From the NCBI GenBank assembly GCA_947629335.1, contig CANRDI010000001.1, positions 310,001-374,000 of the forward strand: 64,000 nucleotides of DNA. Direction: 5' to 3'. Of the stretch, positions 1 through 64,000 are shown piece by piece. A program made the position numbers and the translations under genes. The notes below the pieces were generated by a model, which saw only the letters and a list, made by a program, of their open reading frames with translations, ran no database searches and was not told where the DNA came from. How positions within the stretch are numbered: position 1 is the first letter of the stretch; each line of letters starts with the position of its first letter. The DNA is from an uncultured Clostridia bacterium. GTDB lineage: Bacteria > Bacillota > Clostridia > Oscillospirales > Ruminococcaceae.

Positions 1-1465
1 CGACAGAATGATAGCGGGTCAGATACTGAAAGAAATAAAAAATCGTTTAGGTTTTTTGAAATCGGTAGGACTTGAATATCTGACGCTTTCGCGCGCGGCA
101 GGCACTCTTTCCGGCGGCGAAAGCCAGCGCATAAGGCTTGCGACACAGATAGGAAGCGCGCTCACGGGGGTTTTATACATTCTTGACGAACCAAGTATAG
201 GACTTCACCAGCGCGACAACGACAAGCTGATTGCGACTTTAAAAAACCTGCGCGACCTCGGAAACACGCTTATCGTTGTAGAACATGACGAGGATACAAT
301 GCGCGCGGCAGACTGGATAGTTGACATTGGTCCTCTTGCGGGTATCCACGGCGGAAATGTCATATACAGCGGCGATGTAAAGGGCATTTTAAAATGCAAG
401 AACTCCATTACAGGGCAATATCTGAGCGGAAAGAAAAAAATTGCCGTTCCGAAAAAGCGCAGAAAACTTACTGGAAAATGGCTCAAAGTAATAGGCGCTC
501 AAGAAAACAACCTCAAAAATGTTGATGTTGACGTGCCGATTGGCGTTTTTACCTGCGTCACGGGTGTTTCGGGCAGCGGCAAAAGTTCACTCGTAAATGA
601 GATAATCTACAAAAATCTTTACGGAAAACTTAACAGAGGACGTGTCAGAGCGGGAAAATTCCGCGATATGAAGGGCATAGAAAATCTCGACAAGGTTATA
701 ATGATAGACCAATCGCCTATCGGCAGAACTCCGCGCTCAAATCCCGCGACATATACGGGAGTTTTCACGGATATACGCGACCTTTTCGCACAAACGACCG
801 ACGCAAAAACAAGAGGTTATACGGCGGGACGCTTTTCCTTCAACGTAAAGGGCGGAAGATGCGAAGCGTGCGAGGGCGACGGAATTCTGAAAATAGAAAT
901 GCACTTTTTGCCGGATATTTTCGTTCCGTGCGAGGTATGTAAGGGTCAGCGCTATAACCGCGAAACTCTTGAAGTAAAATACAAGGGCAAAAGCATTTAT
1001 GATGTCTTAGATATGACGGTAGCGGAGGGAGTTGAATTTTTCTCGAATATACCGAAAATCTATAACAAACTGAAAACGCTTAATGACGTGGGATTAGGTT
1101 ATATCAAGATCGGACAAAGTTCTACTACGCTTTCGGGTGGTGAAGCGCAGAGAATCAAACTTGCGGCGGAGCTTTCGAAGCGCTCTACGGGAAAGACTAT
1201 CTATATCCTCGACGAACCGACTACAGGTCTTCACTCGGCTGATGTACAAAAACTCATAGATATATTACAGGCGCTTGCGGACGCAGGAAACACTGTTCTT
1301 GTCATTGAACACAATCTTGACGTTATAAAATGCGCGGACTATATAATCGATATGGGTCCCGAAGGCGGCGACGGCGGAGGAACTGTTGTTGCAAAAGGAA
1401 CTCCCGAAGATGTATCGGAAAATCCGAAATCATATACGGGAATTTATCTGAAGAAAATGCTGTGA
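1..1465 (+). CDS. uvrA: UvrABC excinuclease subunit A, C-terminal part (5' end outside window)
   Basis: This is the C-terminal half of the UvrA damage-recognition ATPase of nucleotide excision repair; the reading frame is open to the left edge, so the gene starts upstream. It begins at the end of ATPase domain I, with signature [11 protein letters not shown] and Walker [13 protein letters not shown]. Domain II follows with Walker [10 protein letters not shown], a zinc-finger module (CEACEGDG ... CEVC), a second signature [11 protein letters not shown] and Walker [11 protein letters not shown]. About 485 residues are visible out of the usual 940 or so. The gene ends six bases before the mscL promoter. 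Family identity is certain from the paired ABC motifs and zinc module. Confidence 0.97.
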
Positions 1466-1470
1466 AATTA

Positions 1471-1499
1471 TTGACAAATGCGACAAGATATGCTAAAAT
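1471..1499 (+). promoter_or_regulatory. Sigma-A-type promoter of mscL
   Basis: TTGACA at 1471-1476, a 17-base spacer and TAAAAT at 1494-1499. It lies just after the uvrA stop codon and 40 bases before the mscL ATG. Confidence 0.75.
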
Positions 1500-1538
1500 A
1501 TTCTTTAGCAGATAAAATTCAGAAAGGATGTTTTTTAA

Positions 1539-1967
1539 ATGAAAAAATTTATTAAGGAATTTAAGGAATTTGCCCTTAAAGGCAACGTTATGAGCATGGC
1601 GGTCGGCGTTATCATCGGCGGCGCGTTTCAGACCATTGTTACGGCGCTGACTAACAGCTTTATCAATCCGCTTATAGCTCTGATAATGGGCGGTGTTCAG
1701 CACGACGAAAACGGAAATCCCGTCTATATAGGCGGAAGTTTTACTATCAACGGCGTTGAATTCACCTATGGCGCGTTTCTCTCAGCAGTTATAAACTTCC
1801 TCATAATGGCGTTTATTCTTTTCCTTATGATAAAGGGAATGAACAAACTGATGTCTATCGGCAAGAAAAAGGAAGAAGAAAAACCCGCAGAGCCCCCTGC
1901 TCCTACAAAAGAAGAGCTTTTGCTTACGGAGATACGCGATCTGCTCAAAGACAACAATAAACAATAA
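1539..1967 (+). CDS. mscL: Large-conductance mechanosensitive channel MscL
   Basis: MscL is a homopentameric membrane channel that opens under membrane tension during hypo-osmotic shock and releases cytoplasmic solutes. The 142-residue product has the family layout: a basic amphipathic N-terminus (KKFIKEFKEFALKGN), TM1 with MAVGVIIGGAF, a periplasmic loop of about 30 residues, TM2 (INFLIMAFILFLMIKGMN) and a charged C-terminal helix (EEEKPAEPPAPTKEELLLTEIRDLL). The ATG follows an AGAAAGGA ribosome site. It has its own promoter upstream and a strong terminator downstream, so it is probably a single-gene transcript. Confidence 0.96.
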   Translation: MKKFIKEFKEFALKGNVMSMAVGVIIGGAFQTIVTALTNSFINPLIALIMGGVQHDENGNPVYIGGSFTINGVEFTYGAFLSAVINFLIMAFILFLMIKGMNKLMSIGKKKEEEKPAEPPAPTKEELLLTEIRDLLKDNNKQ

Positions 1968-1973
1968 TACATA

Positions 1974-2006
1974 AAAGGCGCTCATTTCAGAGCGCCTTGT
2001 TTTTTT
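1974..2006 (+). terminator. Intrinsic terminator of mscL
   Basis: Perfect 8-bp stem GGCGCTC(A)/(..)GAGCGCC between 1977 and 1996, followed by a T-rich tail at 1997-2006. It starts 10 bases after the mscL stop codon. Confidence 0.9.
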
Positions 2007-2069
2007 AAGTTGTTTACATAATAGTCTTATTCCCATGTTGCGGTAAAGTTTTGTACAACTTCATTCTGA

Positions 2070-2639
2070 ACTTCCGAAGCGCTTCAAGCATATCTGCGAA
2101 AGATCAAAAAATTCAGACCGATTTTTATTGCGGCTGCGGTCGCATTGATCTCAGTAATGTCTGTATTAACGATGAACGCGGTTTTAAAGGGCGAGCCTAT
2201 AAATTTCCTTTTGGGTGGGAAAAATGTTGAGAGAGAATTTTACGATAATGTTGACAAAGACGGTTATCGTAATATTTCATTCCGCGCGGAAATTCCTATT
2301 GACGCGGAAAATTACGCTGTAATTTACGATATTGACGCGTCAGAGGGTAAAAATATCAGAGTTATTATCGACGAAACAGATTTGGAATTTATGGACAAGC
2401 TGAGAAAGCGTATGAATATCATTAATGGTGATGAAAATGACGACATACAGCTTAAAGACAGCGAGCTGGTTGAATTTGAACTTAGCACACCGAGAGGCAG
2501 CTGCGGCGGAATTATAGGCGGAGAATTTTTTAATTCGGGAGCAGCCGTCGGAAAACCGACGAAATTTGTACGGGAATATGAATATAAAGGAACCACTAAG
2601 ATAATAAAAATAATATTTTCTTATTATGTGTGGAAATAA
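2070..2639 (+). pseudogene. Remnant of a membrane-anchored or exported protein, start codon apparently lost
   Basis: The frame is open from 2070 (just after a TGA at 2067-2069) to the stop at 2639. Its N-terminal part encodes basic residues followed by a hydrophobic stretch (KKFRPIFIAAAVALISVMSV), as in a signal anchor. No ATG precedes this stretch in frame. The first possible start, TTG at 2145, would remove most of the basic and hydrophobic segment, and no ribosome site precedes it. The remaining 164 residues are a polar extracytoplasmic-type domain ending in a beta-rich IIKIIFSYYVW. I recognise no family. The best reading is a gene that has lost its 5' end; an intact gene using the TTG is less likely. 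Confidence 0.5.
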
Positions 2640-2654
2640 AAAAGCCTCATTTTT

Positions 2655-3000
2655 CCTATCGCGCCGCAAGGCGCAGCACATAAAAGTTTTGGAAAGAGGG
2701 TTCAAGGGAGAAAACCTTTTTCAAAAGATTTTCTCCCTTGTTTACCTTGAAAATCTTGTGGTCTGTGATTTGTCATTTGTTGCACTTGACTTGACAATTT
2801 ACGGCTGTCTCCGCACCCCTATTGATGGAAAACTTTTTTAAAAAAAGTTTTCCATCAAACTCCTTTTCAAAAAACTTTCGTGCCGCGCCTTGCGGCGCGA
2901 TCGGAGAGTGGAAATTCTGTCCGACTTTTATCTTACCTCTTTCTTATTACTTCTATAAACTGTTCGAGGTGGAAACTTTTTTCAAAAAGCTTCCACCTCA
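2655..3000. repeat. Dispersed palindromic repeat cluster 1 (three hairpins)
   Basis: This gap between the 2070-2639 remnant and aspS holds three members of the repeat family seen across the window. Hairpin A is 2704-2739 (AAGGGAGAAAA arm), preceded by the conserved ACATAAAAGTTTTGGAAAGAGGG module. Hairpin B is 2824-2856 (GATGGAAAAC arm), followed by CTTTCGTGCCGCG and the CGATCGGAGAGTGGAAA tail. Hairpin C is 2966-2999 (GAGGTGGAAAC arm). Each arm is different but matched by its own complement. Hairpin C is the likely terminator for aspS on the minus strand. Short open frames here are repeat-derived. Confidence 0.8.
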
Positions 3001-3031
3001 ATTGCAATTTTCTTTGAAATCTTATTTTCGT

Positions 3032-4804
3032 TTAATTCTGCTTTCTAACCTTTATGTGAACTTCCCTGAGCTGCTGTTCGGTAACTTCCGTAGGAGCGCC
3101 CAAAAGCAGATCCTGCGCGTTAGAGTTGAGCGGGAACGCAATTATCTCGCGTATGCTCTCTTCTCCTGTCAGAAGCATTATCATCCTGTCAACTCCCGGT
3201 GCCATTCCCGCATGAGGCGGTGCGCCAAACTTGAACGCATTATACAATGCTCCGAACTTTGTCGCAACATCTTCCTCGGTATATCCCGCAATTTCAAACG
3301 CTTTTATCATAATGTCAAGGTCATGGTTACGAACAGCACCCGACGAAAGTTCAACGCCGTTGCAGACAATATCATACTGGTACGCGAGAATTTCAAGCGG
3401 GTCTTTGTTTAAAAGCGCGTCAAGCCCGCCCTGCGGCATAGAAAAAGGATTATGCGTAAAAATTATCTTTCCCGTTTCCTCGTCAAGCTCGTACATCGGG
3501 AAATCAACGATAAAGCACAGCTCAAACCTGCTTTCGTCAATCAAATTCATTCTTTTCGCAACTTCTGTCCTTATCTGCCCAGCAAACTTCGGAGCATTTT
3601 TCGGAGTATCGGCAATAAAATACAGTACATCTCCCACTTCAAGCTCACAGCGCTTTGCAAGCTCCGTGCGTTGACTGTCGTCAAGGAATTTGTCAATAGG
3701 ACCGTTGTACTTAAATCCGCCGTTTTCGCCCTCTTCGACCTTGAAATATCCCAAGCCTTTCATTCCGACTTCGTTTACCGCAAAGTCCTCCATATTCTTA
3801 AAGAAGCTCTTTGACTGTGAAGCCATTTTCGGAACTCTTATTCCCCTTACGCACTTATTCGCAAACGGCTTGAAATCGCTGTCAACAAACAAGTCGGAAA
3901 GCTCTTTAATTATAAGCGGATTGCGCAGATCGGGCTTGTCTGAGCCGTAATTGAGCATTGCCTCCGCAAAAGTAATTCTTCTGAAAGGCGCAGTACTTAC
4001 TTTCTTATCCGAAAACTTTGTGAATACTGCCGAAAGTACCTCTTCCGCGACCTTGAAAACATCCTCCTGCGTGGCAAAACTCATCTCAAAGTCAAGTTGA
4101 TAAAACTCTCCCGGCGAACGGTCGGCTCTTGCGTCCTCATCTCTGAAACACGGAGCAATCTGGAAATATCTGTCAAATCCCGAAACCATATAGATCTGCT
4201 TGAAAATCTGCGGAGCTTGCGGCAAAGCGTAAAACTTTCCGTGATGTTTTCGGCTCGGTATGAGATAATCTCTTGCGCCCTCAGGAGACGACGTAGACAA
4301 GATCGGCGTCTGAAGCTCCAAAAATCCCATTTCGCGCATTTTATCGCGCAAAAACGCAATAATATCCGAACGAAGTACAATATTGTCGTGCATTTTCTTG
4401 TTGCGCAAGTCAAGATAGCGGTATTTAAGCCTAACGTCCTCGCGCGTTTCACGCGAAGTCGCAATTTCAAACGGGAGCTGTTCCGTAACTTTGCCGAGTA
4501 TTCTTACTTCTTCGGCTTCGATCTCTATAGTACCCGTCTCGATCTTATCATTATAGGTGCTTTCGTCGCGCTTTATGACAGTACCCGAAATGCTCACCGC
4601 GCACTCTTTGTGAATACCGTCAAGCAAGCTCTCATTATGGAAAACGATCTGAACTTCTCCATAATGATCTCTGAGATCTGCAAACATAATTCCGCCATGG
4701 TCGCGGATATTTGCTATCCAACCCGCCGCTCTGACCTTTTTTCCGATGTCATTTTCGCCGAAACCGTTACAATAAGCGGTTCTGTATTCATTTTCTATAA
4801 ACAA
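3032..4804 (-). CDS. aspS: Aspartyl-tRNA synthetase
   Basis: Class II aminoacyl-tRNA synthetase charging tRNA-Asp (possibly also tRNA-Asn). An N-terminal OB anticodon-binding domain (VRAAGWIANIRDHGGIMFADLRD) is followed by class II motif 2 (FRDEDARADRSPGEFYQLDFEM), the bacterial GAD insertion and motif 3 (GMAPGVDRMIMLL). The open frame extends to 4903, but a perfect promoter (4838-4866) lies inside that extension. The supported start is therefore TTG at 4804, 6 bases after an AAAGGGTG ribosome site, giving about 590 residues, the usual bacterial length. The protein then begins FIENEYRTAYC, as expected for the family. The gene is divergent from the flippase gene at 4956. Confidence 0.96.
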   Translation of the reverse strand: MFIENEYRTAYCNGFGENDIGKKVRAAGWIANIRDHGGIMFADLRDHYGEVQIVFHNESLLDGIHKECAVSISGTVIKRDESTYNDKIETGTIEIEAEEVRILGKVTEQLPFEIATSRETREDVRLKYRYLDLRNKKMHDNIVLRSDIIAFLRDKMREMGFLELQTPILSTSSPEGARDYLIPSRKHHGKFYALPQAPQIFKQIYMVSGFDRYFQIAPCFRDEDARADRSPGEFYQLDFEMSFATQEDVFKVAEEVLSAVFTKFSDKKVSTAPFRRITFAEAMLNYGSDKPDLRNPLIIKELSDLFVDSDFKPFANKCVRGIRVPKMASQSKSFFKNMEDFAVNEVGMKGLGYFKVEEGENGGFKYNGPIDKFLDDSQRTELAKRCELEVGDVLYFIADTPKNAPKFAGQIRTEVAKRMNLIDESRFELCFIVDFPMYELDEETGKIIFTHNPFSMPQGGLDALLNKDPLEILAYQYDIVCNGVELSSGAVRNHDLDIMIKAFEIAGYTEEDVATKFGALYNAFKFGAPPHAGMAPGVDRMIMLLTGEESIREIIAFPLNSNAQDLLLGAPTEVTEQQLREVHIKVRKQN

Positions 4805-4837
4805 TGTCTTCACCCTTTCGCTATAATTCAACATCTT

Positions 4838-4866
4838 ATTATAACACCAAACATATTTTTTGTCAA
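4838..4866 (-). promoter_or_regulatory. Consensus sigma-A promoter of aspS
   Basis: On the minus strand TTGACA (4866-4861), a 17-base spacer and TATAAT (4843-4838). The ATG at 4834 would lie only three bases after the -10 box, which excludes it and the longer start at 4903 as translation starts. Confidence 0.88.
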
Positions 4867-4896
4867 GTAATTTTAATATATTTTGGAAGAAAACAC

Positions 4897-4925
4897 TTGA
4901 CAATCAGTTTAATTTTTTTTATAAT
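4897..4925 (+). promoter_or_regulatory. Consensus sigma-A promoter of the flippase-like gene and prfC
   Basis: TTGACA at 4897-4902, 17 bases, TATAAT at 4920-4925. It is back-to-back with the aspS promoter; the two -35 boxes are 30 bases apart. An AGAGGG ribosome site and the ATG at 4956 follow. Confidence 0.88.
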
Positions 4926-4955
4926 AGTATAAGTATGTGTATAGAGGGATAATTT

Positions 4956-6047
4956 ATGAAAAAATCAAGTAAAAAGCTAAATCTTATTATTTGCGGTATT
5001 GCCTTTGCCGTAATGATAATATATCTGTTTGTTTTTGATAAGCCCGAAAAGGTTTTCAGCGCCGTAAAAGCCATAAACCCTTGGTTTATTGTGATTTGCA
5101 TGCTGTTTATGGTCGGATACTGGTTATGCGAAGCGCTCACGGTGCATTCCCTTTTAAAGCCCATGCACAAAACGGCAAAATTTTATCATAGCTGGCTCGA
5201 TACGATAATCGGACAGTATTTCAACTGCATAACGCCGTTTGCTTCGGGCGGACAGCCTATGCAGACCTATTATTTTGTAAAATTCGGAGTGCCTTTGGGA
5301 CATACTCTGACTGCCCTGCTTTCAAGATTTATCGTATATCAGTTTGTTTTAACGCTCTATTCGGTCTTTACGCTTTGTATCGGCATAGGACAGTTTGGGA
5401 GCGACCTTTCGTCAAAGGGACTTATACCGTTTGTGCTTGTGGGATTTGTAGTGAATACAGCCGTTATTGTTTTCCTTATAGGCATTGCGATCTGGAGAAA
5501 GGGAACAATAAAGTTTTTGAATATGATAATTTCACTTCTCGAAAAAATGCACGTTGTGAAAAATCCTATGCGCTATAGAGTGTATTTTACGCGCGAAGTT
5601 GAAAAATTCCACACAAATTTCCGATTTCTCAAAAATAATATTCCCGCTATCATTAAAGCCTGTATCTTTACTTTTATTCAGCTTTCACTGTACCTTTCGA
5701 TCACATACGTCCTTTATCTCGGCTTTGGACTTGAAGGTTCGGGGCTTTTACAGATAATGTCATACCAGGCGTTTGTACTTATGATTTCGGCATTTATACC
5801 GCTTCCCGGAGCAATGGGCGCGGCTGAACTCGGATTTGCGGGATTTTTCGGGGATATTTTCAAAGATTTCACCGGAACGGCTATGATGCTCTGGAGAATA
5901 TTTACCTTTTACCTGCCGATAATCGTAGGAATGATATTTACGCTGACGCTTAAAAACAAAGGCATTGAAGAACCGACGAAAACCGAGGCAAACGAGCAGA
6001 TCTATAATGCTGAACAAGATCTGATAAACAATAACGAAAAGGAATAA
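4956..6047 (+). CDS. YbhN/MprF-type flippase-like integral membrane protein
   Basis: Member of the lysylphosphatidylglycerol synthase transmembrane (UPF0104/YbhN) family, the lipid-flippase half of MprF without the aminoacyl-transferase domain. The 363-residue product has about eight hydrophobic segments and the family motif around residues 85-100 (ITPFASGGQPMQTYYFVKFG). A second typical segment is LPGAMGAAELGFAGFF near residue 285. The C-terminus is a polar, glutamate-rich tail. Substrate is unknown; the family is thought to translocate lipids or isoprenoid-linked compounds, which is inference here. It is followed after five bases by prfC, so the two are probably co-transcribed. Confidence 0.85.
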   Translation: MKKSSKKLNLIICGIAFAVMIIYLFVFDKPEKVFSAVKAINPWFIVICMLFMVGYWLCEALTVHSLLKPMHKTAKFYHSWLDTIIGQYFNCITPFASGGQPMQTYYFVKFGVPLGHTLTALLSRFIVYQFVLTLYSVFTLCIGIGQFGSDLSSKGLIPFVLVGFVVNTAVIVFLIGIAIWRKGTIKFLNMIISLLEKMHVVKNPMRYRVYFTREVEKFHTNFRFLKNNIPAIIKACIFTFIQLSLYLSITYVLYLGFGLEGSGLLQIMSYQAFVLMISAFIPLPGAMGAAELGFAGFFGDIFKDFTGTAMMLWRIFTFYLPIIVGMIFTLTLKNKGIEEPTKTEANEQIYNAEQDLINNNEKE

Positions 6048-6052
6048 AAAAT

Positions 6053-7669
6053 ATGTCCGATATGAAACACGAAATTGAACGCCGCAGAACGTTCGCTATC
6101 ATCTCTCACCCCGACGCGGGAAAAACCACGCTCACCGAAAAGTTCTTGCTTTACGGCGGGGCTATCGCTATGGCGGGCGCGGTAAAGGGAAAGAAAAATA
6201 CAAGACACGCTGTTTCCGACTGGATGGAAATTGAAAAACAGCGCGGTATTTCCGTTACATCTTCCGTTATGCAGTTCAACTACAACGGTTTTTGCATAAA
6301 CATTCTTGATACCCCCGGACATCAGGATTTCTCCGAGGACACTTATCGCACGCTTATGGCTGCGGACAGCGCGGTCATGGTTATTGACGCGGCAAAGGGC
6401 GTTGAAAATCAGACAAGAAAGCTCTTTAAGGTCTGCGTTATGCGCAATATCCCGATCTTCACATTTATAAACAAAATGGACAGAGAAAGCAGAAATCCGT
6501 TTGACCTTCTTGAAGAGATCGAAAATGAACTTGGAATAAAGACCTATCCCGTAAACTGGCCTATCGGTTCGGGAAAGGATTTCAAAGGCGTTTACGACCG
6601 CGAAAACCGCAGAATTATTTCCTTTGAAATGAACGACGGAATGAACTACGGCACAAAAGAAGTCGCGGCTACCGAAGCTGACTTGAATGACGAAAATCTT
6701 GCCGAGCTTATCGGACAGTCTAACTATAACACCCTTAAAGACGACGTTGAGCTTTTGGACGGCGCGAGTGAGGAATTTGACGAGGAACAGGTCAATTCGG
6801 GAAAATTATCGCCTGTTTTCTTCGGTTCAGCGCTTACGAATTTCGGAGTTGAGCCGTTTTTGGAAAACTTTTTGAAAATGACGACTTCTCCCCTGCCGAG
6901 GAAAACTCAAAACGGCGTTATCGACCCGTTTGACGAGAATTTTTCTGCGTTCATTTTTAAGATACAGGCTAATATGAACAAGGCTCACCGCGACAGAATT
7001 GCGTTTATGAGAATTGTAAGCGGAAAGTTTACCAAGGAAATGGAAGTTCTGCACGTTCAGAACAACCGCATTATGCGCCTTTCACAGCCCCAACAGATCA
7101 TGGCGAACGACCGCGAGGTAATAGAAGAAGCATTTGCGGGCGACATTATGGGCGTTTTTGATCCGGGAGAGTTTTCTATAGGCGACACGATATGCGCGCC
7201 GAAAATGAAAGTAAAATTTGAAGGTATACCGACGTTTGCTCCTGAGCATTTTGCGAGGATACGTCAAAAAGACACTCTTAAACGAAAGCAGTTTATCAAA
7301 GGCACAACTCAAATTGCACAAGAGGGAGCTATCCAGATCTTCTCCGAACCGCAGAGCGGATTTGAAGAAGTAATAGTGGGAGTTGTCGGTGTATTGCAGT
7401 TTGATGTTCTTGAATACAGGCTGAAAAATGAATATAATGTGGATATTATCCGCGAGGATCTGTCGTATGAATATATCCGCTGGATCACGAGTGAAAAACA
7501 TCTTGAAGGAGGACTTGACGAACTTAAAAAACTTGTTATAACTTCAGACACTAAACTCATTCAGGACGTTCACGGAAACTATCTGCTTATATTTACGAGC
7601 GAATGGAACATAAAATGGGCGCTCGATAAAAACGAGGGGTTGAAACTTGCGGAATTCAGCAGAAACTGA
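6053..7669 (+). CDS. prfC: Peptide chain release factor 3
   Basis: RF3 is a translational GTPase that removes RF1/RF2 from the ribosome after peptide release. The 538-residue product begins with the RF3-type G domain: G1 SHPDAGKTT, a switch region with the RGISVTSSVMQF signature, G3 DTPGHQDF and G4 NKMDR. Domain II and the RF3 C-terminal domain follow (GVVGVLQFDVLEYRL). The length is close to the usual 525-540. The ribosome site lies in the end of the preceding flippase gene (AAAAGGAATAAAAAATATG). Confidence 0.97.
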   Translation: MSDMKHEIERRRTFAIISHPDAGKTTLTEKFLLYGGAIAMAGAVKGKKNTRHAVSDWMEIEKQRGISVTSSVMQFNYNGFCINILDTPGHQDFSEDTYRTLMAADSAVMVIDAAKGVENQTRKLFKVCVMRNIPIFTFINKMDRESRNPFDLLEEIENELGIKTYPVNWPIGSGKDFKGVYDRENRRIISFEMNDGMNYGTKEVAATEADLNDENLAELIGQSNYNTLKDDVELLDGASEEFDEEQVNSGKLSPVFFGSALTNFGVEPFLENFLKMTTSPLPRKTQNGVIDPFDENFSAFIFKIQANMNKAHRDRIAFMRIVSGKFTKEMEVLHVQNNRIMRLSQPQQIMANDREVIEEAFAGDIMGVFDPGEFSIGDTICAPKMKVKFEGIPTFAPEHFARIRQKDTLKRKQFIKGTTQIAQEGAIQIFSEPQSGFEEVIVGVVGVLQFDVLEYRLKNEYNVDIIREDLSYEYIRWITSEKHLEGGLDELKKLVITSDTKLIQDVHGNYLLIFTSEWNIKWALDKNEGLKLAEFSRN

Positions 7670-7732
7670 CTTTAACAGCACCGCTTCTGTGATTATTTAC
7701 AACATCAATATCAACACTACCGACACTTAAAC

Positions 7733-7798
7733 ACTGCGGCAATACACGCGCTATGCTTTGCGCTTTAACTGCGATCTGAAATTTTGCCGCAGTTTTTC
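7733..7798 (+). terminator. Likely intrinsic terminator of the flippase-prfC operon
   Basis: A 10-bp perfect stem ACTGCGGCAA (7733-7742) / TTGCCGCAGT (7784-7793) followed by a T-run. The 41-base loop contains a smaller GCGC/GCGC hairpin. The rest of the 333-base gap (7670-8002) shows only AT-rich sequence and the next promoter. Confidence 0.65.
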
Positions 7799-7930
7799 AC
7801 ATTTTCTTTTCTATCAAATGCTTACTGAAAAAGCATTGTAAAAATGTACAAACTTTACAAATGATTTTATTAAAATTAACGAAAAACATTCCCCTTGTAC
7901 GCCTAAATGTGCATTATATCGCAATTCTAC

Positions 7931-7959
7931 TTGATTTTTGCGGAAATATTTGTTATAAT
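7931..7959 (+). promoter_or_regulatory. Sigma-A-type promoter of the P-type ATPase homologue/DUF368 operon
   Basis: TTGATT (7931-7936), 17 bases, TATAAT (7954-7959), then a GAGGG ribosome site before the ATG at 8003. Confidence 0.75.
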
Positions 7960-8002
7960 AAAATTGTTTTGTTTTAAATATTATATATGAGGGAATGTCT
8001 AT

Positions 8003-10465
8003 ATGGCTCAATTTTTTAATTTCAACGAGGATTATTACGGTCTGACTTCCGAAGATGTGAAAAAAAGGCTCTCGATTTACGGAGCAAACATATATACAAA
8101 AAATACAAAAACCGACGGCTTTTCTTATTTGAGCGTGTTTTTATCTCCGTCGGTCATAATAATGTTTGCGGCGGGAATTTTGGCGCTTTTCGGGATAGGT
8201 ATTGCCGCGGGAATAATAACTATTGTAATTGACGCTCTATACTGCGCGGCGGAGATATTTTTCAGAAAGTCTGCGGATAAAAGGTTTTCCGAGCTTGGAG
8301 ATACTCTTAAAATGAAGATGAGAGTTATCCGAGGTGGAACAGTAGAGCTTGTGGATAAGGAAAATATTGTGCCGGAAGACCTGATTGTTATCCAAGAGGG
8401 CGAGCGCGTGCCTGCTGACGCGTTTATACTTGAATCGCGCGACCTGACCTGCGACGAAAGTATTTTCACCGACAGCAGCAATCCTGCGGCAAAATACGCA
8501 GGAGGAATTTCAAGCAGCGAATTTAAGCCGACATTTGTTTATGCGCAGACTACCGTCCTCTCCGGAATAGCTATTTGTAAAGTCAGCGCAACAGGCGTCG
8601 ATACAAAATATTATCAGTACATAGGCGAAGTTTCGGAAAGAAGTCCGTATTATACTGGGTTCGAGAAAATTATACGCTCGCTTATCCCCGCAAGCAGCAT
8701 TATCGCACTTATGATAACCGCGATAACGTTTGTGGTGGGGCTTGTCGGAAACAGCGGTATCATTTCTACGGCTATAAGCGGATTGACGCTCGGTCTTTGC
8801 TTTATACCTACGGGCTTTGAGTCGGTAATCAGATACTATTATGCTCACGGCTGTAAGGAGCTTTTAAAATGCGGCGCGGTAATAAGGTCGTATAACGATA
8901 TTGAAAAGCTCAACAGCCTTTCGGTGCTTTGCGTTGAAAAAGAGGGTGCTATTTCAAAAAACAATCTTGAAGTACGCGAGCTTTACGGTCCAAGTATAGA
9001 ACTTTTGTACAAGGTAGCTGCGCTCGCCTGCGACAGAAACACAACAAATCCCGCAGAACGCGCGCTTATGGTAAAAGCCTCATTTGCTTATGAAAATTTT
9101 TCGGATATTTATTCTCAGTTTGAGCTTATTGAAAAACTTCCCGACGACGATACAATAAGCGGCGCGCTCTGGAGCGTAGGAGAAGACAAACTTTACTGTA
9201 TAAAAGGCGTTCCGGAACAGATACTTCCTATGTGCAAGCTAAGAGGCGAAAAGCTGATCGCGGCGCAAAAGCGCTATCAAGAATATTATGAAAAGGGTTA
9301 TTCTGTAATAGCGTTTGCCTGTGTGGAGGCTGAGTCCGCCGAGCTTGATAAAACCGTGGGCTTCAGTTATACATTTGTCGGGTTTGCGGCATTTTCCGCT
9401 CCGCTGCGCGATTCGGTACTGTCCGCGGTAAAAACGTGTCAGAACGTTGGAGTAAAAGTGGTCATGCTGTGCGAGGATTCGGCGGATTCTTCCGCAGCTA
9501 CGGCAAAAATGGTCGGTATACCTTACAATAAGACAGTAACAGGAACTCAGCTCGAAAGCGGAGAGCAGATAGATTTCAGCGGAAACATCTTCGCAGAAAT
9601 TACCTCGGAGCAAAAACGTTTTATCATAAAACATCTCAAAGCAAACGGAGATGTTGTGGGAATGGCAGGAACGCGCGCAACCGACGCGGAGGCTCTGAGG
9701 ACGGCTGATATCGGGTTTACGATCGTCGATCATTGTTCTCCGAGCGTAAGAGAATCCGCGGATATTATCATGAACGACGACAATTTCATGTCGATCGCGT
9801 CCTCTATAGCTGCCGCAAGACAAATACACCGAAACATAAAACGCGGCGTTTCGCTTATAATATCCGAATATATCGGATTTCTGATAATTATGATAAGCAA
9901 TCTGCTTGTAGACGCCCAGCTTTTGCTTAATCCGCCGATCATGGCGCTTTTTACCATGATACTGCTTCCTGTTTTCACGGTCGGTTATGCAAAAAACAAG
10001 ACGGATATGAACACCCGTATGCCCAGTTCGGATTTCATTTCGCACAGAAAGTTCAATTTTCGATATCTCATTTTCTGCGCTGTAACGGGACTTCTTACGG
10101 GATTATCCGCCGTTGTCTCCTATTCGCTGATGTATAATAACACCCAGCCTGCGCTTGAACAAGGAGCGGCGCGAAGCTGCGGCTTTATAACGCTTATGAT
10201 ATGTACGGCGGCGTTTGTATTTATACGTTTTTCCGAGCATAATCCGTTTAAGGCGTTTTTGAGGTCGGGAATACTGTCAAAAATTGCGCTTATATCGGCG
10301 GTTGCGATTTCGGTTTTATTTGTGTTTATTCCCGGAGTAAACAGTGCATTCGGACTTTTGCCGATAGACGCATTTGCAGTCATAACAAGCATTATCATCG
10401 GCATTATCCCCTCGGCAGCTTATTTCGGAGTTAAATTTTTTCTTAATATCAAGGAGTGGAAATGA
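8003..10465 (+). CDS. P-type ATPase family protein with all catalytic motifs degenerate (putative pseudoenzyme)
   Basis: The 820-residue product has the P2-type ATPase layout: a cation-ATPase N-terminus (YGLTSEDVKKRLSIYGAN), an actuator domain (residues ~100-200), M3-M4, phosphorylation/nucleotide domains (~300-600) and C-terminal TM segments. The catalytic residues are lost. The phosphorylation motif DKTGT reads EKEGA (312-316), with Glu for the essential Asp. TGES reads TDSS (156-159). The M4 PEGLP reads PTGFE (269-273). TGD reads CED (490-492). GDGxND reads GTRATD (556-561), lacking the first Mg-binding Asp. The nucleotide-site KGxPE (401-405) survives. The frame is intact with normal codon use, so this is not simple decay. 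It overlaps the DUF368 gene by four bases (ATGA). A transport or regulatory role without phosphorylation is inference. Confidence 0.85.
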   Translation: MAQFFNFNEDYYGLTSEDVKKRLSIYGANIYTKNTKTDGFSYLSVFLSPSVIIMFAAGILALFGIGIAAGIITIVIDALYCAAEIFFRKSADKRFSELGDTLKMKMRVIRGGTVELVDKENIVPEDLIVIQEGERVPADAFILESRDLTCDESIFTDSSNPAAKYAGGISSSEFKPTFVYAQTTVLSGIAICKVSATGVDTKYYQYIGEVSERSPYYTGFEKIIRSLIPASSIIALMITAITFVVGLVGNSGIISTAISGLTLGLCFIPTGFESVIRYYYAHGCKELLKCGAVIRSYNDIEKLNSLSVLCVEKEGAISKNNLEVRELYGPSIELLYKVAALACDRNTTNPAERALMVKASFAYENFSDIYSQFELIEKLPDDDTISGALWSVGEDKLYCIKGVPEQILPMCKLRGEKLIAAQKRYQEYYEKGYSVIAFACVEAESAELDKTVGFSYTFVGFAAFSAPLRDSVLSAVKTCQNVGVKVVMLCEDSADSSAATAKMVGIPYNKTVTGTQLESGEQIDFSGNIFAEITSEQKRFIIKHLKANGDVVGMAGTRATDAEALRTADIGFTIVDHCSPSVRESADIIMNDDNFMSIASSIAAARQIHRNIKRGVSLIISEYIGFLIIMISNLLVDAQLLLNPPIMALFTMILLPVFTVGYAKNKTDMNTRMPSSDFISHRKFNFRYLIFCAVTGLLTGLSAVVSYSLMYNNTQPALEQGAARSCGFITLMICTAAFVFIRFSEHNPFKAFLRSGILSKIALISAVAISVLFVFIPGVNSAFGLLPIDAFAVITSIIIGIIPSAAYFGVKFFLNIKEWK

Positions 10466-11328
10466 AGAACATAGCTCAATATATCAGATATTTTTTGTGC
10501 GGAATTGTTTTCGGAACGGCAAATGTTATCCCCGGAGTAAGCGGCGGAACAATGCTCGTTATATTCGGAATTTTCGACAAGCTGACGGACTCGATTTCGG
10601 GAATTAAAAAAATAATAAGCAATCTGCCTTTTCTTCTGACGTTCGGCATCGGCGCGGGCGCGGGAATACTTGCGTCGGCAAATATTATTTCGTACCTTTT
10701 AGAGACGTTCGGCGTACAGACAAATATGTTTTTCATCGGTCTTATTCTCGGCGGAGTTCCGCTTATTTACAAAATAGGCACTTCCGAAAAAAAGGCAAAA
10801 CCTTTGTGCGCTCTGCCTTTTATAATAGCAATGGCTGTAGTAATAGGGCTTTCAGTTCTGGAAAAAACGAACATTATTTCTCTCGGAAGCAGCTCGGCAG
10901 AAGGATTTGATTTGATTTTCTCGCTTAAAATGGTCGGATGTGCGGCTCTTGCGGCAGTAACAATGATAATCCCCGGCATTTCAGGCTCGTTTATTATGAT
11001 GCTTTTGGGAGTTTACGAAACGATAACAGGCGCGCTGAAATCGCTGAATTTATTCGTTCTTATTCCGTTTGCAATAGGTGCGGTCATCGGAATTGTCGTC
11101 GGCGCGAAACTTATTTCAATGCTAATAAACAAAAACAGACTTATGGTCTACTCCGCGCTTATGGGACTTGTCATAGGCTCGGTCTACGCAATTCTTCCCG
11201 AAGGCTTCGGATTTAACCTCGATACGGGATATGGTTTTGTATGCCTGATAATCGGTGCAGTTGTATCGGTTCTTATTGAAAAGATAGGAAATACTGATGG
11301 AGAAGAAACAACTAAATCCGATTCTTGA
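10462..11328 (+). CDS. DUF368 membrane protein, PopT-type polyprenyl-phosphate transporter
   Basis: DUF368 proteins are integral membrane proteins; members of this family (PopT) have been shown to translocate undecaprenyl phosphate, the lipid carrier recycled in wall synthesis. The N-terminal signature GTANVIPGVSGGTM and its internal echo MIIPGISGSFIMMLLG near residue 175 mark two inverted halves, with about eight to ten hydrophobic segments. A GTG six bases upstream is in frame, but AAGGAG at 10451-10456 fits the ATG at 10462. That ATG overlaps the stop of the upstream gene as ATGA, giving tight translational coupling. The 3' end overlaps the convergent sigG stop by 17 bases. Function in this organism is inferred from family work. 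Confidence 0.88.
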   Translation: MKNIAQYIRYFLCGIVFGTANVIPGVSGGTMLVIFGIFDKLTDSISGIKKIISNLPFLLTFGIGAGAGILASANIISYLLETFGVQTNMFFIGLILGGVPLIYKIGTSEKKAKPLCALPFIIAMAVVIGLSVLEKTNIISLGSSSAEGFDLIFSLKMVGCAALAAVTMIIPGISGSFIMMLLGVYETITGALKSLNLFVLIPFAIGAVIGIVVGAKLISMLINKNRLMVYSALMGLVIGSVYAILPEGFGFNLDTGYGFVCLIIGAVVSVLIEKIGNTDGEETTKSDS

Positions 11329-12082
11329 TCTTGTCAAGCGCTCCTTTTTCAAGCCGCGAGACTTGCGCTTGACTTATGCCTATCTCTTTTGCAACCTCGA
11401 CCTGAGTTTTCCCGCGGAAAAAACGAAGATTTAAAATGCGCTTTTCGCGCTTTCCGAGCTGTTCTATCGCTTCTTTGAGCGATATTTCGTTCAGCCAGTT
11501 CATATCGTCGTTATGGTCGCCAATCTGGTCTAAAACGTAGATAGTATCCCCCGATTCGGAGAATACAGGCTCGTAAAGCGATATAGGCTCGCTTATTGCT
11601 TCGAGCGCAATTACAACATTCTTTCGCGGCGCATCGATCTCCTTGGCTATATCTTCAATTTTTGGCTCACGACCGTTTTGTGCCGTGAGTTTTTCTTTTG
11701 CCTGCATTGCTTTATATGCCAAATCGCGCATTGAACGGCTTACTCGTACAGACGCATTGTCACGAAGATAACGTCTTAATTCTCCCATTATCATCGGCAC
11801 GGCATAGGTCGAAAATCTTACCTGCTGTGAAATGTCAAAGTTGTCGATAGCTTTTATAAGCCCTATACAGCCGACCTGAAAGAGATCGTCTGCGCTTTCT
11901 CCGCGGTTTGTAAAGCGCTGTATAACGCTAAGCACAAGCCGCAGATTTCCTCGAATAAGTTCCTCGCGGGCGTTCATATCGCCTTCTTTTATTTTCTTCA
12001 GCAGCTCGGTTTTCTCCGATTCTTTGAGTACTTTCAGCTTGCTTGTGTTTACTCCGCTTATCTCAACTTTGTTGTAGTACAA
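11312..12082 (-). CDS. sigG: Forespore-specific RNA polymerase sigma factor SigG
   Basis: Late forespore sigma factor of sporulation. The 256-residue product carries the SigG N-terminus NKVEISGVNTSKL (the SpoIIAB/CsfB-contact region in B. subtilis), region 2 (DLFQVGCIGLIKAIDNFD, VRFSTYAVPMIMGE), region 3 and a region 4 helix-turn-helix (VAKEIGISQAQVSRLEK). The frame is open to 12115, but the ribosome site AGAGGTGG lies inside that extension. The supported start is TTG at 12082, which aligns with the SigG start of other species. It lies 104 bases after sigE on the same strand. The leader folds into a hairpin covering the ribosome site. Confidence 0.95.
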   Translation of the reverse strand: MYYNKVEISGVNTSKLKVLKESEKTELLKKIKEGDMNAREELIRGNLRLVLSVIQRFTNRGESADDLFQVGCIGLIKAIDNFDISQQVRFSTYAVPMIMGELRRYLRDNASVRVSRSMRDLAYKAMQAKEKLTAQNGREPKIEDIAKEIDAPRKNVVIALEAISEPISLYEPVFSESGDTIYVLDQIGDHNDDMNWLNEISLKEAIEQLGKREKRILNLRFFRGKTQVEVAKEIGISQAQVSRLEKGALDKIKNRI

Positions 12083-12086
12083 AACA

Positions 12087-12138
12087 AAACCACCTCTGAC
12101 AATAAAACTGTACAAGTATTATTGTCATAAAGTGGTTT
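12087..12138 (-). promoter_or_regulatory. sigG leader hairpin masking the ribosome-binding site
   Basis: Inverted repeat in the sigG 5' leader: TTATTGTCA (12119-12127) pairs with TGACAATAA (12097-12105), and GTGGTTT (12132-12138) pairs with AAACCAC (12087-12093). This gives 16 pairs with a small asymmetric internal loop and a 13-base terminal loop. On the minus-strand RNA the 3' arm contains the AGAGGTGG ribosome site of sigG, so the folded form would block initiation. A conserved RBS-occluding hairpin in the sigG leader is known from B. subtilis. Confidence 0.75.
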
Positions 12139-12186
12139 GGTTATTCCGAAATATTCTTCGGTTTAAATTGTAAATTTAGAGTTATT

Positions 12187-12894
12187 TTAGTTGCAAACTT
12201 TTTCTAATTCCTCTCGAAGCTGCTTTATAATGCGCTTTTCAAGCCGCGAAATATAGCTTTGGGATATACCTATCTCGTCGGCAACTTCTTTTTGCGTTTT
12301 TTCCTTACAGCCATTAAGCCCAAAGCGCATTTCCATTATCTTTTTTTCACGCTTTCCGAGATGATTGACCGCCTCATGCAGAAGCTGTTTTTCTACCTCG
12401 TCTTCAATATGAGCATTTACACAGTCGCTCTCTGTTCCGAGAACATCCGACAGCAAAAGCTCGTTTCCGTCCCAGTCAACGTTCAGCGGCTCGTCTATTG
12501 ACACATCATAGCGATATTGGCTGTATTTTCTCAGAAACATAAGTATTTCATTTTCTATACAGCGCGAAGCATATGTTGCGAGCTTTATGTTTTTGTCCTT
12601 GCTGAATGTACTGACGGCTTTGATAAGTCCGACTGTTCCGATTGAAGTAAGATCTTCGAGCCATATGCCCGTATTTTCGAATTTTTTTGCAATATATACG
12701 ACAAGCCTCAGATTATGTACAATAAGAGTATCTCTTGCCTTTTCAAAATCCGTATCAAGAAGCGACAGCGCGGCTTCTTCCTCTTCTTTTGACAGCGGAG
12801 GGGGAAGCTGGTCGGAACTGTTTATATAGTGTACAAAGTTTTTTCTTTTGCGGAAAATGACGGCAAATATCTTTGCAAAGAGTTTTTTAAACAT
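12187..12894 (-). CDS. sigE: Mother-cell sporulation sigma factor, pro-SigE
   Basis: Early mother-cell sigma factor, made as an inactive precursor. Residues 1-23 form a basic, amphipathic pro-sequence ([19 protein letters not shown]). It ends in HY-IN before the conserved [10 protein letters not shown], which matches the region cleaved by SpoIIGA. Region 2 ([33 protein letters not shown]) and region 4 ([18 protein letters not shown]) are complete. The 235-residue length is normal. It is co-oriented with spoIIGA (11 bases between them) and sigG, the usual spoIIG order. Confidence 0.97.
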
Positions 12895-12905
12895 AACTGT
12901 TCCCC

Positions 12906-13727
12906 CTATATTGAAATAATTTCAGGATTTAATACACAATCGACGTCATCGCCGAGTTTTTTTCCCGAAACGCCTATAAGAGCGTCAGCGCTCTTTCCGT
13001 TTATAATGATCTGCTGCGGTCTGAATACAGGGATAAGCGTTTCATCAGACACTGTATTCAGCGGAATAAGGCGAATTTTCTCTACCGAACCCCCATTGAA
13101 ATAATCATTTACGCTTTGGGGAATTATTTTCGTAATCTTTTCTGCCGCGCATATAACGACAGGCGTTCCTGTAAAAATATCCTTTACGTCACAGCCTGTA
13201 TCGCAAAGTCCGTTTAAAGTTATTTCGGCGTTTTCACTAATGATCTTTACCTCGCAGAATTTATTTATACGGGAATTTTTAGAAGCAATAAATTTTACGA
13301 GCTTTATCAGGAAAAACGCTGCGGCGGTAAATGCAATAACAGCGGCGACAGGAATATCGAAATAGAAAACGCCGTTTTCACAGACCATTTCGAGAGGAGA
13401 AAAAAATGTCCAGAACGCATTTACCGCTCCTGCAAAAATAAAATTTACCAGTATGAAGAACAGCGCGGATACTGCAAAATCCGAGGGCTTTTGTTTTCCG
13501 AAAGCTATAAATGTCATCAATGCGCCGAGCGCGATTTTATATAATGCCGATAACAAATATCCGAGCGGCGGCGCAAGTATAATAAGCGCGCCTAAAGCTC
13601 CGACAAATGCCGAAAGCACAAGTTTCAGGCGGGAAGGTCGGCGCTTTAAAAACAGTGCGGTCGAATATAGCAAAAAGAAGTTTATGTAAAGATTTAATGC
13701 CACAAGAACATCAACGTAAATTGTCAA
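12906..13727 (-). CDS. spoIIGA: Sporulation sigma-E factor processing peptidase SpoIIGA
   Basis: Membrane-embedded aspartic-type protease that activates pro-SigE in the mother cell on a signal from the forespore. The N-terminal half has about five hydrophobic segments; the C-terminal half is a cytoplasmic protease domain with the catalytic DTG (residues 176-178 from the TTG) and the conserved RLIPL and LIGVS stretches. The frame is open to 13799, but a GAGGTG ribosome site six bases before TTG at 13727 gives [12 protein letters not shown], aligning with known SpoIIGA starts and giving 273 residues. Spo0A-like boxes and a TATAAT box lie upstream. Confidence 0.93.
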
Positions 13728-13749
13728 GGCTTTCACCTCGCTTGTACTT

Positions 13750-13846
13750 ATTATAACGCTGATATGCCGCGAATTATGCCGAATTAGCGTGTCGAACAAC
13801 AGAAAATTTATGCAAAAGGCAAAAAAACCGTTCGGAAAATGTCGAA
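13750..13846 (-). promoter_or_regulatory. Putative Spo0A~P-activated spoIIG promoter
   Basis: A -10 box TATAAT (13755-13750) has no TTGACA at 17 bases. About 21 bases upstream lies TGCCGAA (13777-13783), and further upstream are two exact 0A boxes TGTCGAA (13790-13796 and 13840-13846). A long spacer with 0A boxes near the -35 position resembles the B. subtilis spoIIG promoter, which is sigma-A dependent and Spo0A~P activated. Confidence 0.65.
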
Positions 13847-13925
13847 CAGAACTATTTTATAAAAACTGCTGCACAAACAGCCTGTCTGCAATATTTCAAA
13901 ACATTTAAGGTCAAGTATTGATGTA

Positions 13926-13957
13926 TAAAAAAGCGGGACGGTTTTATCTTCCGTCCC
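13926..13957 (-). terminator. Intrinsic terminator of the MGMT-like gene
   Basis: On the minus strand, a perfect 7-bp stem GGGACGG/CCGTCCC (13957-13951 and 13941-13935) followed by GCTTTTTTAT. It overlaps the last codons and stop of the gene ending at 13944. Confidence 0.85.
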
Positions 13958-14252
13958 ACAAATATTTTTCAAGATCGACCGAATTATCCTCGCTCACCTC
14001 AATTCCCTCTGCCCTTAACAATTTAGCCTGCTCGTCTTCTCCGCCGAATGCAAATGCGGGAGCAAGATGTCCGAAACGATTTACCACGCGATAGCATTTT
14101 ATTGTCTGCGGGTCGGGATTTGAATGCAGTGCATAGCCTACTACTCTTGCCCAGCGGGGATTTCCCGCCATCATAGCGATCTGTCCGTATGTTGCAACTT
14201 TTCCGTATGGTATTTTTTTCACAATCTCATATATTTTCTCAAACGTTCCCAT
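13944..14252 (-). CDS. MGMT/alkyltransferase-like family protein with altered active-site motif
   Basis: A 102-residue protein consisting only of the DNA-binding and active-site domain of O6-alkylguanine-DNA alkyltransferases: YGKVATYGQIAMMAG, then NPRWARVVGYALHSNP, then the active-site region and the closing FAFGGEDEQAKLL. The canonical PCHRV reads KCYRV. The alkyl-acceptor Cys is kept, but the Pro and the catalytic-relay His are replaced, whereas ATL proteins replace the Cys by Trp. It may be a weak transferase or a DNA-damage sensor; the sequence does not decide. An AGGTGAG ribosome site precedes the ATG. Confidence 0.85.
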   Translation of the reverse strand: MGTFEKIYEIVKKIPYGKVATYGQIAMMAGNPRWARVVGYALHSNPDPQTIKCYRVVNRFGHLAPAFAFGGEDEQAKLLRAEGIEVSEDNSVDLEKYLWDGR

Positions 14253-14325
14253 GCTCTCACCTATCTTTTATTTCTAATTCTTACAGCGTTATCCTCCGCA
14301 AGCGGATAATGCTCTTAACTATAAC

Positions 14326-15240
14326 TCAAACTTCCCTCTTATCATTTGTGTACAGTATGCGTATATAGTCACGATCTCTCATGTCCATATCGCCGAGGTA
14401 CATTCTTTGATGTTCGGGGACTGCCTCGTATGCCTCGCGGAGCTTGTTTTTGCTTTGCTCTGACGGGTATTCAAGGTAGTTAATATAAGCCCGCCGAGCG
14501 GCTTCAAATGCGTCGGGCTTGTTCTGCAACCGAAGCGACTCGTTTTCTATTTCCTTGATTTTTTCTGATTTCAGTACCTCATAAACTGCTTTGCAGACAG
14601 CAGTACCGAGCGCTCCGAAACTCACGGTTTCGTTTTCATTCGGCGAAACGCAGAGAATATCTTCGTTAAACAGCTCGTGAATTTTGTCGAGCGAAACGTA
14701 TTCTTCCCCGTCAAGCCCGTCAACAGAAAAAGTCCCGTCCTCGTAAGCCGTGACGGACGTCAGCATTAAATCCCCGTTTTTTCGGAGAAATACATTCATC
14801 TGCTTTCCGTTCTTTGTGTCATAGCCGAATTTCCCTGTTACTTTAAACGGCGTGGGTGACGCGGAAAATCCAACGTGAAATTCTTTCCACTTGTCCTTTT
14901 CGCGCTGTGTTGCTTGATAAATATTCGCCATTTCGGGATTTATGGAGCGAACGGTGTCCTCAATAAACTTTCGATAACTCTCGCTGTCGAAATTCCAGTC
15001 AGCCGAAATGATTTCAAGCGTACACAAGCCATGAACGCTAAGCGCACTGCCCGCGGGCACTCCTACCGTCAGCCACCCGCGCTCAATCTGCCGCATAACA
15101 TCACACAAATCGGTCTTTTCCCAGCAGCTTATCGCGCCGTCCTCATAAACCGCCATATTCAACCAGAAATAGTTTCTGTTATGAATTATTGCAGGCACAG
15201 TGACGCCCTCTATCCGCTGTTTTCTATATACCTTTCCCAT
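14326..15240 (-). CDS. Uncharacterised 304-residue soluble protein
   Basis: I do not recognise a family with confidence. The product is soluble, without signal peptide or membrane segments. The N-terminal third looks beta-rich (YFWLNMAVYEDGAISCWEKTDL). A second similar strand-turn pattern follows (NVFLRKNGDLMLTSVTAYEDGTFSV). Together they suggest two related beta domains, each with an internal YEDG element. The C-terminal 80 residues are helical and charged (AARRAYINYLEYPSEQSKNKL). AGGAG six bases before the ATG supports the start. It stands alone downstream of clpX, 94 bases after it on the same strand, and could be read through from clpX. Confidence 0.75.
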   Translation of the reverse strand: MGKVYRKQRIEGVTVPAIIHNRNYFWLNMAVYEDGAISCWEKTDLCDVMRQIERGWLTVGVPAGSALSVHGLCTLEIISADWNFDSESYRKFIEDTVRSINPEMANIYQATQREKDKWKEFHVGFSASPTPFKVTGKFGYDTKNGKQMNVFLRKNGDLMLTSVTAYEDGTFSVDGLDGEEYVSLDKIHELFNEDILCVSPNENETVSFGALGTAVCKAVYEVLKSEKIKEIENESLRLQNKPDAFEAARRAYINYLEYPSEQSKNKLREAYEAVPEHQRMYLGDMDMRDRDYIRILYTNDKREV

Positions 15241-15260
15241 ATTTTCTCCTGATAATCAAA

Positions 15261-15298
15261 AGCCGTTCGATATCTGAAAATTTTGATACCGAACAGCT
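15261..15298 (-). terminator. Imperfect hairpin between clpX and the unknown gene
   Basis: AGCcGTTCGaTATC pairs with GATAcCGAACaGCT across a 10-base AT loop, with two internal mismatches. There is no convincing U-tract, so it may only attenuate transcription beyond clpX. Confidence 0.35.
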
Positions 15299-15334
15299 TA
15301 AATTCATAGCTTTATATCAATTGCTTAAAAGCTC

Positions 15335-16636
15335 TCAACCTGTTTTCTTTTTGGAAAATTTAACAGCCTTCGCTCTCGAATTATCTCGCGTTATCTGCGG
15401 CTCACCGCCGTTTATGCAATCCTCTGTGATAGTAATCTTAGAGATAGTCGGGTCGCTCGGCGCAGTAAACATAACGTCTCTTAAAAGATCTTCAACTATA
15501 GAGCGAAGTCCTCTTGCGCCGGTTTTCGTTTCAATTGCCTTTTTAGCAATTGCCCTCAGCGCACCCTGCTCAAATTCAAGCTCGATATCGTCCGCGCTGA
15601 ACAAGCACTTATACTGTTTGATAAGCGCATTTTTCGGCTCGTCAAGTATCCTTACGAGCGCATCCTCGTCGAGCGCGTCAAGCGGAACTATTACCGGAAG
15701 TCTTCCGATAAGTTCGGGAATAATTCCGTATTTTACAAGATCCTGCTGGTTCACTTTTTTGAGAAGATCGGCTGTTTCCTTTTCCTTCGCGGATTTTACA
15801 TCAGCACCAAATCCCATAGCCGAGCTTGAAACACGCTGGGCTATTTTCTTTTCAATGCCCTCGAAAGCGCCTCCGCAGATAAACAAAATGTTCTTTGTAT
15901 TTACCTGTATAAACTCCTGCTGAGGATGTTTTCTGCCGCCCTGCGGCGGAACATTTGAAACCGTACCTTCAATTATTTTGAGCAATGCCTGCTGAACACC
16001 CTCGCCGCTTACGTCGCGGGTAATTGATGTATTTTCGCTTCTGCGGGAGATTTTATCAATTTCGTCAATATATATGATCCCGTGTTCAGCCGCCTCTATG
16101 TCGAAATCAGCCGCCTGTACAAGCCTCAGCAGAACATTTTCAACATCCTCGCCGACATATCCTGCCTGTGTAAGCGTTGTTGCGTCGGCAATTGCAAACG
16201 GAACATTTAACAGCTTTGCAAGACTTTGCGCAAGAAGCGTCTTTCCAACTCCCGTCGGTCCGAGCAAAAGCACGTTTGATTTTTGAAGTTCTACTTCGTC
16301 GTCCTCGCCTGACTGCATAAAAATACGCTTATAATGGTTATAGACCGAAACCGCGAGAACTTTTTTCGCTTCGTCCTGACCGATAATATATCTGTCAAGA
16401 TATGCTTTTATATCTTCCGGCGTCATAATTTTATCGGGTTCGGAAAGGAACTGTTTTCCTCTTTGCGAGGAGCTTGTGGGGCGTCTCAGACCTCTGGGGA
16501 CTTTTATATCGCCGTTTTCAAGAAGAAGGTTATATGAAGCCACTACACAATCGCTGCAAATAACGACGTTATCGTTTCCTCCAAATAACATTCTTGCTTG
16601 TGATTCGCTTTTTCCGCAAAACGAGCAGGTCATCAT
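15335..16636 (-). CDS. clpX: ClpX, ATP-binding unfoldase subunit of ClpXP
   Basis: AAA+ unfoldase that recognises substrates and feeds them into ClpP. An N-terminal C4 zinc-binding domain (Cys4, Cys7, Cys27, Cys30) is followed by Walker A GPTGVGKT, Walker [11 protein letters not shown], the pore-loop GYVGEDVE and sensor 2 GARGLR. The 433-residue length is typical (420-430). GGAGGG precedes a double ATG, and the first is taken as start. It sits 20 bases after clpP, so the two are co-transcribed. Confidence 0.98.
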
Positions 16637-16656
16637 TTTAATTCCCTCCGTTCAGA

Positions 16657-17262
16657 TCATTTGCCGCCTTGTTCACGAGAATTATATACTTTATCTATAA
16701 GACCGTATTCGAGTGCCTCTTCGGCAGTCATAAAGTTATCGCGCTCAGTATCCTGACATATTATTTCATACGGTTTTCCCGTATTTTCGCTGAGTATCTT
16801 ATTAAGTCTGTCTTTTGTACGCTTCAGATAATTTGACCTTATCATAATATCTGTTACCTGACCTGAAATACCGCCGCCGGCAATGAGGGGCTGGTGTATC
16901 ATTATCTCGCTGTTTGGGAGAGCTATGCGCTTCCCTTTTGCTCCCGATGAAAGCAAAAACGCTCCCATTGACGCCGCCATACCCATACAGATCGTAGATA
17001 CGTCGCATTTTATATACTGCATGGTGTCGTAGATAGCCATTCCGTCCGAAACAGAACCTCCGGGACTGTTTATATAGAGAAAAATGTCCTTATCGGGATC
17101 CTGTCCTTCGAGATAAAGAAGCTGTGCTACAACAACGCTCGCTGTCGCGGAATTTACCTCGTCATGAAGAAGTATTATCCTGTCGTTGAGCAGGCGGGAA
17201 AAAATGTCGTAAGAACGCTCTCCGTGAGCGCTTTGTTCTACAACATAAGGGATATAAGCCAT
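16657..17262 (-). CDS. clpP: ClpP, proteolytic subunit of the Clp protease
   Basis: Serine protease forming the double-heptamer chamber of ClpXP. The catalytic Ser98 lies in GMAASMG and His123 in [10 protein letters not shown]; the Asp follows in the [10 protein letters not shown] region. The oxyanion SPGGSV motif is present. The length of 201 residues is normal. A GAAAGGAG-type ribosome site precedes the ATG. It lies upstream of clpX on the same strand; tig-clpP-clpX is a common Firmicutes order. Confidence 0.98.
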
Positions 17263-17374
17263 AGTTTATCTCCTTTCGGTTTTAGTTCGAACTGACAGCG
17301 TAAATTGTCCGCAATTTTCGCAAAAAGCGATAACCGCGAGCATACGGAAACCGACAGTCTGAAACTTTATTATC

Positions 17375-17400
17375 TGACGTCAAAAGCTAATTTGACGTCA
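17375..17400 (-). terminator. Small hairpin after trigger factor
   Basis: TGACGTCA at 17375-17382 and again at 17393-17400. Each is itself palindromic, so the two can pair across a 10-base loop. It starts five bases after the tig stop. The stem is short and lacks a long U-run, so it may be an attenuator or a protein-binding site. Confidence 0.35.
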
Positions 17401-17405
17401 AAAAA

Positions 17406-18689
17406 TTATTCGTTGACTTCTTCGACAGACGCGCTGTTTTTAACGAGATCAATAGCTTTTTCGATTTTAAGGTCGCTTATGACAGTCTTTTCGGGAATAG
17501 CCTGTTTTACCTTTTCAACGTCGATCTGATATTGTTCGGAAAGGCTTGAATATTCCTTTTCAATATCCTCCTGAGATACTTCAATGTTTTCGAGTTCAGC
17601 TATTTTTTCAAGCGAAAGTCTGAGCTTTACCTGTCTTTTGGCGGACTCTTCAAAACCCTTTCTGAACTGTACTGCGGTCATGCCCGTATATTTCAGATAA
17701 TCCTTTACGCTTATGCGGGTGCGCGCGCTCCATTCACGGATAAGGTCGTCGATATGGCGCTCGTACATTGCGTCGGGAATTTCTGCCTTCATATTTTCGA
17801 GCATTGCATCCATAAGCGCGTTATCAAGATCGTTCTCCGCGTCTTCTGCATATCTTTTTTCAAGTTTTTCGCGTATCTCAGCTTTCAGTTCATCTACGGT
17901 ATCCTTTTCGGAAACGTCCTTTACGAAATCATCATTAAGTTCGGGCATTTCCTTTGCCTTTATCTCGTGGAGCTTGCACTTGAATACAGCGGGTTTTCCT
18001 TTAAGGCTTTCTTCCTGATAATCCTCAGGGAAAGTAACGTTTACGTCAAATTCCTCGCCGATATTCTTTCCGACGATCTGCTCTTCAAAACCGGGAATAA
18101 ATGTATTTGAGCCTATCTCAAGCGGAAACTTTTCGCCCTTTCCGTTTTCAAACGCAGTTCCGTCTACAAATCCCTCAAAGTCAATGACCGCTGTATCGCC
18201 GTTTTCAACAGCTCTGTCCTCTACGGTAATAAGTCTTGCGACTTTTTCGCGCATAGAGTTTATCTCCTTGTCGATGTCCTCGTCAGAAACAGTCTTGACG
18301 GTTTTCTTTACTTTTAAACCCTTATAATCGGAAATTTCAACTTCGGGCTTTGTGATAAAAACGGTCTTTATTGTAACGCCGTTTTCCTTATTTACCTCTT
18401 TTGCCTCTGAGTCCTTAACGTCTACGACCTCCGGCTCAAATTCTCCCGCGAGCTTTTCGATATTATTTCTGTAAAGATAATCTACAGCGTCTTCAAAAAA
18501 TACGCCTTCGCCGTACTGTCTTTCGATCACTTTTCTCGGAGCTTTGCCCTTACGAAATCCGTGAACGGATATTCCCGATTTCCGACGGTTATATGCGGCA
18601 TTAAGCGCCGCCTCAAACTCATCCGCGCCGAACTTTACCTCGACCTCATAAGTATTTACCGCAGTGTTGTTCTTTGATAAAATTTCCAT
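17406..18689 (-). CDS. tig: Trigger factor, ribosome-associated chaperone/prolyl isomerase
   Basis: Binds nascent chains at the ribosome exit. The N-terminal ribosome-binding domain has the FRKGKAPRKVIE loop (residues ~43-55). A central FKBP-type domain follows (DTAVIDFEGFVDGTAF, FIPGFEEQIVG). The C-terminal helical chaperone domain is rich in Glu/Lys and ends in an acidic tail. The 427-residue length is normal for the family. It is the first gene of the tig-clpP-clpX stretch and has a GGAAG-type ribosome site before the ATG. Confidence 0.97.
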   Translation of the reverse strand: MEILSKNNTAVNTYEVEVKFGADEFEAALNAAYNRRKSGISVHGFRKGKAPRKVIERQYGEGVFFEDAVDYLYRNNIEKLAGEFEPEVVDVKDSEAKEVNKENGVTIKTVFITKPEVEISDYKGLKVKKTVKTVSDEDIDKEINSMREKVARLITVEDRAVENGDTAVIDFEGFVDGTAFENGKGEKFPLEIGSNTFIPGFEEQIVGKNIGEEFDVNVTFPEDYQEESLKGKPAVFKCKLHEIKAKEMPELNDDFVKDVSEKDTVDELKAEIREKLEKRYAEDAENDLDNALMDAMLENMKAEIPDAMYERHIDDLIREWSARTRISVKDYLKYTGMTAVQFRKGFEESAKRQVKLRLSLEKIAELENIEVSQEDIEKEYSSLSEQYQIDVEKVKQAIPEKTVISDLKIEKAIDLVKNSASVEEVNE

Positions 18690-18812
18690 TTTTGCAATTC
18701 CTTCCTTGTCCGTTCGGACGATTTTTTTACTTATTTCACGAGAGCTTAGCTCTCATCATTTACTGTTTTTATTACCTGCTATTTGCCTGCCCTGAACAGC
18801 TTTTACCTGCCA

Positions 18813-19502
18813 TTATCTGCTCACCAATATAGGATCAAATTTCAGTGAATCTGCGGAAACGAGCTTATAATCAATTCCACCGTACATACCTTCAACTGAG
18901 CCTTTTATGGCAATTCCGTGAAGATGCGCGTAAAAGCAGCGCTTTACCTTGTATCTTTTAAGCACCTCGATTATGGGCAGGTTTTGTTCCTCGCGGTATA
19001 CGGGCGGATAATGTATAAATGCCGTAAGCTCGCCGCCAAGTTTTTCGCCCGCCTGAAGCGACATTTCGAGCCGCCCCGCTTCTCTGGCAAGAACTTTTGC
19101 GTCCGCAGGCTCTCCGTTTTCGCTTATCCAGCCGCGCGTTCCGCAAATGGTCGTATCGCCTACTCTGAAAGCGTTATTGAACAGGAAATCTATGCTCGTA
19201 AATCCGTTTTCCTCGACAAACGCCTTGTTTTTGTTCATTGTCTGCCACCAAAGCTCGTGGTTTCCTTTTACAAGTATTTTCTTTCCTTTAAGCTCTTTAT
19301 GAATAAACTCTAAATCGTTTTTCGCGTCTTTGAGCTTCATTGCCCAAGAATGGTCGCCCAGAAGCACAACGGTGTCCTCGTCGGTTATTTTCGAGTTCCA
19401 GTTTTCTTTCAGGCGCTCGACATGATTTTCCCAACCTGCGAAAATATCCATAGGCTTATCTGTGCCGAATGAAAGGTGCAGGTCACCTATTGTATAAACC
19501 AC
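18813..19502 (-). CDS. Calcineurin-like metallophosphoesterase
   Basis: A 229-residue metal-dependent phosphoesterase. The binuclear-metal motifs appear in order: GDLHLS (residues 6-11), VLLGDHSW, VKGNHELWW, FIHYPP and AHLHG. The natural substrate cannot be told from sequence. The start is GTG at 19502, eight bases after AAGGAG; no ATG is available near the N-terminal GDLH. It lies 71 bases downstream of thrC in the same orientation. Confidence 0.9.
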   Translation of the reverse strand: MVYTIGDLHLSFGTDKPMDIFAGWENHVERLKENWNSKITDEDTVVLLGDHSWAMKLKDAKNDLEFIHKELKGKKILVKGNHELWWQTMNKNKAFVEENGFTSIDFLFNNAFRVGDTTICGTRGWISENGEPADAKVLAREAGRLEMSLQAGEKLGGELTAFIHYPPVYREEQNLPIIEVLKRYKVKRCFYAHLHGIAIKGSVEGMYGGIDYKLVSADSLKFDPILVSR

Positions 19503-19573
19503 TTTCCGTCTCCTTTATATAGGGCGCTTGCCGCCAAACTCACGGCAAATTCGATATTCCTTTTAAGATACGA

Positions 19574-21067
19574 TTACTTTCTTTTCAGAAAATCAAGCAC
19601 TGCTTTTCCCATTTCCTGTTTTTCAACACAGCCCGTAAATCTAACGGCTTTATCTCTTGTCGCGGCAAGAGGCGCGGGTATCTTTGTGGCAGTTTTTGCT
19701 TCAAGCTTTGCGATGATATCAAATTCATCTCCCTCGGCATTTCCTCCTACCGACTCGAAAACTGCTCTGCCGAATTTATACGGATTAGCTGTCGACGCAA
19801 TGACAGTCTTTGTATTGTCGCCCGTTTTCGCTCTGTAGTCCTCATAAACCTTTACTGCAACAGCCGTATGCGTATCGAGCAGATAATTTTCCTCTTCAAA
19901 CGTTTTCTTAATCTGCGATTTTGTTTCCTCATCAGTACAATATCCCGCGAAGAACTGTTCGGAGAGCTTTTTCTTTACTTCGTCGTTTACCTCGTATCTG
20001 CCTGTATTTTTAAGCGACGAGAACCATTCGTTTATCAGCTTGTCGTTTTCACCCGTAAAATGATAAAGCAGGCGCTCAAGGTTTGACGAGATAAGTATAT
20101 CCATTGACGGAGAAACAGTCGTATAGAACTTTCTGTTTCTGTCGTAAACGCCGGTATTTATAAAATCTGTAAGCACGTTATTGCTGTTTGACGCGCAGAT
20201 AAGCATATTTACGGGAACACCCATGAGTTTCGCATAATACGCCGCAAGTATATTTCCGAAATTCCCCGTCGGAACAACAATATTTATCTTCTCTCCAAAC
20301 TCAATTTCCTTTTCCTTTACAAGCTGAGCGTATGTTGAGACATAATAAACTATCTGCGGCGCAAGTCTGCCCCAGTTTATGGAGTTTGCGCTTGAAAGCA
20401 GAATATTGTTGTCCAAAAGCTGTTTTTCGATGTCCTTATCAGTAAAAATCGCCTTTACGCCATTCTGACAGTCGTCAAAATTTCCCTTTACCGCGCAGAC
20501 ATTTACGTTCTTTCCTTCCTGAGTGGTCATCTGGCGCTTCTGCATGGGAGATACGCCGTCCTCAGGATAAAAGACGCATATCGACGTTCCGTCAACGTCC
20601 TTAAAGCCTTCGAGCGCAGCTTTTCCCGTATCGCCGCTTGTTGCGACAAGAATAGCTATTTGCTTTCCGTTTACCTCTTTTTTCGCGGAAGTTGTAAGAA
20701 GATACGGCAGTATCTGGAGCGCCATATCCTTAAATGCGCAGGTAGGACCGTGCCAGAGTTCAAGAATATACTTGCTGTTTTTAAGTTTTGTTACCTCGGC
20801 AATATTTTCGCTGTCGAAATTATTGTCGTTATATGCGCTTTCAACACAATGTCTCAGCTCTTCGGGAGTAAAATCCGTCAGAAACTTTGAGAAAACATCA
20901 TATGCTCTTTCGGAATATTTCTTTTCTCCAAGACCGCAAATTTCCTCTTTTGTGAGCGCAGGAACGGTTTCGGGAACAAAAAGCCCGCCCTCGTCCGAAA
21001 GTCCTTTTACGATAGCGTGTGCGCTCGTTACATTCAGAGAAGAATTTCTTGTGCTGCTGTAATTCAT
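19574..21067 (-). CDS. thrC: Threonine synthase
   Basis: PLP enzyme converting O-phosphohomoserine to threonine. The PLP lysine is in GPTCAFKDMALQ (near residue 110), the phosphate-binding loop in VPTGNFGN, and TSGDTGKAAL is the conserved substrate-side segment. At 497 residues it belongs to the longer class of threonine synthases. GAAAGGA precedes the ATG. It follows yraN by 14 bases and is apparently expressed with the rnhB group. No T-box-like leader is visible. Confidence 0.96.
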   Translation of the reverse strand: MNYSSTRNSSLNVTSAHAIVKGLSDEGGLFVPETVPALTKEEICGLGEKKYSERAYDVFSKFLTDFTPEELRHCVESAYNDNNFDSENIAEVTKLKNSKYILELWHGPTCAFKDMALQILPYLLTTSAKKEVNGKQIAILVATSGDTGKAALEGFKDVDGTSICVFYPEDGVSPMQKRQMTTQEGKNVNVCAVKGNFDDCQNGVKAIFTDKDIEKQLLDNNILLSSANSINWGRLAPQIVYYVSTYAQLVKEKEIEFGEKINIVVPTGNFGNILAAYYAKLMGVPVNMLICASNSNNVLTDFINTGVYDRNRKFYTTVSPSMDILISSNLERLLYHFTGENDKLINEWFSSLKNTGRYEVNDEVKKKLSEQFFAGYCTDEETKSQIKKTFEEENYLLDTHTAVAVKVYEDYRAKTGDNTKTVIASTANPYKFGRAVFESVGGNAEGDEFDIIAKLEAKTATKIPAPLAATRDKAVRFTGCVEKQEMGKAVLDFLKRK

Positions 21068-21081
21068 AATAGTCTTTCCTT

Positions 21082-21471
21082 TCAGTTTACGGTATAAACA
21101 CCGTCTGCGGAGAATGCGTCCTCGAAAATATCGACCCGCGCCGTTGTTAAAATATCCCCCGCTATTATTACCTCGGCAATATCATACCTCGGCTGAAGCT
21201 CTGTGGGATTTTCCGACAGATAAGCGTCCGCCGTCAGTATTATCCTGCGCTGTTTCGCGGGATTTACCGCCTCAAGACCGCTTATAATGCTGTTATACTT
21301 TCTTGTTTTGACCTCGGTAAAGACAATATATCCTCCGACCTTGGAGATTATATCTATCTCTCCGACTTTCTTATGAAAGTTTCGGCAAACGATCGTGTGT
21401 CCGCGTTTTATAAGCTCCTCGCATACGGCGTCCTCGCCGAACCTACCCTTTACCTGTTTTTCCGTTTTCAT
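21082..21471 (-). CDS. yraN: YraN/UPF0102 family nuclease-fold protein
   Basis: Small protein with the restriction-endonuclease-like core of UPF0102: GRFGEDAVCEELIKRGH, then VGEIDII and VFTEVKTRK, giving the E-x(n)-D-x-ExK arrangement. Holliday-junction-type nuclease activity has been suggested for the family, but the role is not settled. The start is uncertain: ATG at 21471 matches family length (129 residues), and an upstream TTG at 21489 is in frame. Neither has a good ribosome site. Both overlap the end of rnhB, so translation is probably coupled. Confidence 0.88.
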   Translation of the reverse strand: MKTEKQVKGRFGEDAVCEELIKRGHTIVCRNFHKKVGEIDIISKVGGYIVFTEVKTRKYNSIISGLEAVNPAKQRRIILTADAYLSENPTELQPRYDIAEVIIAGDILTTARVDIFEDAFSADGVYTVN

Positions 21472-22168
21472 CGGTATTTTTATTTGCAAAAAATTTTTTT
21501 AAAAATGTCTTTCTGTGTATGGGGCAGACGCCGTATTTTCCAATTGCTTCATAGTGAGCCGCTGTCCCATAACCCTTATGCTTTTCAAAACCGTAGAGGG
21601 GATATTTTACCGCAAGTTTTATCATTTCCTCATCACGCGACACCTTTGCAAGAATAGACGCCGCCGCTATCGCTTCGCTTTTTGCGTCGCCGCCGATAAC
21701 GTTTTTAAGCGTTCCCGCGTACTGTTTTGCACTGTCAAACGGATCTTTAAGCTCAGGCAGCACATCGCCGTCCACAAGAACTATCTGCGGGCTTATGCAT
21801 AAGCCCTCAAACGCCCTCGCCATTGCGAGCAGATCAGCCGACAAAATATCTGTCGTGTCGATTTCCTCTGCATTGGCGCAAGACACGCTTGCCGCGAGCG
21901 CCTTGTCCCAAATTTCCTCAAACAGCTTTTCACGCTTTTTCGGAGTTAGCTTTTTGCTGTCATTCAGACCGTCGATCGGCTTATTCGGATCTAAAATAAC
22001 TGCCGCAGCGTAAATAGGACCTGCGATCGGACCTCTTCCCGCCTCGTCTATTCCGCAGACTACCCCGAATTTTTCAAAAACTATCCTGTCAAAATCGCGC
22101 AGGCTTTCGGCATTTTCAAGCCCCTCTATAAAAAGAAGCGTTTCCTTGCTCTTATGATGTATGCTCAT
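21443..22168 (-). CDS. rnhB: Ribonuclease HII
   Basis: Removes ribonucleotides and RNA from RNA-DNA hybrids. The DEDD active site is visible: CGIDEAGRGPIAGP (Asp-Glu), LVDGD and the later Asp in KVSRDEEM. The motif LYGFEKHKGYGTAAH is characteristic of type 2 RNase H. The 241-residue length includes an N-terminal extension of about 30 residues that is common in Firmicutes. It overlaps rbgA by 17 bases upstream and yraN downstream. Confidence 0.96.
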   Translation of the reverse strand: MSIHHKSKETLLFIEGLENAESLRDFDRIVFEKFGVVCGIDEAGRGPIAGPIYAAAVILDPNKPIDGLNDSKKLTPKKREKLFEEIWDKALAASVSCANAEEIDTTDILSADLLAMARAFEGLCISPQIVLVDGDVLPELKDPFDSAKQYAGTLKNVIGGDAKSEAIAAASILAKVSRDEEMIKLAVKYPLYGFEKHKGYGTAAHYEAIGKYGVCPIHRKTFLKKFFANKNTDENGKTGKG

Positions 22169-23030
22169 CTGCGCTCTCCTTGTAATGCGGCGGTTCGTCG
22201 AGCGTTATCCTGCCGATTTTTCCGCCCCTGAACTCGTCAAGAAGCGTTATCGCCGCACGCTCTGTGTCAGGCTCTCCGCCCGAAACAAGCATACCGCGCT
22301 TTTTTGCAATCTCAACAAGAACGTTTTCCTCGCCGCTTATCCCGTATCTTGCTTTGATAAGTTTGGGAAAGCGCGACATCAAAAGTTCACCGAGCGCCTG
22401 GGCAAGCGCGGACGTGTCCAAAACATTATCCTTTATCGCGCCCGTAAAAGCGAGTTTTTTCGCCGCTTCTTTATCATCGAACTTATGCCATAAAATGCCC
22501 GGCATATCAAGAAGTTCGACGTCCTTATCAATAGTTACCCATTGTTTTCCTCTGGTGACTCCGGGTCTATCCGCTACCTTTGTCCGTTTCGAGTTTGCCA
22601 TTCGATTTATGAACGAGCTTTTCCCGACATTCGGAATACCCACCACCATCAGTCTTAATGCCTTTCCGATCATTCCGCGCGATTTTCTTCGCTCTATAAG
22701 CTCGGAAAGCTGTTTTTTTACGGCGGGGACAAACTTGTTTATCCCCTTTCCGCTGCGGCAGTCGCAAACGATAACGCAATATCCGCGTTTTTCATAATAC
22801 CTCCGCCACCGCTCCGTGGCATTTTCGTCCGCAACATCGCATTTGTTCATAAGCATAACGCGCGGTTTCCCCGCGCACAGCTCGTCAATTATGGGATTTC
22901 TGCTGCTTTCGGGTATCCTTGCGTCAATGACCTCTACGACCGCGTCCACAAGCCTCAGATCAGCCTCTATCAGCCGCCGTGTTTTGGTCATATGCCCCGG
23001 AAACCACTGGATATTACCTATCTCGCTCAT
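22152..23030 (-). CDS. rbgA: Ribosome biogenesis GTPase RbgA (YlqF)
   Basis: Circularly permuted GTPase needed for a late step in 50S assembly. The G motifs occur in permuted order: G4 NKCDV (residues ~61-65), then G1 GIPNVGKSS and G3 DMPG. The N-terminal IQWFPGHMTKTRR is diagnostic of YlqF/RbgA. The C-terminal domain is typical, and the length is 292. The ATG overlaps the lepB stop by one base (TAATG), giving translational coupling. Confidence 0.96.
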   Translation of the reverse strand: MSEIGNIQWFPGHMTKTRRLIEADLRLVDAVVEVIDARIPESSRNPIIDELCAGKPRVMLMNKCDVADENATERWRRYYEKRGYCVIVCDCRSGKGINKFVPAVKKQLSELIERRKSRGMIGKALRLMVVGIPNVGKSSFINRMANSKRTKVADRPGVTRGKQWVTIDKDVELLDMPGILWHKFDDKEAAKKLAFTGAIKDNVLDTSALAQALGELLMSRFPKLIKARYGISGEENVLVEIAKKRGMLVSGGEPDTERAAITLLDEFRGGKIGRITLDEPPHYKESADEHTS

Positions 23031-23785
23031 TACAAAAGTTTCATCTCATTCAGCGGGTAAAGTCTGAAAAGCGCTTTTCCCATAATATAATTCTTATTGA
23101 CAAAGCCGATGATCTTCAGATCGCGGCTGTCGTGAGAGACCTTTCGGTTATCTCCCATGACAAAAACGCAGTCTTTCGGAACAACATAATCCGTTTCGCT
23201 TTCAACCCAACCGTTATACGTCTGGTTTGTAGGACCTATTATATAGTCCTCGTCCAAAAGCTCGCCGTTTCTGTAAACGCCGCCTGTTTTAAGGTCAAAC
23301 CTTATGACGTCGCCCTCTGTTCCGATAACGCGCTTTATGATCGGTTCTCCGTAAAGCCCCGTTTCGCCATTTACGAGCTTATTTGCCTGTATAACAACAA
23401 TATCCCCGAACTTCGGCTCATAAGCGACGCTCGTGGTTATAACCAGATCTTTGTCCTGTAATGTATCACACATAGATGTGCCGTCAACGGTTATTGGGTG
23501 AAACAGGAAAATGTTTATCATTATTATTACCGCAGCCGTAAACACCATGCTGCACACCCAGTAGATGACATTTGAAAAAGGCTTTTCGTCCTCCGCTTCT
23601 TTATCGTCTGACTTTTCACCCGACTTATCGCCGGACGCTTCAGCGGTTTCGCTGTCGGTCTTATCTGCCGAAGAATTTTCGGCAGACCGAAAATTCAAAG
23701 CGCTCCCATCCGATATTTCCGAGGATATATTCTCGGAAAGCTGTTCATCCTTTTTATTTTCAAACTCATTATCAAACTCGTTCAT
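23030..23785 (-). CDS. lepB: Type I signal peptidase with long acidic N-terminal extension
   Basis: Membrane-bound serine peptidase cleaving signal peptides of secreted proteins. A TM segment (residues ~74-96) precedes the catalytic region with Ser104 in DGTSM, and the general base Lys151 lies in IIKRVIGTEGD. The closing box GDNRKVSHDSRD is present. Residues 1-70 form an unusual low-complexity, highly acidic, Ser/Asp/Glu-rich cytoplasmic region not needed for catalysis. The gene lies between rplS and rbgA, a conserved Clostridia order. Confidence 0.95.
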   Translation of the reverse strand: MNEFDNEFENKKDEQLSENISSEISDGSALNFRSAENSSADKTDSETAEASGDKSGEKSDDKEAEDEKPFSNVIYWVCSMVFTAAVIIMINIFLFHPITVDGTSMCDTLQDKDLVITTSVAYEPKFGDIVVIQANKLVNGETGLYGEPIIKRVIGTEGDVIRFDLKTGGVYRNGELLDEDYIIGPTNQTYNGWVESETDYVVPKDCVFVMGDNRKVSHDSRDLKIIGFVNKNYIMGKALFRLYPLNEMKLL

Positions 23786-23862
23786 AGCACACTCTTTTCG
23801 CGTTTTAGGCGCTTATGCCCGCAAAAGACACAAGCGCCACCTCAGCGGAGATCCGCCGAAAA

Positions 23863-24204
23863 TCAGACTTTTGACCTGACCTTGGCAGCTTTTCCGACTC
23901 TGTCGCGCAGATAATAGAGCTTTGCTCTGCGGACTTTACCGTTTCTTACTACCTCGACCTTATCTACCGACGGAGAATGAAGCGGGAAAACTCTCTCTAC
24001 TCCGCAGCCGTGCGCAACGCGTCTTACCGTAAAGGTCTCGTTTACGCCGCCGTGTTTTTTAGCGATAACTGTTCCCTCAAACATCTGGATACGGCTCTTG
24101 TCGCCCTCTTTGATGCGAACATAGACCTTTACCAGATCTCCGACCTCGATTTTCGGAGCAGCTTCTTTCATGCTGCTCTGCTCAATGATTTTCAGTGCGT
24201 CCAT
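23863..24204 (-). CDS. rplS: 50S ribosomal protein L19
   Basis: Ribosomal protein at the 30S/50S interface. The conserved core is intact: [51 protein letters not shown] and the C-terminal [11 protein letters not shown]. The length of 113 residues is standard. It has a near-ideal AGGAGG ribosome site. The gene is preceded by a leader of about 200 bases from its own promoter. Confidence 0.98.
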
Positions 24205-24411
24205 ATTTCCTCCTGATGAATTTTCGGATATTCTTGAACACGGCTTATTCCGTGCGGCGCTTTTTGGAAAAAGCAGTCCCGCAAAAGGTCTTTTCCTTTT
24301 AATTCAGCGGACTATCCGTTTTTTAATGTTTGGGAATTTCTCCCGTGCATTAAACACACGCCGAGAATTGTACAAAATAAAGGTGCAATTATCCCGACGG
24401 ATACCAAATGC
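24205..24411 (-). ncRNA. Long rplS 5' leader, possible L19 autoregulatory leader
   Basis: The predicted transcript from the promoter at 24418-24446 has about 200 untranslated bases before rplS. It contains small hairpins: CACGG/CCGTG (24239-24254), CTTTTT/AAAAAG (24260-24273) and CGGA/TCCG (24308-24318). L19 leaders are a known regulatory RNA class in low-GC Gram-positives. I cannot confirm a match to the consensus by eye. Confidence 0.4.
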
Positions 24412-24417
24412 CTAATT

Positions 24418-24446
24418 ATTATAACACTATTGATAAAAAAAATCAA
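24418..24446 (-). promoter_or_regulatory. Sigma-A-type promoter of rplS
   Basis: On the minus strand TTGATT (24446-24441), 17 bases, TATAAT (24423-24418). Confidence 0.75.
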
Positions 24447-24474
24447 GTAGTTTTATAGAATTTAAACAATTTTT

Positions 24475-25548
24475 TCAATATTTTTTTACAAAACAAAGGT
24501 GTTCAAAATATTTTTCTTCAAATTTATCTAAAACTTGCTCGGAAATATCCTCGGCATTTTTTACAATATCCCGCGCCGTCTCACGATATTTTTCCGAGAG
24601 CAGATAATTTTCCGCACCTCTTAGCGCCGAATTTCCGCAAAAGCCTATTTCTCCTTTCGGAAGCGCGCCTATCGCCGCCATTGCCTTAAATCCCTCGTCA
24701 TTTGCAAACGGAGCGCCCGAAAGATATGTTTTTTCTCCATTGAACATCTCAAAAGCCGCGCTGCATTTTGCCTTATCCGACTGTATAGCGCGGATATCGC
24801 TCTGTGAGACGAAAAAATCTTCGCCTATGGCAAAAAGGTCGCGGTCGGTCATTATCCCGTCAGCATCTATGATGTTTTCCGAGAGCATTATCCGCGCTGC
24901 ACAGAGCGCTCCCGACGGTGAAATGCCGAGGCTGTCCGCGTCACCGACGACCTCGTATGCTATCGTGCCGTCGCGCTCTCTGCGAACCGCGTCTATTGCG
25001 CCGTTTTCCGAAGGCATACCGCTTTCGAGCGCAGTGCCGTCAAATGCTCCCGAAAGAGGAAATCCCGCGCAGCGAAGCGCTCCGTTCTTGCTTTCGGCTA
25101 TGCATAGGCTCGCTCCAACATCTGCCGCAAGAAAATTTTCTCTCGGAACAGTGAGCAATGTTGCCGTAAATCTGCCGCTCAGCCGCGCGGAAATGTACGG
25201 AACAAAACATATCTGCGTTTCGGAATGTAGGCTCAGCTCATCTGCGGTGATGGTTTGTTCGAGATCGTCAGAAACGTGAACATCTGCCGAAAAAACCGCG
25301 CTTTTTACAGCTTTCGCAGGCACATCCGCACTCCTCAGAGCCGTAGGTATGAACCTTTTAAGCGTTTCATATGCGTTATCCGCGGATATTTTCACGCCAT
25401 AGAGCGCTGTTCTTGAATAAGAGCGGCAAAGCGCCATATCGAAAAGCTCCGCTACGACCGAATTTGCGGTAATATCACACGCTACAGCCATATCCGAACT
25501 TCTTTCGCTTCTGAGCCTTATGCTCGACGCATGGACGTCACTCAGCAT
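24475..25548 (-). CDS. ASKHA-domain protein related to RACo/DUF4445, lacking the ferredoxin domain
   Basis: The product aligns by eye with the ASKHA (actin-like ATPase) part of corrinoid-protein reductive activators (RACo/RamA, DUF4445). AADVGASLCIA corresponds to the ADIGTNGEIAL loop, PLSGAFDGTALESGM to GPAFEGA..SCGM, GAIDAV to GAIDKV, and GISPSGALCAARIML to GICGSGLIDAVAEML. Canonical proteins have about 600 residues with an N-terminal 2Fe-2S domain; this one has 357 and starts almost directly in the ASKHA fold. Key loop residues are divergent, so ATP binding and electron transfer are doubtful. It overlaps the unknown gene at 25538 by 11 bases, so they are coupled. The assignment is by motif only. 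Confidence 0.6.
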   Translation of the reverse strand: MLSDVHASSIRLRSERSSDMAVACDITANSVVAELFDMALCRSYSRTALYGVKISADNAYETLKRFIPTALRSADVPAKAVKSAVFSADVHVSDDLEQTITADELSLHSETQICFVPYISARLSGRFTATLLTVPRENFLAADVGASLCIAESKNGALRCAGFPLSGAFDGTALESGMPSENGAIDAVRRERDGTIAYEVVGDADSLGISPSGALCAARIMLSENIIDADGIMTDRDLFAIGEDFFVSQSDIRAIQSDKAKCSAAFEMFNGEKTYLSGAPFANDEGFKAMAAIGALPKGEIGFCGNSALRGAENYLLSEKYRETARDIVKNAEDISEQVLDKFEEKYFEHLCFVKKY

Positions 25549-26068
25549 CTTTTTTCTGCTCTTTAAGGTAATTATAGGTGTTCATTATAAAATCCGCGTC
25601 CTTGTTTTCGCCCGTAATGCCGCCGATCATAGAGTTTGTGACAAATGCGATATTCCCGTTTGAAACGACGCTTACGCCTGCGTTTGAACCTATCCAATAC
25701 CCGCCGATGTTTCTTATTATTATACAGCCGAAAAGTCCTGCGGTCATATTTACCCATGTTGCAAAAATATCGTCGGAGGGTTTTTCCTCGGCATAACTTT
25801 CGTTCATCATTGAAACTATCGTGCGGAGCTTTTCAAGGCTGTTTTCCGAAAAATCAAGATCAATGCCGAGATTTTCTTTCGCAAATGAAATAAGGTCAAG
25901 CGCACACCCCAACATCGCTATTTCTCCCGAAAGCTCTTTTCCCTCGCTTTCACAAAGGCGGTATTCTTCGGAAATCATTCGGTCAATCTCGCTTATCGGA
26001 AGCGAATAGTCATATTCCGTCGGAATAGGTTCGCCGATCTGTATCTCGTTTAAATTGTTTTCGTCCAT
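25538..26068 (-). CDS. Uncharacterised 176-residue protein coupled to the ASKHA gene
   Basis: No family recognised. It is acidic, with helical N-terminal and middle regions (DRMISEEYRLCESEGKELSG, LRTIVSMMNESYAEE). A glycine-rich beta stretch follows (IRNIGGYWIGSNAGVSVVSNG) and a short helical C-terminus with KEQKKDAE. There is no signal peptide; one moderately hydrophobic segment (VNMTAGLFGCIIIRNIG) may be buried in the fold. It has a good promoter upstream and overlaps the downstream ASKHA gene by 11 bases, so the two probably act together. Confidence 0.75.
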   Translation of the reverse strand: MDENNLNEIQIGEPIPTEYDYSLPISEIDRMISEEYRLCESEGKELSGEIAMLGCALDLISFAKENLGIDLDFSENSLEKLRTIVSMMNESYAEEKPSDDIFATWVNMTAGLFGCIIIRNIGGYWIGSNAGVSVVSNGNIAFVTNSMIGGITGENKDADFIMNTYNYLKEQKKDAE

Positions 26069-26106
26069 TTTACTGCTCCTTTTTTAAAAATAATGCTCTT
26101 AATGAA

Positions 26107-26135
26107 ATTTTATCATATAAAAATGTATTTGTCAA
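26107..26135 (-). promoter_or_regulatory. Sigma-A promoter of the unknown/ASKHA gene pair
   Basis: On the minus strand TTGACA (26135-26130), 17 bases, TAAAAT (26112-26107). It is back-to-back with the trmL promoter, with 12 bases between the two -35 boxes. Confidence 0.75.
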
Positions 26136-26147
26136 GACAAAAAACTA

Positions 26148-26176
26148 TTGCAAAACGTTTTAGTTTATGATATACT
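26148..26176 (+). promoter_or_regulatory. Sigma-A-type promoter of trmL
   Basis: TTGCAA (26148-26153), 17 bases, TATACT (26171-26176). Confidence 0.65.
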
Positions 26177-26232
26177 TATAAATGGTGCAGTTTTTTGCAT
26201 TTTTCAAATTGAACATTAAGGCGTGAACTATC

Positions 26233-26736
26233 TTGAAGCTCAATATTGTTTTAGCCCAGCCGCAGATCCCGCAGAATACGGGAAATATCGCGCGCACCTG
26301 TGCTGTAACGGGCGCAGCTCTCCATATCATAAAGCCAATGGGGTTTGCCCCGACCGACAGACAGCTTAAACGCGCGGGACTTGACTACTGGCATTATCTC
26401 GATATTTCCTATTACGAAAATTTCGGCGATTTCTTCTCGAAACATTCCGAGCCGTGTTTCTTTTTTTCAACAAAAGCTCAAAAACGTTATACCGACGTTT
26501 CTTATCCAGACGGATGTTTTATAATGTTTGGACGGGAGGACGCGGGACTTCCGGAGGAAATATTGTTCAAAAACAAGAAAAGCTGCGTTAGGATACCGAT
26601 GATGCCGACGCTAAGAAGCCTTAATCTTTCAAACAGCGTCGCTGTCGCCGCATATGAAATTCTTCGACAGTGGGATTTTCCCGAACTGCAAAACGAAGGT
26701 CAGCTCACAAAATTCGACTGGAACTCGGTCGAATAA
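26233..26736 (+). CDS. trmL: tRNA (cytidine/uridine-34-2'-O)-methyltransferase TrmL
   Basis: SPOUT-family methyltransferase modifying the wobble base of certain tRNA-Leu species. The N-terminus LNIVLAQPQIPQNTGNIARTCA is diagnostic, and the C-terminal knot includes IMFGREDAGLPEEI and IPMMPTLRSLNLSNSVAV. The length of 167 residues is normal (about 155-165). The start is a TTG, since no ATG precedes the conserved LNIVLAQP. The ribosome site is weak (AAGGCG, 11 bases upstream). Confidence 0.95.
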   Translation: MKLNIVLAQPQIPQNTGNIARTCAVTGAALHIIKPMGFAPTDRQLKRAGLDYWHYLDISYYENFGDFFSKHSEPCFFFSTKAQKRYTDVSYPDGCFIMFGREDAGLPEEILFKNKKSCVRIPMMPTLRSLNLSNSVAVAAYEILRQWDFPELQNEGQLTKFDWNSVE

Positions 26737-26817
26737 ACAGGAAATTCCGGACAGCTTTTATTGTCCGAAAAGCAAAACAAAAAAGCACTTTTTTATAAAA
26801 TTGAAAGGATAATCATT

Positions 26818-27696
26818 ATGAACGAAAAAGTTAAGATCATTACCGATAGCGGCTGTGACATCACACGCGAGTCGGAAAAAGAATGGGAAAAGTATCTGAC
26901 GATAATCCCGTTTGTTGTGACAATTCAGGGAAAAGAATATCTCGACAGGGTTGAAATCAGCGAGGACGAGATATATAAGGTTCTTAAAGAGCAGGAGGAA
27001 ATTCCCAAACACTCGCAGATCACTCAGCTCCAGTTTGAAGAAAAATACCGCGAGCTTTACGCCGAGGGCATAAGGGAGATAATTGTTGACGTTATTGACG
27101 CGGCAGGTTCACAGACGTTTTCTCAGTCTGTTCTTGCGGCTCAGAGCGTAAAAGAGGAATGCCCCGACCTTAAAATTTACAACGTTGATTCCAAAAACTA
27201 TTCGCTGCATTACGGCTATCCTATTATCGAAGCCTGCAAAAAGCTCAGCGAAGGACAAAGCGCAGAAAGCGTTGCGGCTTATCTCAAAGACTGGGCAGAA
27301 CATTCCGAGGCGTTTATCGTCGGATTTGGGCTGAAACATATGAAAAAGTCGGGAAGAATTTCCGCGGCAAAGTCGTTTCTTGGAGAGCTTATGGGGCTGA
27401 AACCTCTTATTATGCTCCATGCGGAAGTTACGGCGGTACTTAAAAAGGCGCGCGGAGAAAAGGCGGTCATCGACGCAGCCGTCGAAACCGTTTCTTCGAG
27501 AATGATACCGTCTACGCCCTATTGTATTGTAACGACCACTCGTCCCGAACTTGAAAAAGAGCTTATAGAAAAGCTGACGAAAAAAATAGGCTACGCGCCC
27601 GCTTATGTGAGCAAGTGCGGGGTCGTGGTAAGCTGCAACGCAGGTCCCGATTTCATAGGCGTATTCATAAAGTCCAAAGACCACAGCCTCGCTTAA
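26818..27696 (+). CDS. DegV family fatty-acid-binding protein
   Basis: DegV proteins bind fatty acids; FakB members of the family present them to the FakA kinase, but no fakA is nearby. The product begins VKIITDSGCDITRESEKE, with the family DSGCD motif, has the central QTFSQSVLAAQ stretch and the HMKKSGRIS segment. The open frame starts at 26761, but GAAAGGA ahead of the ATG at 26818 fits the family start and gives 292 residues. Confidence 0.92.
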   Translation: MNEKVKIITDSGCDITRESEKEWEKYLTIIPFVVTIQGKEYLDRVEISEDEIYKVLKEQEEIPKHSQITQLQFEEKYRELYAEGIREIIVDVIDAAGSQTFSQSVLAAQSVKEECPDLKIYNVDSKNYSLHYGYPIIEACKKLSEGQSAESVAAYLKDWAEHSEAFIVGFGLKHMKKSGRISAAKSFLGELMGLKPLIMLHAEVTAVLKKARGEKAVIDAAVETVSSRMIPSTPYCIVTTTRPELEKELIEKLTKKIGYAPAYVSKCGVVVSCNAGPDFIGVFIKSKDHSLA

Positions 27697-27733
27697 TCTT
27701 ACTTAACTAACGGTTTTACCAAAGGAGCATACA

Positions 27734-28603
27734 TTGGGAGCAATAGAATATGTAAAGGATATATCCAGAAACTTCGTAAAGATATTTCAGTCAATTACAT
27801 TTTTCGACGTTTTGGACATCCTTATCCTGACGTTTCTGGTATACTATGTCATAAAGCTGATGCGCGAGACCCGCGCTATGCAGCTTTTAAAAGGTATATT
27901 GATCGTTGTAGTAGTATATTTCCTCGTTCAGATATTCCAGCTAAAGACCATGAGCTTTTTGTTCGATAACTTTTTGCAGGTCGGTATCATTGCGCTTATG
28001 ATCGTATTCCAGCCCGAACTTCGCCGAATACTCGAAAAGGTCGGCGGAACAAGAGTATCTACATTTGCCCAGTCGGTTGACAAAAACTTCGGAAATACAT
28101 CTGCGCGCGACAGAGCCATACACGGGATAGCAGACGCCTGTGCAAGACTTCACGATTCAAAAACGGGCGCGCTTATTGTTATTGAGCGCTCTACAAAGCT
28201 CGGCGACATTATCGAAAAAGAAACCACAAGCATCATAAACGCCGAATGTGAACCCGAACTTTTTTGCAATATCTTCTACAACAAAGCCCCGCTCCACGAC
28301 GGTGCAGTCATAATCCGCGACAACAGAATATTTGCAGCGGGCTGTTTTTTGCCGAATACGCAGAAAGATCAGTATCTTTCGACCGACCTCGGCTCACGCC
28401 ACAGAGCGGCAGTAGGAATGAGCGAAAACTCGGACGCGCTGGTCGTAGTAGTATCCGAAGAAACGGGAAATATTTCCGTCGCTTTGGACGGGCAGCTCTC
28501 GCGCGACCTTACGAGGGACAGCCTCATTTCCGTCCTTAAAAAATATATGCCGGGAGAAGCCTCTGAAAAGAAAAAGAAAAAAACGAGCGCGAAAAAAGGC
28601 TGA
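27734..28603 (+). CDS. cdaA: Diadenylate cyclase CdaA
   Basis: Makes the second messenger c-di-AMP, which controls potassium and osmolyte balance and is essential in many Firmicutes. Three N-terminal TM helices (residues ~22-98) precede the DAC domain with catalytic DGA (189-191) and RHR (222-224) motifs. The C-terminus is lysine-rich. The TTG start follows AAAGGAG. cdaR follows after 17 bases, as usual. Confidence 0.97.
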   Translation: MGAIEYVKDISRNFVKIFQSITFFDVLDILILTFLVYYVIKLMRETRAMQLLKGILIVVVVYFLVQIFQLKTMSFLFDNFLQVGIIALMIVFQPELRRILEKVGGTRVSTFAQSVDKNFGNTSARDRAIHGIADACARLHDSKTGALIVIERSTKLGDIIEKETTSIINAECEPELFCNIFYNKAPLHDGAVIIRDNRIFAAGCFLPNTQKDQYLSTDLGSRHRAAVGMSENSDALVVVVSEETGNISVALDGQLSRDLTRDSLISVLKKYMPGEASEKKKKKTSAKKG

Positions 28604-28620
28604 ATCGGAGGTGAAAAAAG

Positions 28621-29889
28621 ATGAAGAACTTATTATTTAACTTTCTCGGAGATATTAAACAGAATTACAAAACATTTATAGTTGCATTTATTTTGGCGGC
28701 GGCGTTCTGGATAGTCGTATCAATTCAGGTCTTTCCGATGATAGAAATGGACATAAACGGTATCTCGATCGAAGCCAAGCCCACGGATTATATGCTTCAA
28801 AACAACCTTGAAATCGTAGATAATATTTCCGAACTCGTAAACATTCGTCTTGAAGGAAAACGCTATGAGATAAGCGGTCTGAAAGCTGACGATTTTTATG
28901 CCGAGATAGATCTGTCCGAGGTACGCGCGGCAGGAACATATACATTTGACCTCAATGTTGCGCCGAAGTCGAAAGTTGACTGTAATGTCACGCTCAAAGA
29001 ACCCGAAAAAATAACGCTCACCATTGACGAGATAATCACAAAGGAATTTGACATCGAAGGTACTGCTCCGGACATAAGTCTTCCCGAAGGATATTATGCG
29101 GGTGATATAACGACCTCTCCTGAAAAGATATCTATAACCGGCTCGTCGTCTATCATAAACAAGATAACGAGAGTTGAGGCGCGGTCGGGCTATCACGGCG
29201 AAATAATTGAATCCCACCAGACCAACAGCGAGATCATCATTTACGGAGAAAACGGTTCAAGAATACTTTCAGACAGTTTGAAGTTCTCTACCGATAAAGT
29301 TACGGTCGATATACCTGTTTACAGGCAAAAAGAGCTTCCGCTCAATATTGTCCTTATTTATCCCGAAAACTTCGATATTGACAGTCTGAAATACGAAATA
29401 CAGCCCTCGACAATAATCGTCGCGGCGCCTGATAATCTCATTGACAATCTCAGCAAGCTTGACATTGGGACTATAAACCTCTCCGACATCAATCTCAACA
29501 ACAGCACTTATTTCACCATTCCCCTACCCGAAGGCTATAAAAACCTTTCGGGAAACAATACCGCAAGGATCGAATGGTTTACCGAAAACTACGGAACGCT
29601 CAGTATTCCCGTGAGAACAGAGAATATAACCATAACGAACGCTCCCGATAATTTCGACATCTCACTTACGACACGAAATATAAACTTTGTAGTCGTAGGA
29701 CCGTCGGACGTTCTGTCGGGAATATCGGAAAATGATTTTATAGTTACCGCAAATCTCCTCGGCGTATCGCTTCGTGAAGGCTCACAGGACGTTACGATAA
29801 CCTGTCAGCTCAAAGGCGAAAAACAGAAATGCTGGATAACGGGAGAATATAAAGTAACTATCAAAGCAACTCAGAAAGCAGCAGGATAA
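28621..29889 (+). CDS. cdaR: YbbR-domain regulator of diadenylate cyclase, CdaR
   Basis: Membrane-anchored extracytoplasmic protein that modulates CdaA. One N-terminal TM helix (TFIVAFILAAAFWIVVSIQV) is followed by repeated YbbR-type beta domains of about 80 residues; the recurring features are VNIRLEGKRYEISGLKADDF-like and PSTIIVAAPDNLIDNLSKLD-like segments. The length is 422. In most Firmicutes the third gene of this operon is glmM. Here the next gene, overlapping by one base, is an FAD oxidoreductase instead. Confidence 0.92.
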   Translation: MKNLLFNFLGDIKQNYKTFIVAFILAAAFWIVVSIQVFPMIEMDINGISIEAKPTDYMLQNNLEIVDNISELVNIRLEGKRYEISGLKADDFYAEIDLSEVRAAGTYTFDLNVAPKSKVDCNVTLKEPEKITLTIDEIITKEFDIEGTAPDISLPEGYYAGDITTSPEKISITGSSSIINKITRVEARSGYHGEIIESHQTNSEIIIYGENGSRILSDSLKFSTDKVTVDIPVYRQKELPLNIVLIYPENFDIDSLKYEIQPSTIIVAAPDNLIDNLSKLDIGTINLSDINLNNSTYFTIPLPEGYKNLSGNNTARIEWFTENYGTLSIPVRTENITITNAPDNFDISLTTRNINFVVVGPSDVLSGISENDFIVTANLLGVSLREGSQDVTITCQLKGEKQKCWITGEYKVTIKATQKAAG

Positions 29890-31487
29890 TGTCGATAATT
29901 ATTTCACAAATCAAAACGAGCCTTTCCGAACCGCGTGAAAATGCGGTCGGAAAGGCTGTCGCGCGTTTAAGGCTCTCAGCCTCGGAGATAAAATGCGCAA
30001 AGCTTTACAAGACCTCCGTTGACGCGAGGCACAGTGAAATTACGTTTGTAAGCTCGGTATTTATTGAGCTTTACAACAGCGATAAAGAAGCGGAGCTTGA
30101 AAAGAATTATCCGAACGTAAGAGCATATAGTCGGGAATTGTCTTGGAAATACGGCACAAAGCCGCTTTCGGGGAAAATTTGCATTGCGGGGTTCGGACCT
30201 GCGGGAATGTTCTGCGCTTTGACGCTGTGCGAGTTCGGGTATAAGCCGATCGTTTTTGAGCGTGGAGCAAGAATGGACGAAAGGATAGCTACCGTAGAAA
30301 GTTTCTGGAACGGTGGAAAGCTCAATGAAAGCGCGAACGTTCAATTCGGCGAGGGCGGCGCGGGAACGTTTTCGGACGGAAAACTGACGACCAGAATAAA
30401 CGACCCGCTTTGCACAAGAGTTTTAGAAAAGTTTACGGAATTCGGCGCGCCCGTTGAAATACTGACCAAAGCAAAGCCGCATATCGGAACGGACAAGCTG
30501 CGGAATGTCGTGGTAAATCTGCGTAAAAGAATAATCGAGCTTGGCGGAGAGGTAAGGTTTTTGTCGCCTGTTGAAAGACTGAACATCAAGAACGGAAATG
30601 TCGTTTCAATTTACGCTAACGGAGAGGAAATTGAATGCGGAGCGCTTGTGCTGGCACTCGGACATTCAGCTCACGACACGTTTTCAGAGCTTCTGAAAAG
30701 CGAAGTTTTGCTTGTGCCGAAAGCATTCTCGGTCGGAGCAAGAATTGAACATCTGCAATCGGACATTGACAATGCGCTATATGGAAAATTTGCGGGACAC
30801 CCTGCCCTGCCGCCTGCGGAATATGCGCTGTCCTGTCATATAAACGGGCGCGGAGTTTACACGTTCTGTATGTGTCCCGGAGGATATGTAGTTGCCTCGC
30901 AAAACACCGCGGGAACTGTCCTTACAAACGGCATGAGCAACTTTGACAGAGCGGGAAAAAACGCCAACAGCGCGGTATTAGTTTCGGTCTCGCCCGAAGA
31001 TTTCGACAAGCCGAACGATCCGCTTTCGGGGATTGACTTTGTGCATAGGCTTGAGGAAAGAGCGTTTGTCCTTGGAAAATCGAGCGGAAAAGCTCCCGCA
31101 ATGCTTACGCGCGAATTTATCGGCAATAATTGCGCTTTCTCGCTCGGAAAGGTAACTCCTACTTATCCGCTGGGTATCGAGAGCGCGGACTTTCGGAAAC
31201 TGTTCCCCGAATATATTTCGGACAGTCTTGCGGAGGGAATAAGGCAATTTGAGCGCAAAATAAAAGGCTTTTCAGACAATGACAGCATTCTCACGGCAGT
31301 TGAAACGCGAAGTTCCTCGCCCGTCAGAATACCTCGAAACGACCTTGGAGTTTCATTATGTGTCGAGAACCTCTACCCCTGCGGAGAGGGCGCGGGCTAT
31401 GCAGGAGGGATAATGTCGGCGGCTGTGGACGGGATAAGGACAGCGGTCAGGATAATGGAGAAGTACGGGAGAGAGGATAGGTTTTAG
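29889..31487 (+). CDS. FAD-dependent dehydrogenase (COG2509-type)
   Basis: An uncharacterised flavoprotein family widespread in anaerobes. An N-terminal domain of about 90 residues (KTSVDARHSEITFVSSV) precedes the FAD-binding GFGPAGMFCALTL (ADP-binding GxGxxG) and VFERGARMDER. The C-terminal NLYPCGEGAGYAGGIMSAAVDG closes the FAD site. The 532-residue length is typical. Its start overlaps the cdaR stop (TAATG), so it is translated with the c-di-AMP genes. Substrate unknown. Confidence 0.88.
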   Translation: MSIIISQIKTSLSEPRENAVGKAVARLRLSASEIKCAKLYKTSVDARHSEITFVSSVFIELYNSDKEAELEKNYPNVRAYSRELSWKYGTKPLSGKICIAGFGPAGMFCALTLCEFGYKPIVFERGARMDERIATVESFWNGGKLNESANVQFGEGGAGTFSDGKLTTRINDPLCTRVLEKFTEFGAPVEILTKAKPHIGTDKLRNVVVNLRKRIIELGGEVRFLSPVERLNIKNGNVVSIYANGEEIECGALVLALGHSAHDTFSELLKSEVLLVPKAFSVGARIEHLQSDIDNALYGKFAGHPALPPAEYALSCHINGRGVYTFCMCPGGYVVASQNTAGTVLTNGMSNFDRAGKNANSAVLVSVSPEDFDKPNDPLSGIDFVHRLEERAFVLGKSSGKAPAMLTREFIGNNCAFSLGKVTPTYPLGIESADFRKLFPEYISDSLAEGIRQFERKIKGFSDNDSILTAVETRSSSPVRIPRNDLGVSLCVENLYPCGEGAGYAGGIMSAAVDGIRTAVRIMEKYGREDRF

Positions 31488-31605
31488 AGTTGACCATTCG
31501 TTCTTGGAAAGCCAAAGGACCGCTGTCAGTAGACAGTGTACAGCCCGCTCTAAGGCAAATTCATTTTTACGGTTGTTCCCCGCTCAAAACATCTCTGTAA
31601 GATTG

Positions 31606-31822
31606 CCATATCAAAACAAGGTTTTGATACGGCAATGCGGGGAAAACTCTTGTTTTCCCCGCACCCTTTAGCGCTAACTGGCGTTTGCGGTGGCTCCGCC
31701 CCCGCCCCCCGCCAGAGAGGAAACTTTTTTGAAAAAAAGTTTCCTCTCTGGACTCTCCTTCAAAAAACTTATGTGCCGCCGCTTGCGCGGCGGTAGGAAA
31801 ATGGAAACGCTGTTTGCTTTCC
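31606..31822. repeat. Dispersed palindromic repeat cluster 2
   Basis: The gap 31488-31869 has no gene. It holds hairpin GCGGGGAAAAC-tctt-GTTTTCCCCGC (31637-31662) and the shared ACCCTTTAGCGCT. A long hairpin follows with CCAGAGAGGAAAC arms (31712-31751), then GACTCTCCTTCAAAAAACTTA and the GTGCCGCCGC/GCGCGGCGGT module. A close copy of the whole block lies at about 40435-40612. Either hairpin could terminate the cdaA operon. Confidence 0.8.
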
Positions 31823-31869
31823 TCCCAACTTTAACACCGTAACAATAAAAAAATTTTTAGGAGATAACT

Positions 31870-34014
31870 ATGGACATTAACGAAAAACTTGCAAAAGAAT
31901 TTAATCTGCGCCGCGAACAGGTTGACAACACTGTCGCTCTTATCGACGACGACAAAACTATCCCGTTTATCGCGCGCTACAGAAAGGAACAGACAGGCTC
32001 GCTCGACGACACGATACTGCGCGAGCTTTCTGACAGGCTCAACTACCTCAGAAATCTCGAAAAGCGCAAGGAAGAAATTTCTGCGTCTATCACCGAACAG
32101 GAGAAAATGACCGACGAGATCGCAAAGGCAATTTCAGAAGCCGAAACCCTCGTAGAAGTCGAGGACATCTACCGCCCGTTTAAACCCAAGCGCAAAACAC
32201 GCGGTTCTGTTGCACGCGAGAAAGGTCTTGAACCTCTTGCGGAAATCATTTTAGCTCAAAACACGGCTACTGTTCCCGAAAAAGAAGCCGAGGCTTTTGT
32301 AAATGAGGAAAAGGGCGTAAATTCCGCAGATGACGCACTTCAAGGAGCAATGGACATAATTGCCGAGGACCTCTCGGACAATGCCGAATTGCGCAAGAAA
32401 ATACGCGAGGAAATTTTCGCTCACGGAATTATCTCGTCAAGCGCCGTTTCCGAGGAAAGCAGCGACGTTTACAAAAACTATTTTGAATACTCCGAACCTG
32501 TCGGGAAAATTTTGGGACATAGAGTTTTAGCGCTTGACAGAGGCGAAAAAGAAGAGGCGCTGAAGGTTTCGGTGTCGCTCGAAGAGGGCGTCGGGGAGAA
32601 GATGTGCATTAAAGAGCTTGTAAAGAATACAAGCCTTTGCGGAGAGCTTGTGCGCGCCGCCTGTGAGGACAGCTACAAGCGGCTTATTTTCCCGTCAATT
32701 GAACGAGAGGTAAGGAACGAACTTACCGCAAACGCGGCAGAGGGCGCAATAAAAGTTTTTGCTTCAAATCTTCGTCAGCTCATCATGGCGCCGCCCGTAA
32801 AGAACACCATAACGCTCGGACTTGACCCCGGATATGCTCACGGGTGCAAGTGCGCGGTCGTTGACAGTACGGGAAAGGTGCTTGATACCGCTATTGTATA
32901 CCTTACGCGCTCTAAAGGCGAAGCCGAAACAGCAAAGAAAATCCTTTCGGCAATGATAGAGAAACACCACGTTTCCACTATTGCAATAGGCAACGGAACT
33001 GCCTCGCGCGAAACAGAGCAATTCACCGCCGATATGCTGAAATCAATTTCTGAAAAGGTTCAGTATATGGTTGTGTCGGAAGCGGGAGCGTCGGTTTATT
33101 CCGCATCAAAACTTGCCGCAGAGGAATTTCCCGACTATGATGTGTCATTAAGAAGCGCGGTTTCCATTGCGCGCAGGCTTCAAGACCCGCTCGCGGAGCT
33201 TGTAAAGATAGACCCGAAAGCGATAGGCGTTGGTCAGTATCAGCACGATATGCCCAAAACAAGGCTTGACGACGCGCTTAAAGGAGTTGTAGAGGACTGT
33301 GTAAATGCGGTTGGAGTTGATTTAAATACCGCGTCTTATTCCCTGCTGTCATACATTTCTGGAATAAATTCGGCTGTGGCAAAGAATATTGTCGCATACA
33401 GAGAGGAAAACGGAGAGTTTACCGACCGAAAGCAACTGCTGAAAGTCAAAAAATTAGGCGCTAAGGCATATGAACAGTGCGCGGGATTTCTGCGCGTTTC
33501 GGGCGGGAAAAATCCTCTTGACAACACAGGAATACACCCCGAAAGCTATGAAACCGCGAAGCTGCTTATGGAAAAAAGCGGGATAACAGCCGACGAGCTT
33601 GGAAAAGCGGAAATTATCCGCGATAAGCTTAAAAGCGTAAAACTTAAAGGAATTGCCGAGGAAACAGGCGCGGGACTGCCGACTTTGCAGGACATAGCAA
33701 AAGAGCTTGAAAAGCCGGGGCGCGACCCGCGTGATGAGCTGCCGCCGCCGCTTATGAGAAGCGGCGACATTATGGAGCTTAAAGACTTAAAGCCCGGAAT
33801 GGAACTTATGGGAACGGTCAGGAATGTCGTTGACTACGGGGCGTTTGTTGATATAGGCGTTCACGAGGACGGACTTGTGCATATCTCACAGCTTGCGGAC
33901 AGGTTTGTAAAAAACCCGTTTGATGTTGTAAAGGTCAATGATGTAGTAAAGGTAAGGGTGCTTGACGTTGACTTAAAGCGAGGGAGAATTTCGCTTTCAA
34001 TGAGGAGCAAATAA
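31870..34014 (+). CDS. tex: Tex-family S1 RNA-binding transcription accessory protein
   Basis: Conserved nucleic-acid-binding protein of the Tex/Spt6 family. In order: N-terminal helical domain (FIARYRKEQTGSLDD), YqgF/RNase-H-like domain (LGLDPGYAHGCKCAVVD), helix-hairpin-helix region (LSYISGINSAVAKNIVAYREENG) and C-terminal S1 domain (residues ~640-714, GTVRNVVDYGAFVDIGVHEDGLVHISQL). The 714-residue length is normal. TTTTAGGAG precedes the ATG. The last codons carry the ribosome site of the next small gene. Confidence 0.97.
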   Translation: MDINEKLAKEFNLRREQVDNTVALIDDDKTIPFIARYRKEQTGSLDDTILRELSDRLNYLRNLEKRKEEISASITEQEKMTDEIAKAISEAETLVEVEDIYRPFKPKRKTRGSVAREKGLEPLAEIILAQNTATVPEKEAEAFVNEEKGVNSADDALQGAMDIIAEDLSDNAELRKKIREEIFAHGIISSSAVSEESSDVYKNYFEYSEPVGKILGHRVLALDRGEKEEALKVSVSLEEGVGEKMCIKELVKNTSLCGELVRAACEDSYKRLIFPSIEREVRNELTANAAEGAIKVFASNLRQLIMAPPVKNTITLGLDPGYAHGCKCAVVDSTGKVLDTAIVYLTRSKGEAETAKKILSAMIEKHHVSTIAIGNGTASRETEQFTADMLKSISEKVQYMVVSEAGASVYSASKLAAEEFPDYDVSLRSAVSIARRLQDPLAELVKIDPKAIGVGQYQHDMPKTRLDDALKGVVEDCVNAVGVDLNTASYSLLSYISGINSAVAKNIVAYREENGEFTDRKQLLKVKKLGAKAYEQCAGFLRVSGGKNPLDNTGIHPESYETAKLLMEKSGITADELGKAEIIRDKLKSVKLKGIAEETGAGLPTLQDIAKELEKPGRDPRDELPPPLMRSGDIMELKDLKPGMELMGTVRNVVDYGAFVDIGVHEDGLVHISQLADRFVKNPFDVVKVNDVVKVRVLDVDLKRGRISLSMRSK

Positions 34015-34017
34015 GAT

Positions 34018-34419
34018 ATGAATCCAAGACTTGAATACTGCGGCAATTATATAGAAATCGAAAATTTTCGCCACAGTGTTGACGACGAGAAAAACGGAAA
34101 TCCTTATAATTGTTCATTTGATATTAAAGTGAAATCGGGAGCGTTTTTAGGCGTTGCATATAAATGTGAATATGATTATAAGCAATTACAGGAATTTATC
34201 GGATTACTGGAGGATATGATTTCATTCAAGATAAAAGAAATAACCTTTGTCGAAATAAGTTACGGCAACACAATAAAATTCAAGTGCGATAAAACGGGAC
34301 ATATCAAAGTGTCGGGCGAAATACAGCAAGACGGTGAATGCAGCCACTTCCTGAAATTTGAATTTATGACAGACCAGACCGTTTTCCCGAAATTTATAAG
34401 CGAACTGAAATTACTATAA
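34018..34419 (+). CDS. Uncharacterised 133-residue protein, possibly immunity-like
   Basis: No certain family. A small soluble alpha+beta protein with a predominantly beta N-terminus (CSFDIKVKSGAFLGVAYKCEYDYK), one helix (QLQEFIGLLEDMI) and a further beta sheet ending in FKFEFMTDQTVFPKFI. This size and pattern are seen in small immunity-type proteins of polymorphic toxin systems (WapI-like), but that is only a resemblance. A GAGGAG ribosome site lies in the end of tex. It has lower GC than its neighbours. Confidence 0.65.
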   Translation: MNPRLEYCGNYIEIENFRHSVDDEKNGNPYNCSFDIKVKSGAFLGVAYKCEYDYKQLQEFIGLLEDMISFKIKEITFVEISYGNTIKFKCDKTGHIKVSGEIQQDGECSHFLKFEFMTDQTVFPKFISELKLL

Positions 34420-34461
34420 ATTCTGATTATACCGCATAAATTCATAACGAAAGGAGAAATA

Positions 34462-35031
34462 ATGCAGATAGAAATAAAAGAGGGTCATGACACAAGTTCG
34501 TATTTCTGGATAATGCCCGCGAAAGTAAGACTAAGCGACAAGATAATTGAAGATGATGTCGAGCTTAGATACAACTATGAAATTTCCGTTGAAGAGGGCG
34601 ACGTCGAGTGCTTTTTGCAGTATTTCTTCTATAAATATTTCGATGCTTCCCTTCCCTGCAACAAGTACAGGCATGACGAATGTATGTACATAAGCGAAAG
34701 ATTTGGCAAGGTGGAGTTTGAATGGTGGCTCGAACACAATTTCTACACCTATACTCAGGCGGAGCGTATGTGCTGCGAAATAGAATGGGCGGCGGATGCG
34801 CTTGAAAATGATTTCGACAACCCTTATCTTGAACCGATAATGAAAACCTATTCTATCTTCTATATGACCGACCGCGACAGTGCCGACCACAAGGCGGGAG
34901 TTACAAACCGTGAAACAATAAAGCGCAATTTTGCTTGTGTGGTTGATTTTTACAGGCGGTTTACGGGGTATCTGAGAAAGATGATGAAAGAAAATCCCGA
35001 TGTGGATTTGATTTCTGTTATGGGACCGTAG
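34462..35031 (+). CDS. Uncharacterised acidic 189-residue protein
   Basis: No family recognised. The product is acidic and rich in aromatic residues. It has a beta-rich N-terminus (YFWIMPAKVRLSDKIIEDDVEL) and a Cys/Trp/Tyr-rich helical middle (FGKVEFEWWLEHNFYTYTQ, MCCEIEWAADALEND). There is no signal peptide or TM segment. A GAAAGGAG ribosome site seven bases before the ATG supports the start. It is probably co-expressed with the gene at 34018, 42 bases upstream. Confidence 0.7.
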   Translation: MQIEIKEGHDTSSYFWIMPAKVRLSDKIIEDDVELRYNYEISVEEGDVECFLQYFFYKYFDASLPCNKYRHDECMYISERFGKVEFEWWLEHNFYTYTQAERMCCEIEWAADALENDFDNPYLEPIMKTYSIFYMTDRDSADHKAGVTNRETIKRNFACVVDFYRRFTGYLRKMMKENPDVDLISVMGP

Positions 35032-35143
35032 GCAGTTGACAGTTTAAACTGTTGATGTCGGGGCGAACGTAAAAGTAACTTCAAATTTACAGTTAACAAC
35101 TTCCCCAAAAAGCGCTATAATAAATCCGATCGGAGATGAACTT

Positions 35144-35653
35144 ATGAAAAAATTTAAAGTATCTCACACCCCGTATTTTATTAAACCGATAACAATAGCT
35201 CTCACATTGTTCTGGATAGTCGCCGTAATCGTATTATGCAATACCTTAGCGGAAAATCAGGCGCTTTTGCTGTTAGTTGTGTTGCTGTTGGTTATTTTGC
35301 TGATCATCGCTTTTCTGTCCTTAGTCAAAACAACCGTTGAATATGATACCGAAAAAATCCGCTGGAAATGGCTCCGGCTTAAATATACGGTGAATTTCAA
35401 TGAAATGGACAGCGTTTACTATACGGTAGTTTCCGAATCTACGCGCTACGGCTACAACCGCCGCCTTGAGATTGTTTTCAGGGTAAAGGATATGGAATTA
35501 AAACTGAACGACCGAATCGAAACCGAGGACATCGAAAACTGTATCAACGGCAGAGTCTCCGACGTTCGGCTTATGACGCTGTACAAGTTTATTGAAAATA
35601 TCTGCCCCGAAAAGGCTAAGGGATTTGTGCGGTCAGAGGATAGAGATAATTAG
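35144..35653 (+). CDS. Small membrane protein with two N-terminal TM helices (PH-like C-terminus)
   Basis: Unrecognised at family level. A two-TM hairpin (residues ~16-36 and ~40-60, LLLLVVLLLVILLIIAFLSLV) is followed by a cytoplasmic beta-rich domain (VEYDTEKIRWKWLRLKYTVNF, RRLEIVFRVKDMELKLNDRI). This resembles bacterial PH-domain membrane proteins. The length is 169. CGGAG precedes the ATG. It belongs to the 34-36.4 kb pocket of unknown genes. Confidence 0.7.
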   Translation: MKKFKVSHTPYFIKPITIALTLFWIVAVIVLCNTLAENQALLLLVVLLLVILLIIAFLSLVKTTVEYDTEKIRWKWLRLKYTVNFNEMDSVYYTVVSESTRYGYNRRLEIVFRVKDMELKLNDRIETEDIENCINGRVSDVRLMTLYKFIENICPEKAKGFVRSEDRDN

Positions 35654-35773
35654 ATGGCGGAGATGACAGCGCGGGCGCGAAAATAAAGCGTTCTATCTGC
35701 CGTTATCAATTTATAGAGTACGGTACACAGCAGAAAGTTGTATAATTAAACTTAATTTCCTTTTTAATAGATA

Positions 35774-35832
35774 TTGACATTTTTGAAATTATGCGCTATA
35801 ATATAAGTATACTAAGTAACTGAACTAAGTAA
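35774..35832 (+). promoter_or_regulatory. Promoter and probable operator of the toxin-antitoxin operon
   Basis: TTGACA (35774-35779), 17 bases, TATAAT (35797-35802). Immediately downstream are the direct repeats ACTAAGTAA (35811-35819 and 35824-35832, 13-base period) and the palindrome AGTATACT (35806-35813). Their position around the transcription start suggests binding by the ribbon-helix-helix antitoxin. Confidence 0.75.
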
Positions 35833-35855
35833 TATTTTTAAGAGGAGATAATTTT

Positions 35856-36119
35856 ATGAAACGTGATACGGTGACCTGCTCTTTTGTAATGGACAGAGAT
35901 GTCTATAACACTTTTAAGAGCATTGTAAGCAGGCACGGCGAGAACGTAAAAGGAAATATCGTCAGATATATGCAAAGCGTTATAGAATACGACATTCCGA
36001 ACGCCGATACAATTCTGGCAATACAAGAAGTCCAAGCTCTGAAAAACAACCCGAACAAGAAAACATACGGTTCTTTCAGCGAGGTTTTGGAGGAACTTGA
36101 TGCAGAAGATGACGAATAA
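35856..36119 (+). CDS. RelB/DinJ-type antitoxin
   Basis: An 87-residue antitoxin. The N-terminal region (TVTCSFVMDRDVYNTFKSIVSRHG) has the ribbon-helix-helix pattern for DNA binding and autoregulation. The C-terminal half is an acidic toxin-binding tail (SFSEVLEELDAEDDE). An AGAGGAG ribosome site precedes the ATG. Its 3' end overlaps the toxin start by 20 bases, typical of coupled toxin-antitoxin pairs. Confidence 0.85.
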   Translation: MKRDTVTCSFVMDRDVYNTFKSIVSRHGENVKGNIVRYMQSVIEYDIPNADTILAIQEVQALKNNPNKKTYGSFSEVLEELDAEDDE

Positions 36120-36399
36120 AGAGCCAAAGTACAGGCTGGTATTGACTTCGCTTTTCAAGAAAGACCTGAAATCACTTAAGAAAAGCGGGTATGACCTGCG
36201 CCTGCTGAATGAAGTAGTTGATACTCTTGCTATGGGATTAACATTAGATGAAAAGTACAAAGACCACAAACTTATCGGCAATTATCAAGGGTGCAGAGAG
36301 TGCCATATAACTCCCGACTGGTTGCTTATCTATGAAATTTCCGAGGGCGAACTTATTCTCTACCTCACCAGAACGGGAACCCACAGTAAATTATTTTAA
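36100..36399 (+). CDS. YafQ-family mRNA interferase toxin
   Basis: A ribosome-dependent mRNase of the RelE/YafQ fold. The diagnostic segment DHKLIGNYQGCRECHITPDWLLIY, the second-site LTRTGTHSKLF and the basic N-terminal helix FKKDLKSLKKSG are all present, including the catalytic His residues typical of YafQ (HKL, CHI, THS). GGAGG at 36089-36093, six bases before ATG 36100, favours that start over the TTG three bases earlier. The active site appears intact. Confidence 0.9.
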   Translation: MQKMTNKEPKYRLVLTSLFKKDLKSLKKSGYDLRLLNEVVDTLAMGLTLDEKYKDHKLIGNYQGCRECHITPDWLLIYEISEGELILYLTRTGTHSKLF

Positions 36400-36407
36400 A
36401 ACCAAAA

Positions 36408-36440
36408 TTCTCGACCGCAGCAGGTCGGGAATATTTTTTA
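36408..36440 (+). terminator. Hairpin after the toxin gene
   Basis: TTCTCGACC pairs with GGTCGGGAA around GCAGCA (36408-36431), one mismatch-tolerant pair, followed by TATTTTTT. Confidence 0.6.
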
Positions 36441-36487
36441 AAGGGAAATTTGAACAGTTTTCGTGTTGCATTTCGTGTTGCACAATG

Positions 36488-36533
36488 CTCTGAAAGCAGC
36501 TAAACCTCAGACCTGCTTTTCAGAGTTTTTTTT
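36488..36533 (+). terminator. Strong plus-strand terminator inside the convergent gene end
   Basis: CTCTGAAAGCAG (36488-36499) pairs with CTGCTTTTCAGAG (36513-36525), with one bulged base, followed by eight T residues (36526-36533). It covers the stop and last codons of the minus-strand gene ending at 36500. It stops transcription from the toxin-antitoxin side. Confidence 0.8.
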
Positions 36534-38227
36534 CGCTTGAATATTAGCGCCGAAGAAATAAGCGCAATGACCGAAACTATAGAAATTATCTCCGAAACAA
36601 TGCGAAGCATTGTCGGCGTATGCTCGACGGTAATTTTCCCGCTTGCTCCGCTCAGATTTACCTTTACAAGTCCGTTTTCCGACATTGTTATTTCAAGCGC
36701 GTTTTTGTTTTCATCATACGCTTTATACCCCTTATACCAGATATACGGCACTACTGCATATTCGGCGGTTTCGTCAAGCTCAAATGTGAGCGTTCCGTTT
36801 ATTCGTGTGCAGTCCTCGTAATTACCGTTGGCGAGTTTTACTCTGTCGCCCATTTCCGTAACCTCGTAAACACCATTGCTGTTTGCCGCGCGCGGAAGCC
36901 ATTCGCCGCACCCGATAGTGCAAGTATTGGCGGCATTGCCGTAAAAATCGTTTTCATACGGATATTCCGTGTGTTCTACTCCTGTTGCTTCGGCATGAAC
37001 ACAAGCTATAAGCACGCAAAGCCCCGTTATCAGAACCAGCGCGGTCTTGGCTGATTTTGTATGCTCCGCTATACAGTATACATATACTGTTCCGGCAATT
37101 ATAAGAAAAATTTGCGCAAACAGGAAAAATCTCCACGGGAACTGCATAAAATTCATAACTTTCGACAGATATTCCCACGGGACAAGCGTTGTCGATAAAA
37201 CAGAAAGTACTATACCCAGTATCAAAAACATATCAGCCAAAACAAAAATATCCTTACGCTTTTTTGTTTTTTCATCTATCATGCAGCTTTCATAAACAGG
37301 AGATCTTTTTGTAATAAAAATTCTCGGAACGCAGAGCAGATAGATAGGGAATTTCATTCCCGCGATACCGTTGTGCATTATTTCCCTGAACAATCCGAAA
37401 AACGGCACAGCGTAATCCGCAGTATAAAAAGCAGATTTCTGAACCGACATTTCACACGACAGTAAAAGCTCTAAAAGCGGGAGCCAGTAAAATGTTGTGA
37501 CAACGACCGAGAAGACCGCTGTTATAAAAAGCCTCGGCAGCTTTCTTCGGTCGCTTATTATGCGCTTTATGAAAATAATCGAAATGACTACAGCCAATAT
37601 CAGCGCGAGTACAGTTGAAATAGAATGGCTGAATAACATTCCTATAAAGCCTATGGACAATATGTACGGCTTTTTAAATTCACCGAAAATAAGGTCGTAC
37701 AGCCCGTATAAAATAAGCGGCAGAAATACGCCCGCCAATATCTCTCCGAGCGCAAAACGCGTTATGATGTTGTCGATACGATATGTGGACAATACATATA
37801 ATACTGCCGCCATTGTTCCGCAGATATTGCTTTTTGTGACATCGCTCATAAAAATAAACATAAAGCAGTATGACAAAACGTTGCACAAAATGATGAAAAT
37901 CGCCATACTTTCGCCTATGCCGACCCCTGCGACTCTTAAAAGCGCGGGAATGAACAAAAAAATTTCGGGATAAGAAAAGCCCGCATAACCTCCTCCGCCG
38001 AAATATAGATAATCCACGCCCGTAAAAAGATTATTGTTCTCAATGTTATATTTCAATGCTTCGACGCGAAGATAATGATACTCATAATCGTGACCGACGA
38101 TAGGTCGGTCAAAAGGATAAAGATATGATATAAGATACAGGTTTGCAGCAATCAAACACAGTACACAAAGCAATTTTGAACTATTTTCGTGCAGTATTGA
38201 TAAAATTTTATTTGTTCCTTTTGACAT
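36500..38227 (-). CDS. Polytopic membrane protein with PTPS-related domain (GT-C/YfhO-like fold)
   Basis: A large integral membrane protein of 575 residues with about ten to twelve TM helices. The first periplasmic loop has the family signature GHDYEYHYLRVEALKYNI, followed by YAGFSYPEIFLFIPALLRVAG, as in the '6-pyruvoyl-tetrahydropterin synthase-related' membrane domain family. These look like GT-C glycosyltransferases acting on lipid-linked sugars; that function is inference. A soluble beta-rich segment (residues ~430-530) precedes a last TM helix (LRIVSEIISIVSVIALISSALIF) and a basic tail. It is isolated, with no neighbouring sugar genes. Confidence 0.75.
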   Translation of the reverse strand: MSKGTNKILSILHENSSKLLCVLCLIAANLYLISYLYPFDRPIVGHDYEYHYLRVEALKYNIENNNLFTGVDYLYFGGGGYAGFSYPEIFLFIPALLRVAGVGIGESMAIFIILCNVLSYCFMFIFMSDVTKSNICGTMAAVLYVLSTYRIDNIITRFALGEILAGVFLPLILYGLYDLIFGEFKKPYILSIGFIGMLFSHSISTVLALILAVVISIIFIKRIISDRRKLPRLFITAVFSVVVTTFYWLPLLELLLSCEMSVQKSAFYTADYAVPFFGLFREIMHNGIAGMKFPIYLLCVPRIFITKRSPVYESCMIDEKTKKRKDIFVLADMFLILGIVLSVLSTTLVPWEYLSKVMNFMQFPWRFFLFAQIFLIIAGTVYVYCIAEHTKSAKTALVLITGLCVLIACVHAEATGVEHTEYPYENDFYGNAANTCTIGCGEWLPRAANSNGVYEVTEMGDRVKLANGNYEDCTRINGTLTFELDETAEYAVVPYIWYKGYKAYDENKNALEITMSENGLVKVNLSGASGKITVEHTPTMLRIVSEIISIVSVIALISSALIFKRKKTLKSRSEV

Positions 38228-38250
38228 TTTTACTCCCTACTGTCAGTTTC

Positions 38251-38266
38251 AGCACGAAAACGTGCT
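38251..38266. other. Perfect small hairpin in the 38.2-38.5 kb gap
   Basis: AGCACG-aaaa-CGTGCT. It lies in the leader of the minus-strand gene ending at 36500. The remainder of 38228-38499 shows AT-rich sequence and the tRNA terminator only. Confidence 0.4.
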
Positions 38267-38453
38267 TAGTTGTGTGTAATTTTTTCATTAAAAAAACGCT
38301 TTAATCATAGAATAATTGCGCAAATTTTGCGCTGAATTTCGTGTGGCATAGATGATAGAATTTAGGCTCAACGCGAACATTTCGACCCTTACCCCGAAAA
38401 CGATCTAATTATATCCGCATAGCTGTTCACTTTACATTAACACTAAAGCGAAA

Positions 38454-38485
38454 TAAGAGGTTAGAACGAAAATTCTAACCTCTTA
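38454..38485 (-). terminator. Probable terminator of tRNA-Ser
   Basis: TAAGAGGTTAGA (38454-38465) and TCTAACCTCTTA (38474-38485) form a perfect 12-bp stem with an 8-base loop just downstream of the tRNA 3' end. The following minus-strand sequence is only moderately U-rich. Confidence 0.65.
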
Positions 38486-38499
38486 CCTCTAACTTCAAA

Positions 38500-38588
38500 T
38501 GGCGGAGAGGAAGGGATTCGAACCCTTGTGGGATTGCTCCCAAACGGTTTTCAAGACCGCCTCGTTATGACCACTTCGATACCTCTCC
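38500..38588 (-). tRNA. tRNA-Ser (anticodon TGA)
   Basis: The acceptor stem GGAGAGG/CCTCTCC, discriminator G and an encoded CCA are visible on the minus strand. The anticodon loop CTTGAAA gives anticodon TGA (reads UCA). The T-arm is GGGTTCGAATCCC, and a long variable arm makes the total 89 bases, as expected for class II tRNA-Ser. A consensus promoter lies upstream. Confidence 0.96.
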
Positions 38589-38626
38589 GAATAGCGTCGA
38601 ACTCCATTCACAAATTCAACTTTAAT

Positions 38627-38655
38627 ATTGTACCATATAATAATAGATTTGTCAA
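38627..38655 (-). promoter_or_regulatory. Promoter of tRNA-Ser
   Basis: On the minus strand TTGACA (38655-38650), 17 bases, TACAAT (38632-38627). Confidence 0.75.
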
Positions 38656-38740
38656 GGGGTTTTTCAGAGAATTTTTCCGAATAAAACAGAATAAATCGGA
38701 AAAAAAGAGTAAATCTAATAAAAAAATAATGGAGGTAAAT

Positions 38741-40036
38741 ATGTATTACAGTTCAATAGAAAAAGTTATAGGGCGCGAAATACTTGACAGCAGAGGAAAT
38801 CCTACGGTCGAAGCAGAGGTCGTGCTTCAGGACGGGACAAGTGCCGTCGGAAAAGCTCCGAGCGGAGCTTCTACAGGAAAATACGAAGCGCTTGAACTGC
38901 GTGACAATGACAAAGAGCGATATTGCGGAAAGGGAGTAAAAAAGGCTGTCGATAATATCAACAACACACTGAACAAAGTACTTTTCGGACTTGACAGCGC
39001 GGATATCTACGCTGTTGACGAGGCAATGAAAGAGGCAGACGGAACGGCGGACAAGTCAAATCTCGGTGCGAACGCTATTGTAGCGGTGTCTATAGCTTGT
39101 GCAAGAGCAGCGGCAATTTCGCTCGATATTCCTCTGTTCAGATATTTGGGAGGAGTTTCGGCGACAGCGCTTCCTGTACCGATGATGAATATTTTGAACG
39201 GCGGCGCTCATGCGGCAAACAATCTTGATGTGCAGGAATTTATGATAATGCCTGTGGGCGCTTGTTGTTTCAAAGAAGCCCTGAGACAATGCTCGGAGGT
39301 GTTTCATTCTCTCGGCAACATTCTGAAATCGCGTTCTCTTACAACGTCTGTCGGAGACGAGGGCGGATTTGCACCAAATCTAAGCAGCGACGCGGAGGCT
39401 ATCGAGCTTATTTTAAACGCTGTAGAAAAAGCCGGATATAGACCCGCAGAGGATTTTATGATAGCAATTGACGCAGCGGCAAGCGAATGGAAGGGCAAAA
39501 ACAAAGGTGAATATTTTATGCCGAAATCGAAAACGAAATTATCTGCCGACGAGCTTATTTCACACTGGGAAAGCCTTGTGAACAAATTTCCGATAATTTC
39601 AATTGAGGACGCTCTTGACGAGGAAGATTGGGAAGGCTGGCAGAGGCTTACTAATACGCTCGGAAAACGTGTTCAGCTTGTCGGAGACGACCTGTTTGTA
39701 ACAAATACGAGCCGCATTGAAAAAGGTATAAGTTCAGGCTCGGCAAATTCGGTCCTTATAAAACTGAACCAGATAGGATCTGTTTCCGAAACAATAGAAG
39801 CAATAAAAACTGCGAAACGCGGAGGATATACAGCGATCGCCTCTCACCGTTCGGGAGAGACATCAGACGCATTTATAGCGGATCTTTCGGTGGGGCTTAA
39901 TACAATGCAGATAAAGACGGGCGCTCCGTCAAGAAGTGAACGAACAGAAAAATACAACCGACTTTTGCGCATTGAAGAACAACTCGGAAAAGCGGCGTAT
40001 TATGCAGGGAGAAAAGCGTTTAATATTAAACAGTGA
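38741..40036 (+). CDS. eno: Enolase
   Basis: Glycolytic enzyme interconverting 2-phosphoglycerate and phosphoenolpyruvate. It starts [24 protein letters not shown] and contains the acid-base Glu region ([12 protein letters not shown]), the Mg ligands ([20 protein letters not shown]), the catalytic Lys in [12 protein letters not shown] and SHRSGETSD. The frame is open back to 38528 through the tRNA gene, but GGAGG five bases before ATG 38741 fixes the start. The length of 431 residues is typical. Confidence 0.97.
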
Positions 40037-40059
40037 TGAGGTAAGAAAAAGTCGGAAAG

Positions 40060-40905
40060 CACCTTCGCTTTCCGACCGCGCCTTGCGGCACGGTACATAA
40101 AAGTTTTGGAAAGAGGGTTCAATGTAGAAAACCTTTTCAAAAGGTTTTCTACATTGCGTTGTTTACCTTGAAAACCTTACTGTTTTTGCTTTATTATTTG
40201 TTGCTTTGCTCCAAACGCACGCCCCCATTTTGTTTTCCGCTTGCCCCATACTGTTGGTAAATCAAACCAAAAAGCTTAAACATTTCCATTTACATTTCTC
40301 TTAACTCAAACGCACGCACCCATTTTGTGCTTCTTCTGTTTATAACTGTCGGAAAACCAAACCGCGGAGGGAACCTGCCGGTTCCCCCGCTCCCCCTCCA
40401 GCGGTTTGCGGCAGCAAAGCACAGCTTTGCTGCCGCAAAGTGGGGAAAACTCTTGTTTTCCCCACACCCTTTAGCGCTCGCTGACGCGAAATTTCGCGGC
40501 TAAAGCCGCGACCAGAGAGGAAACTTTTTTGAAAAAAAGTTTCCTCTCTGGACTCTCCTTCAAAAAACTTATGTACCGCCGCTTGTGCGGCGGTCGGAGA
40601 GTAGAAACGCCTTTCCCTTACAGCAAGTTACATAAAAGTTTTGAAAAGGGGTTTGGGGGAAAACTTTTTCAAAAGTTTTCCCCCAAAAAATTTCAAAAAA
40701 CTTTTGTGCCACCGCTTGCGCGGCGATCGGAGAGCGGAAGCACTTTTCCATTACAACAAGTTACATAAAAGTTTTGAAAAGGGGTTTGGGGGAAAACTTT
40801 TTCAAAAGTTTTCCCCCAAAAAATTTCAAAAAACTTTTGTTCCGCCGCATACGCGGCGGTCGGAGAGTGGAAACGCTGTCCGATTTTTCTTGCTTCTAAA
40901 AAACT
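40060..40905. repeat. Dispersed palindromic repeat cluster 3, largest in the window, with an internal tandem duplication
   Basis: This fills the gap between eno and corA (40037-40932); no gene is supported. Starting from 40063 it holds an outer module (CGCGCCTTGCGGCACGG, CATAAAAGTTTTGGAAAGAGGG) with hairpin arms TGTAGAAAACC. Next is hairpin GTGGGGAAAAC/GTTTTCCCCAC (40440-40465), then hairpin CCAGAGAGGAAAC (40512-40551), then two copies of a 133-bp unit beginning at about 40624 and 40757. Each unit has arms GGGGGAAAACTTTT/AAAAGTTTTCCCCC and the GCCGC/GCGGC plus CGGAGAG tail. Short open frames in it are repeat-derived. Confidence 0.85.
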
Positions 40906-40932
40906 TTAAATCCCAAATGCAAATTCATACCT

Positions 40933-41889
40933 TTACTTAAATTTCTGTATGAGATTTACCAAGATTCCAACAACAACCGAAAGCACTACACTTAGCGCCA
41001 GCGGAAACCACATATTTGCCAGCGGCAAACCGTTTGCAGCTTCATTCAGGTTCATTCCGTAAAAACTGAACACAATTGTCGGAACTGCAATTATTATAGT
41101 AAGTATCGTCATTCGCTTCATTACGATATTAAGATTGTTTGAAATAATGCTCGCAAATGTGTCCATTGTTCCGTTCAGGATATTTGAATAAATGTTTGTC
41201 ATTTCTATTGCCTGTTTTACCTCAATAATAACGTCGTCAAGCAAGTCGGCGTCTTCTTCATAAAGCTTTATGTAGCGCCCGCGCATAAGCTTTTCAAGAA
41301 CAGCCTCGTTCGACTTCAATGAAGTGGAAAAATAAACAAGCGATTTTTCAAGCCCCAAAAGCTGTATAAGCCCCTTGTTCTTCATTGAAAGATACATCTT
41401 TCCTTCGACATAGTTCGATATCTTGTCAATCTGTTTAAGATACTGGAGATATCGTCCCGCAATCCTAAGCAGTATCGTAAAAACAAAATTTGTTTTATAA
41501 TTTGTTCGGATACCTTTTAAAACGCCTTTTGATATTTCGTCAACAACTGCGTTCTGCTTTGCGGTAACTGTGATAACATTGGAATCGGTTATAATTATGG
41601 ACATAGGCGTCGTGGAATACAGGAGCGTGCGGTCGGGATCGTTGTCCTGTTCAGCAATGGGATAATCGACGACAATAAGCGTAACTCCGTCGTCGCTTTC
41701 AATTCTCGAAGGCTCTTCTTCATCAAGAGCGGCGCGCACATAATCGCGCTCTATTTTAAGATTTTCTTCAATATATGAAATCTCGGTTTCCGTAGGACTT
41801 ATGACCGACACCCAACATCCGTTTTCATACTCGTCAATACGGCACACCTTTCCCTCAATGCTTCTGTAAAATTCTATCATGATACTCAC
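40933..41889 (-). CDS. corA: CorA-family divalent cation transporter
   Basis: Pentameric Mg2+/Co2+ channel. The N-terminal cytoplasmic domain and long central helix (residues ~110-255) lead into TM1 (TILTIIIAVPTIVFSFYGMNL), ending in the signature GMN, and a second TM helix (LALSVVLSVVVGILVNLI) followed by a basic tail. The 318-residue length is normal. The start is either GTG at 41889 (close to AGGAAG) or the ATG nine bases later. No riboswitch-like leader is evident. Confidence 0.93.
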   Translation of the reverse strand: MSIMIEFYRSIEGKVCRIDEYENGCWVSVISPTETEISYIEENLKIERDYVRAALDEEEPSRIESDDGVTLIVVDYPIAEQDNDPDRTLLYSTTPMSIIITDSNVITVTAKQNAVVDEISKGVLKGIRTNYKTNFVFTILLRIAGRYLQYLKQIDKISNYVEGKMYLSMKNKGLIQLLGLEKSLVYFSTSLKSNEAVLEKLMRGRYIKLYEEDADLLDDVIIEVKQAIEMTNIYSNILNGTMDTFASIISNNLNIVMKRMTILTIIIAVPTIVFSFYGMNLNEAANGLPLANMWFPLALSVVLSVVVGILVNLIQKFK

Positions 41890-42101
41890 TTCTTCCTGTT
41901 TTTTAGTATAAATAAAATAGTCTGACCCTGAATATGCGGCGGTCTTTACTCATAAAAAATCATCTATACTGTTATTGTATCATATTATGATGAAAAATAC
42001 AAGTTCTAAATCAAAATTTCTGCTCTCTAATTTATGAACTATGACTTCTAAACGCGGACTTGCACGCATAAGATGTACAAAAATCATTCGAGGAGGATCT
42101 T

Positions 42102-43616
42102 ATGGAAAAAGAAGAAAAACAAGGTATCTATACCGAACAGACTATCTATGACGCTGCAATTGAACAAAGCGCAGAGCTTGACTGCATTGTTCCGGACTAT
42201 TGTCCGGAAGTTTTCAGAACGCTCTCCTGCTCCCTTTCACCAAGGATCGTGTCCTATGCCGTTTCTTCCGACGGAAAGCTGACATTTGACGGGGAAATTA
42301 TTGCCAGAGCCGTTTATGCTAACGAAGAAGGCGGTCAGATGTGCTGTGTGACAGGAAGAACGACCTTTTCAAAAACTGTAAATTTAGGCGCTTTCGCCGA
42401 AGATGTACGTTTCTCCGCCTGTGAGGATTACTGCACCTGCCGCGCAATAAGCCCGCGCAGGATCGATGTGCGCGGCGCTGTTTCAATAGGAATTAAAGCC
42501 TTCGGCTGCGGAAAACTGAGCCTGCCCGATATTCCCGAAAAACTTGAGCTTAAAACCGAAGATATTTCCTGTGCGGGAAAAACTCTCTTTTCTTCAAAAA
42601 AACTCGTTATCCGCGAAGAAATTGACACAGGCGCTTCGGGCATTTCCTTTATTATCGACAGCACCGCCGTTCCCAAAATAACCGACCTTCGTATCGTAGC
42701 GGATAAAGCTGTTTTAAAAGGAACTATCTGCGTAGACGCGCTTTACGGCGTTGCGCTTCCCGAAAGCAGTTCTTCTATAGCTGCCGAAAAAATGACCGCG
42801 GATATCCCCGTTTCCGCTATTTTGGACATATCGGGTATTACAGATGAATTTTCGACTATACCGTCTATCTTTGTACTTAGCTGTGAGCTTATCCCCCGCC
42901 CCGACAGCGGCGTTATGTCGTGCGAAATTACCGCGGAATGTTCTGTAAAAGCCGCGTCGGAAACAAAGATAAGCGTTGCTTCAGACGCATATTCGACTGC
43001 ATTTGAAACTGAAATAACTACCGGCAGGATAAAGCTCTCGTCTGTTCCAAAGCCCCTTTCGCAGAGTTTTCAGCTTAAACTTTCCGCAAAGTCTGACGAA
43101 GAGATAGCCTCTGTCTGGGACGCACGCTCGGAGATAAAGAATGCCGCCGTCAGAAACACAGGCACAGAGCTTGTGCTTTCGGGACTGCTTCGCTGTAAGA
43201 TCTACGGCAAGAACAACAGCGGTACTATCTTCTGCATTGAAAAACAAGAACCTTTTGAACAGACTGTATTGACGGGAATTTCCGAAAACTGCTCTGTATG
43301 CTTCGGAGTATGCGTTACAGAAGCGAATTTTGCGATAATGCCCGACAACACCGTCGAAGTTACATCAATGTGCGGTATTACTGGAGATATGCGCGAGATA
43401 ATAAGCGCAGACGCTCTGAACTCCGTAAAGATAATCGAAGATAAGCCAAAGCATAAGGATACCGAATTTGCAATAAGGATATGTTATGCCGACGAGCCGA
43501 AAGACTGTTGGGAAATAGCAAAGGAATACAACACGACAGTTTCGGCTCTTCTCGAAGAAAACAAACCCAACGAGGAAAACAAACTTGAAGGAATGATCGT
43601 CGTTCCTACCGTGTAA
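42102..43616 (+). CDS. SPOCS (DUF3794) and LysM protein, SipL-like spore morphogenesis factor
   Basis: Spore envelope assembly protein. Three DUF3794/SPOCS-type repeats can be followed (residues ~30-130, ~165-270 and ~310-430); each contains a C-P-E/CEI-type strand and a V..KG.I/V..G.L pattern. A C-terminal LysM module follows (DCWEIAKEYNTTVSALLEEN, residues ~465-500). C. difficile SipL has this architecture and binds SpoIVA through its LysM region. Here spoIVA is the next gene, 43 bases downstream. AGGAGG precedes the ATG. SipL identity is inferred from domains and context. Confidence 0.85.
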   Translation: MEKEEKQGIYTEQTIYDAAIEQSAELDCIVPDYCPEVFRTLSCSLSPRIVSYAVSSDGKLTFDGEIIARAVYANEEGGQMCCVTGRTTFSKTVNLGAFAEDVRFSACEDYCTCRAISPRRIDVRGAVSIGIKAFGCGKLSLPDIPEKLELKTEDISCAGKTLFSSKKLVIREEIDTGASGISFIIDSTAVPKITDLRIVADKAVLKGTICVDALYGVALPESSSSIAAEKMTADIPVSAILDISGITDEFSTIPSIFVLSCELIPRPDSGVMSCEITAECSVKAASETKISVASDAYSTAFETEITTGRIKLSSVPKPLSQSFQLKLSAKSDEEIASVWDARSEIKNAAVRNTGTELVLSGLLRCKIYGKNNSGTIFCIEKQEPFEQTVLTGISENCSVCFGVCVTEANFAIMPDNTVEVTSMCGITGDMREIISADALNSVKIIEDKPKHKDTEFAIRICYADEPKDCWEIAKEYNTTVSALLEENKPNEENKLEGMIVVPTV

Positions 43617-43659
43617 TTTATCAAGTATTTTAAGAGATCCGTAAAGAAAGGAAAATTTT

Positions 43660-45132
43660 ATGAACACTTCTATTTATGCCGATATTGCACGCCGCACGGG
43701 AGGAAATATCTATCTCGGCATTGTCGGACCTGTGCGTTCGGGAAAATCCACCTTTATAAGCAGATTTATGAACAAGCTCGTTATCCCGAACATAAGCGAC
43801 GAATATGCCGCAAAACGCGCCGCAGACGAACTTCCGCAAAGCTCCGCAGGAAAAACTATCATGACGACCGAGCCGAAATTTGTTCCAGAAGAAGCCGCTG
43901 CTGTATCTATAGGCGACGTAAAAATGAACGTAAGACTTATCGACTGTGTGGGATATATTGTTCCGTCGGCGGTCGGATATATTGAAAACAATGCTCCGAG
44001 GATGGTAATGACCTCATGGTTTGACGAGGAGATACCGTTTAATATGGCGGCGGAGATAGGCACGAGAAAAGTAATAAATGACCATTCAACTATCGGCGTT
44101 GTAGTAACGACCGACGGCACTATCGCCGACATTCCGAGAAAAGAATACGAAGAAGCCGAAGAAAAGATAATCGCCGAGCTCAATGAAATAAACAAGCCAT
44201 TTGTGATACTTCTGAACTCACGCGAGCCGAATAGTTCCGAAACCAAAAAACTTGCAGAAGAAATGTCGGAAAAATACGGCGAAAGGGTCATCGCTGTAAG
44301 CTGTTCGGAAATGGACGAAGAAGATATTGCGGAAATATTGGGCGAGGTTCTTCTGAAATTCCCCGTTAAGGAAGTAAAAATAAAACTTCCGTGGTGGGTG
44401 ATGTCGCTGAAAAAAGACCACAAGCTGAAAAAAGATGTTATCGAGGCAATAAAAACGGCTTGCGCCGAGATAACTGACGTAAGCAAAATAAAAAATGCAG
44501 GCGAAAAAATTTCCGAATGTGAATACATAAAACGAGCCGAGGCGTCTTCTCCCGACCTCGGAACAGGCACGGGGATTATTGATATTTCGCTTAATGACGA
44601 ACTTTTCTATCAGATATTGGGCGAGGAAACGGGTCTCGATATCCACTGTGAGAGCGATTTAATGCCGTGTATGCTGATGCTTGCGGAGATAAAGAAAAAG
44701 TACGAACGCGTTAAGAACGCCATAGACGAGGTAGAAGCAACAGGATACGGGATAGTTTTGCCGCAAATGGAAGAGATGAAACTTGAAGAGCCTGAGATTA
44801 TAAAACAGGGCGGAAAATACGGCGTACGGCTCAAAGCGTCCGCTCCGTCTATACATATGATGAGCGCGGACATTACTACGGAGATAAATCCCATTGTCGG
44901 AAGCGAAAAACAATCCGAAGAACTTATAAACTACCTGCTTAACGATTTTGAGGAAAATCCGACAAAGATATGGGAGAGCAACATATTCGGAAAATCTCTG
45001 CATGATCTGGTGAACGAGGGACTGCACAACAAACTTAACCGTATGCCGCGCGACGCAAGAATGAAACTTCGTGAAACGATTGCAAGGATAATAAACGACG
45101 GCTGCGGAGGGCTTATCTGCATTATATTATAA
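43660..45132 (+). CDS. spoIVA: Stage IV sporulation protein A
   Basis: ATPase that polymerises on the outer forespore membrane and forms the coat basement layer. The N-terminal domain resembles TRAFAC GTPases, with Walker A GPVRSGKST (residues 24-32) and RLIDCVGYIVPSAVGY as switch/Walker B. The middle and C-terminal domains are complete. The C-terminus ends LICIIL, matching the conserved membrane-targeting end of SpoIVA. The 490-residue length is normal. It is co-directional with the SipL-like gene. Confidence 0.97.
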   Translation: MNTSIYADIARRTGGNIYLGIVGPVRSGKSTFISRFMNKLVIPNISDEYAAKRAADELPQSSAGKTIMTTEPKFVPEEAAAVSIGDVKMNVRLIDCVGYIVPSAVGYIENNAPRMVMTSWFDEEIPFNMAAEIGTRKVINDHSTIGVVVTTDGTIADIPRKEYEEAEEKIIAELNEINKPFVILLNSREPNSSETKKLAEEMSEKYGERVIAVSCSEMDEEDIAEILGEVLLKFPVKEVKIKLPWWVMSLKKDHKLKKDVIEAIKTACAEITDVSKIKNAGEKISECEYIKRAEASSPDLGTGTGIIDISLNDELFYQILGEETGLDIHCESDLMPCMLMLAEIKKKYERVKNAIDEVEATGYGIVLPQMEEMKLEEPEIIKQGGKYGVRLKASAPSIHMMSADITTEINPIVGSEKQSEELINYLLNDFEENPTKIWESNIFGKSLHDLVNEGLHNKLNRMPRDARMKLRETIARIINDGCGGLICIIL

Positions 45133-45144
45133 GAGCTAAGAACG

Positions 45145-45232
45145 CAAGGGGAAAAACCTTTTGAAAAAGGTTTTTCCCCTTGGATCTTTTTCCAAATCTT
45201 TTATGGTTTCCGCTTGCGCAGCGGATGATAAC
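45145..45232. repeat. Dispersed palindromic repeat 4 / bidirectional terminator
   Basis: Hairpin CAAGGGGAAAAACC(TTTT)/(AAAA)GGTTTTTCCCCTTG at 45145-45182, followed by GATCTTTTTCC and CTTTTATGG, then a CCGCTTGCGCAGCGG module. It lies between the convergent spoIVA and MATE genes and is suited to stop both transcripts. Confidence 0.8.
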
Positions 45233-45264
45233 CGAAAAACGTTTCGACTATCCGACCACTGCTT

Positions 45265-46665
45265 TTATCCTTTTACCTCCGATTTTTTAAGTTTCTTTCT
45301 CACCATATGCCAGATCACACAATAACACCCGACGTGTGCCAAAAATGTAATTGCCCAGCTTATGGGATAGCTTATATAAATTCCGAACGGCGTATGAAAA
45401 TTAATAATTCCGAACGGCGTTTGAAACTCCTGTACCTGAAATACTGTTGCGAGCCATAATATCCTAAGTCCGCACGCCCCTAAAAGCGAAACTATCATCG
45501 GTACTGTAGAATATCCCAATCCCCTCATCATTCCTACCATAACGTCCATCATTCCGCAGAACGCATATGTGGTGCAGATGACCTTAACACGGTTTATTCC
45601 CGCTTCTATTACTTCGGGGCTTTCGGAATAGATAGACAAAAGCTGATGTCCGAAAATATACGCTGCCCAGCCTAAAATAAGCCCCGTTACTATCACACAA
45701 CCCAGCGCGCAGAAAAGTATCCTCGGTATACGGTCATACTTTTTTGCCCCGACGTGTTGTCCGGTAAACGAGATTGCCGCCTGATAAAATGTGTTCATCG
45801 CCATATAAATAAACCCTTCGATCGACTGTGCAGCGGAGTTTCCGTCTATGACCGTATCTCCGAAAAGGTTCACCGACGACTGGATAAGTACGTTCGACAT
45901 TGAAAAGATACAGCCCTGTACCCCTGCGGGAAGTCCGACCTTTATTATCCCAATAAGAACGCGCTTTTTAATTCTGAGCTTCTTCAGATCAAGATGTATC
46001 TCCTCGCGCTCTTTTATCAGGCATAAAACCGTAAGGAATGCGGAAAGGCACTGTGAAATGACCGTCGCCAAGGCAACTCCCGCAACGTCCATTTTTAACA
46101 AAACAACAAAAATAATGTTTAGTATAACATTCAATACGCCTGCTGTCGTCAGAAAATAAAGCGGGCGCTTTGTGTCGCCGACAGCGCGGAGAATTGCCGA
46201 GCCGAAATTGTATACCATAAGCGCGGGCGTACCCAAAAAGTATATTCTCAGATACATCGACGCAAGTGGAAGCTGACCCTCTGTGGCATTCATAAGTTCA
46301 AGAATTTCCGGAGAAAATATAAATCCCACTATCGCTAAAATTACTCCGCAGATCATAGACAAAAGCATCGAGGTATGCACCGTCTCCTGCATATCCTTTT
46401 CTGAATTTGCTCCGTGAGCGCGCGCTGCAATTACGTTCACTCCGACCGCAAGCCCCACAAAAAGGTTTGTAAGCAGATTTATCAGCGAACTTGTAGACCC
46501 GACCGCGCCCATTGAATTGTCGCCCGCAAAGCGTCCTAAAACAATAACGTCCGCCGCGTTGAACAGAAGCTGTAATACTCCCGAAGCCATGAGCGGCAGC
46601 GAAAACAGCAGCATCTTCTTTAATACCGAGCCGCTGCACATATCAATTTCATATTTTTTTGCCAA
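45265..46665 (-). CDS. MATE-family efflux transporter
   Basis: Multidrug and toxic compound extrusion protein with twelve predicted TM helices, probably cation-driven. The N-lobe (LPLMASGVLQLLFNAADVIVLGRF) and C-lobe (GLPAGVQGCIFSMSNVLIQSSVN) show the MATE repeat pattern. The frame is open to 46737, but GGAGG eight bases before TTG at 46665 gives a start at MAKKYEIDMCSGS and 466 residues, the usual length. Substrate cannot be predicted. Confidence 0.92.
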   Translation of the reverse strand: MAKKYEIDMCSGSVLKKMLLFSLPLMASGVLQLLFNAADVIVLGRFAGDNSMGAVGSTSSLINLLTNLFVGLAVGVNVIAARAHGANSEKDMQETVHTSMLLSMICGVILAIVGFIFSPEILELMNATEGQLPLASMYLRIYFLGTPALMVYNFGSAILRAVGDTKRPLYFLTTAGVLNVILNIIFVVLLKMDVAGVALATVISQCLSAFLTVLCLIKEREEIHLDLKKLRIKKRVLIGIIKVGLPAGVQGCIFSMSNVLIQSSVNLFGDTVIDGNSAAQSIEGFIYMAMNTFYQAAISFTGQHVGAKKYDRIPRILFCALGCVIVTGLILGWAAYIFGHQLLSIYSESPEVIEAGINRVKVICTTYAFCGMMDVMVGMMRGLGYSTVPMIVSLLGACGLRILWLATVFQVQEFQTPFGIINFHTPFGIYISYPISWAITFLAHVGCYCVIWHMVRKKLKKSEVKG

Positions 46666-46776
46666 GTTAAAAGACCTCCGAAAAACCGAAGTTGAGAAAT
46701 CGGAAAGGTCCGACCCCTCAACCTGAAGTTTACACAATGTTTTTTTGTTTTCTGTAAAAGTTGAAGCAGTTTTTTA

Positions 46777-47013
46777 TCACTCGAAGCTGTCCTCTTCGTT
46801 TCGGGCATTGAAAAGTTCGACAAGTTTCTGCATTTCTTCCTCCGTGAGGGACATACCTTTGCTCATACGGGTATGGTCGGGACTCCAGTCGCGTATATCA
46901 TATTTTGCGGGGTGTCCGTTCCAGCTCACGAGATTGAGTTCTCTCGTCCAGCCCTTTGCGTTTTCGGAAATAACTCCGAGTTCTTTTGTGATCTCATAGG
47001 TAATATCAGCCAT
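46777..47013 (-). CDS. PC4/YdbC-family single-stranded-DNA-binding protein
   Basis: A small protein of the YdbC family, structurally related to the transcription coactivator PC4 and binding single-stranded nucleic acid. The conserved run ISENAKGWTRELNLVSWNG, followed by AKYDIRDWSPDH, is diagnostic. The open frame begins at 47049, but AAAGGA before the ATG at 47013 gives 78 residues and matches the family start MADITYEI. It overlaps the phosphoesterase stop by eight bases. Confidence 0.85.
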   Translation of the reverse strand: MADITYEITKELGVISENAKGWTRELNLVSWNGHPAKYDIRDWSPDHTRMSKGMSLTEEEMQKLVELFNARNEEDSFE

Positions 47014-47749
47014 TTTCTTTTTCCTTTCTATCGCTTTTAATTTTATCATTACCTTCTTTTGGTAATTTTTTCTTTTTAATTTTCGTCATATCAGCGGGCA
47101 AAATACTGTCATAGACCGCATGATATTTCGGCGGAACGGTCTTATTCATATGCAGCTTTCCGAAATACCAGCCTTTAAATTCAGTCTTTTCGCAGATCTC
47201 GCCAAGATAAACGTTTATATGATTTTTGTCGGCGCTTCCGGTGAGAAGTCCCTGTATTGCGGCAGGCGGCTCATAAGTCACGATAAGATCGACCTTATTT
47301 TCCGCTTTTTCGAGGTTTTCAATACCGTCAGAAAGCTCTTTTTCGCTCGGAAGTTCTCTTCTCCACCAGTTTTTTCCTTCTTCAAGCTCTGCTATGTCGT
47401 CTGTCTGACCTCCTCCGAACGCAAAAACAGTTTTTTCAGCTATTTCAAATACCTGTCCGCGCAAAAGCTGTCGGAGATTTCCGCTTATAAGCCGCGTAAG
47501 TCCCCCACCCCACTCGCTTATTTCATACTTTTCGAGAAGGTCATAATTCTCATGGGAACCTTCTACGAAGAGGACGTTATATTTTAACTTTCCGATTTTT
47601 TTCAAGAGTTTTATTTCATTCGGACTTCCGTCCCAAATAAAACCGAAATCACCGCAGACGATAAGCGCGTCATTTTTTCCGAGCTTTTTGAGCTTCGGGT
47701 CTTTGAAGCGCGTAAAATCGCCGTGGATATCGCCTGTTATGTAAATCAT
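47006..47749 (-). CDS. Metallophosphoesterase (calcineurin-like)
   Basis: A 247-residue phosphoesterase. Metal motifs in order: GDIHGDF (residues 6-12), CGDFGFIWDG, EGSHENYD (in place of GNHE) and a GKLHMNK segment in place of the usual GHxH. The C-terminal 40 residues are lysine-rich and probably disordered. It is translated with the YdbC-like gene. The replacement of GNHE by GSHE and of GHxH by GKLH suggests altered metal binding. Confidence 0.82.
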   Translation of the reverse strand: MIYITGDIHGDFTRFKDPKLKKLGKNDALIVCGDFGFIWDGSPNEIKLLKKIGKLKYNVLFVEGSHENYDLLEKYEISEWGGGLTRLISGNLRQLLRGQVFEIAEKTVFAFGGGQTDDIAELEEGKNWWRRELPSEKELSDGIENLEKAENKVDLIVTYEPPAAIQGLLTGSADKNHINVYLGEICEKTEFKGWYFGKLHMNKTVPPKYHAVYDSILPADMTKIKKKKLPKEGNDKIKSDRKEKENG

Positions 47750-47779
47750 TCGAACCTCCGTAAAAGAATAGTGTTTGAA

Positions 47780-48210
47780 TTACAAAAGTTTTTTGAAAAG
47801 GGAGTTTGAGGGGAAAACTTTTTTCAAAAAAGTTTTCCCCTCAATAATCACGAGAACTAACGATAAAAGAGAAAACTTTTTAAAGAAAAATTAAGGTATA
47901 ACGCCGTTTGATAAAATAAAACGCAAGAATGCGCAGAACAACATTCAGTAAAAGAACAGCGCTTGCATTACAAAAGTTTTTTGAAAAGGGAGTTTGAGGG
48001 GAAAACTTTTTAAAGAAAATTTAATGTATAACGCCGTTTGATAAAATAAAACGCAAGAATGCGCAGAACAACATTCAGTAAAAGAACAGCGCTTGCATTA
48101 CAAAAGTTTTTTGAAAAGGGAGTTTGAGGGGAAAACTTTTTTTCAAAAAAGTTTTCCCCTCAACTATCACGCGAACTGCTGATAATGAAGAGGAAACTTT
48201 TTAAAAAGTT
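47780..48210. repeat. Dispersed palindromic repeat cluster 5 with a ~130-bp tandem duplication
   Basis: The gap 47750-48468 contains two complete hairpins with arms TTGAGGGGAAAAC (47806-47844 and 48124-48163). Between them are two copies of a 130-bp unit containing TAACGCCGTTTGATAAAAT (at about 47899 and 48029) and ACAAAAGTTTTTTGAAAAGGG. The middle hairpin copy near 48000 keeps only its left arm and joins directly to the next unit. No gene is supported. Confidence 0.85.
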
Positions 48211-48334
48211 TGATGTCATATAACAACCTTTTGCTGAATAATGCCGAATGCTCCTTTGAAAACCTTGTAACTGAGCTGTTTCCTGAAATCCGCTATGAAA
48301 TTATTACAAATTTATTACAAATTTGAGAAAGCTA

Positions 48335-48363
48335 TTTACAAGCGGTATTTTATCTTGTATAAT
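48335..48363 (+). promoter_or_regulatory. Promoter of the D-Ala-D-Ala carboxypeptidase gene
   Basis: TTTACA (48335-48340), 17 bases, TATAAT (48358-48363). A CGCTTT/AAAGCG hairpin (48392-48408) lies in the leader. Confidence 0.65.
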
Positions 48364-48468
48364 ATAATATGAGCAAAGTTATTTTTTTCGACGCTTTTTG
48401 ACAAAGCGTATTTATTCGGAAAATTATTCCCTATATATATAATATACTAAAAAAGGTGGTTTGTCTAT

Positions 48469-50031
48469 ATGTTAAAGGCAAAAAAGTTCACAATAATTTT
48501 TACATTTTTCACGATAATTTCATTATTTGGCACAACTTTTTCCCCAACAGCGGCTTTTGCGGCAGCAGACACCTCTTCTTCGGTTGTCGCGGATAAACTT
48601 TCCCCAACCAAATATAAACCCGACGAAATAACCGCCGACCTTCCCCAATATAACCTCTTCGACACCGATACCCTCTACAGCGAGGCTGCGTTTATGGTCA
48701 ATCTGGAGTCTAATGTCATTGTTTGCTCGAAAAATGCAGACGAGCGAATGATACCCGCTTCTCTTACTAAAATTATGACAGCGCTTGTGTGTCTTGAAAA
48801 TATAACAGATTTTTCTAAGATCGTAGAATGTCCGTATGCCTGCACAGACGAATTTTGGGGAAGCAATCCGAATTTCGTCGGAGCTTCTACCGCAGGATTT
48901 GTTCCAAACCAAAATAACCTTACCTATAGGGACGTTCTTTACGGACTTATGCTCCCGTCGGGCTGTGAAGCGGCAAACATAATCGCATATAACGTCGCGG
49001 GAGATATTCCGACATTTGTAAATATGATGAACGAAACTGCGCAGAAAATAGGCTGTACGAATACCCATTTTACTAATGCACACGGACTTTATGACAAGGA
49101 TAATTATACCACCGCCAAAGATCTCTATTTAATAACCCGATATGCTATGGAAACATATCCCGAATTTCTGGAAATAAGCTGTGCGGAATCATATGAAATG
49201 CCTCCGAATTCCAACAATCCCAAAGGATATACCCAGTATCATTCAAACAGAATGATGACAGCAAACAGCGAATATTACTATGAGGGTGTAAAAGGCATTA
49301 AAACAGGAAGCATAAACGAATATTTTGAATACAATAACGAGACCCAAAAATGGGAAAAGGTACAAACAAGAGGTACAAGAACACTCGTATCAATGTGTGA
49401 AAAAGACGGATATTCGTATCTGCTCGTAACGCTCGGAGCGCCTTTTTATGCAGAAGACGGAAAATCCATCCCTAAACAGCAGTATCCTTATCTCGACCAT
49501 AAGGCGCTGTATGACTGGGCATATGAGGAATTTGAATATTCAAAAGTTGTTATAAACAACGAGTTTAAACTGTCGGCAAATGTCGATCTCGGACAGGATA
49601 CCGACGAGGTAGGGCTTGTCGCAAACGGTGAATTTATCACACTTCTGCCGAAGGACGAGAACATATCAGATTCGATAGTTCAGGTAATAACTCCCGATAA
49701 GGACAAAGATATAAAAACGCTTACAGCGCCCATTGAAAAAGGAACATATGTATGCGATATCCAACTCGTTATGAACGGAGAAGTTGTTGCGATGATACCT
49801 CTTGTCACTCAGAGTTATGTCGCGGTAGACCAGAATGAGCTTTACCAAAGGAAAATAGGAGCTATACTGAAATCGAAAGTCTTTATTGCCTGTGTATGCA
49901 GCCTTGTCGCGCTTGTTATCGGGATAATTGTTATAAGAGCAGTAATTAAGCATAAAAAGAAAGACCAGCGAGCAAGACGGAAAATTGCTGTAAATTCTCA
50001 GTCAAAGCCTCCGAAAGACAGGCGCAAATGA
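48469..50031 (+). CDS. D-alanyl-D-alanine carboxypeptidase (DacA/DacF-type PBP)
   Basis: Low-molecular-weight penicillin-binding protein trimming peptidoglycan stem peptides. A signal peptide (residues ~1-32, ending AFAA) precedes the S11 peptidase domain with SLTK (98-101), SGC at the SxN position (164-166) and KTG (278-280). A C-terminal beta domain follows, then an unusual true TM helix (IACVCSLVALVIGIIVIRAV) and a basic cytoplasmic tail instead of the common amphipathic anchor. The Asn of SxN is replaced by Cys. AAGGTGG supports the ATG. It overlaps rlmH by four bases. Confidence 0.93.
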   Translation: MLKAKKFTIIFTFFTIISLFGTTFSPTAAFAAADTSSSVVADKLSPTKYKPDEITADLPQYNLFDTDTLYSEAAFMVNLESNVIVCSKNADERMIPASLTKIMTALVCLENITDFSKIVECPYACTDEFWGSNPNFVGASTAGFVPNQNNLTYRDVLYGLMLPSGCEAANIIAYNVAGDIPTFVNMMNETAQKIGCTNTHFTNAHGLYDKDNYTTAKDLYLITRYAMETYPEFLEISCAESYEMPPNSNNPKGYTQYHSNRMMTANSEYYYEGVKGIKTGSINEYFEYNNETQKWEKVQTRGTRTLVSMCEKDGYSYLLVTLGAPFYAEDGKSIPKQQYPYLDHKALYDWAYEEFEYSKVVINNEFKLSANVDLGQDTDEVGLVANGEFITLLPKDENISDSIVQVITPDKDKDIKTLTAPIEKGTYVCDIQLVMNGEVVAMIPLVTQSYVAVDQNELYQRKIGAILKSKVFIACVCSLVALVIGIIVIRAVIKHKKKDQRARRKIAVNSQSKPPKDRRK

Positions 50032-50486
50032 ATATAAATTTTATTGCAATAGGAAAACTCAAAGAAAGCTGTTTTCGAGAAGCCTGCGAAGAATATCGAA
50101 AACGGCTTTTGGCATATTCTAACGTAAGAATATATGAGCCTGAACCGGTATTTTTGCCGCAGTCTCCGAGCCAATCGCAGATAACCCAAGCGCTCGCAAA
50201 AGAAGCGGACAAGCTCAGAGAACTGTCAAAAGGCTTTAAGATCGCAATGTGTATTGAGGGAAAGGAATTTTCGAGCGAAGAGCTTTCGGAAAAAATACGG
50301 GATATTTCGGAAATGAGTTTTATTATAGGAAGCTCATACGGTCTTGACGAAAAATTCAAGCAGGAATGTGATATGAGGCTCTCTATGTCGAAAATGACCT
50401 TTCCTCATTCGCTCGCAAGGGTAATGATCTTTGAACAGGTTTACAGAGCATTGAGCATAAAAGCGAACTCTAAATATCATAAGTGA
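50028..50486 (+). CDS. rlmH: 23S rRNA (pseudouridine-1915-N3)-methyltransferase RlmH
   Basis: SPOUT methyltransferase modifying helix 69 of 23S rRNA. NINFIAIGKLKESCFREACEEY and the knot region FIIGSSYGLDE ... MTFPHSLARVMIFEQVYRA are diagnostic. The length of 152-159 is standard. The start overlaps the preceding stop (ATGA), so it is translationally coupled to the carboxypeptidase. Confidence 0.96.
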   Translation: MNINFIAIGKLKESCFREACEEYRKRLLAYSNVRIYEPEPVFLPQSPSQSQITQALAKEADKLRELSKGFKIAMCIEGKEFSSEELSEKIRDISEMSFIIGSSYGLDEKFKQECDMRLSMSKMTFPHSLARVMIFEQVYRALSIKANSKYHK

Positions 50487-50670
50487 TATTAACAGTGAAC
50501 AGTCAAACTGCTGTTTAAAACATTGACATTTTGGTTTGACAAGCTGTACAATGTTAATTGACAATTACACATAGAGGCTTTTCGGCTTCGGTTTAAAAAA
50601 TTTCGGACAGCTCCATGCAGTTTAGATATGCAAAAACTGCCGATCAAATAAAAGCTATAATAACATAATT

Positions 50671-50715
50671 AAGCGCAAGAGAAATTTTTAGCTCTCTTGC
50701 GCTTGGTTTTCTTTG
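50671..50715 (+). terminator. Intrinsic terminator in the rlmH-feo gap
   Basis: AAGCGCAAGAGA (50671-50682) and TCTCTTGCGCTT (50693-50704), a 12-bp perfect stem, followed by GGTTTTCTTT. It is the only strong structure in the 470-base gap; the rest is AT-rich and holds the next promoter. Confidence 0.8.
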
Positions 50716-50796
50716 TTGATGCGGCAGAAAAACAACATTTGTTCTTCAGGATCTGACAAACTGTCCGCAGCCATTATCTATTCTGTAACTTCTATC

Positions 50797-50825
50797 TTGA
50801 CAAAAAAGAATAATAATTGTATAAT
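50797..50825 (+). promoter_or_regulatory. Consensus promoter of the feoAB fusion gene
   Basis: TTGACA (50797-50802), 17 bases, TATAAT (50820-50825). The leader to the start codon is about 135 bases. No Fur box is convincing by eye. Confidence 0.8.
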
Positions 50826-50967
50826 AAAACTGCACGGTATATTATCGTAAAATGTCTTGTATAAAAAACAAATAACAGACTGTTGAGAAAGTTTCGGGCG
50901 CTGACGACGCAGATGGGGCTTTATCGGCAGTTCGGAAAATTGTCTGCTTCAGGAGATGACAATATAT

Positions 50968-53316
50968 ATGACTTTAAAAGAACTTTCTGTCGGTCAGTCG
51001 GCTATCATTACCAAAACAGGCGGAGAAGGCTCTCTGAGACAACATTTCCTCGATATGGGCGTTATTCCGGGAGCTAAGATAACTCTGGTAAAATTTGCGC
51101 CTATGGGAGACCCCGCAGAGTTTCAGATACAAGGTTATGAGCTGACATTAAGACTGGCGGACGCGGAAAAGATAGAGGCTCAGCCGCTTGAAGCCGAAAC
51201 TAAAGAGCCTATTCTCTCAAACGAGGCAAAAAGGAAAAAAGCTCATCCCGGATTTGGCGAGGGCGGAAAATATCATGTAAAAGCGGACGAAAACCCGCTG
51301 CCTAAAGGCACGACGCTTACATTTGCCCTTGCGGGAAACCAAAACTGCGGTAAAACTACGCTTTTTAATCAGCTTACGGGTTCTAACCGCCACGTCGGAA
51401 ATTTTCCTGGAGTAACTGTTGACCGAAAAGACGGCGTGATAAAAAATCACCCCGACACGCTTGTGACTGATCTTCCGGGAATATACTCCATGTCGCCGTA
51501 TACGAGCGAAGAGATTGTTACGCGCGAGTTTATAATAAAAGAAAAACCAAAAGGCATTATAAATATTGTTGACGCGACAAATATTGAACGAAACCTTTAC
51601 CTTACCATGCAGCTTATGGAACTGAACGTGCCGATGGTATTGGCGCTTAATATGATGGACGAAATGCGTGAAAACGGCGGCTCGGTATTGATAAACGAGC
51701 TTGAAGATATGCTCGGCATTCCCGTTGTTCCTATTTCGGCGGCTAAAAACGAGGGTATAGACGAGCTTATAAGCCATGCGCTGCATGTAGCTTATTATCA
51801 GGAAAAACCGGGGCGGATAGATTTCTGCGGAAAAAACGACAACGGCGGCGCTGTACACCGCTGTTTGCACGGGATCATGGAGCTTATCGAAGATCATGCG
51901 ATAAAAGCGGATATTCCCCTAAGATTTGCCGCAAGCAAGATTGTCGAAGGCGATAAACTCATAGAAAACGCGCTTGAACTGACGCAGAATGAAAAGGAAA
52001 TGATCGAGCATATCGTCTGTCAAATGGAAGAAGAACGCGGACTTGACAGAAGCGCCGCGATAGCGGATATGCGGTTTACATTTATAAACAAACTCGTAAA
52101 GGCAGCCGTAGTAAAGCCCCACGAAAGCAAAGAGCGCGAGCGCAGCAAAAAAATAGACAGGATATTAACAGGAAAATACACGGCGATACCCTCGTTTATC
52201 ATAATTATGTCGGCGGTATTTTTCCTTACATTCAACGTCATCGGAGCATTTTTGCAGGATAAGCTCGAAATCGGCATAAACGCGCTTTCAGAACTTACGG
52301 ACAAAGCCCTTACGGCAATGAACGTAAATGAGGTAGTACATTCGCTCGTCATTGACGGGATATTCACCGGCGTCGGAAGTATACTTAGCTTTCTGCCTGT
52401 TATAGTTGTGCTGTTTTTCTTTTTGTCAATGCTTGAGGACAGCGGCTATATGGCGAGAGTGGCGTTTGTAATGGATAAACTTTTGAGAAAGATAGGGCTT
52501 TCGGGACGGAGCGTTGTTCCGATGCTTATAGGATTTGGTTGTACAGTGCCTGCAATAATGGCTTCAAGAACTCTCCCGTCGGAACGCGACAGGAAAATGA
52601 CTATAATGCTGACGCCGTTTATGAGCTGTTCAGCAAAACTGCCAATATACAGTTTTTTCGCAAATGCATTCTTCCCCGATATTGCGGGATTAGTGATGAT
52701 AGCGCTGTATTTCGGAGGAATATTGACGGGTATCATCGCGGCGCTTATTTCAAGAAGTACGGCTTTTCGCGGAGAAGCTGTACCGTTTGTAATGGAACTT
52801 CCGAACTATCGTATGCCCGGAGCGAAGAATGTCGGCATGCTTATGTGGGAAAAGGCAAAGGATTTTTTACAGCGTGCGTTTACTGTTATTTTCATTGCGG
52901 CGATAGTTATTTGGTTTTTACAGAGTTTCAATTATAAATTTACGCTTGTGGAAAACTCTCAGGAGAGCATTTTAGCGGGAATTGCGGGATTTATTGCTCC
53001 GATTTTCAAGCCGCTTGGGTTTGGGGACTGGAGGATATGTACTTCGCTCATTGCTGGATTTATGGCAAAAGAGAGTGTAGTTTCGTCGATAAACGTGCTT
53101 TTCGGAACAACAGAGGGGCTTTTAGAATTGCTTTCAGCGGCGGACACAGCTGCGCTCTTAACGTTCTGTCTGTTGTATACGCCGTGTGTTGCGGCAATTT
53201 CTGCGGTCAAGCGCGAGCTTGGCGGGAAATGGGCGTTTGGGGTAGTTATAGGGCAATGTGCAGTTGCATGGGTAATGGCGTTTATTGTGAGAATGGCAGG
53301 ACATTTACTGATATAA
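50968..53316 (+). CDS. feoB: Ferrous iron transporter, FeoA-FeoB fusion
   Basis: Fe2+ uptake system. Residues ~1-75 are a FeoA SH3-like domain (MTLKELSVGQSAIITKTGGEG ... FLDMGVIPGA). A linker of about 45 residues leads to the FeoB G domain (G1 GNQNCGKTT, G2 GNFPGVTV, G3 DLPGIYSM, G4 NMMDE) and the helical GDI region. The membrane part has two Gate motifs (GRSVVPMLIGFGCTVPAIMA and the later MAKESVVSS) and a TPCVAAI segment. The frame allows an ATG at 50956, but that overlaps the AGGAG site; ATG 50968 gives the usual FeoA start. Separate feoA genes are the commoner arrangement. Confidence 0.95.
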   Translation: MTLKELSVGQSAIITKTGGEGSLRQHFLDMGVIPGAKITLVKFAPMGDPAEFQIQGYELTLRLADAEKIEAQPLEAETKEPILSNEAKRKKAHPGFGEGGKYHVKADENPLPKGTTLTFALAGNQNCGKTTLFNQLTGSNRHVGNFPGVTVDRKDGVIKNHPDTLVTDLPGIYSMSPYTSEEIVTREFIIKEKPKGIINIVDATNIERNLYLTMQLMELNVPMVLALNMMDEMRENGGSVLINELEDMLGIPVVPISAAKNEGIDELISHALHVAYYQEKPGRIDFCGKNDNGGAVHRCLHGIMELIEDHAIKADIPLRFAASKIVEGDKLIENALELTQNEKEMIEHIVCQMEEERGLDRSAAIADMRFTFINKLVKAAVVKPHESKERERSKKIDRILTGKYTAIPSFIIIMSAVFFLTFNVIGAFLQDKLEIGINALSELTDKALTAMNVNEVVHSLVIDGIFTGVGSILSFLPVIVVLFFFLSMLEDSGYMARVAFVMDKLLRKIGLSGRSVVPMLIGFGCTVPAIMASRTLPSERDRKMTIMLTPFMSCSAKLPIYSFFANAFFPDIAGLVMIALYFGGILTGIIAALISRSTAFRGEAVPFVMELPNYRMPGAKNVGMLMWEKAKDFLQRAFTVIFIAAIVIWFLQSFNYKFTLVENSQESILAGIAGFIAPIFKPLGFGDWRICTSLIAGFMAKESVVSSINVLFGTTEGLLELLSAADTAALLTFCLLYTPCVAAISAVKRELGGKWAFGVVIGQCAVAWVMAFIVRMAGHLLI

Positions 53317-53329
53317 GAGCTAAGACGGA

Positions 53330-53820
53330 CAGCATTTCCGCTCTCCGACCGCCGCGCAAGCGGCGGCACATAAGTTTTTTGAAAAGGAGTTTGAGGGAAA
53401 ACTTTTTTTCAAAAAAGTTTTCCCTCAATAGGGGTACGGGAGAAGCGCCCCCGCAATTGCGTAAGGTGCGTGCGTTTGAGCCAAAGCAAAAAATAAAAAC
53501 CACAAGGGAGAAAACCTTTTGAAAAAGGTTTTCTCCCTTGAACCCTCTTTCCAAAACTTTTATGTGCCGCGCCTTGCGGCACGGTCGGAGAGTGGAAGCA
53601 CTTTTCCCTTACTGAAAGTAACATAAAAGTTTTAAAAAGGGGGTTGGGGGGAAAAATTTTGTTTTCCCCCCAACGGGGGTGCGTGTGCAGCACCCCCTCA
53701 AATTCGTCAAAGAAAAAAACGTAAGGGAGAAAACCTTTTGAAAAAGGTTTTCTCCCTTGACCCTCTTTCCAAAACTTTTATGTGCCGCGCCTTGCGGCAC
53801 GGTCGGAAAGAGTAAACGAT
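53330..53820. repeat. Dispersed palindromic repeat cluster 6 (four hairpins)
   Basis: Gap between feoB and the ABC exporter genes. Outer module CGGACAGCATTTCCGCTCTCCG-ACC-GCCGC..GCGGC, in inverted orientation, starts at 53330. Hairpins: TTGAGGGAAAAC arms (53391-53428), CAAGGGAGAAAACC arms (53503-53540), GTTGGGGGGAAAA arms (53643-53674) and AAGGGAGAAAACC arms (53723-53759). Copies of CCAAAACTTTTATGTGCCGCGCC-TTGCGGCACGGTCGGA follow the second and fourth. It probably terminates both converging transcripts. Confidence 0.85.
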
Positions 53821-53826
53821 ATTCTT

Positions 53827-55710
53827 TCAATTGTCCGCTAATCCTTTCCAAAGATCCGCATATCTTCCCCCTAATTCCAACAACTCTGCGTGCGTTCCGC
53901 GCTCAATAATACTCCCGTGTTCAAGAACCATTATTGCGTTCGATTTTCGTACCGTCGAAAGCCTGTGTGCAATTACAAATGTTGTGCGCTGTTCCATAAG
54001 CGCGTCCATACCATGCTCAATATGCTGTTCCGTGCGCGTATCTACCGAACTTGTCGCTTCGTCAAGTATAAGTATCGGCGCTTTTGATATTGCCGCACGC
54101 GCAATATTCAACAACTGCCGCTGTCCTTGTGAAAGATTTGCACCGTCGTTTTCAAGCACCGTATCATAGCCGTTCGGAAGCTGTTCAATAAACGAATGAG
54201 CCGACGCAGTTTCAGCGGCTTTTATAACTTCTTCGTCCGTTGCGTCAAGCCGCCCGTAGCGGATATTTTCGCGTACTGTTCCCGTAAACAGGTGGGTATC
54301 CTGTAAGACCATTGCAATATTTGACCGCAAAAAACCTCTGTCAATTTTTTCAATATCTATGCCGTCAACAGTTATCCTGCCGTCCTGAATATCATAAAAC
54401 CTCGAAAGCAGATTTGTCACGGTAGTTTTTCCAGCACCCGTAGACCCTACAAACGCTATCTTCTGTCCGGGTTTTGCGTAGAGCGATATATCGTGAAGTA
54501 CTGTAACATCGGGCGTATAACCGAAATTGACGTGTTCTAAAACAATATTTCCTTCAATTTTGTCCATTTGTACAGTTTCTTTATCAATAGGCTCCGAAGG
54601 CGTGTCAAATACCTCAAAAACACGCTCTGCTCCCGCAAGCGCCGCGAAAACTGTATTTATCTGTGTTGCAACTTCATTTATCGGACGATTGAACTGGCGG
54701 GTGTAATTGAGCGACACGGTAAGTCCTCCGATATCAAATGTTTTCATTGCAATCATAATTCCGCCCACACACGCGGAAATTGCATAAACCATATTGCAAA
54801 GCTGGTGAGTGACGGGTCCCATAATTCCCGATCGGAACTGTGCCTGCTCCTGAGCTGAACGCAGCTTGTCGTTGAGATATGAAAACTCGTCTACGGAAAT
54901 GCTCTCGTGATTGAATACCTTTACGACCTTCTGCCCCGAAATTATTTCTTCCGAAAAACCGTTTAACATACCCAAACAGCGCTGTTGTGCGGAATATGCC
55001 GCTCTGCCTTTTTTCATTATGAGCCGCGCAAGAAACGTCAATATCGGCGTGCTTACAATAGTTATCGCGCCCAAAATAGGATTTGTAACAAGCATTAAAA
55101 CGATAGTTCCCGAAATTGTAAGAACTCCCGAAATTATCTGTATAAGTGTTGTATTAAGCATTTCGCCGACAGTATCCGTATCGTTTGTAAATCTCGACAT
55201 TATATCTCCGACGGAATTTACGTCAAAATATCTTACAGGAAGCGTCTGTAGCTTTTCAAAAAGCTCCTTTCTCATTCTCACAAGCGTTTTTTGAGAAGCT
55301 CTGAGCATAAGCCGCTGCTGAGCCCATTGGGTGAAAACCGAAATTCCGTAAATGACCGCAAGAAATATGAGCCATACGCCGAGCCCCCTCAGTCTGTCTG
55401 AAAAGTCGGGGTTATTTTCGTCATAGTAGATAAATTTGTTTATTATCGGTCTTAGCAGATACCCAGCCGCAAGTGTGGACACGGTATTTATAATCGAGCA
55501 GAAAAGTGCCGAAATAATAAGTCCGCGCTCTTTTGAAACATATTTTATAAGCCTTATAACGGCGGCTTTGGTATCCTTTGGTTTTCCGCCCGACGTCATT
55601 GCGCGCTCGCGCCCCGCATTCCTTGCGAGGTTTATTTCCTTTTTCTTTGTCGAGGAAAACTTCATCCTGCTGTATTTTTCCTCAATACGAGCCGCTCGTT
55701 TTTCATTCAT
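53827..55710 (-). CDS. ABC exporter subunit with canonical catalytic site
   Basis: Type IV (multidrug/lipid) ABC half-transporter of 627 residues. A basic N-terminal tail precedes six TM helices and an NBD with Walker A GSTGAGKTT, signature LSQGQRQ, Walker B LILDEATSSVD with the catalytic Glu, and H-loop IAHRLST. With its upstream partner, which has a degenerate site, it forms a heterodimeric exporter like BmrCD or TM287/288. GGAGGG precedes the ATG, which overlaps the partner's stop by eight bases. Substrate unknown. Confidence 0.93.
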   Translation of the reverse strand: MNEKRAARIEEKYSRMKFSSTKKKEINLARNAGRERAMTSGGKPKDTKAAVIRLIKYVSKERGLIISALFCSIINTVSTLAAGYLLRPIINKFIYYDENNPDFSDRLRGLGVWLIFLAVIYGISVFTQWAQQRLMLRASQKTLVRMRKELFEKLQTLPVRYFDVNSVGDIMSRFTNDTDTVGEMLNTTLIQIISGVLTISGTIVLMLVTNPILGAITIVSTPILTFLARLIMKKGRAAYSAQQRCLGMLNGFSEEIISGQKVVKVFNHESISVDEFSYLNDKLRSAQEQAQFRSGIMGPVTHQLCNMVYAISACVGGIMIAMKTFDIGGLTVSLNYTRQFNRPINEVATQINTVFAALAGAERVFEVFDTPSEPIDKETVQMDKIEGNIVLEHVNFGYTPDVTVLHDISLYAKPGQKIAFVGSTGAGKTTVTNLLSRFYDIQDGRITVDGIDIEKIDRGFLRSNIAMVLQDTHLFTGTVRENIRYGRLDATDEEVIKAAETASAHSFIEQLPNGYDTVLENDGANLSQGQRQLLNIARAAISKAPILILDEATSSVDTRTEQHIEHGMDALMEQRTTFVIAHRLSTVRKSNAIMVLEHGSIIERGTHAELLELGGRYADLWKGLADN

Positions 55711-57463
55711 TTTCGTTTCCCTCCTCGTCGTCTGTCTGAGAGAAATATATTTCGCGGTATGCTTTGCAGGTCTTTAAAAGTTCGCTGTGAGTTCCCGTGC
55801 CTGTTATTTCTCCGTCGTCAAGCACGATTATTTTATCCGCGTCAATTACCGAGGAAATCCTCTGTGCAATAATTATCTTAGTAATTTCGGGCAGTTTTTC
55901 ACGAAGCCCTCGCCTTATCTCAGCGTCCGTCGCCGTATCTACAGCGGAAGTCGAGTCGTCGAATATCATAATTTTCGGCGATTTCAAAAGCGCTCTTGCT
56001 ATACAAAGCCTTTGGCGCTGTCCGCCCGAAAGATTTGCGCCGCCTTGTCCAAGCTCCGTTTCATATCCGTCGGGAAACGACATTATAAAATCGTGCGCGC
56101 AGGCTATTTTGCAGGCATTTACAAGTTCCGCGTCCGTGGCTTCTTCGTTTCCCCAGCGCAGATTTTCCGAAATTGTCCCCGAAAACAGCGTGTTTTTCTG
56201 TAAAACGACCGAAACGCTCTCTCTAAGTTCCGACAAAGAAAGCTCTTTTACATTTACTCCGTCGGCGTAAACCTCGCCGCTGTCCGTGTCATAAAGCCTC
56301 GGTATCAATGAAATGAGCGTTGTTTTTCCCGAACCTGTCGAACCTATAATACCGACGGTCTCTCCCGTATCTATCTTAAAACTTATGTTATTTAGCACAG
56401 GCTTTTTGGCGTCTTTGAAATATCTGAACGAAACGTTTTTAAACTCGATTGCGCCGCTTTTTATAACATGATATTTTTGCGTCGATTTTTCGTCGGATAT
56501 AGCGGGAACCGTACTCAAAACTTCCTGAATTCTCTTGTCGGACGCTGCGGCTCTTGTTCCTTGGAGAAAAATATTCGCCATAAAGTTGAGCGCCGTCAAT
56601 ACCTGTGAAAGATAAGTAATAAACGCCGTCAGTTTTCCGACTTCCATATCTCCTATCATTATCTGCCTGCCCGCGCCCCATACAACGATAAGCGTTGTTA
56701 TATTTACCGCAAGCGCCGAAACGGGCTGCATAAGTATCATGACTTTAAGCGCTCTTATGCTCTTTTCCATAAGGGCGGTATTTATCTTTCCGAATTTTGA
56801 CTTTTCAAAATTCTCCCGCACAAACGATTTAATGACCTTAATGCCCGTGACAGCTTCTCCTACACCCGTATTAAGACCGTCGATATGCTCCTGCATAACG
56901 GTATAGCGAGGGGATGCGGTTTTTATGATAAGAAAAGTCGCCAGCGCCAAAAACGGAACGACTATGAAAATGACCCATGCGATATTCGGACTTAAAACGA
57001 ACGACATTACAAGCGCTCCGATAAGCATAACGGGGCTTCTGAAAAAGCCTCTCAAAAGCGACTGCATAAAGGTCTGTATCTGTGTGATGTCGTTTGTGAC
57101 ACGGGTAATGAGCGAGCCTGTGGAAAATCGGTCAATGTCCGAAAATGAAAGCGTCTGTATCTTTTCAAAGACATCTTTTCTGACGCCTGCGGCGGTCCTT
57201 GCCGCGCCTCTTATTGCGAAAAATGCTCCCAAAACGCCTGTTATAAGCATTCCTACGGCAACGCAGAGCATAACGACGCCGTTTTCGATTATGTACCGAA
57301 TATCCTCGCTTGCCGCGTTATTGTTTATGACGCTTGCCTTATTTATGATATTTGCGCTTATAAACGGCAGGAAGAACTCCCCGCTTGCTTCAAGTATCAT
57401 AAACAACGGACCTAAAATAAAGCAAGCAAGATTTTTCCTTACATGTTCTTTATACTTACCCAA
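55703..57463 (-). CDS. ABC exporter subunit with degenerate catalytic site
   Basis: A 586-residue half-transporter with six TM helices and an NBD carrying Walker A GSTGSGKTT and signature LSGGQRQR. Walker B is IMIFDDSTSAVD (Asp for the catalytic Glu) and the H-loop is IIAQRISS (Gln for His). One degenerate and one canonical composite site is the rule in heterodimeric exporters. The start is TTG at 57463, preceded by AGAGGGG. It is first in a two-gene operon. Confidence 0.93.
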   Translation of the reverse strand: MGKYKEHVRKNLACFILGPLFMILEASGEFFLPFISANIINKASVINNNAASEDIRYIIENGVVMLCVAVGMLITGVLGAFFAIRGAARTAAGVRKDVFEKIQTLSFSDIDRFSTGSLITRVTNDITQIQTFMQSLLRGFFRSPVMLIGALVMSFVLSPNIAWVIFIVVPFLALATFLIIKTASPRYTVMQEHIDGLNTGVGEAVTGIKVIKSFVRENFEKSKFGKINTALMEKSIRALKVMILMQPVSALAVNITTLIVVWGAGRQIMIGDMEVGKLTAFITYLSQVLTALNFMANIFLQGTRAAASDKRIQEVLSTVPAISDEKSTQKYHVIKSGAIEFKNVSFRYFKDAKKPVLNNISFKIDTGETVGIIGSTGSGKTTLISLIPRLYDTDSGEVYADGVNVKELSLSELRESVSVVLQKNTLFSGTISENLRWGNEEATDAELVNACKIACAHDFIMSFPDGYETELGQGGANLSGGQRQRLCIARALLKSPKIMIFDDSTSAVDTATDAEIRRGLREKLPEITKIIIAQRISSVIDADKIIVLDDGEITGTGTHSELLKTCKAYREIYFSQTDDEEGNENE

Positions 57464-57668
57464 AATTATCCCCTCTTCGTCGTATTATCATATCTATTAT
57501 AGCACAATTTGTAGAACTTTTGTAAAATTTTTTGTAATTTTTTATTTGAATAACTGCCATGAACAATTTGAGCCGACAATAAACCGAAAGAAAATATCCG
57601 CAAAAACTTATAAAAAAATCCGAACGGAAACTGAAATTTCCCGTTCGGACTTTGTTTCAATATTTGTT

Positions 57669-58568
57669 TTACTCTTTTAATTGTGAAAAAACTTCTGCTG
57701 TACGAGCTGTCGGGCGCTCGAAATATACCGAATTGACATATACAATCTTCGCTCCGCCGCTTATCATAGCCGCAAGCGTCTTATCCGCTTTTATTTTCGG
57801 TTCGGTCAGCTTGTCGCTTGCAATTATATATTCGGGAACAACTCCCTCACATTCTTTCGGCAAAACATAACCGCTCTTTTTGCACAAATTTTCTCCGCAC
57901 AGTTCTAATACCGCTCCCGCAAACGTTTCACTTCCCGCTATTGTCAGCTTTTCCGTCAAGTATACAAAGCTCCCAAGCTCCGCCGCCGCGCTTTCAAGCC
58001 TGTTCCGCGCGTTATTTGCCGTTTCGACAGCTTTAAGTTTTCCCGAATTATCCGCTTCTCTTCCGTAAAACGCCGCAGCAGTTTCCCTGTACATTGCATA
58101 ATAATCGTCTAAACTTTCGGGCGTTTTCGGCGTAAGCACAGCTATCCCCGCGCGGTTCAGCGTGTAAATGTCCCTTTCAGACAAAAGCGACAGCGTAAAT
58201 ACAGCGTCGGGCGCAAGTTCTATTATTGCGTCTATATCGGGATTTTCCGTGCTTCCCACTGTTTTGAGCGAGAGGTCTTCGGGATAGTCGCAATAGCTGC
58301 TCACAGCAACCAAAGTGTTTTGAAAACCAAGCTCGCAAATGATCTCCGTCATTGCAGGCGAAAGCGACACTGCCCTTTCGACCGCCTTTTCGAGCCTTTG
58401 TCCGCAGCTTTCCGCAGGAAACGATTTTTCTTCTTCGCCTATATTATCGGTATCTGATACGACTATTTCCGACGGATAATATTCCGTATTCTCACAGCCG
58501 CTCAATACTGCCGCGCACAAAAATGCCGCAATGACCGCTTTTAACGGCTTTATTTTTTTTAACATCAT
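57669..58568 (-). CDS. BtuF/FhuD-like substrate-binding lipoprotein (orphan)
   Basis: Periplasmic-binding-protein family (helical-backbone type) for corrinoids or iron chelates. The lipobox is LSGC after a basic and hydrophobic signal (KKIKPLKAVIAAFLCAAV). The fold's typical starts are visible: AVSLSPAMTEIICELG, SSYCDYPEDLSLKTVGS, NPDIDAIIELAPDAVFT and the closing AKIVYVNSVYFERPTARTAEVFSQL. The open frame extends to 58658, but GGAG before a double ATG at 58568 gives a normal signal peptide. No permease or ATPase gene is adjacent, so its partner must lie elsewhere. Confidence 0.85.
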   Translation of the reverse strand: MMLKKIKPLKAVIAAFLCAAVLSGCENTEYYPSEIVVSDTDNIGEEEKSFPAESCGQRLEKAVERAVSLSPAMTEIICELGFQNTLVAVSSYCDYPEDLSLKTVGSTENPDIDAIIELAPDAVFTLSLLSERDIYTLNRAGIAVLTPKTPESLDDYYAMYRETAAAFYGREADNSGKLKAVETANNARNRLESAAAELGSFVYLTEKLTIAGSETFAGAVLELCGENLCKKSGYVLPKECEGVVPEYIIASDKLTEPKIKADKTLAAMISGGAKIVYVNSVYFERPTARTAEVFSQLKE

Positions 58569-58661
58569 TTCATTGCTCCAAATTGCTAAGTGTTTTAAGT
58601 TCATAAAAGCTAAACAGTATCTAAGCTGTTTTATTTTCGCCAAATACTGCGCTTTCATCCG

Positions 58662-59825
58662 TCAATACTCCAGACCCAGTTCTATCCTGCCCGAAAGCCA
58701 TTCGACAAACTGTTTCGCAGTCCTCGGAGAACGCCCGCTGTGCCTGAGCGCAAACCTCTCCGCCGCGTCATCGATCCGCGTTTCTTCTATATCTATCCCC
58801 TTGTCCTCGCAGAGCTGGTGAACTATATTCAAGTAAAGCTGTTTATCGGGCTTTGAAAACGTTATAAACAGACCGAACCTGTCCGAAAGCGACATACTTT
58901 CGTCAATTGCGTCAGCTGCGGATATTTCACGCTCTGCAACCGTTTCGCGGATTATTTTCCTGCGGTTTGTCGTCGCATATATAAGGATATTTTCGGGCTT
59001 TGCCGAAAGCGAACCGTCGAGCGTTGCTTTAAGCACCGCAAACCTGTCGTCAACCTCCGAAAACGAAAGATCGTCTATCATAACTATGAATTTCAGATCT
59101 GTCTTTCCCAGTATCTCAAATAGCGACGGCAAAAGTTTTATATCTTCTTTTGCTATCTCAACCATTCTCAGTTCTTTAAACTCGTTGAAAACAGCCTTTA
59201 CCGTCGAGGATTTTCCCGCTCCCCTGTCGCCGTATAAAAGTATATTCTGCGCGGGACGTCCTTTCAGAAAACAGAGGGTATTTTCTATGACCTGTTTTCG
59301 CTGTATCTCGTAGTTTTTAAGGTCTTTGAGCGTTATCGGGTCAGGATTTTCAATGGGCTTCAGTTCTCCGTTATAGATAAACGCACGGTATTTTGCGAAA
59401 ACGCCGCTTCCGTTATTGCGGACGAAATCGAGGAAATAATCCGCGTCATAATCGAAAAATCCGTTTTCAAAATCGGGCATGGCAAATACAGCCTTCGTAC
59501 CTGTTGTTTCGGCAAGTTCGAGCTTCAGCTTCGGCGCGCTCACCGAGACTATCCCGCGTATTACCTCAATATCATATTCAATTGCTTTTCTGCGCGCAAT
59601 AGTCGGCTCTTTTGCACATTTTTCCACAAGCGGAGAATATGTATATTTAAGCAGGTCGCAAAAATATTCTCCGAGGGTCATGTTCTTTTCTGCAAGCGTG
59701 TTTATTATCACCGCATAACATTCCGTCGCCTTTTCGTCGCTTTTTGCACATTCCGCCAGACATTTTACAATCTTGTCGTTTTTAATATCAAATGCACAAA
59801 AAGATATTGCCCTTGTAAAATCCAT
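58662..59825 (-). CDS. DUF815 AAA-type ATPase
   Basis: An uncharacterised P-loop ATPase conserved in Firmicutes. The N-terminal ~190 residues are helical and divergent. The AAA core follows: Walker A YGDRGAGKSS (residues ~216-225), Walker B FIVMIDDLSF, sensor 1 YATTNRR and an arginine-rich lid (SDRFGLFITF). The length of 387 is typical. It lies one base downstream of dusB and 93 bases upstream of the lipoprotein gene; co-transcription is likely. Function unknown. Confidence 0.88.
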   Translation of the reverse strand: MDFTRAISFCAFDIKNDKIVKCLAECAKSDEKATECYAVIINTLAEKNMTLGEYFCDLLKYTYSPLVEKCAKEPTIARRKAIEYDIEVIRGIVSVSAPKLKLELAETTGTKAVFAMPDFENGFFDYDADYFLDFVRNNGSGVFAKYRAFIYNGELKPIENPDPITLKDLKNYEIQRKQVIENTLCFLKGRPAQNILLYGDRGAGKSSTVKAVFNEFKELRMVEIAKEDIKLLPSLFEILGKTDLKFIVMIDDLSFSEVDDRFAVLKATLDGSLSAKPENILIYATTNRRKIIRETVAEREISAADAIDESMSLSDRFGLFITFSKPDKQLYLNIVHQLCEDKGIDIEETRIDDAAERFALRHSGRSPRTAKQFVEWLSGRIELGLEY

Positions 59826-59826
59826 T

Positions 59827-60798
59827 TTATTCAGTCTCCTTTATTCTTTCCAAAAGCCGCTCGAAATCTTCGAGCGTATTCATTCTTGAAAATTCATCGC
59901 GCAGTTTTGCCGCGCCGTTTATCCCTTTTACATACCATGCCGCCTGTCTGCGCGCTTCTTTTATCCCGACGACCTCGCCCTTGTCCTTAACAAGAAGCGT
60001 TATATGCCGCCGCATTATGCTTATTTTTTCGTCAAGAGTAGGTTCTTCTTTAGGCGTCTTTCCCGAAAAAAAGTCGCGTATCTGCCCGAAAAGCCACGGT
60101 CTGCCGTAAGAACCCCTTCCTATCATCACAAGGTCACAGCCTGTTTCATCATACATTCTCACGCAGTCCTCAACGCTCTGAACGTCGCCGCTTCCGATAA
60201 CGGGAATATTTACAGCGCATTTTACCGCCTTAATTATGCTTCGGTCAGATCTTCCCGAATACAGTTGTGTTTTAGTGCGCGGGTGTACGGTGACAGCCGC
60301 CGCGCCGTTCGCTTCGGCAATTTTCGCTATTTCTACGGCATTTACCGAGCTTTCGTCCCAACCGCTGCGAAATTTTATTGTAATCGGTATCTTTGTAGCC
60401 TCGACAGCCGCCCTTACTATCATTCCGAAAAGTTCGGGCGTTTTCATAAGCGCCGCTCCCGAACCGCCGTTTACAATTTTCGGCATCGGACAGCCCGCGT
60501 TTATGTCTATTATATCCGGAGAATAACTCTCTGCGATTTTCACCGCCCGCGCCATAAACTCTGGTTCTGCGCCGAAAAGCTGTACAGCGGCAGGACGTTC
60601 GGCTTCGGTCATTTTCAAAAGCTCGGCGGTTTTCCTGTCCGAATAGCACAGACCCTTTGCGCTCGCCATTTCCCCCACGCAATATGCCGCTCCAAACTCT
60701 TTCGCCATTATTCTGTACGCTCTGTCCGCGACGCTCGCCATTGGCGCAAGAGCCGCTGTTTTTTCTATTTTTACGTTTCCTATCTTAACATATTCCAC
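59827..60798 (-). CDS. dusB: tRNA-dihydrouridine synthase (DusB-type)
   Basis: FMN enzyme reducing uridine to dihydrouridine in tRNA. The N-terminal LAPMASVADRAYRIMAKEFG, catalytic Cys in INAGCPMPKIV, TVHPRTKTQLYSG, and the FMN phosphate site PVIGSGDVQS / VMIGRGSYGRPWLF are all present. The length of 323 is standard. GAGGAAC precedes the ATG. Confidence 0.95.
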   Translation of the reverse strand: MEYVKIGNVKIEKTAALAPMASVADRAYRIMAKEFGAAYCVGEMASAKGLCYSDRKTAELLKMTEAERPAAVQLFGAEPEFMARAVKIAESYSPDIIDINAGCPMPKIVNGGSGAALMKTPELFGMIVRAAVEATKIPITIKFRSGWDESSVNAVEIAKIAEANGAAAVTVHPRTKTQLYSGRSDRSIIKAVKCAVNIPVIGSGDVQSVEDCVRMYDETGCDLVMIGRGSYGRPWLFGQIRDFFSGKTPKEEPTLDEKISIMRRHITLLVKDKGEVVGIKEARRQAAWYVKGINGAAKLRDEFSRMNTLEDFERLLERIKETE

Positions 60799-60902
60799 AA
60801 ATGTTCCTCACAATGTTTCTTATTCTATGCAATTTTCATCTGAATTATTTCATTATTCATTTTCGGTTCCCGAAAGAATTTTCCTTTCGCAGCTTACAAA
60901 CT

Positions 60903-61006
60903 GCTGTTCATTATATATGAATATATGAATATTCCGACAACCGAATGCCCGCGAAAATTGCTGTTCACAATATACAATATTCCGACAGCCGAGATCCCGC
61001 GAAAAT
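60903..61006. repeat. Two imperfect direct repeats in the dusB upstream gap
   Basis: Copy 1 (60903-60957) and copy 2 (60960-61006) share TGCTGTTCA at the left, ATATTCCGACA(A/G)CCGA in the middle and CCCGCGAAAA at the right, with different AT-rich fillers. The rest of the 430-base gap is AT-rich and holds only the promoter at 61167. The short minus-strand frame across the repeats (60853-61050) merely translates them. Confidence 0.7.
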
Positions 61007-61166
61007 ACGGACTGTTTATAATAAGCGCGCAGATCTGCGGCTTTCGACAAGCGCTTTTCGGACTTTACGCTTTAGCCTGACTCAAATTTAAAAACAATAT
61101 ACTCAATTTTTCATAATTCCGCATAAAAGTATATTAACATAATTTAAACTTTTTTTCAAGAGGTTA

Positions 61167-61195
61167 TTGTTTTTTTTTGTGAAATGTGCTACAAT
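61167..61195 (+). promoter_or_regulatory. Promoter of the DUF1624 gene
   Basis: TTGTTT (61167-61172), 17 bases, TACAAT (61190-61195), then GGGGAG before the ATG at 61229. Confidence 0.6.
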
Positions 61196-61228
61196 AATAT
61201 AATGAGATAAAAATACGGGGAGAAATAT

Positions 61229-61999
61229 ATGGCTTCAGAGAAAAAAACAGGAGAAAGAGTAGGACTTCTTGACGAGCTTCGCGGTTTTGCCATTATTTGT
61301 ATGGTGGTTTATCACGCGTTGTATGACCTTAATTTTATTTTCGGCGTTAAAGTACCGGTTTTTTTTGACGATTGGTTCGATATTATACAGTCGTCTTTCG
61401 CGGGTCTGTTTATCTTTATTTCGGGAACAGTCTGCCGCTATTCACATAATAACCTCAAACGCGGCGCTCAGTGCTTTTTCTTCGGAATGATACTTACTTT
61501 CTTAATACCCTTTTTCGTCAACGGAACGGTTTATTTCGGGATTTTACATTTTCTGGGAATTTCAATGATGATCTTCGGACTTTCCGAAAAAGTCCTTGAC
61601 GTTATGCCGGCTTTGGTAGGAATTATTGTTTTCGGACTTCTGTTTGCGCTTTCTTATAACGTTATGATAGACTATAACAGCGGAACAGGCGGCTATTTCG
61701 GGATCGAGGGACTTTTTAAATGGATGCTGCCCGAAAAACTATACAGCGTAGGGGTGTTGTTCCCACTCGGATTTAACAGCAGTTCGTTCGGTTCTATGGA
61801 CTATTTCCCGCTTTTTCCGTGGCTGTTTTTGTTTCTTGCGGGGAGCTATTTCGGAATTTGGGCGAAAAACGGTTCGCTTCCGAAATTCTTCTACCGCGTA
61901 CATATAAAATGGCTTGCAGCAGTAGGACGTTATACGATTTGGATATATATGCTCCACCAGCCCATCGTTTATCTCATTTTTTCTCTTATTTTCCGATAA
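61229..61999 (+). CDS. DUF1624/HGSNAT-type membrane acyltransferase-like protein
   Basis: Integral membrane protein of the DUF1624 (heparan-alpha-glucosaminide N-acetyltransferase-like) family. The signature LDELRGFAIICMVVYHALYDLNF has the conserved His of the family (MVVYH), and FISGTVCRYS follows. The product has about seven TM helices and is 256 residues, the short bacterial form. It may acetylate an envelope sugar or lipid; this is inferred from the family. GGGGAG supports the ATG. Confidence 0.85.
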   Translation: MASEKKTGERVGLLDELRGFAIICMVVYHALYDLNFIFGVKVPVFFDDWFDIIQSSFAGLFIFISGTVCRYSHNNLKRGAQCFFFGMILTFLIPFFVNGTVYFGILHFLGISMMIFGLSEKVLDVMPALVGIIVFGLLFALSYNVMIDYNSGTGGYFGIEGLFKWMLPEKLYSVGVLFPLGFNSSSFGSMDYFPLFPWLFLFLAGSYFGIWAKNGSLPKFFYRVHIKWLAAVGRYTIWIYMLHQPIVYLIFSLIFR

Positions 62000-62028
62000 T
62001 GTGAAAAAAAATCGGCATAAATTCAGAG

Positions 62029-62057
62029 TTGAAAATTTGAGAAAAATTCAGTATAAT
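62029..62057 (+). promoter_or_regulatory. Promoter of lon
   Basis: TTGAAA (62029-62034), 17 bases, TATAAT (62052-62057). A second TTGACA at 62077-62082 has no good -10. No CIRCE or clear CtsR operator is seen. Confidence 0.65.
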
Positions 62058-62110
62058 GAAAATATACAAATATGTTTTGACAATATGTTATTTCAGAAAG
62101 GATAGAATAC

Positions 62111-64000
62111 ATGAACAAAAATAATATTATGCCCGCTATCCCTCTCAGGGGACTTGTGGTATTTCCTTCAATGGTCCTTCATTTTGACGTTGGCAGAGAG
62201 CGTTCTGTCGCGGCGCTCAAAGCGGCTCTCGCAAACGACGGACTTATATTTCTCGTGTCACAGAAAAACGCGGGAGATATTGACCCCGACTCGGACGCTA
62301 TATTCAGCGTCGGCGTCGTCGCGGAAATACGCCAGCTTTTGACTACGCCCGACGGACTTACGAGAGTTCTCGTCGAAGGTCTTTATAAAGCGAAGATAGT
62401 AAATGAAATAAGCTGTGCGGAATACCTTAAATACGAAGTCGCGCGTGTAAATACAAAGACAGCTCCGCTTTCCGAAAAGGTCGAAACGGCTATGATACGC
62501 TCGCTCAGACAAACGTTTGAAGATTATGCGACGATAACGCCGAAGATGCCGCGCGAACTTTACGACAGCATTATGTCCGAAACTGACCTAACAAGGCTTT
62601 TTGACAAAGTTGTTTTTAACGTTGTTCTGAAAGTAGACGAAAAACAGCGGCTTCTTGAAACAAACAGCCTCACAAAGCGCGTGACGATGCTTATTTCCAT
62701 GCTGAAAAATGAGCTTGAAATAATGCATACGGAAATGGAAATAAACGAGCAGGTGCGCGAACAGGTCGATAAAAACCAGCGCGAATATTATCTGCGCGAA
62801 CAGCTCAGGGCAATTTCCCGCCAGCTCGGAAACGGCGACGATCCGTTGGAGGAACAGCAGGAATACATAGCGCAAATTTATTCGCTGGGACTTCCCGAAC
62901 AGTCTGAGGAAAAACTTTTAAAAGAAGTGGATAAGCTTGGAAGAATGTCAGGTTCTTCTCAGGAAGCCGCCGTTTTGCGGACATATCTCGACACAGTTCT
63001 GTCTATCCCCTTTAACAAGCGCACAAAGGATAAACTCAGTATCGAAGCCGTAAAAAAACAGCTCGATAAAGACCACTACGGAATGAAAAAAGTTAAGGAG
63101 CGTATCCTTGAAACAATTGCGGTGAGGGCGCTCGCACCCGATGTAAAGGGGCAGATAATCTGCCTTTACGGACCTCCGGGGGTTGGAAAGACCTCGATCG
63201 GCAAGTCTATAGCAAAGGCGCTCGGACGCAAATACGCGAGAATATCTCTCGGCGGCGTCAGAGATGAGGCAGAAATACGCGGTCACAGAAAAACATATGT
63301 AGGAGCAATGCCGGGGCGCATTATTGACGCGCTTAAAAGCGCTAAGACGATAAATCCCGTTATACTGCTCGACGAGATCGACAAGATGAACAGCGACTAT
63401 AAGGGCGATCCGTCTTCGGCTATGCTCGAAGTTCTTGATTCGGAACAGAACAGCGCGTTTGTCGATCACTATGTAGAAATTCCCGTTGATTTGAGCGAAG
63501 TCCTTTTTATAACAACTGCAAACGACCTCAGCACTATCCCTGCGCCGCTTCTTGACAGAATGGAAGTTATAGAGCTTTCGAGCTATACGCGCGAGGAAAA
63601 GTTCAATATTGCCAAAAAACACCTTATCCCGAAACAGCTCAAAAAAAGCGGTGAAAGCGCGAAACTGCTTAAAATAAACGACAAGGCTCTTTACTCGATA
63701 ATTGACGGTTATACAAGAGAAGCGGGCGTAAGAAAACTTGAAAGGCAGATCTCCGAAATTTGCAGAAAAGCCGCGAAAATGATAGTTACGGGTCAAAAAA
63801 CTGTAAGCGTGACCGAAAATAATCTTGAAGAATTTTTGGGTACAAGAAAATATATGCCCGAAAAGATCTCGGCAAGAGATGAAGTGGGACTTGTAAACGG
63901 TCTTGCGTGGACATCGGTTGGCGGAACTATGCTGCCGCTTGAGGTGCTTGTTCTTGACGGAACGGGAAAAACCGAGTTTACAGGCTCTCTCGGAGAGGTC
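62111..64000 (+). CDS. lon: ATP-dependent protease Lon, N-terminal 630 residues (3' end outside window)
   Basis: Homo-oligomeric AAA+ serine protease of protein quality control. The frame is open without stop to the window edge. The N-terminal LAN domain begins MPAIPLRGLVVFPSMVLHFDVGRE. A helical linker (NQREYYLREQLRAISRQLG) leads to the AAA module: Walker A GPPGVGKTS, pore motif LGGVRDEAEIRGHRKTYVGAMPG, Walker B ILLDEIDKM and sensor 2 AGVRKLERQI. The protease domain begins near VNGLAWTSVGG; the catalytic Ser-Lys dyad lies beyond the edge. GAAAGGA precedes the ATG. Confidence 0.97.
   Translation, partial: MNKNNIMPAIPLRGLVVFPSMVLHFDVGRERSVAALKAALANDGLIFLVSQKNAGDIDPDSDAIFSVGVVAEIRQLLTTPDGLTRVLVEGLYKAKIVNEISCAEYLKYEVARVNTKTAPLSEKVETAMIRSLRQTFEDYATITPKMPRELYDSIMSETDLTRLFDKVVFNVVLKVDEKQRLLETNSLTKRVTMLISMLKNELEIMHTEMEINEQVREQVDKNQREYYLREQLRAISRQLGNGDDPLEEQQEYIAQIYSLGLPEQSEEKLLKEVDKLGRMSGSSQEAAVLRTYLDTVLSIPFNKRTKDKLSIEAVKKQLDKDHYGMKKVKERILETIAVRALAPDVKGQIICLYGPPGVGKTSIGKSIAKALGRKYARISLGGVRDEAEIRGHRKTYVGAMPGRIIDALKSAKTINPVILLDEIDKMNSDYKGDPSSAMLEVLDSEQNSAFVDHYVEIPVDLSEVLFITTANDLSTIPAPLLDRMEVIELSSYTREEKFNIAKKHLIPKQLKKSGESAKLLKINDKALYSIIDGYTREAGVRKLERQISEICRKAAKMIVTGQKTVSVTENNLEEFLGTRKYMPEKISARDEVGLVNGLAWTSVGGTMLPLEVLVLDGTGKTEFTGSLGEV

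Follow-up and report, generated by a model that had tools for sequence, protein, structure and literature searches.

A conserved P-type ATPase-like protein without intact catalytic motifs is encoded next to a DUF368 candidate Und-P translocase in uncultured Clostridia

The stretch of DNA analysed here (the window, 64,000 nucleotides) carries on its + strand an 820-residue open reading frame (ORF) without internal stops (8003..10465), identified as a pseudo-P-type ATPase from the ORF list, Pfam and NCBIfam searches and alignment. It is followed on the same strand by a gene for a 288-residue, undecaprenyl-phosphate (Und-P) translocase-like protein of the DUF368 family (PF04018; 10462..11328), which overlaps the preceding stop codon as ATGA. 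The ORF caller placed the DUF368 start at a GTG (10456); the first in-frame Met is the ATG at 10462, which overlaps the ATPase TGA. The intact frame and the ATGA overlap, both part of the original prediction, were verified in the sequence. From this overlap, the spacing and the co-orientation, the two genes probably form a shared operon. A sigma-A-like promoter was recognised by sequence pattern at 7931..7959 of the + strand (TTGATT-17-TATAAT, the -10 element being preceded by TG), and a likely ribosome binding site (agggaa, 7990-7995, + strand) lies upstream of the ATPase ORF. Promoter-like sites in the region number 6, with 7.1 expected by chance, and a TTGATTT...TATAAT block also lies 5' of the ATPase gene in 7 of the 11 close orthologues examined. 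An Rfam search of positions 4000..16000 at E ≤ 1 gave no match to a riboswitch or other known RNA. The DUF368 protein scores 142 bits against Pfam PF04018 (cut-off 26) and 133 bits against the NCBIfam PopT equivalog (below its cut-off of 400); Und-P, the lipid carrier used in cell-wall building, would be its substrate by family membership.

Pfam detected PF00122, PF00689 and PF00690 above cut-off in the ATPase ORF and PF00702 below it, and NCBIfam likewise assigns the ORF to the P-type ATPases. The A, P, N and membrane domains that define the superfamily fold are all found in a single chain, and an AF2 model (pLDDT 82.8, full-length matches) predicts a complete P-type fold. The motifs are changed exactly as first described. 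TGES of the A-domain is TDSS (residues 156-159, 8468..8479), the M4 ion site motif PEGLP is PTGFE (269-273, 8807..8821), and the phosphorylation motif DKTGT is EKEGA (312-316, 8936..8950), placing Glu at position 312. The TGD position is occupied by CED (490-492, 9470..9478) and GDGxND by GTRATD (556-561, 9668..9685), in which the first Asp is replaced by T557 and the second (D561) is retained. The KGxPE motif of the N-domain persists as KGVPE (401-405, 9203..9217; all on the + strand). The further claim that every residue of the cycle is changed was overstated: K313, G315, G402, R469, K538 (which we take to correspond to SERCA K684) and D561 are invariant in the 32 aligned sequences of the window's genus, and at K401, 31 of them have Lys.

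Related gut bacteria share the gene: of the 37 genomes examined in the window's genus, 35 carry it, and the other two (73% and 80% complete) contained only distant ATPases. Near-full-length copies number 32, down to 49% identity, and all 32 have Glu at position 312, Lys at 313, Gly at 315, Ala at 316 and Glu at 491. None of the 32 retains the catalytic Glu of TGES, the M4 Glu or the first Asp of GDGxND. The uniform Glu at position 312 excludes chance. By the Nei-Gojobori method, dN/dS of the pseudo-ATPase is 0.05-0.14 for the 14 closest pairs; restricted to residues 301-335, the six closest pairs give 0.016-0.045. As controls in six close pairs, DUF368 gave 0.067-0.104, and PrfC, sigG, sigE, spoIIGA and MGMT gave 0-0.25 when pooled, with ten of ~30 comparisons missing where the gene lay beyond the stretch read. 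Values for the pseudo-ATPase are far below 1, contradicting relaxed selection, and recent decay of the gene is ruled out by the 14 closest pairs. Purifying selection and the conserved motif loss support the original preference for a retained pseudoenzyme: the protein appears to have shed its catalytic residues while its fold and sequence stay under selection.

Matches were sought in 394 genomes of the order, 297 of the family and 391 of the class. In the order-wide sample, the top scores outside the window's genus came from 13 genomes of a sister genus (g28), and 52 of the 60 g28 genomes match at E ≤ 1e-170. Five of the remaining eight (L256-L260) all carry the gene, none with DKTGT or GDGxND; in two, fragments lie at contig ends (N-terminal part 29% and 35% identical), and one showed no clear pseudo-ATPase copy. 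The g28 proteins are ~30% identical to that of the window. The sister set comprises 51 rows, 50 of g28 and one of a third genus (G512), and shows four residues at the phosphorylatable position: Asp (37 rows), Glu (10), Gly (3) and Asn (1). The M4 Glu column is lost in 51/51, the TGES Glu in 50/51 (L121 retains it) and the first Asp of GDGxND in 48/51; a Glu one residue past the M4 position, also seen in canonical PEEFP pumps, is present in 27/51. Three rows (L195, L201 and L207) keep the phosphorylatable Asp together with both GDGxND Asp and have lost the TGES Glu and M4 Glu columns. For both sets together the TGES Glu column is lost in 82/83 rows and the M4 Glu column in 83/83. The prediction that motif loss is a conserved feature holds throughout, since intact DKTGT, GDGxND and TGE(S) each occur in 0/83 clade rows, as opposed to all three in 16/16 canonical relatives. 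Column tallies for the canonical set read 16/17 because row c_L148 is a wrong-frame ORF, which was excluded from trees and whole-motif counts. Motifs outside the two genera were read in 7 order-sample loci and in 29 of the best-scoring family and class loci; GDGxND is present in 28 of these 29 and missing only in L140 of the third genus G512. Two g28 members, G1105 and G1099, are even more degenerate than the others, and since G1105 scores just 288 bits, under many canonical pumps, the clade may extend beyond the members identified.

A quick tree of 49 ATPase rows (14 of the 32 of the window's genus, 18 of the 50 of the sister genus, G512 and 16 canonical; no bootstrap; L121 lies outside these rows) places the pseudo-ATPases in one clade (SH-aLRT 100) whose stem measures 1.21 changes per column, with G512 on a long branch. 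Parsimony on this tree requires one loss of the TGES Glu and one of the M4 Glu, two changes at the first Asp of GDGxND and three at the phosphorylatable Asp. Given single losses on the one hand and multiple changes on the other, the residues for transport and dephosphorylation were apparently the first to disappear. The clade forms a graded motif series, from Asp-bearing to fully changed members, and the order of the conversion from pump to non-pump is therefore testable.

A comparison of regional constraint at 40-60% identity (26 canonical, 350 genus and 131 sister-genus pairs) revealed that canonical pumps are conserved 1.34x relative to the whole protein in M5-6, 0.94x in the A-domain and 0.83x in the N-domain. 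The corresponding values are 0.97x, 1.26x and 1.05x for the pseudo-ATPases of the window's genus, where the first P segment reaches 1.39x, and 0.91x, 1.29x and 1.11x for those of the sister genus. This shows that selection has moved: the cytosolic A/P/N domains are strongly constrained and the ion path is without special conservation. Four N-domain ATP contacts, numbered after SERCA (F487, K492, K515 and R560), were examined. The F487 and K492 equivalents are missing in 32/32 rows of the window's genus; in the sister set the former is aromatic in 47/51 and the latter Lys in 26/51. The K515 equivalent is Lys in 77/83 and the R560 equivalent Arg or Lys in 83/83. With two of the four contacts lost in the window's genus, ATP binding or a role of ATP as a signal is doubtful there, and the idea of an ATP sensor is weakened for that genus.

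DUF368 is the next gene on the same strand in 32/32 readable loci of the window's genus, four additional loci stopping at a contig edge. In g28 it lies downstream in 50/51 readable loci, five of them with one intervening gene, and five additional loci stop at or near a contig edge; a few other sister-genus loci have a 0.4-0.6 kb gap between the pseudo-ATPase and DUF368. The remaining neighbours vary: BLASTP sorts the 35 upstream ORFs into 26 clusters and the 26 downstream ones into 20, numbers that are possibly inflated because mechanical ORF calling may have admitted frames that are not genes. The most frequent flanking families after DUF368 occur in 7/56 loci each. The linkage foreseen by the original prediction thus persists in two genera in which most other neighbours are not conserved. 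In the single genome analysed from the third genus (G512), the pseudo-ATPase stands beside other genes and DUF368 is on another contig.

Within the family, DUF368 is carried by 124/247 genomes, and 18/20 control DUF368 loci of other genera are without a P-type ATPase in the stretch read, so that DUF368 generally needs no such partner. At control locus L233 a canonical Ca-type P-type ATPase lies immediately upstream of DUF368 on the same strand, and at L231 another P-type ATPase lies 0.9 kb downstream. In a DUF368 tree the proteins of both genera form one clade (97), separate from 20 DUF368 of other genera; the sister genus alone is not a clade, and the meeting of long branches was flagged. DUF368 proteins of the two genera share about 39-62% identity locally, their pseudo-ATPases about 29-32%. 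Such divergence of the latter would be looser than expected for a tight interface and speaks against one.

A search of genome G1099 (96% complete, pseudo-ATPase present) gave no match to DUF368; five other genomes in that search were likewise without a match, but are merely 72-86% complete. In G1099 a 159-residue PF06695 protein (E 8e-42) is encoded ~110 nt downstream of the pseudo-ATPase, in the place of DUF368. This family was found in 1/35 genomes searched (G1099 only) and in 6/14 control genomes. The portion of PMC7818093 consulted ties PF06695 to the DedA family PF09335 as a distant homologue, and that of PMC9876793 presents DUF368 and DedA proteins as candidate Und-P translocases. DedA itself was detected in 0/35 genomes of the three genera (a set without G1099), with 13/14 controls positive. 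Of the two known Und-P translocase families, the genomes searched yielded DUF368 alone. BLASTP of the PF06695 protein against the window DUF368 proteins showed no significant similarity; if this is a displacement, as is apparent in this single case, function would have been kept and not sequence. An FtsW/RodA gene lies upstream of the pseudo-ATPase in six g28 loci, including G1099, the proteins being 50-100% identical to that of G1099, with Pfam confirmation for three.

We propose, with a probability of roughly 0.6, that the window protein is a conserved pseudo-P-type ATPase that has turned into a partner or regulator of the adjoining Und-P translocase. Its ancestor would have been a cation-pumping P-type ATPase. 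By parsimony on the sampled tree, the Glu of dephosphorylation and that of the M4 ion site each disappeared a single time, at the base of the clade, followed by repeated loss of the phosphorylatable Asp. The pseudo-ATPase would reside in the membrane with the DUF368 translocase, stabilising, gating or recruiting it, with the A/P/N head acting as a cytosolic sensor or docking platform. By fold it belongs to the P-type ATPases, among which it would rank as a pseudoenzyme, and its working mode would be that of a non-catalytic partner subunit. The original prediction had it regulating DUF368 or forming a complex with it; what the loci establish is co-inheritance and not contact, and physical partnership, gating or recruitment is for this reason something we infer. 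A more elaborate version, which we advance tentatively and at somewhat less than even odds, is a dedicated pseudo-pump subunit that lost transport and then catalysis and partners, as a regulator, whichever Und-P translocase is present (DUF368 in almost every species or, where that has been displaced, a protein of the DedA superfamily). In some lineages an FtsW/RodA polymerase would join them, coupling the recycling of the lipid carrier to peptidoglycan synthesis. The identification of Und-P translocases is recent, and we know of no earlier control partner for them. If true, the proposed partnership would provide the first, and would add a conserved pseudoenzyme family within the P-type ATPases.

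The pseudo-ATPase could instead have a job of its own, for example as a passive ion or lipid path or a membrane sensor, and be co-transcribed with DUF368 through a common role in the cell envelope, without contact between the two. Operons frequently pair genes whose products do not touch, and the third genus lacks the linkage; we nonetheless consider this unlikely, as the two genes stay together amid mostly changing neighbours, and the DUF368-less genome has a gene of the other translocase superfamily at the same place. An enzyme that is non-canonical yet active, at least among the Asp-keeping members of the sister genus, would fit the Asp at the phosphorylation position in 37/51 rows, the three rows that keep both GDGxND Asp besides, and the Glu one residue beyond the M4 position in 27/51. 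It is made improbable by the lack of any intact DKTGT, GDGxND or TGE(S) in the 83 rows and the near-universal loss of the TGES and M4 Glu, from which those three rows are not exempt, as well as by the Asp to Glu change in every row of the window's genus.

We attach very little likelihood to the linkage being ancestral gene order, with the pair hitchhiking beside a sigG-sigE-spoIIGA sporulation cluster. The pair mostly adjoins this cluster in the window's genus, and G1105 of g28 has sigG ~2 kb downstream (77% identical), but no match to sigG, sigE or spoIIGA was found beside the pair in 13 sister-genus loci, where the neighbours are diverse. Sporulation control as the explanation of the linkage was also rejected, the upstream promoter looking vegetative and the cluster not being seen at these 13 loci. 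A decaying pseudogene or MAG artefact is scarcely credible: interruptions affect two of the 35 copies in the genus (L061, and L059 near a contig end), against 32 near-full genus copies under strong purifying selection and a stop-to-stop frame of 811 residues or more in all of 50 g28 loci but one, which a contig end truncates.

The literature searched contained no paper joining P-type ATPase with pseudoenzyme or pseudo-ATPase, and among papers combining DUF368, ATPase and operon none was about such a pair, judging by title and the start of the abstract. The sections seen of a P-type review (PMC10654040) add P6 to P1-P5 and mention no catalytically dead family, and those of PMC9876793 and PMC12826051, on Und-P translocases, name no P-type ATPase-like partner. 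In comparison with the DUF368/PopT and DedA/UptA translocases, DUF368 is here the second gene of a pair, replaced once by PF06695. In contrast to LMCA1, SERCA-type and other cation pumps, the pseudo-ATPase is without the phosphorylation, dephosphorylation and ion-site residues, and its constraint profile differs. The apicomplexan guanylyl cyclase alpha with its P4-ATPase module also has a P-type module controlling another membrane function; there, according to the part of PMC7858053 consulted, the module is fused and the conserved catalytic Asp is required. The KdpFABC complex likewise pairs a P-type ATPase fold (KdpB) with a separate membrane transport protein, the channel KdpA. KdpB is an active ATPase, as stated in the extract of PMC8385062, unlike the pseudo-ATPase, which lacks the features of a catalytically competent P-type subunit.

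In the window, the DUF368 frame overlaps the 3' end of a convergent sigG-like frame by 17 bases (11312-11328). An LPG-synthase-type flippase-like membrane protein (PF03706) is encoded at 4956-6047, adjoining PrfC, and a gene of this type was found close to the pseudo-P-type ATPase/DUF368 pair in many genomes of the window's genus. The DUF368 protein itself varies, with an extra stretch of approximately 90-100 residues separating its two halves in many loci of the sister genus and in some of the window's own genus; the genes carrying this stretch include those of loci L054, L057, L111, L116, L182 and L198.

At loci L186, L187, L189 and L190, the pseudo-ATPase is separated from DUF368 by a same-strand gene of 273-302 aa, the product of which looks like a metallophosphoesterase when judged by eye from its sequence (SDLHNN). 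Locus L188 contains a different intervening ORF. One gene family flanks the pair in 7 of 56 sister-genus loci (L111, L112, L113, L123, L192, L258 and L261), and its L258 member is an APH-like phosphotransferase (PF01636).

Outside the clade of pseudo-P-type ATPases, DUF368 at the control locus L233 is directly preceded by a co-oriented gene for a canonical Ca-type P-type ATPase. This arrangement is a possible sign that the DUF368 pairing started from an active pump.
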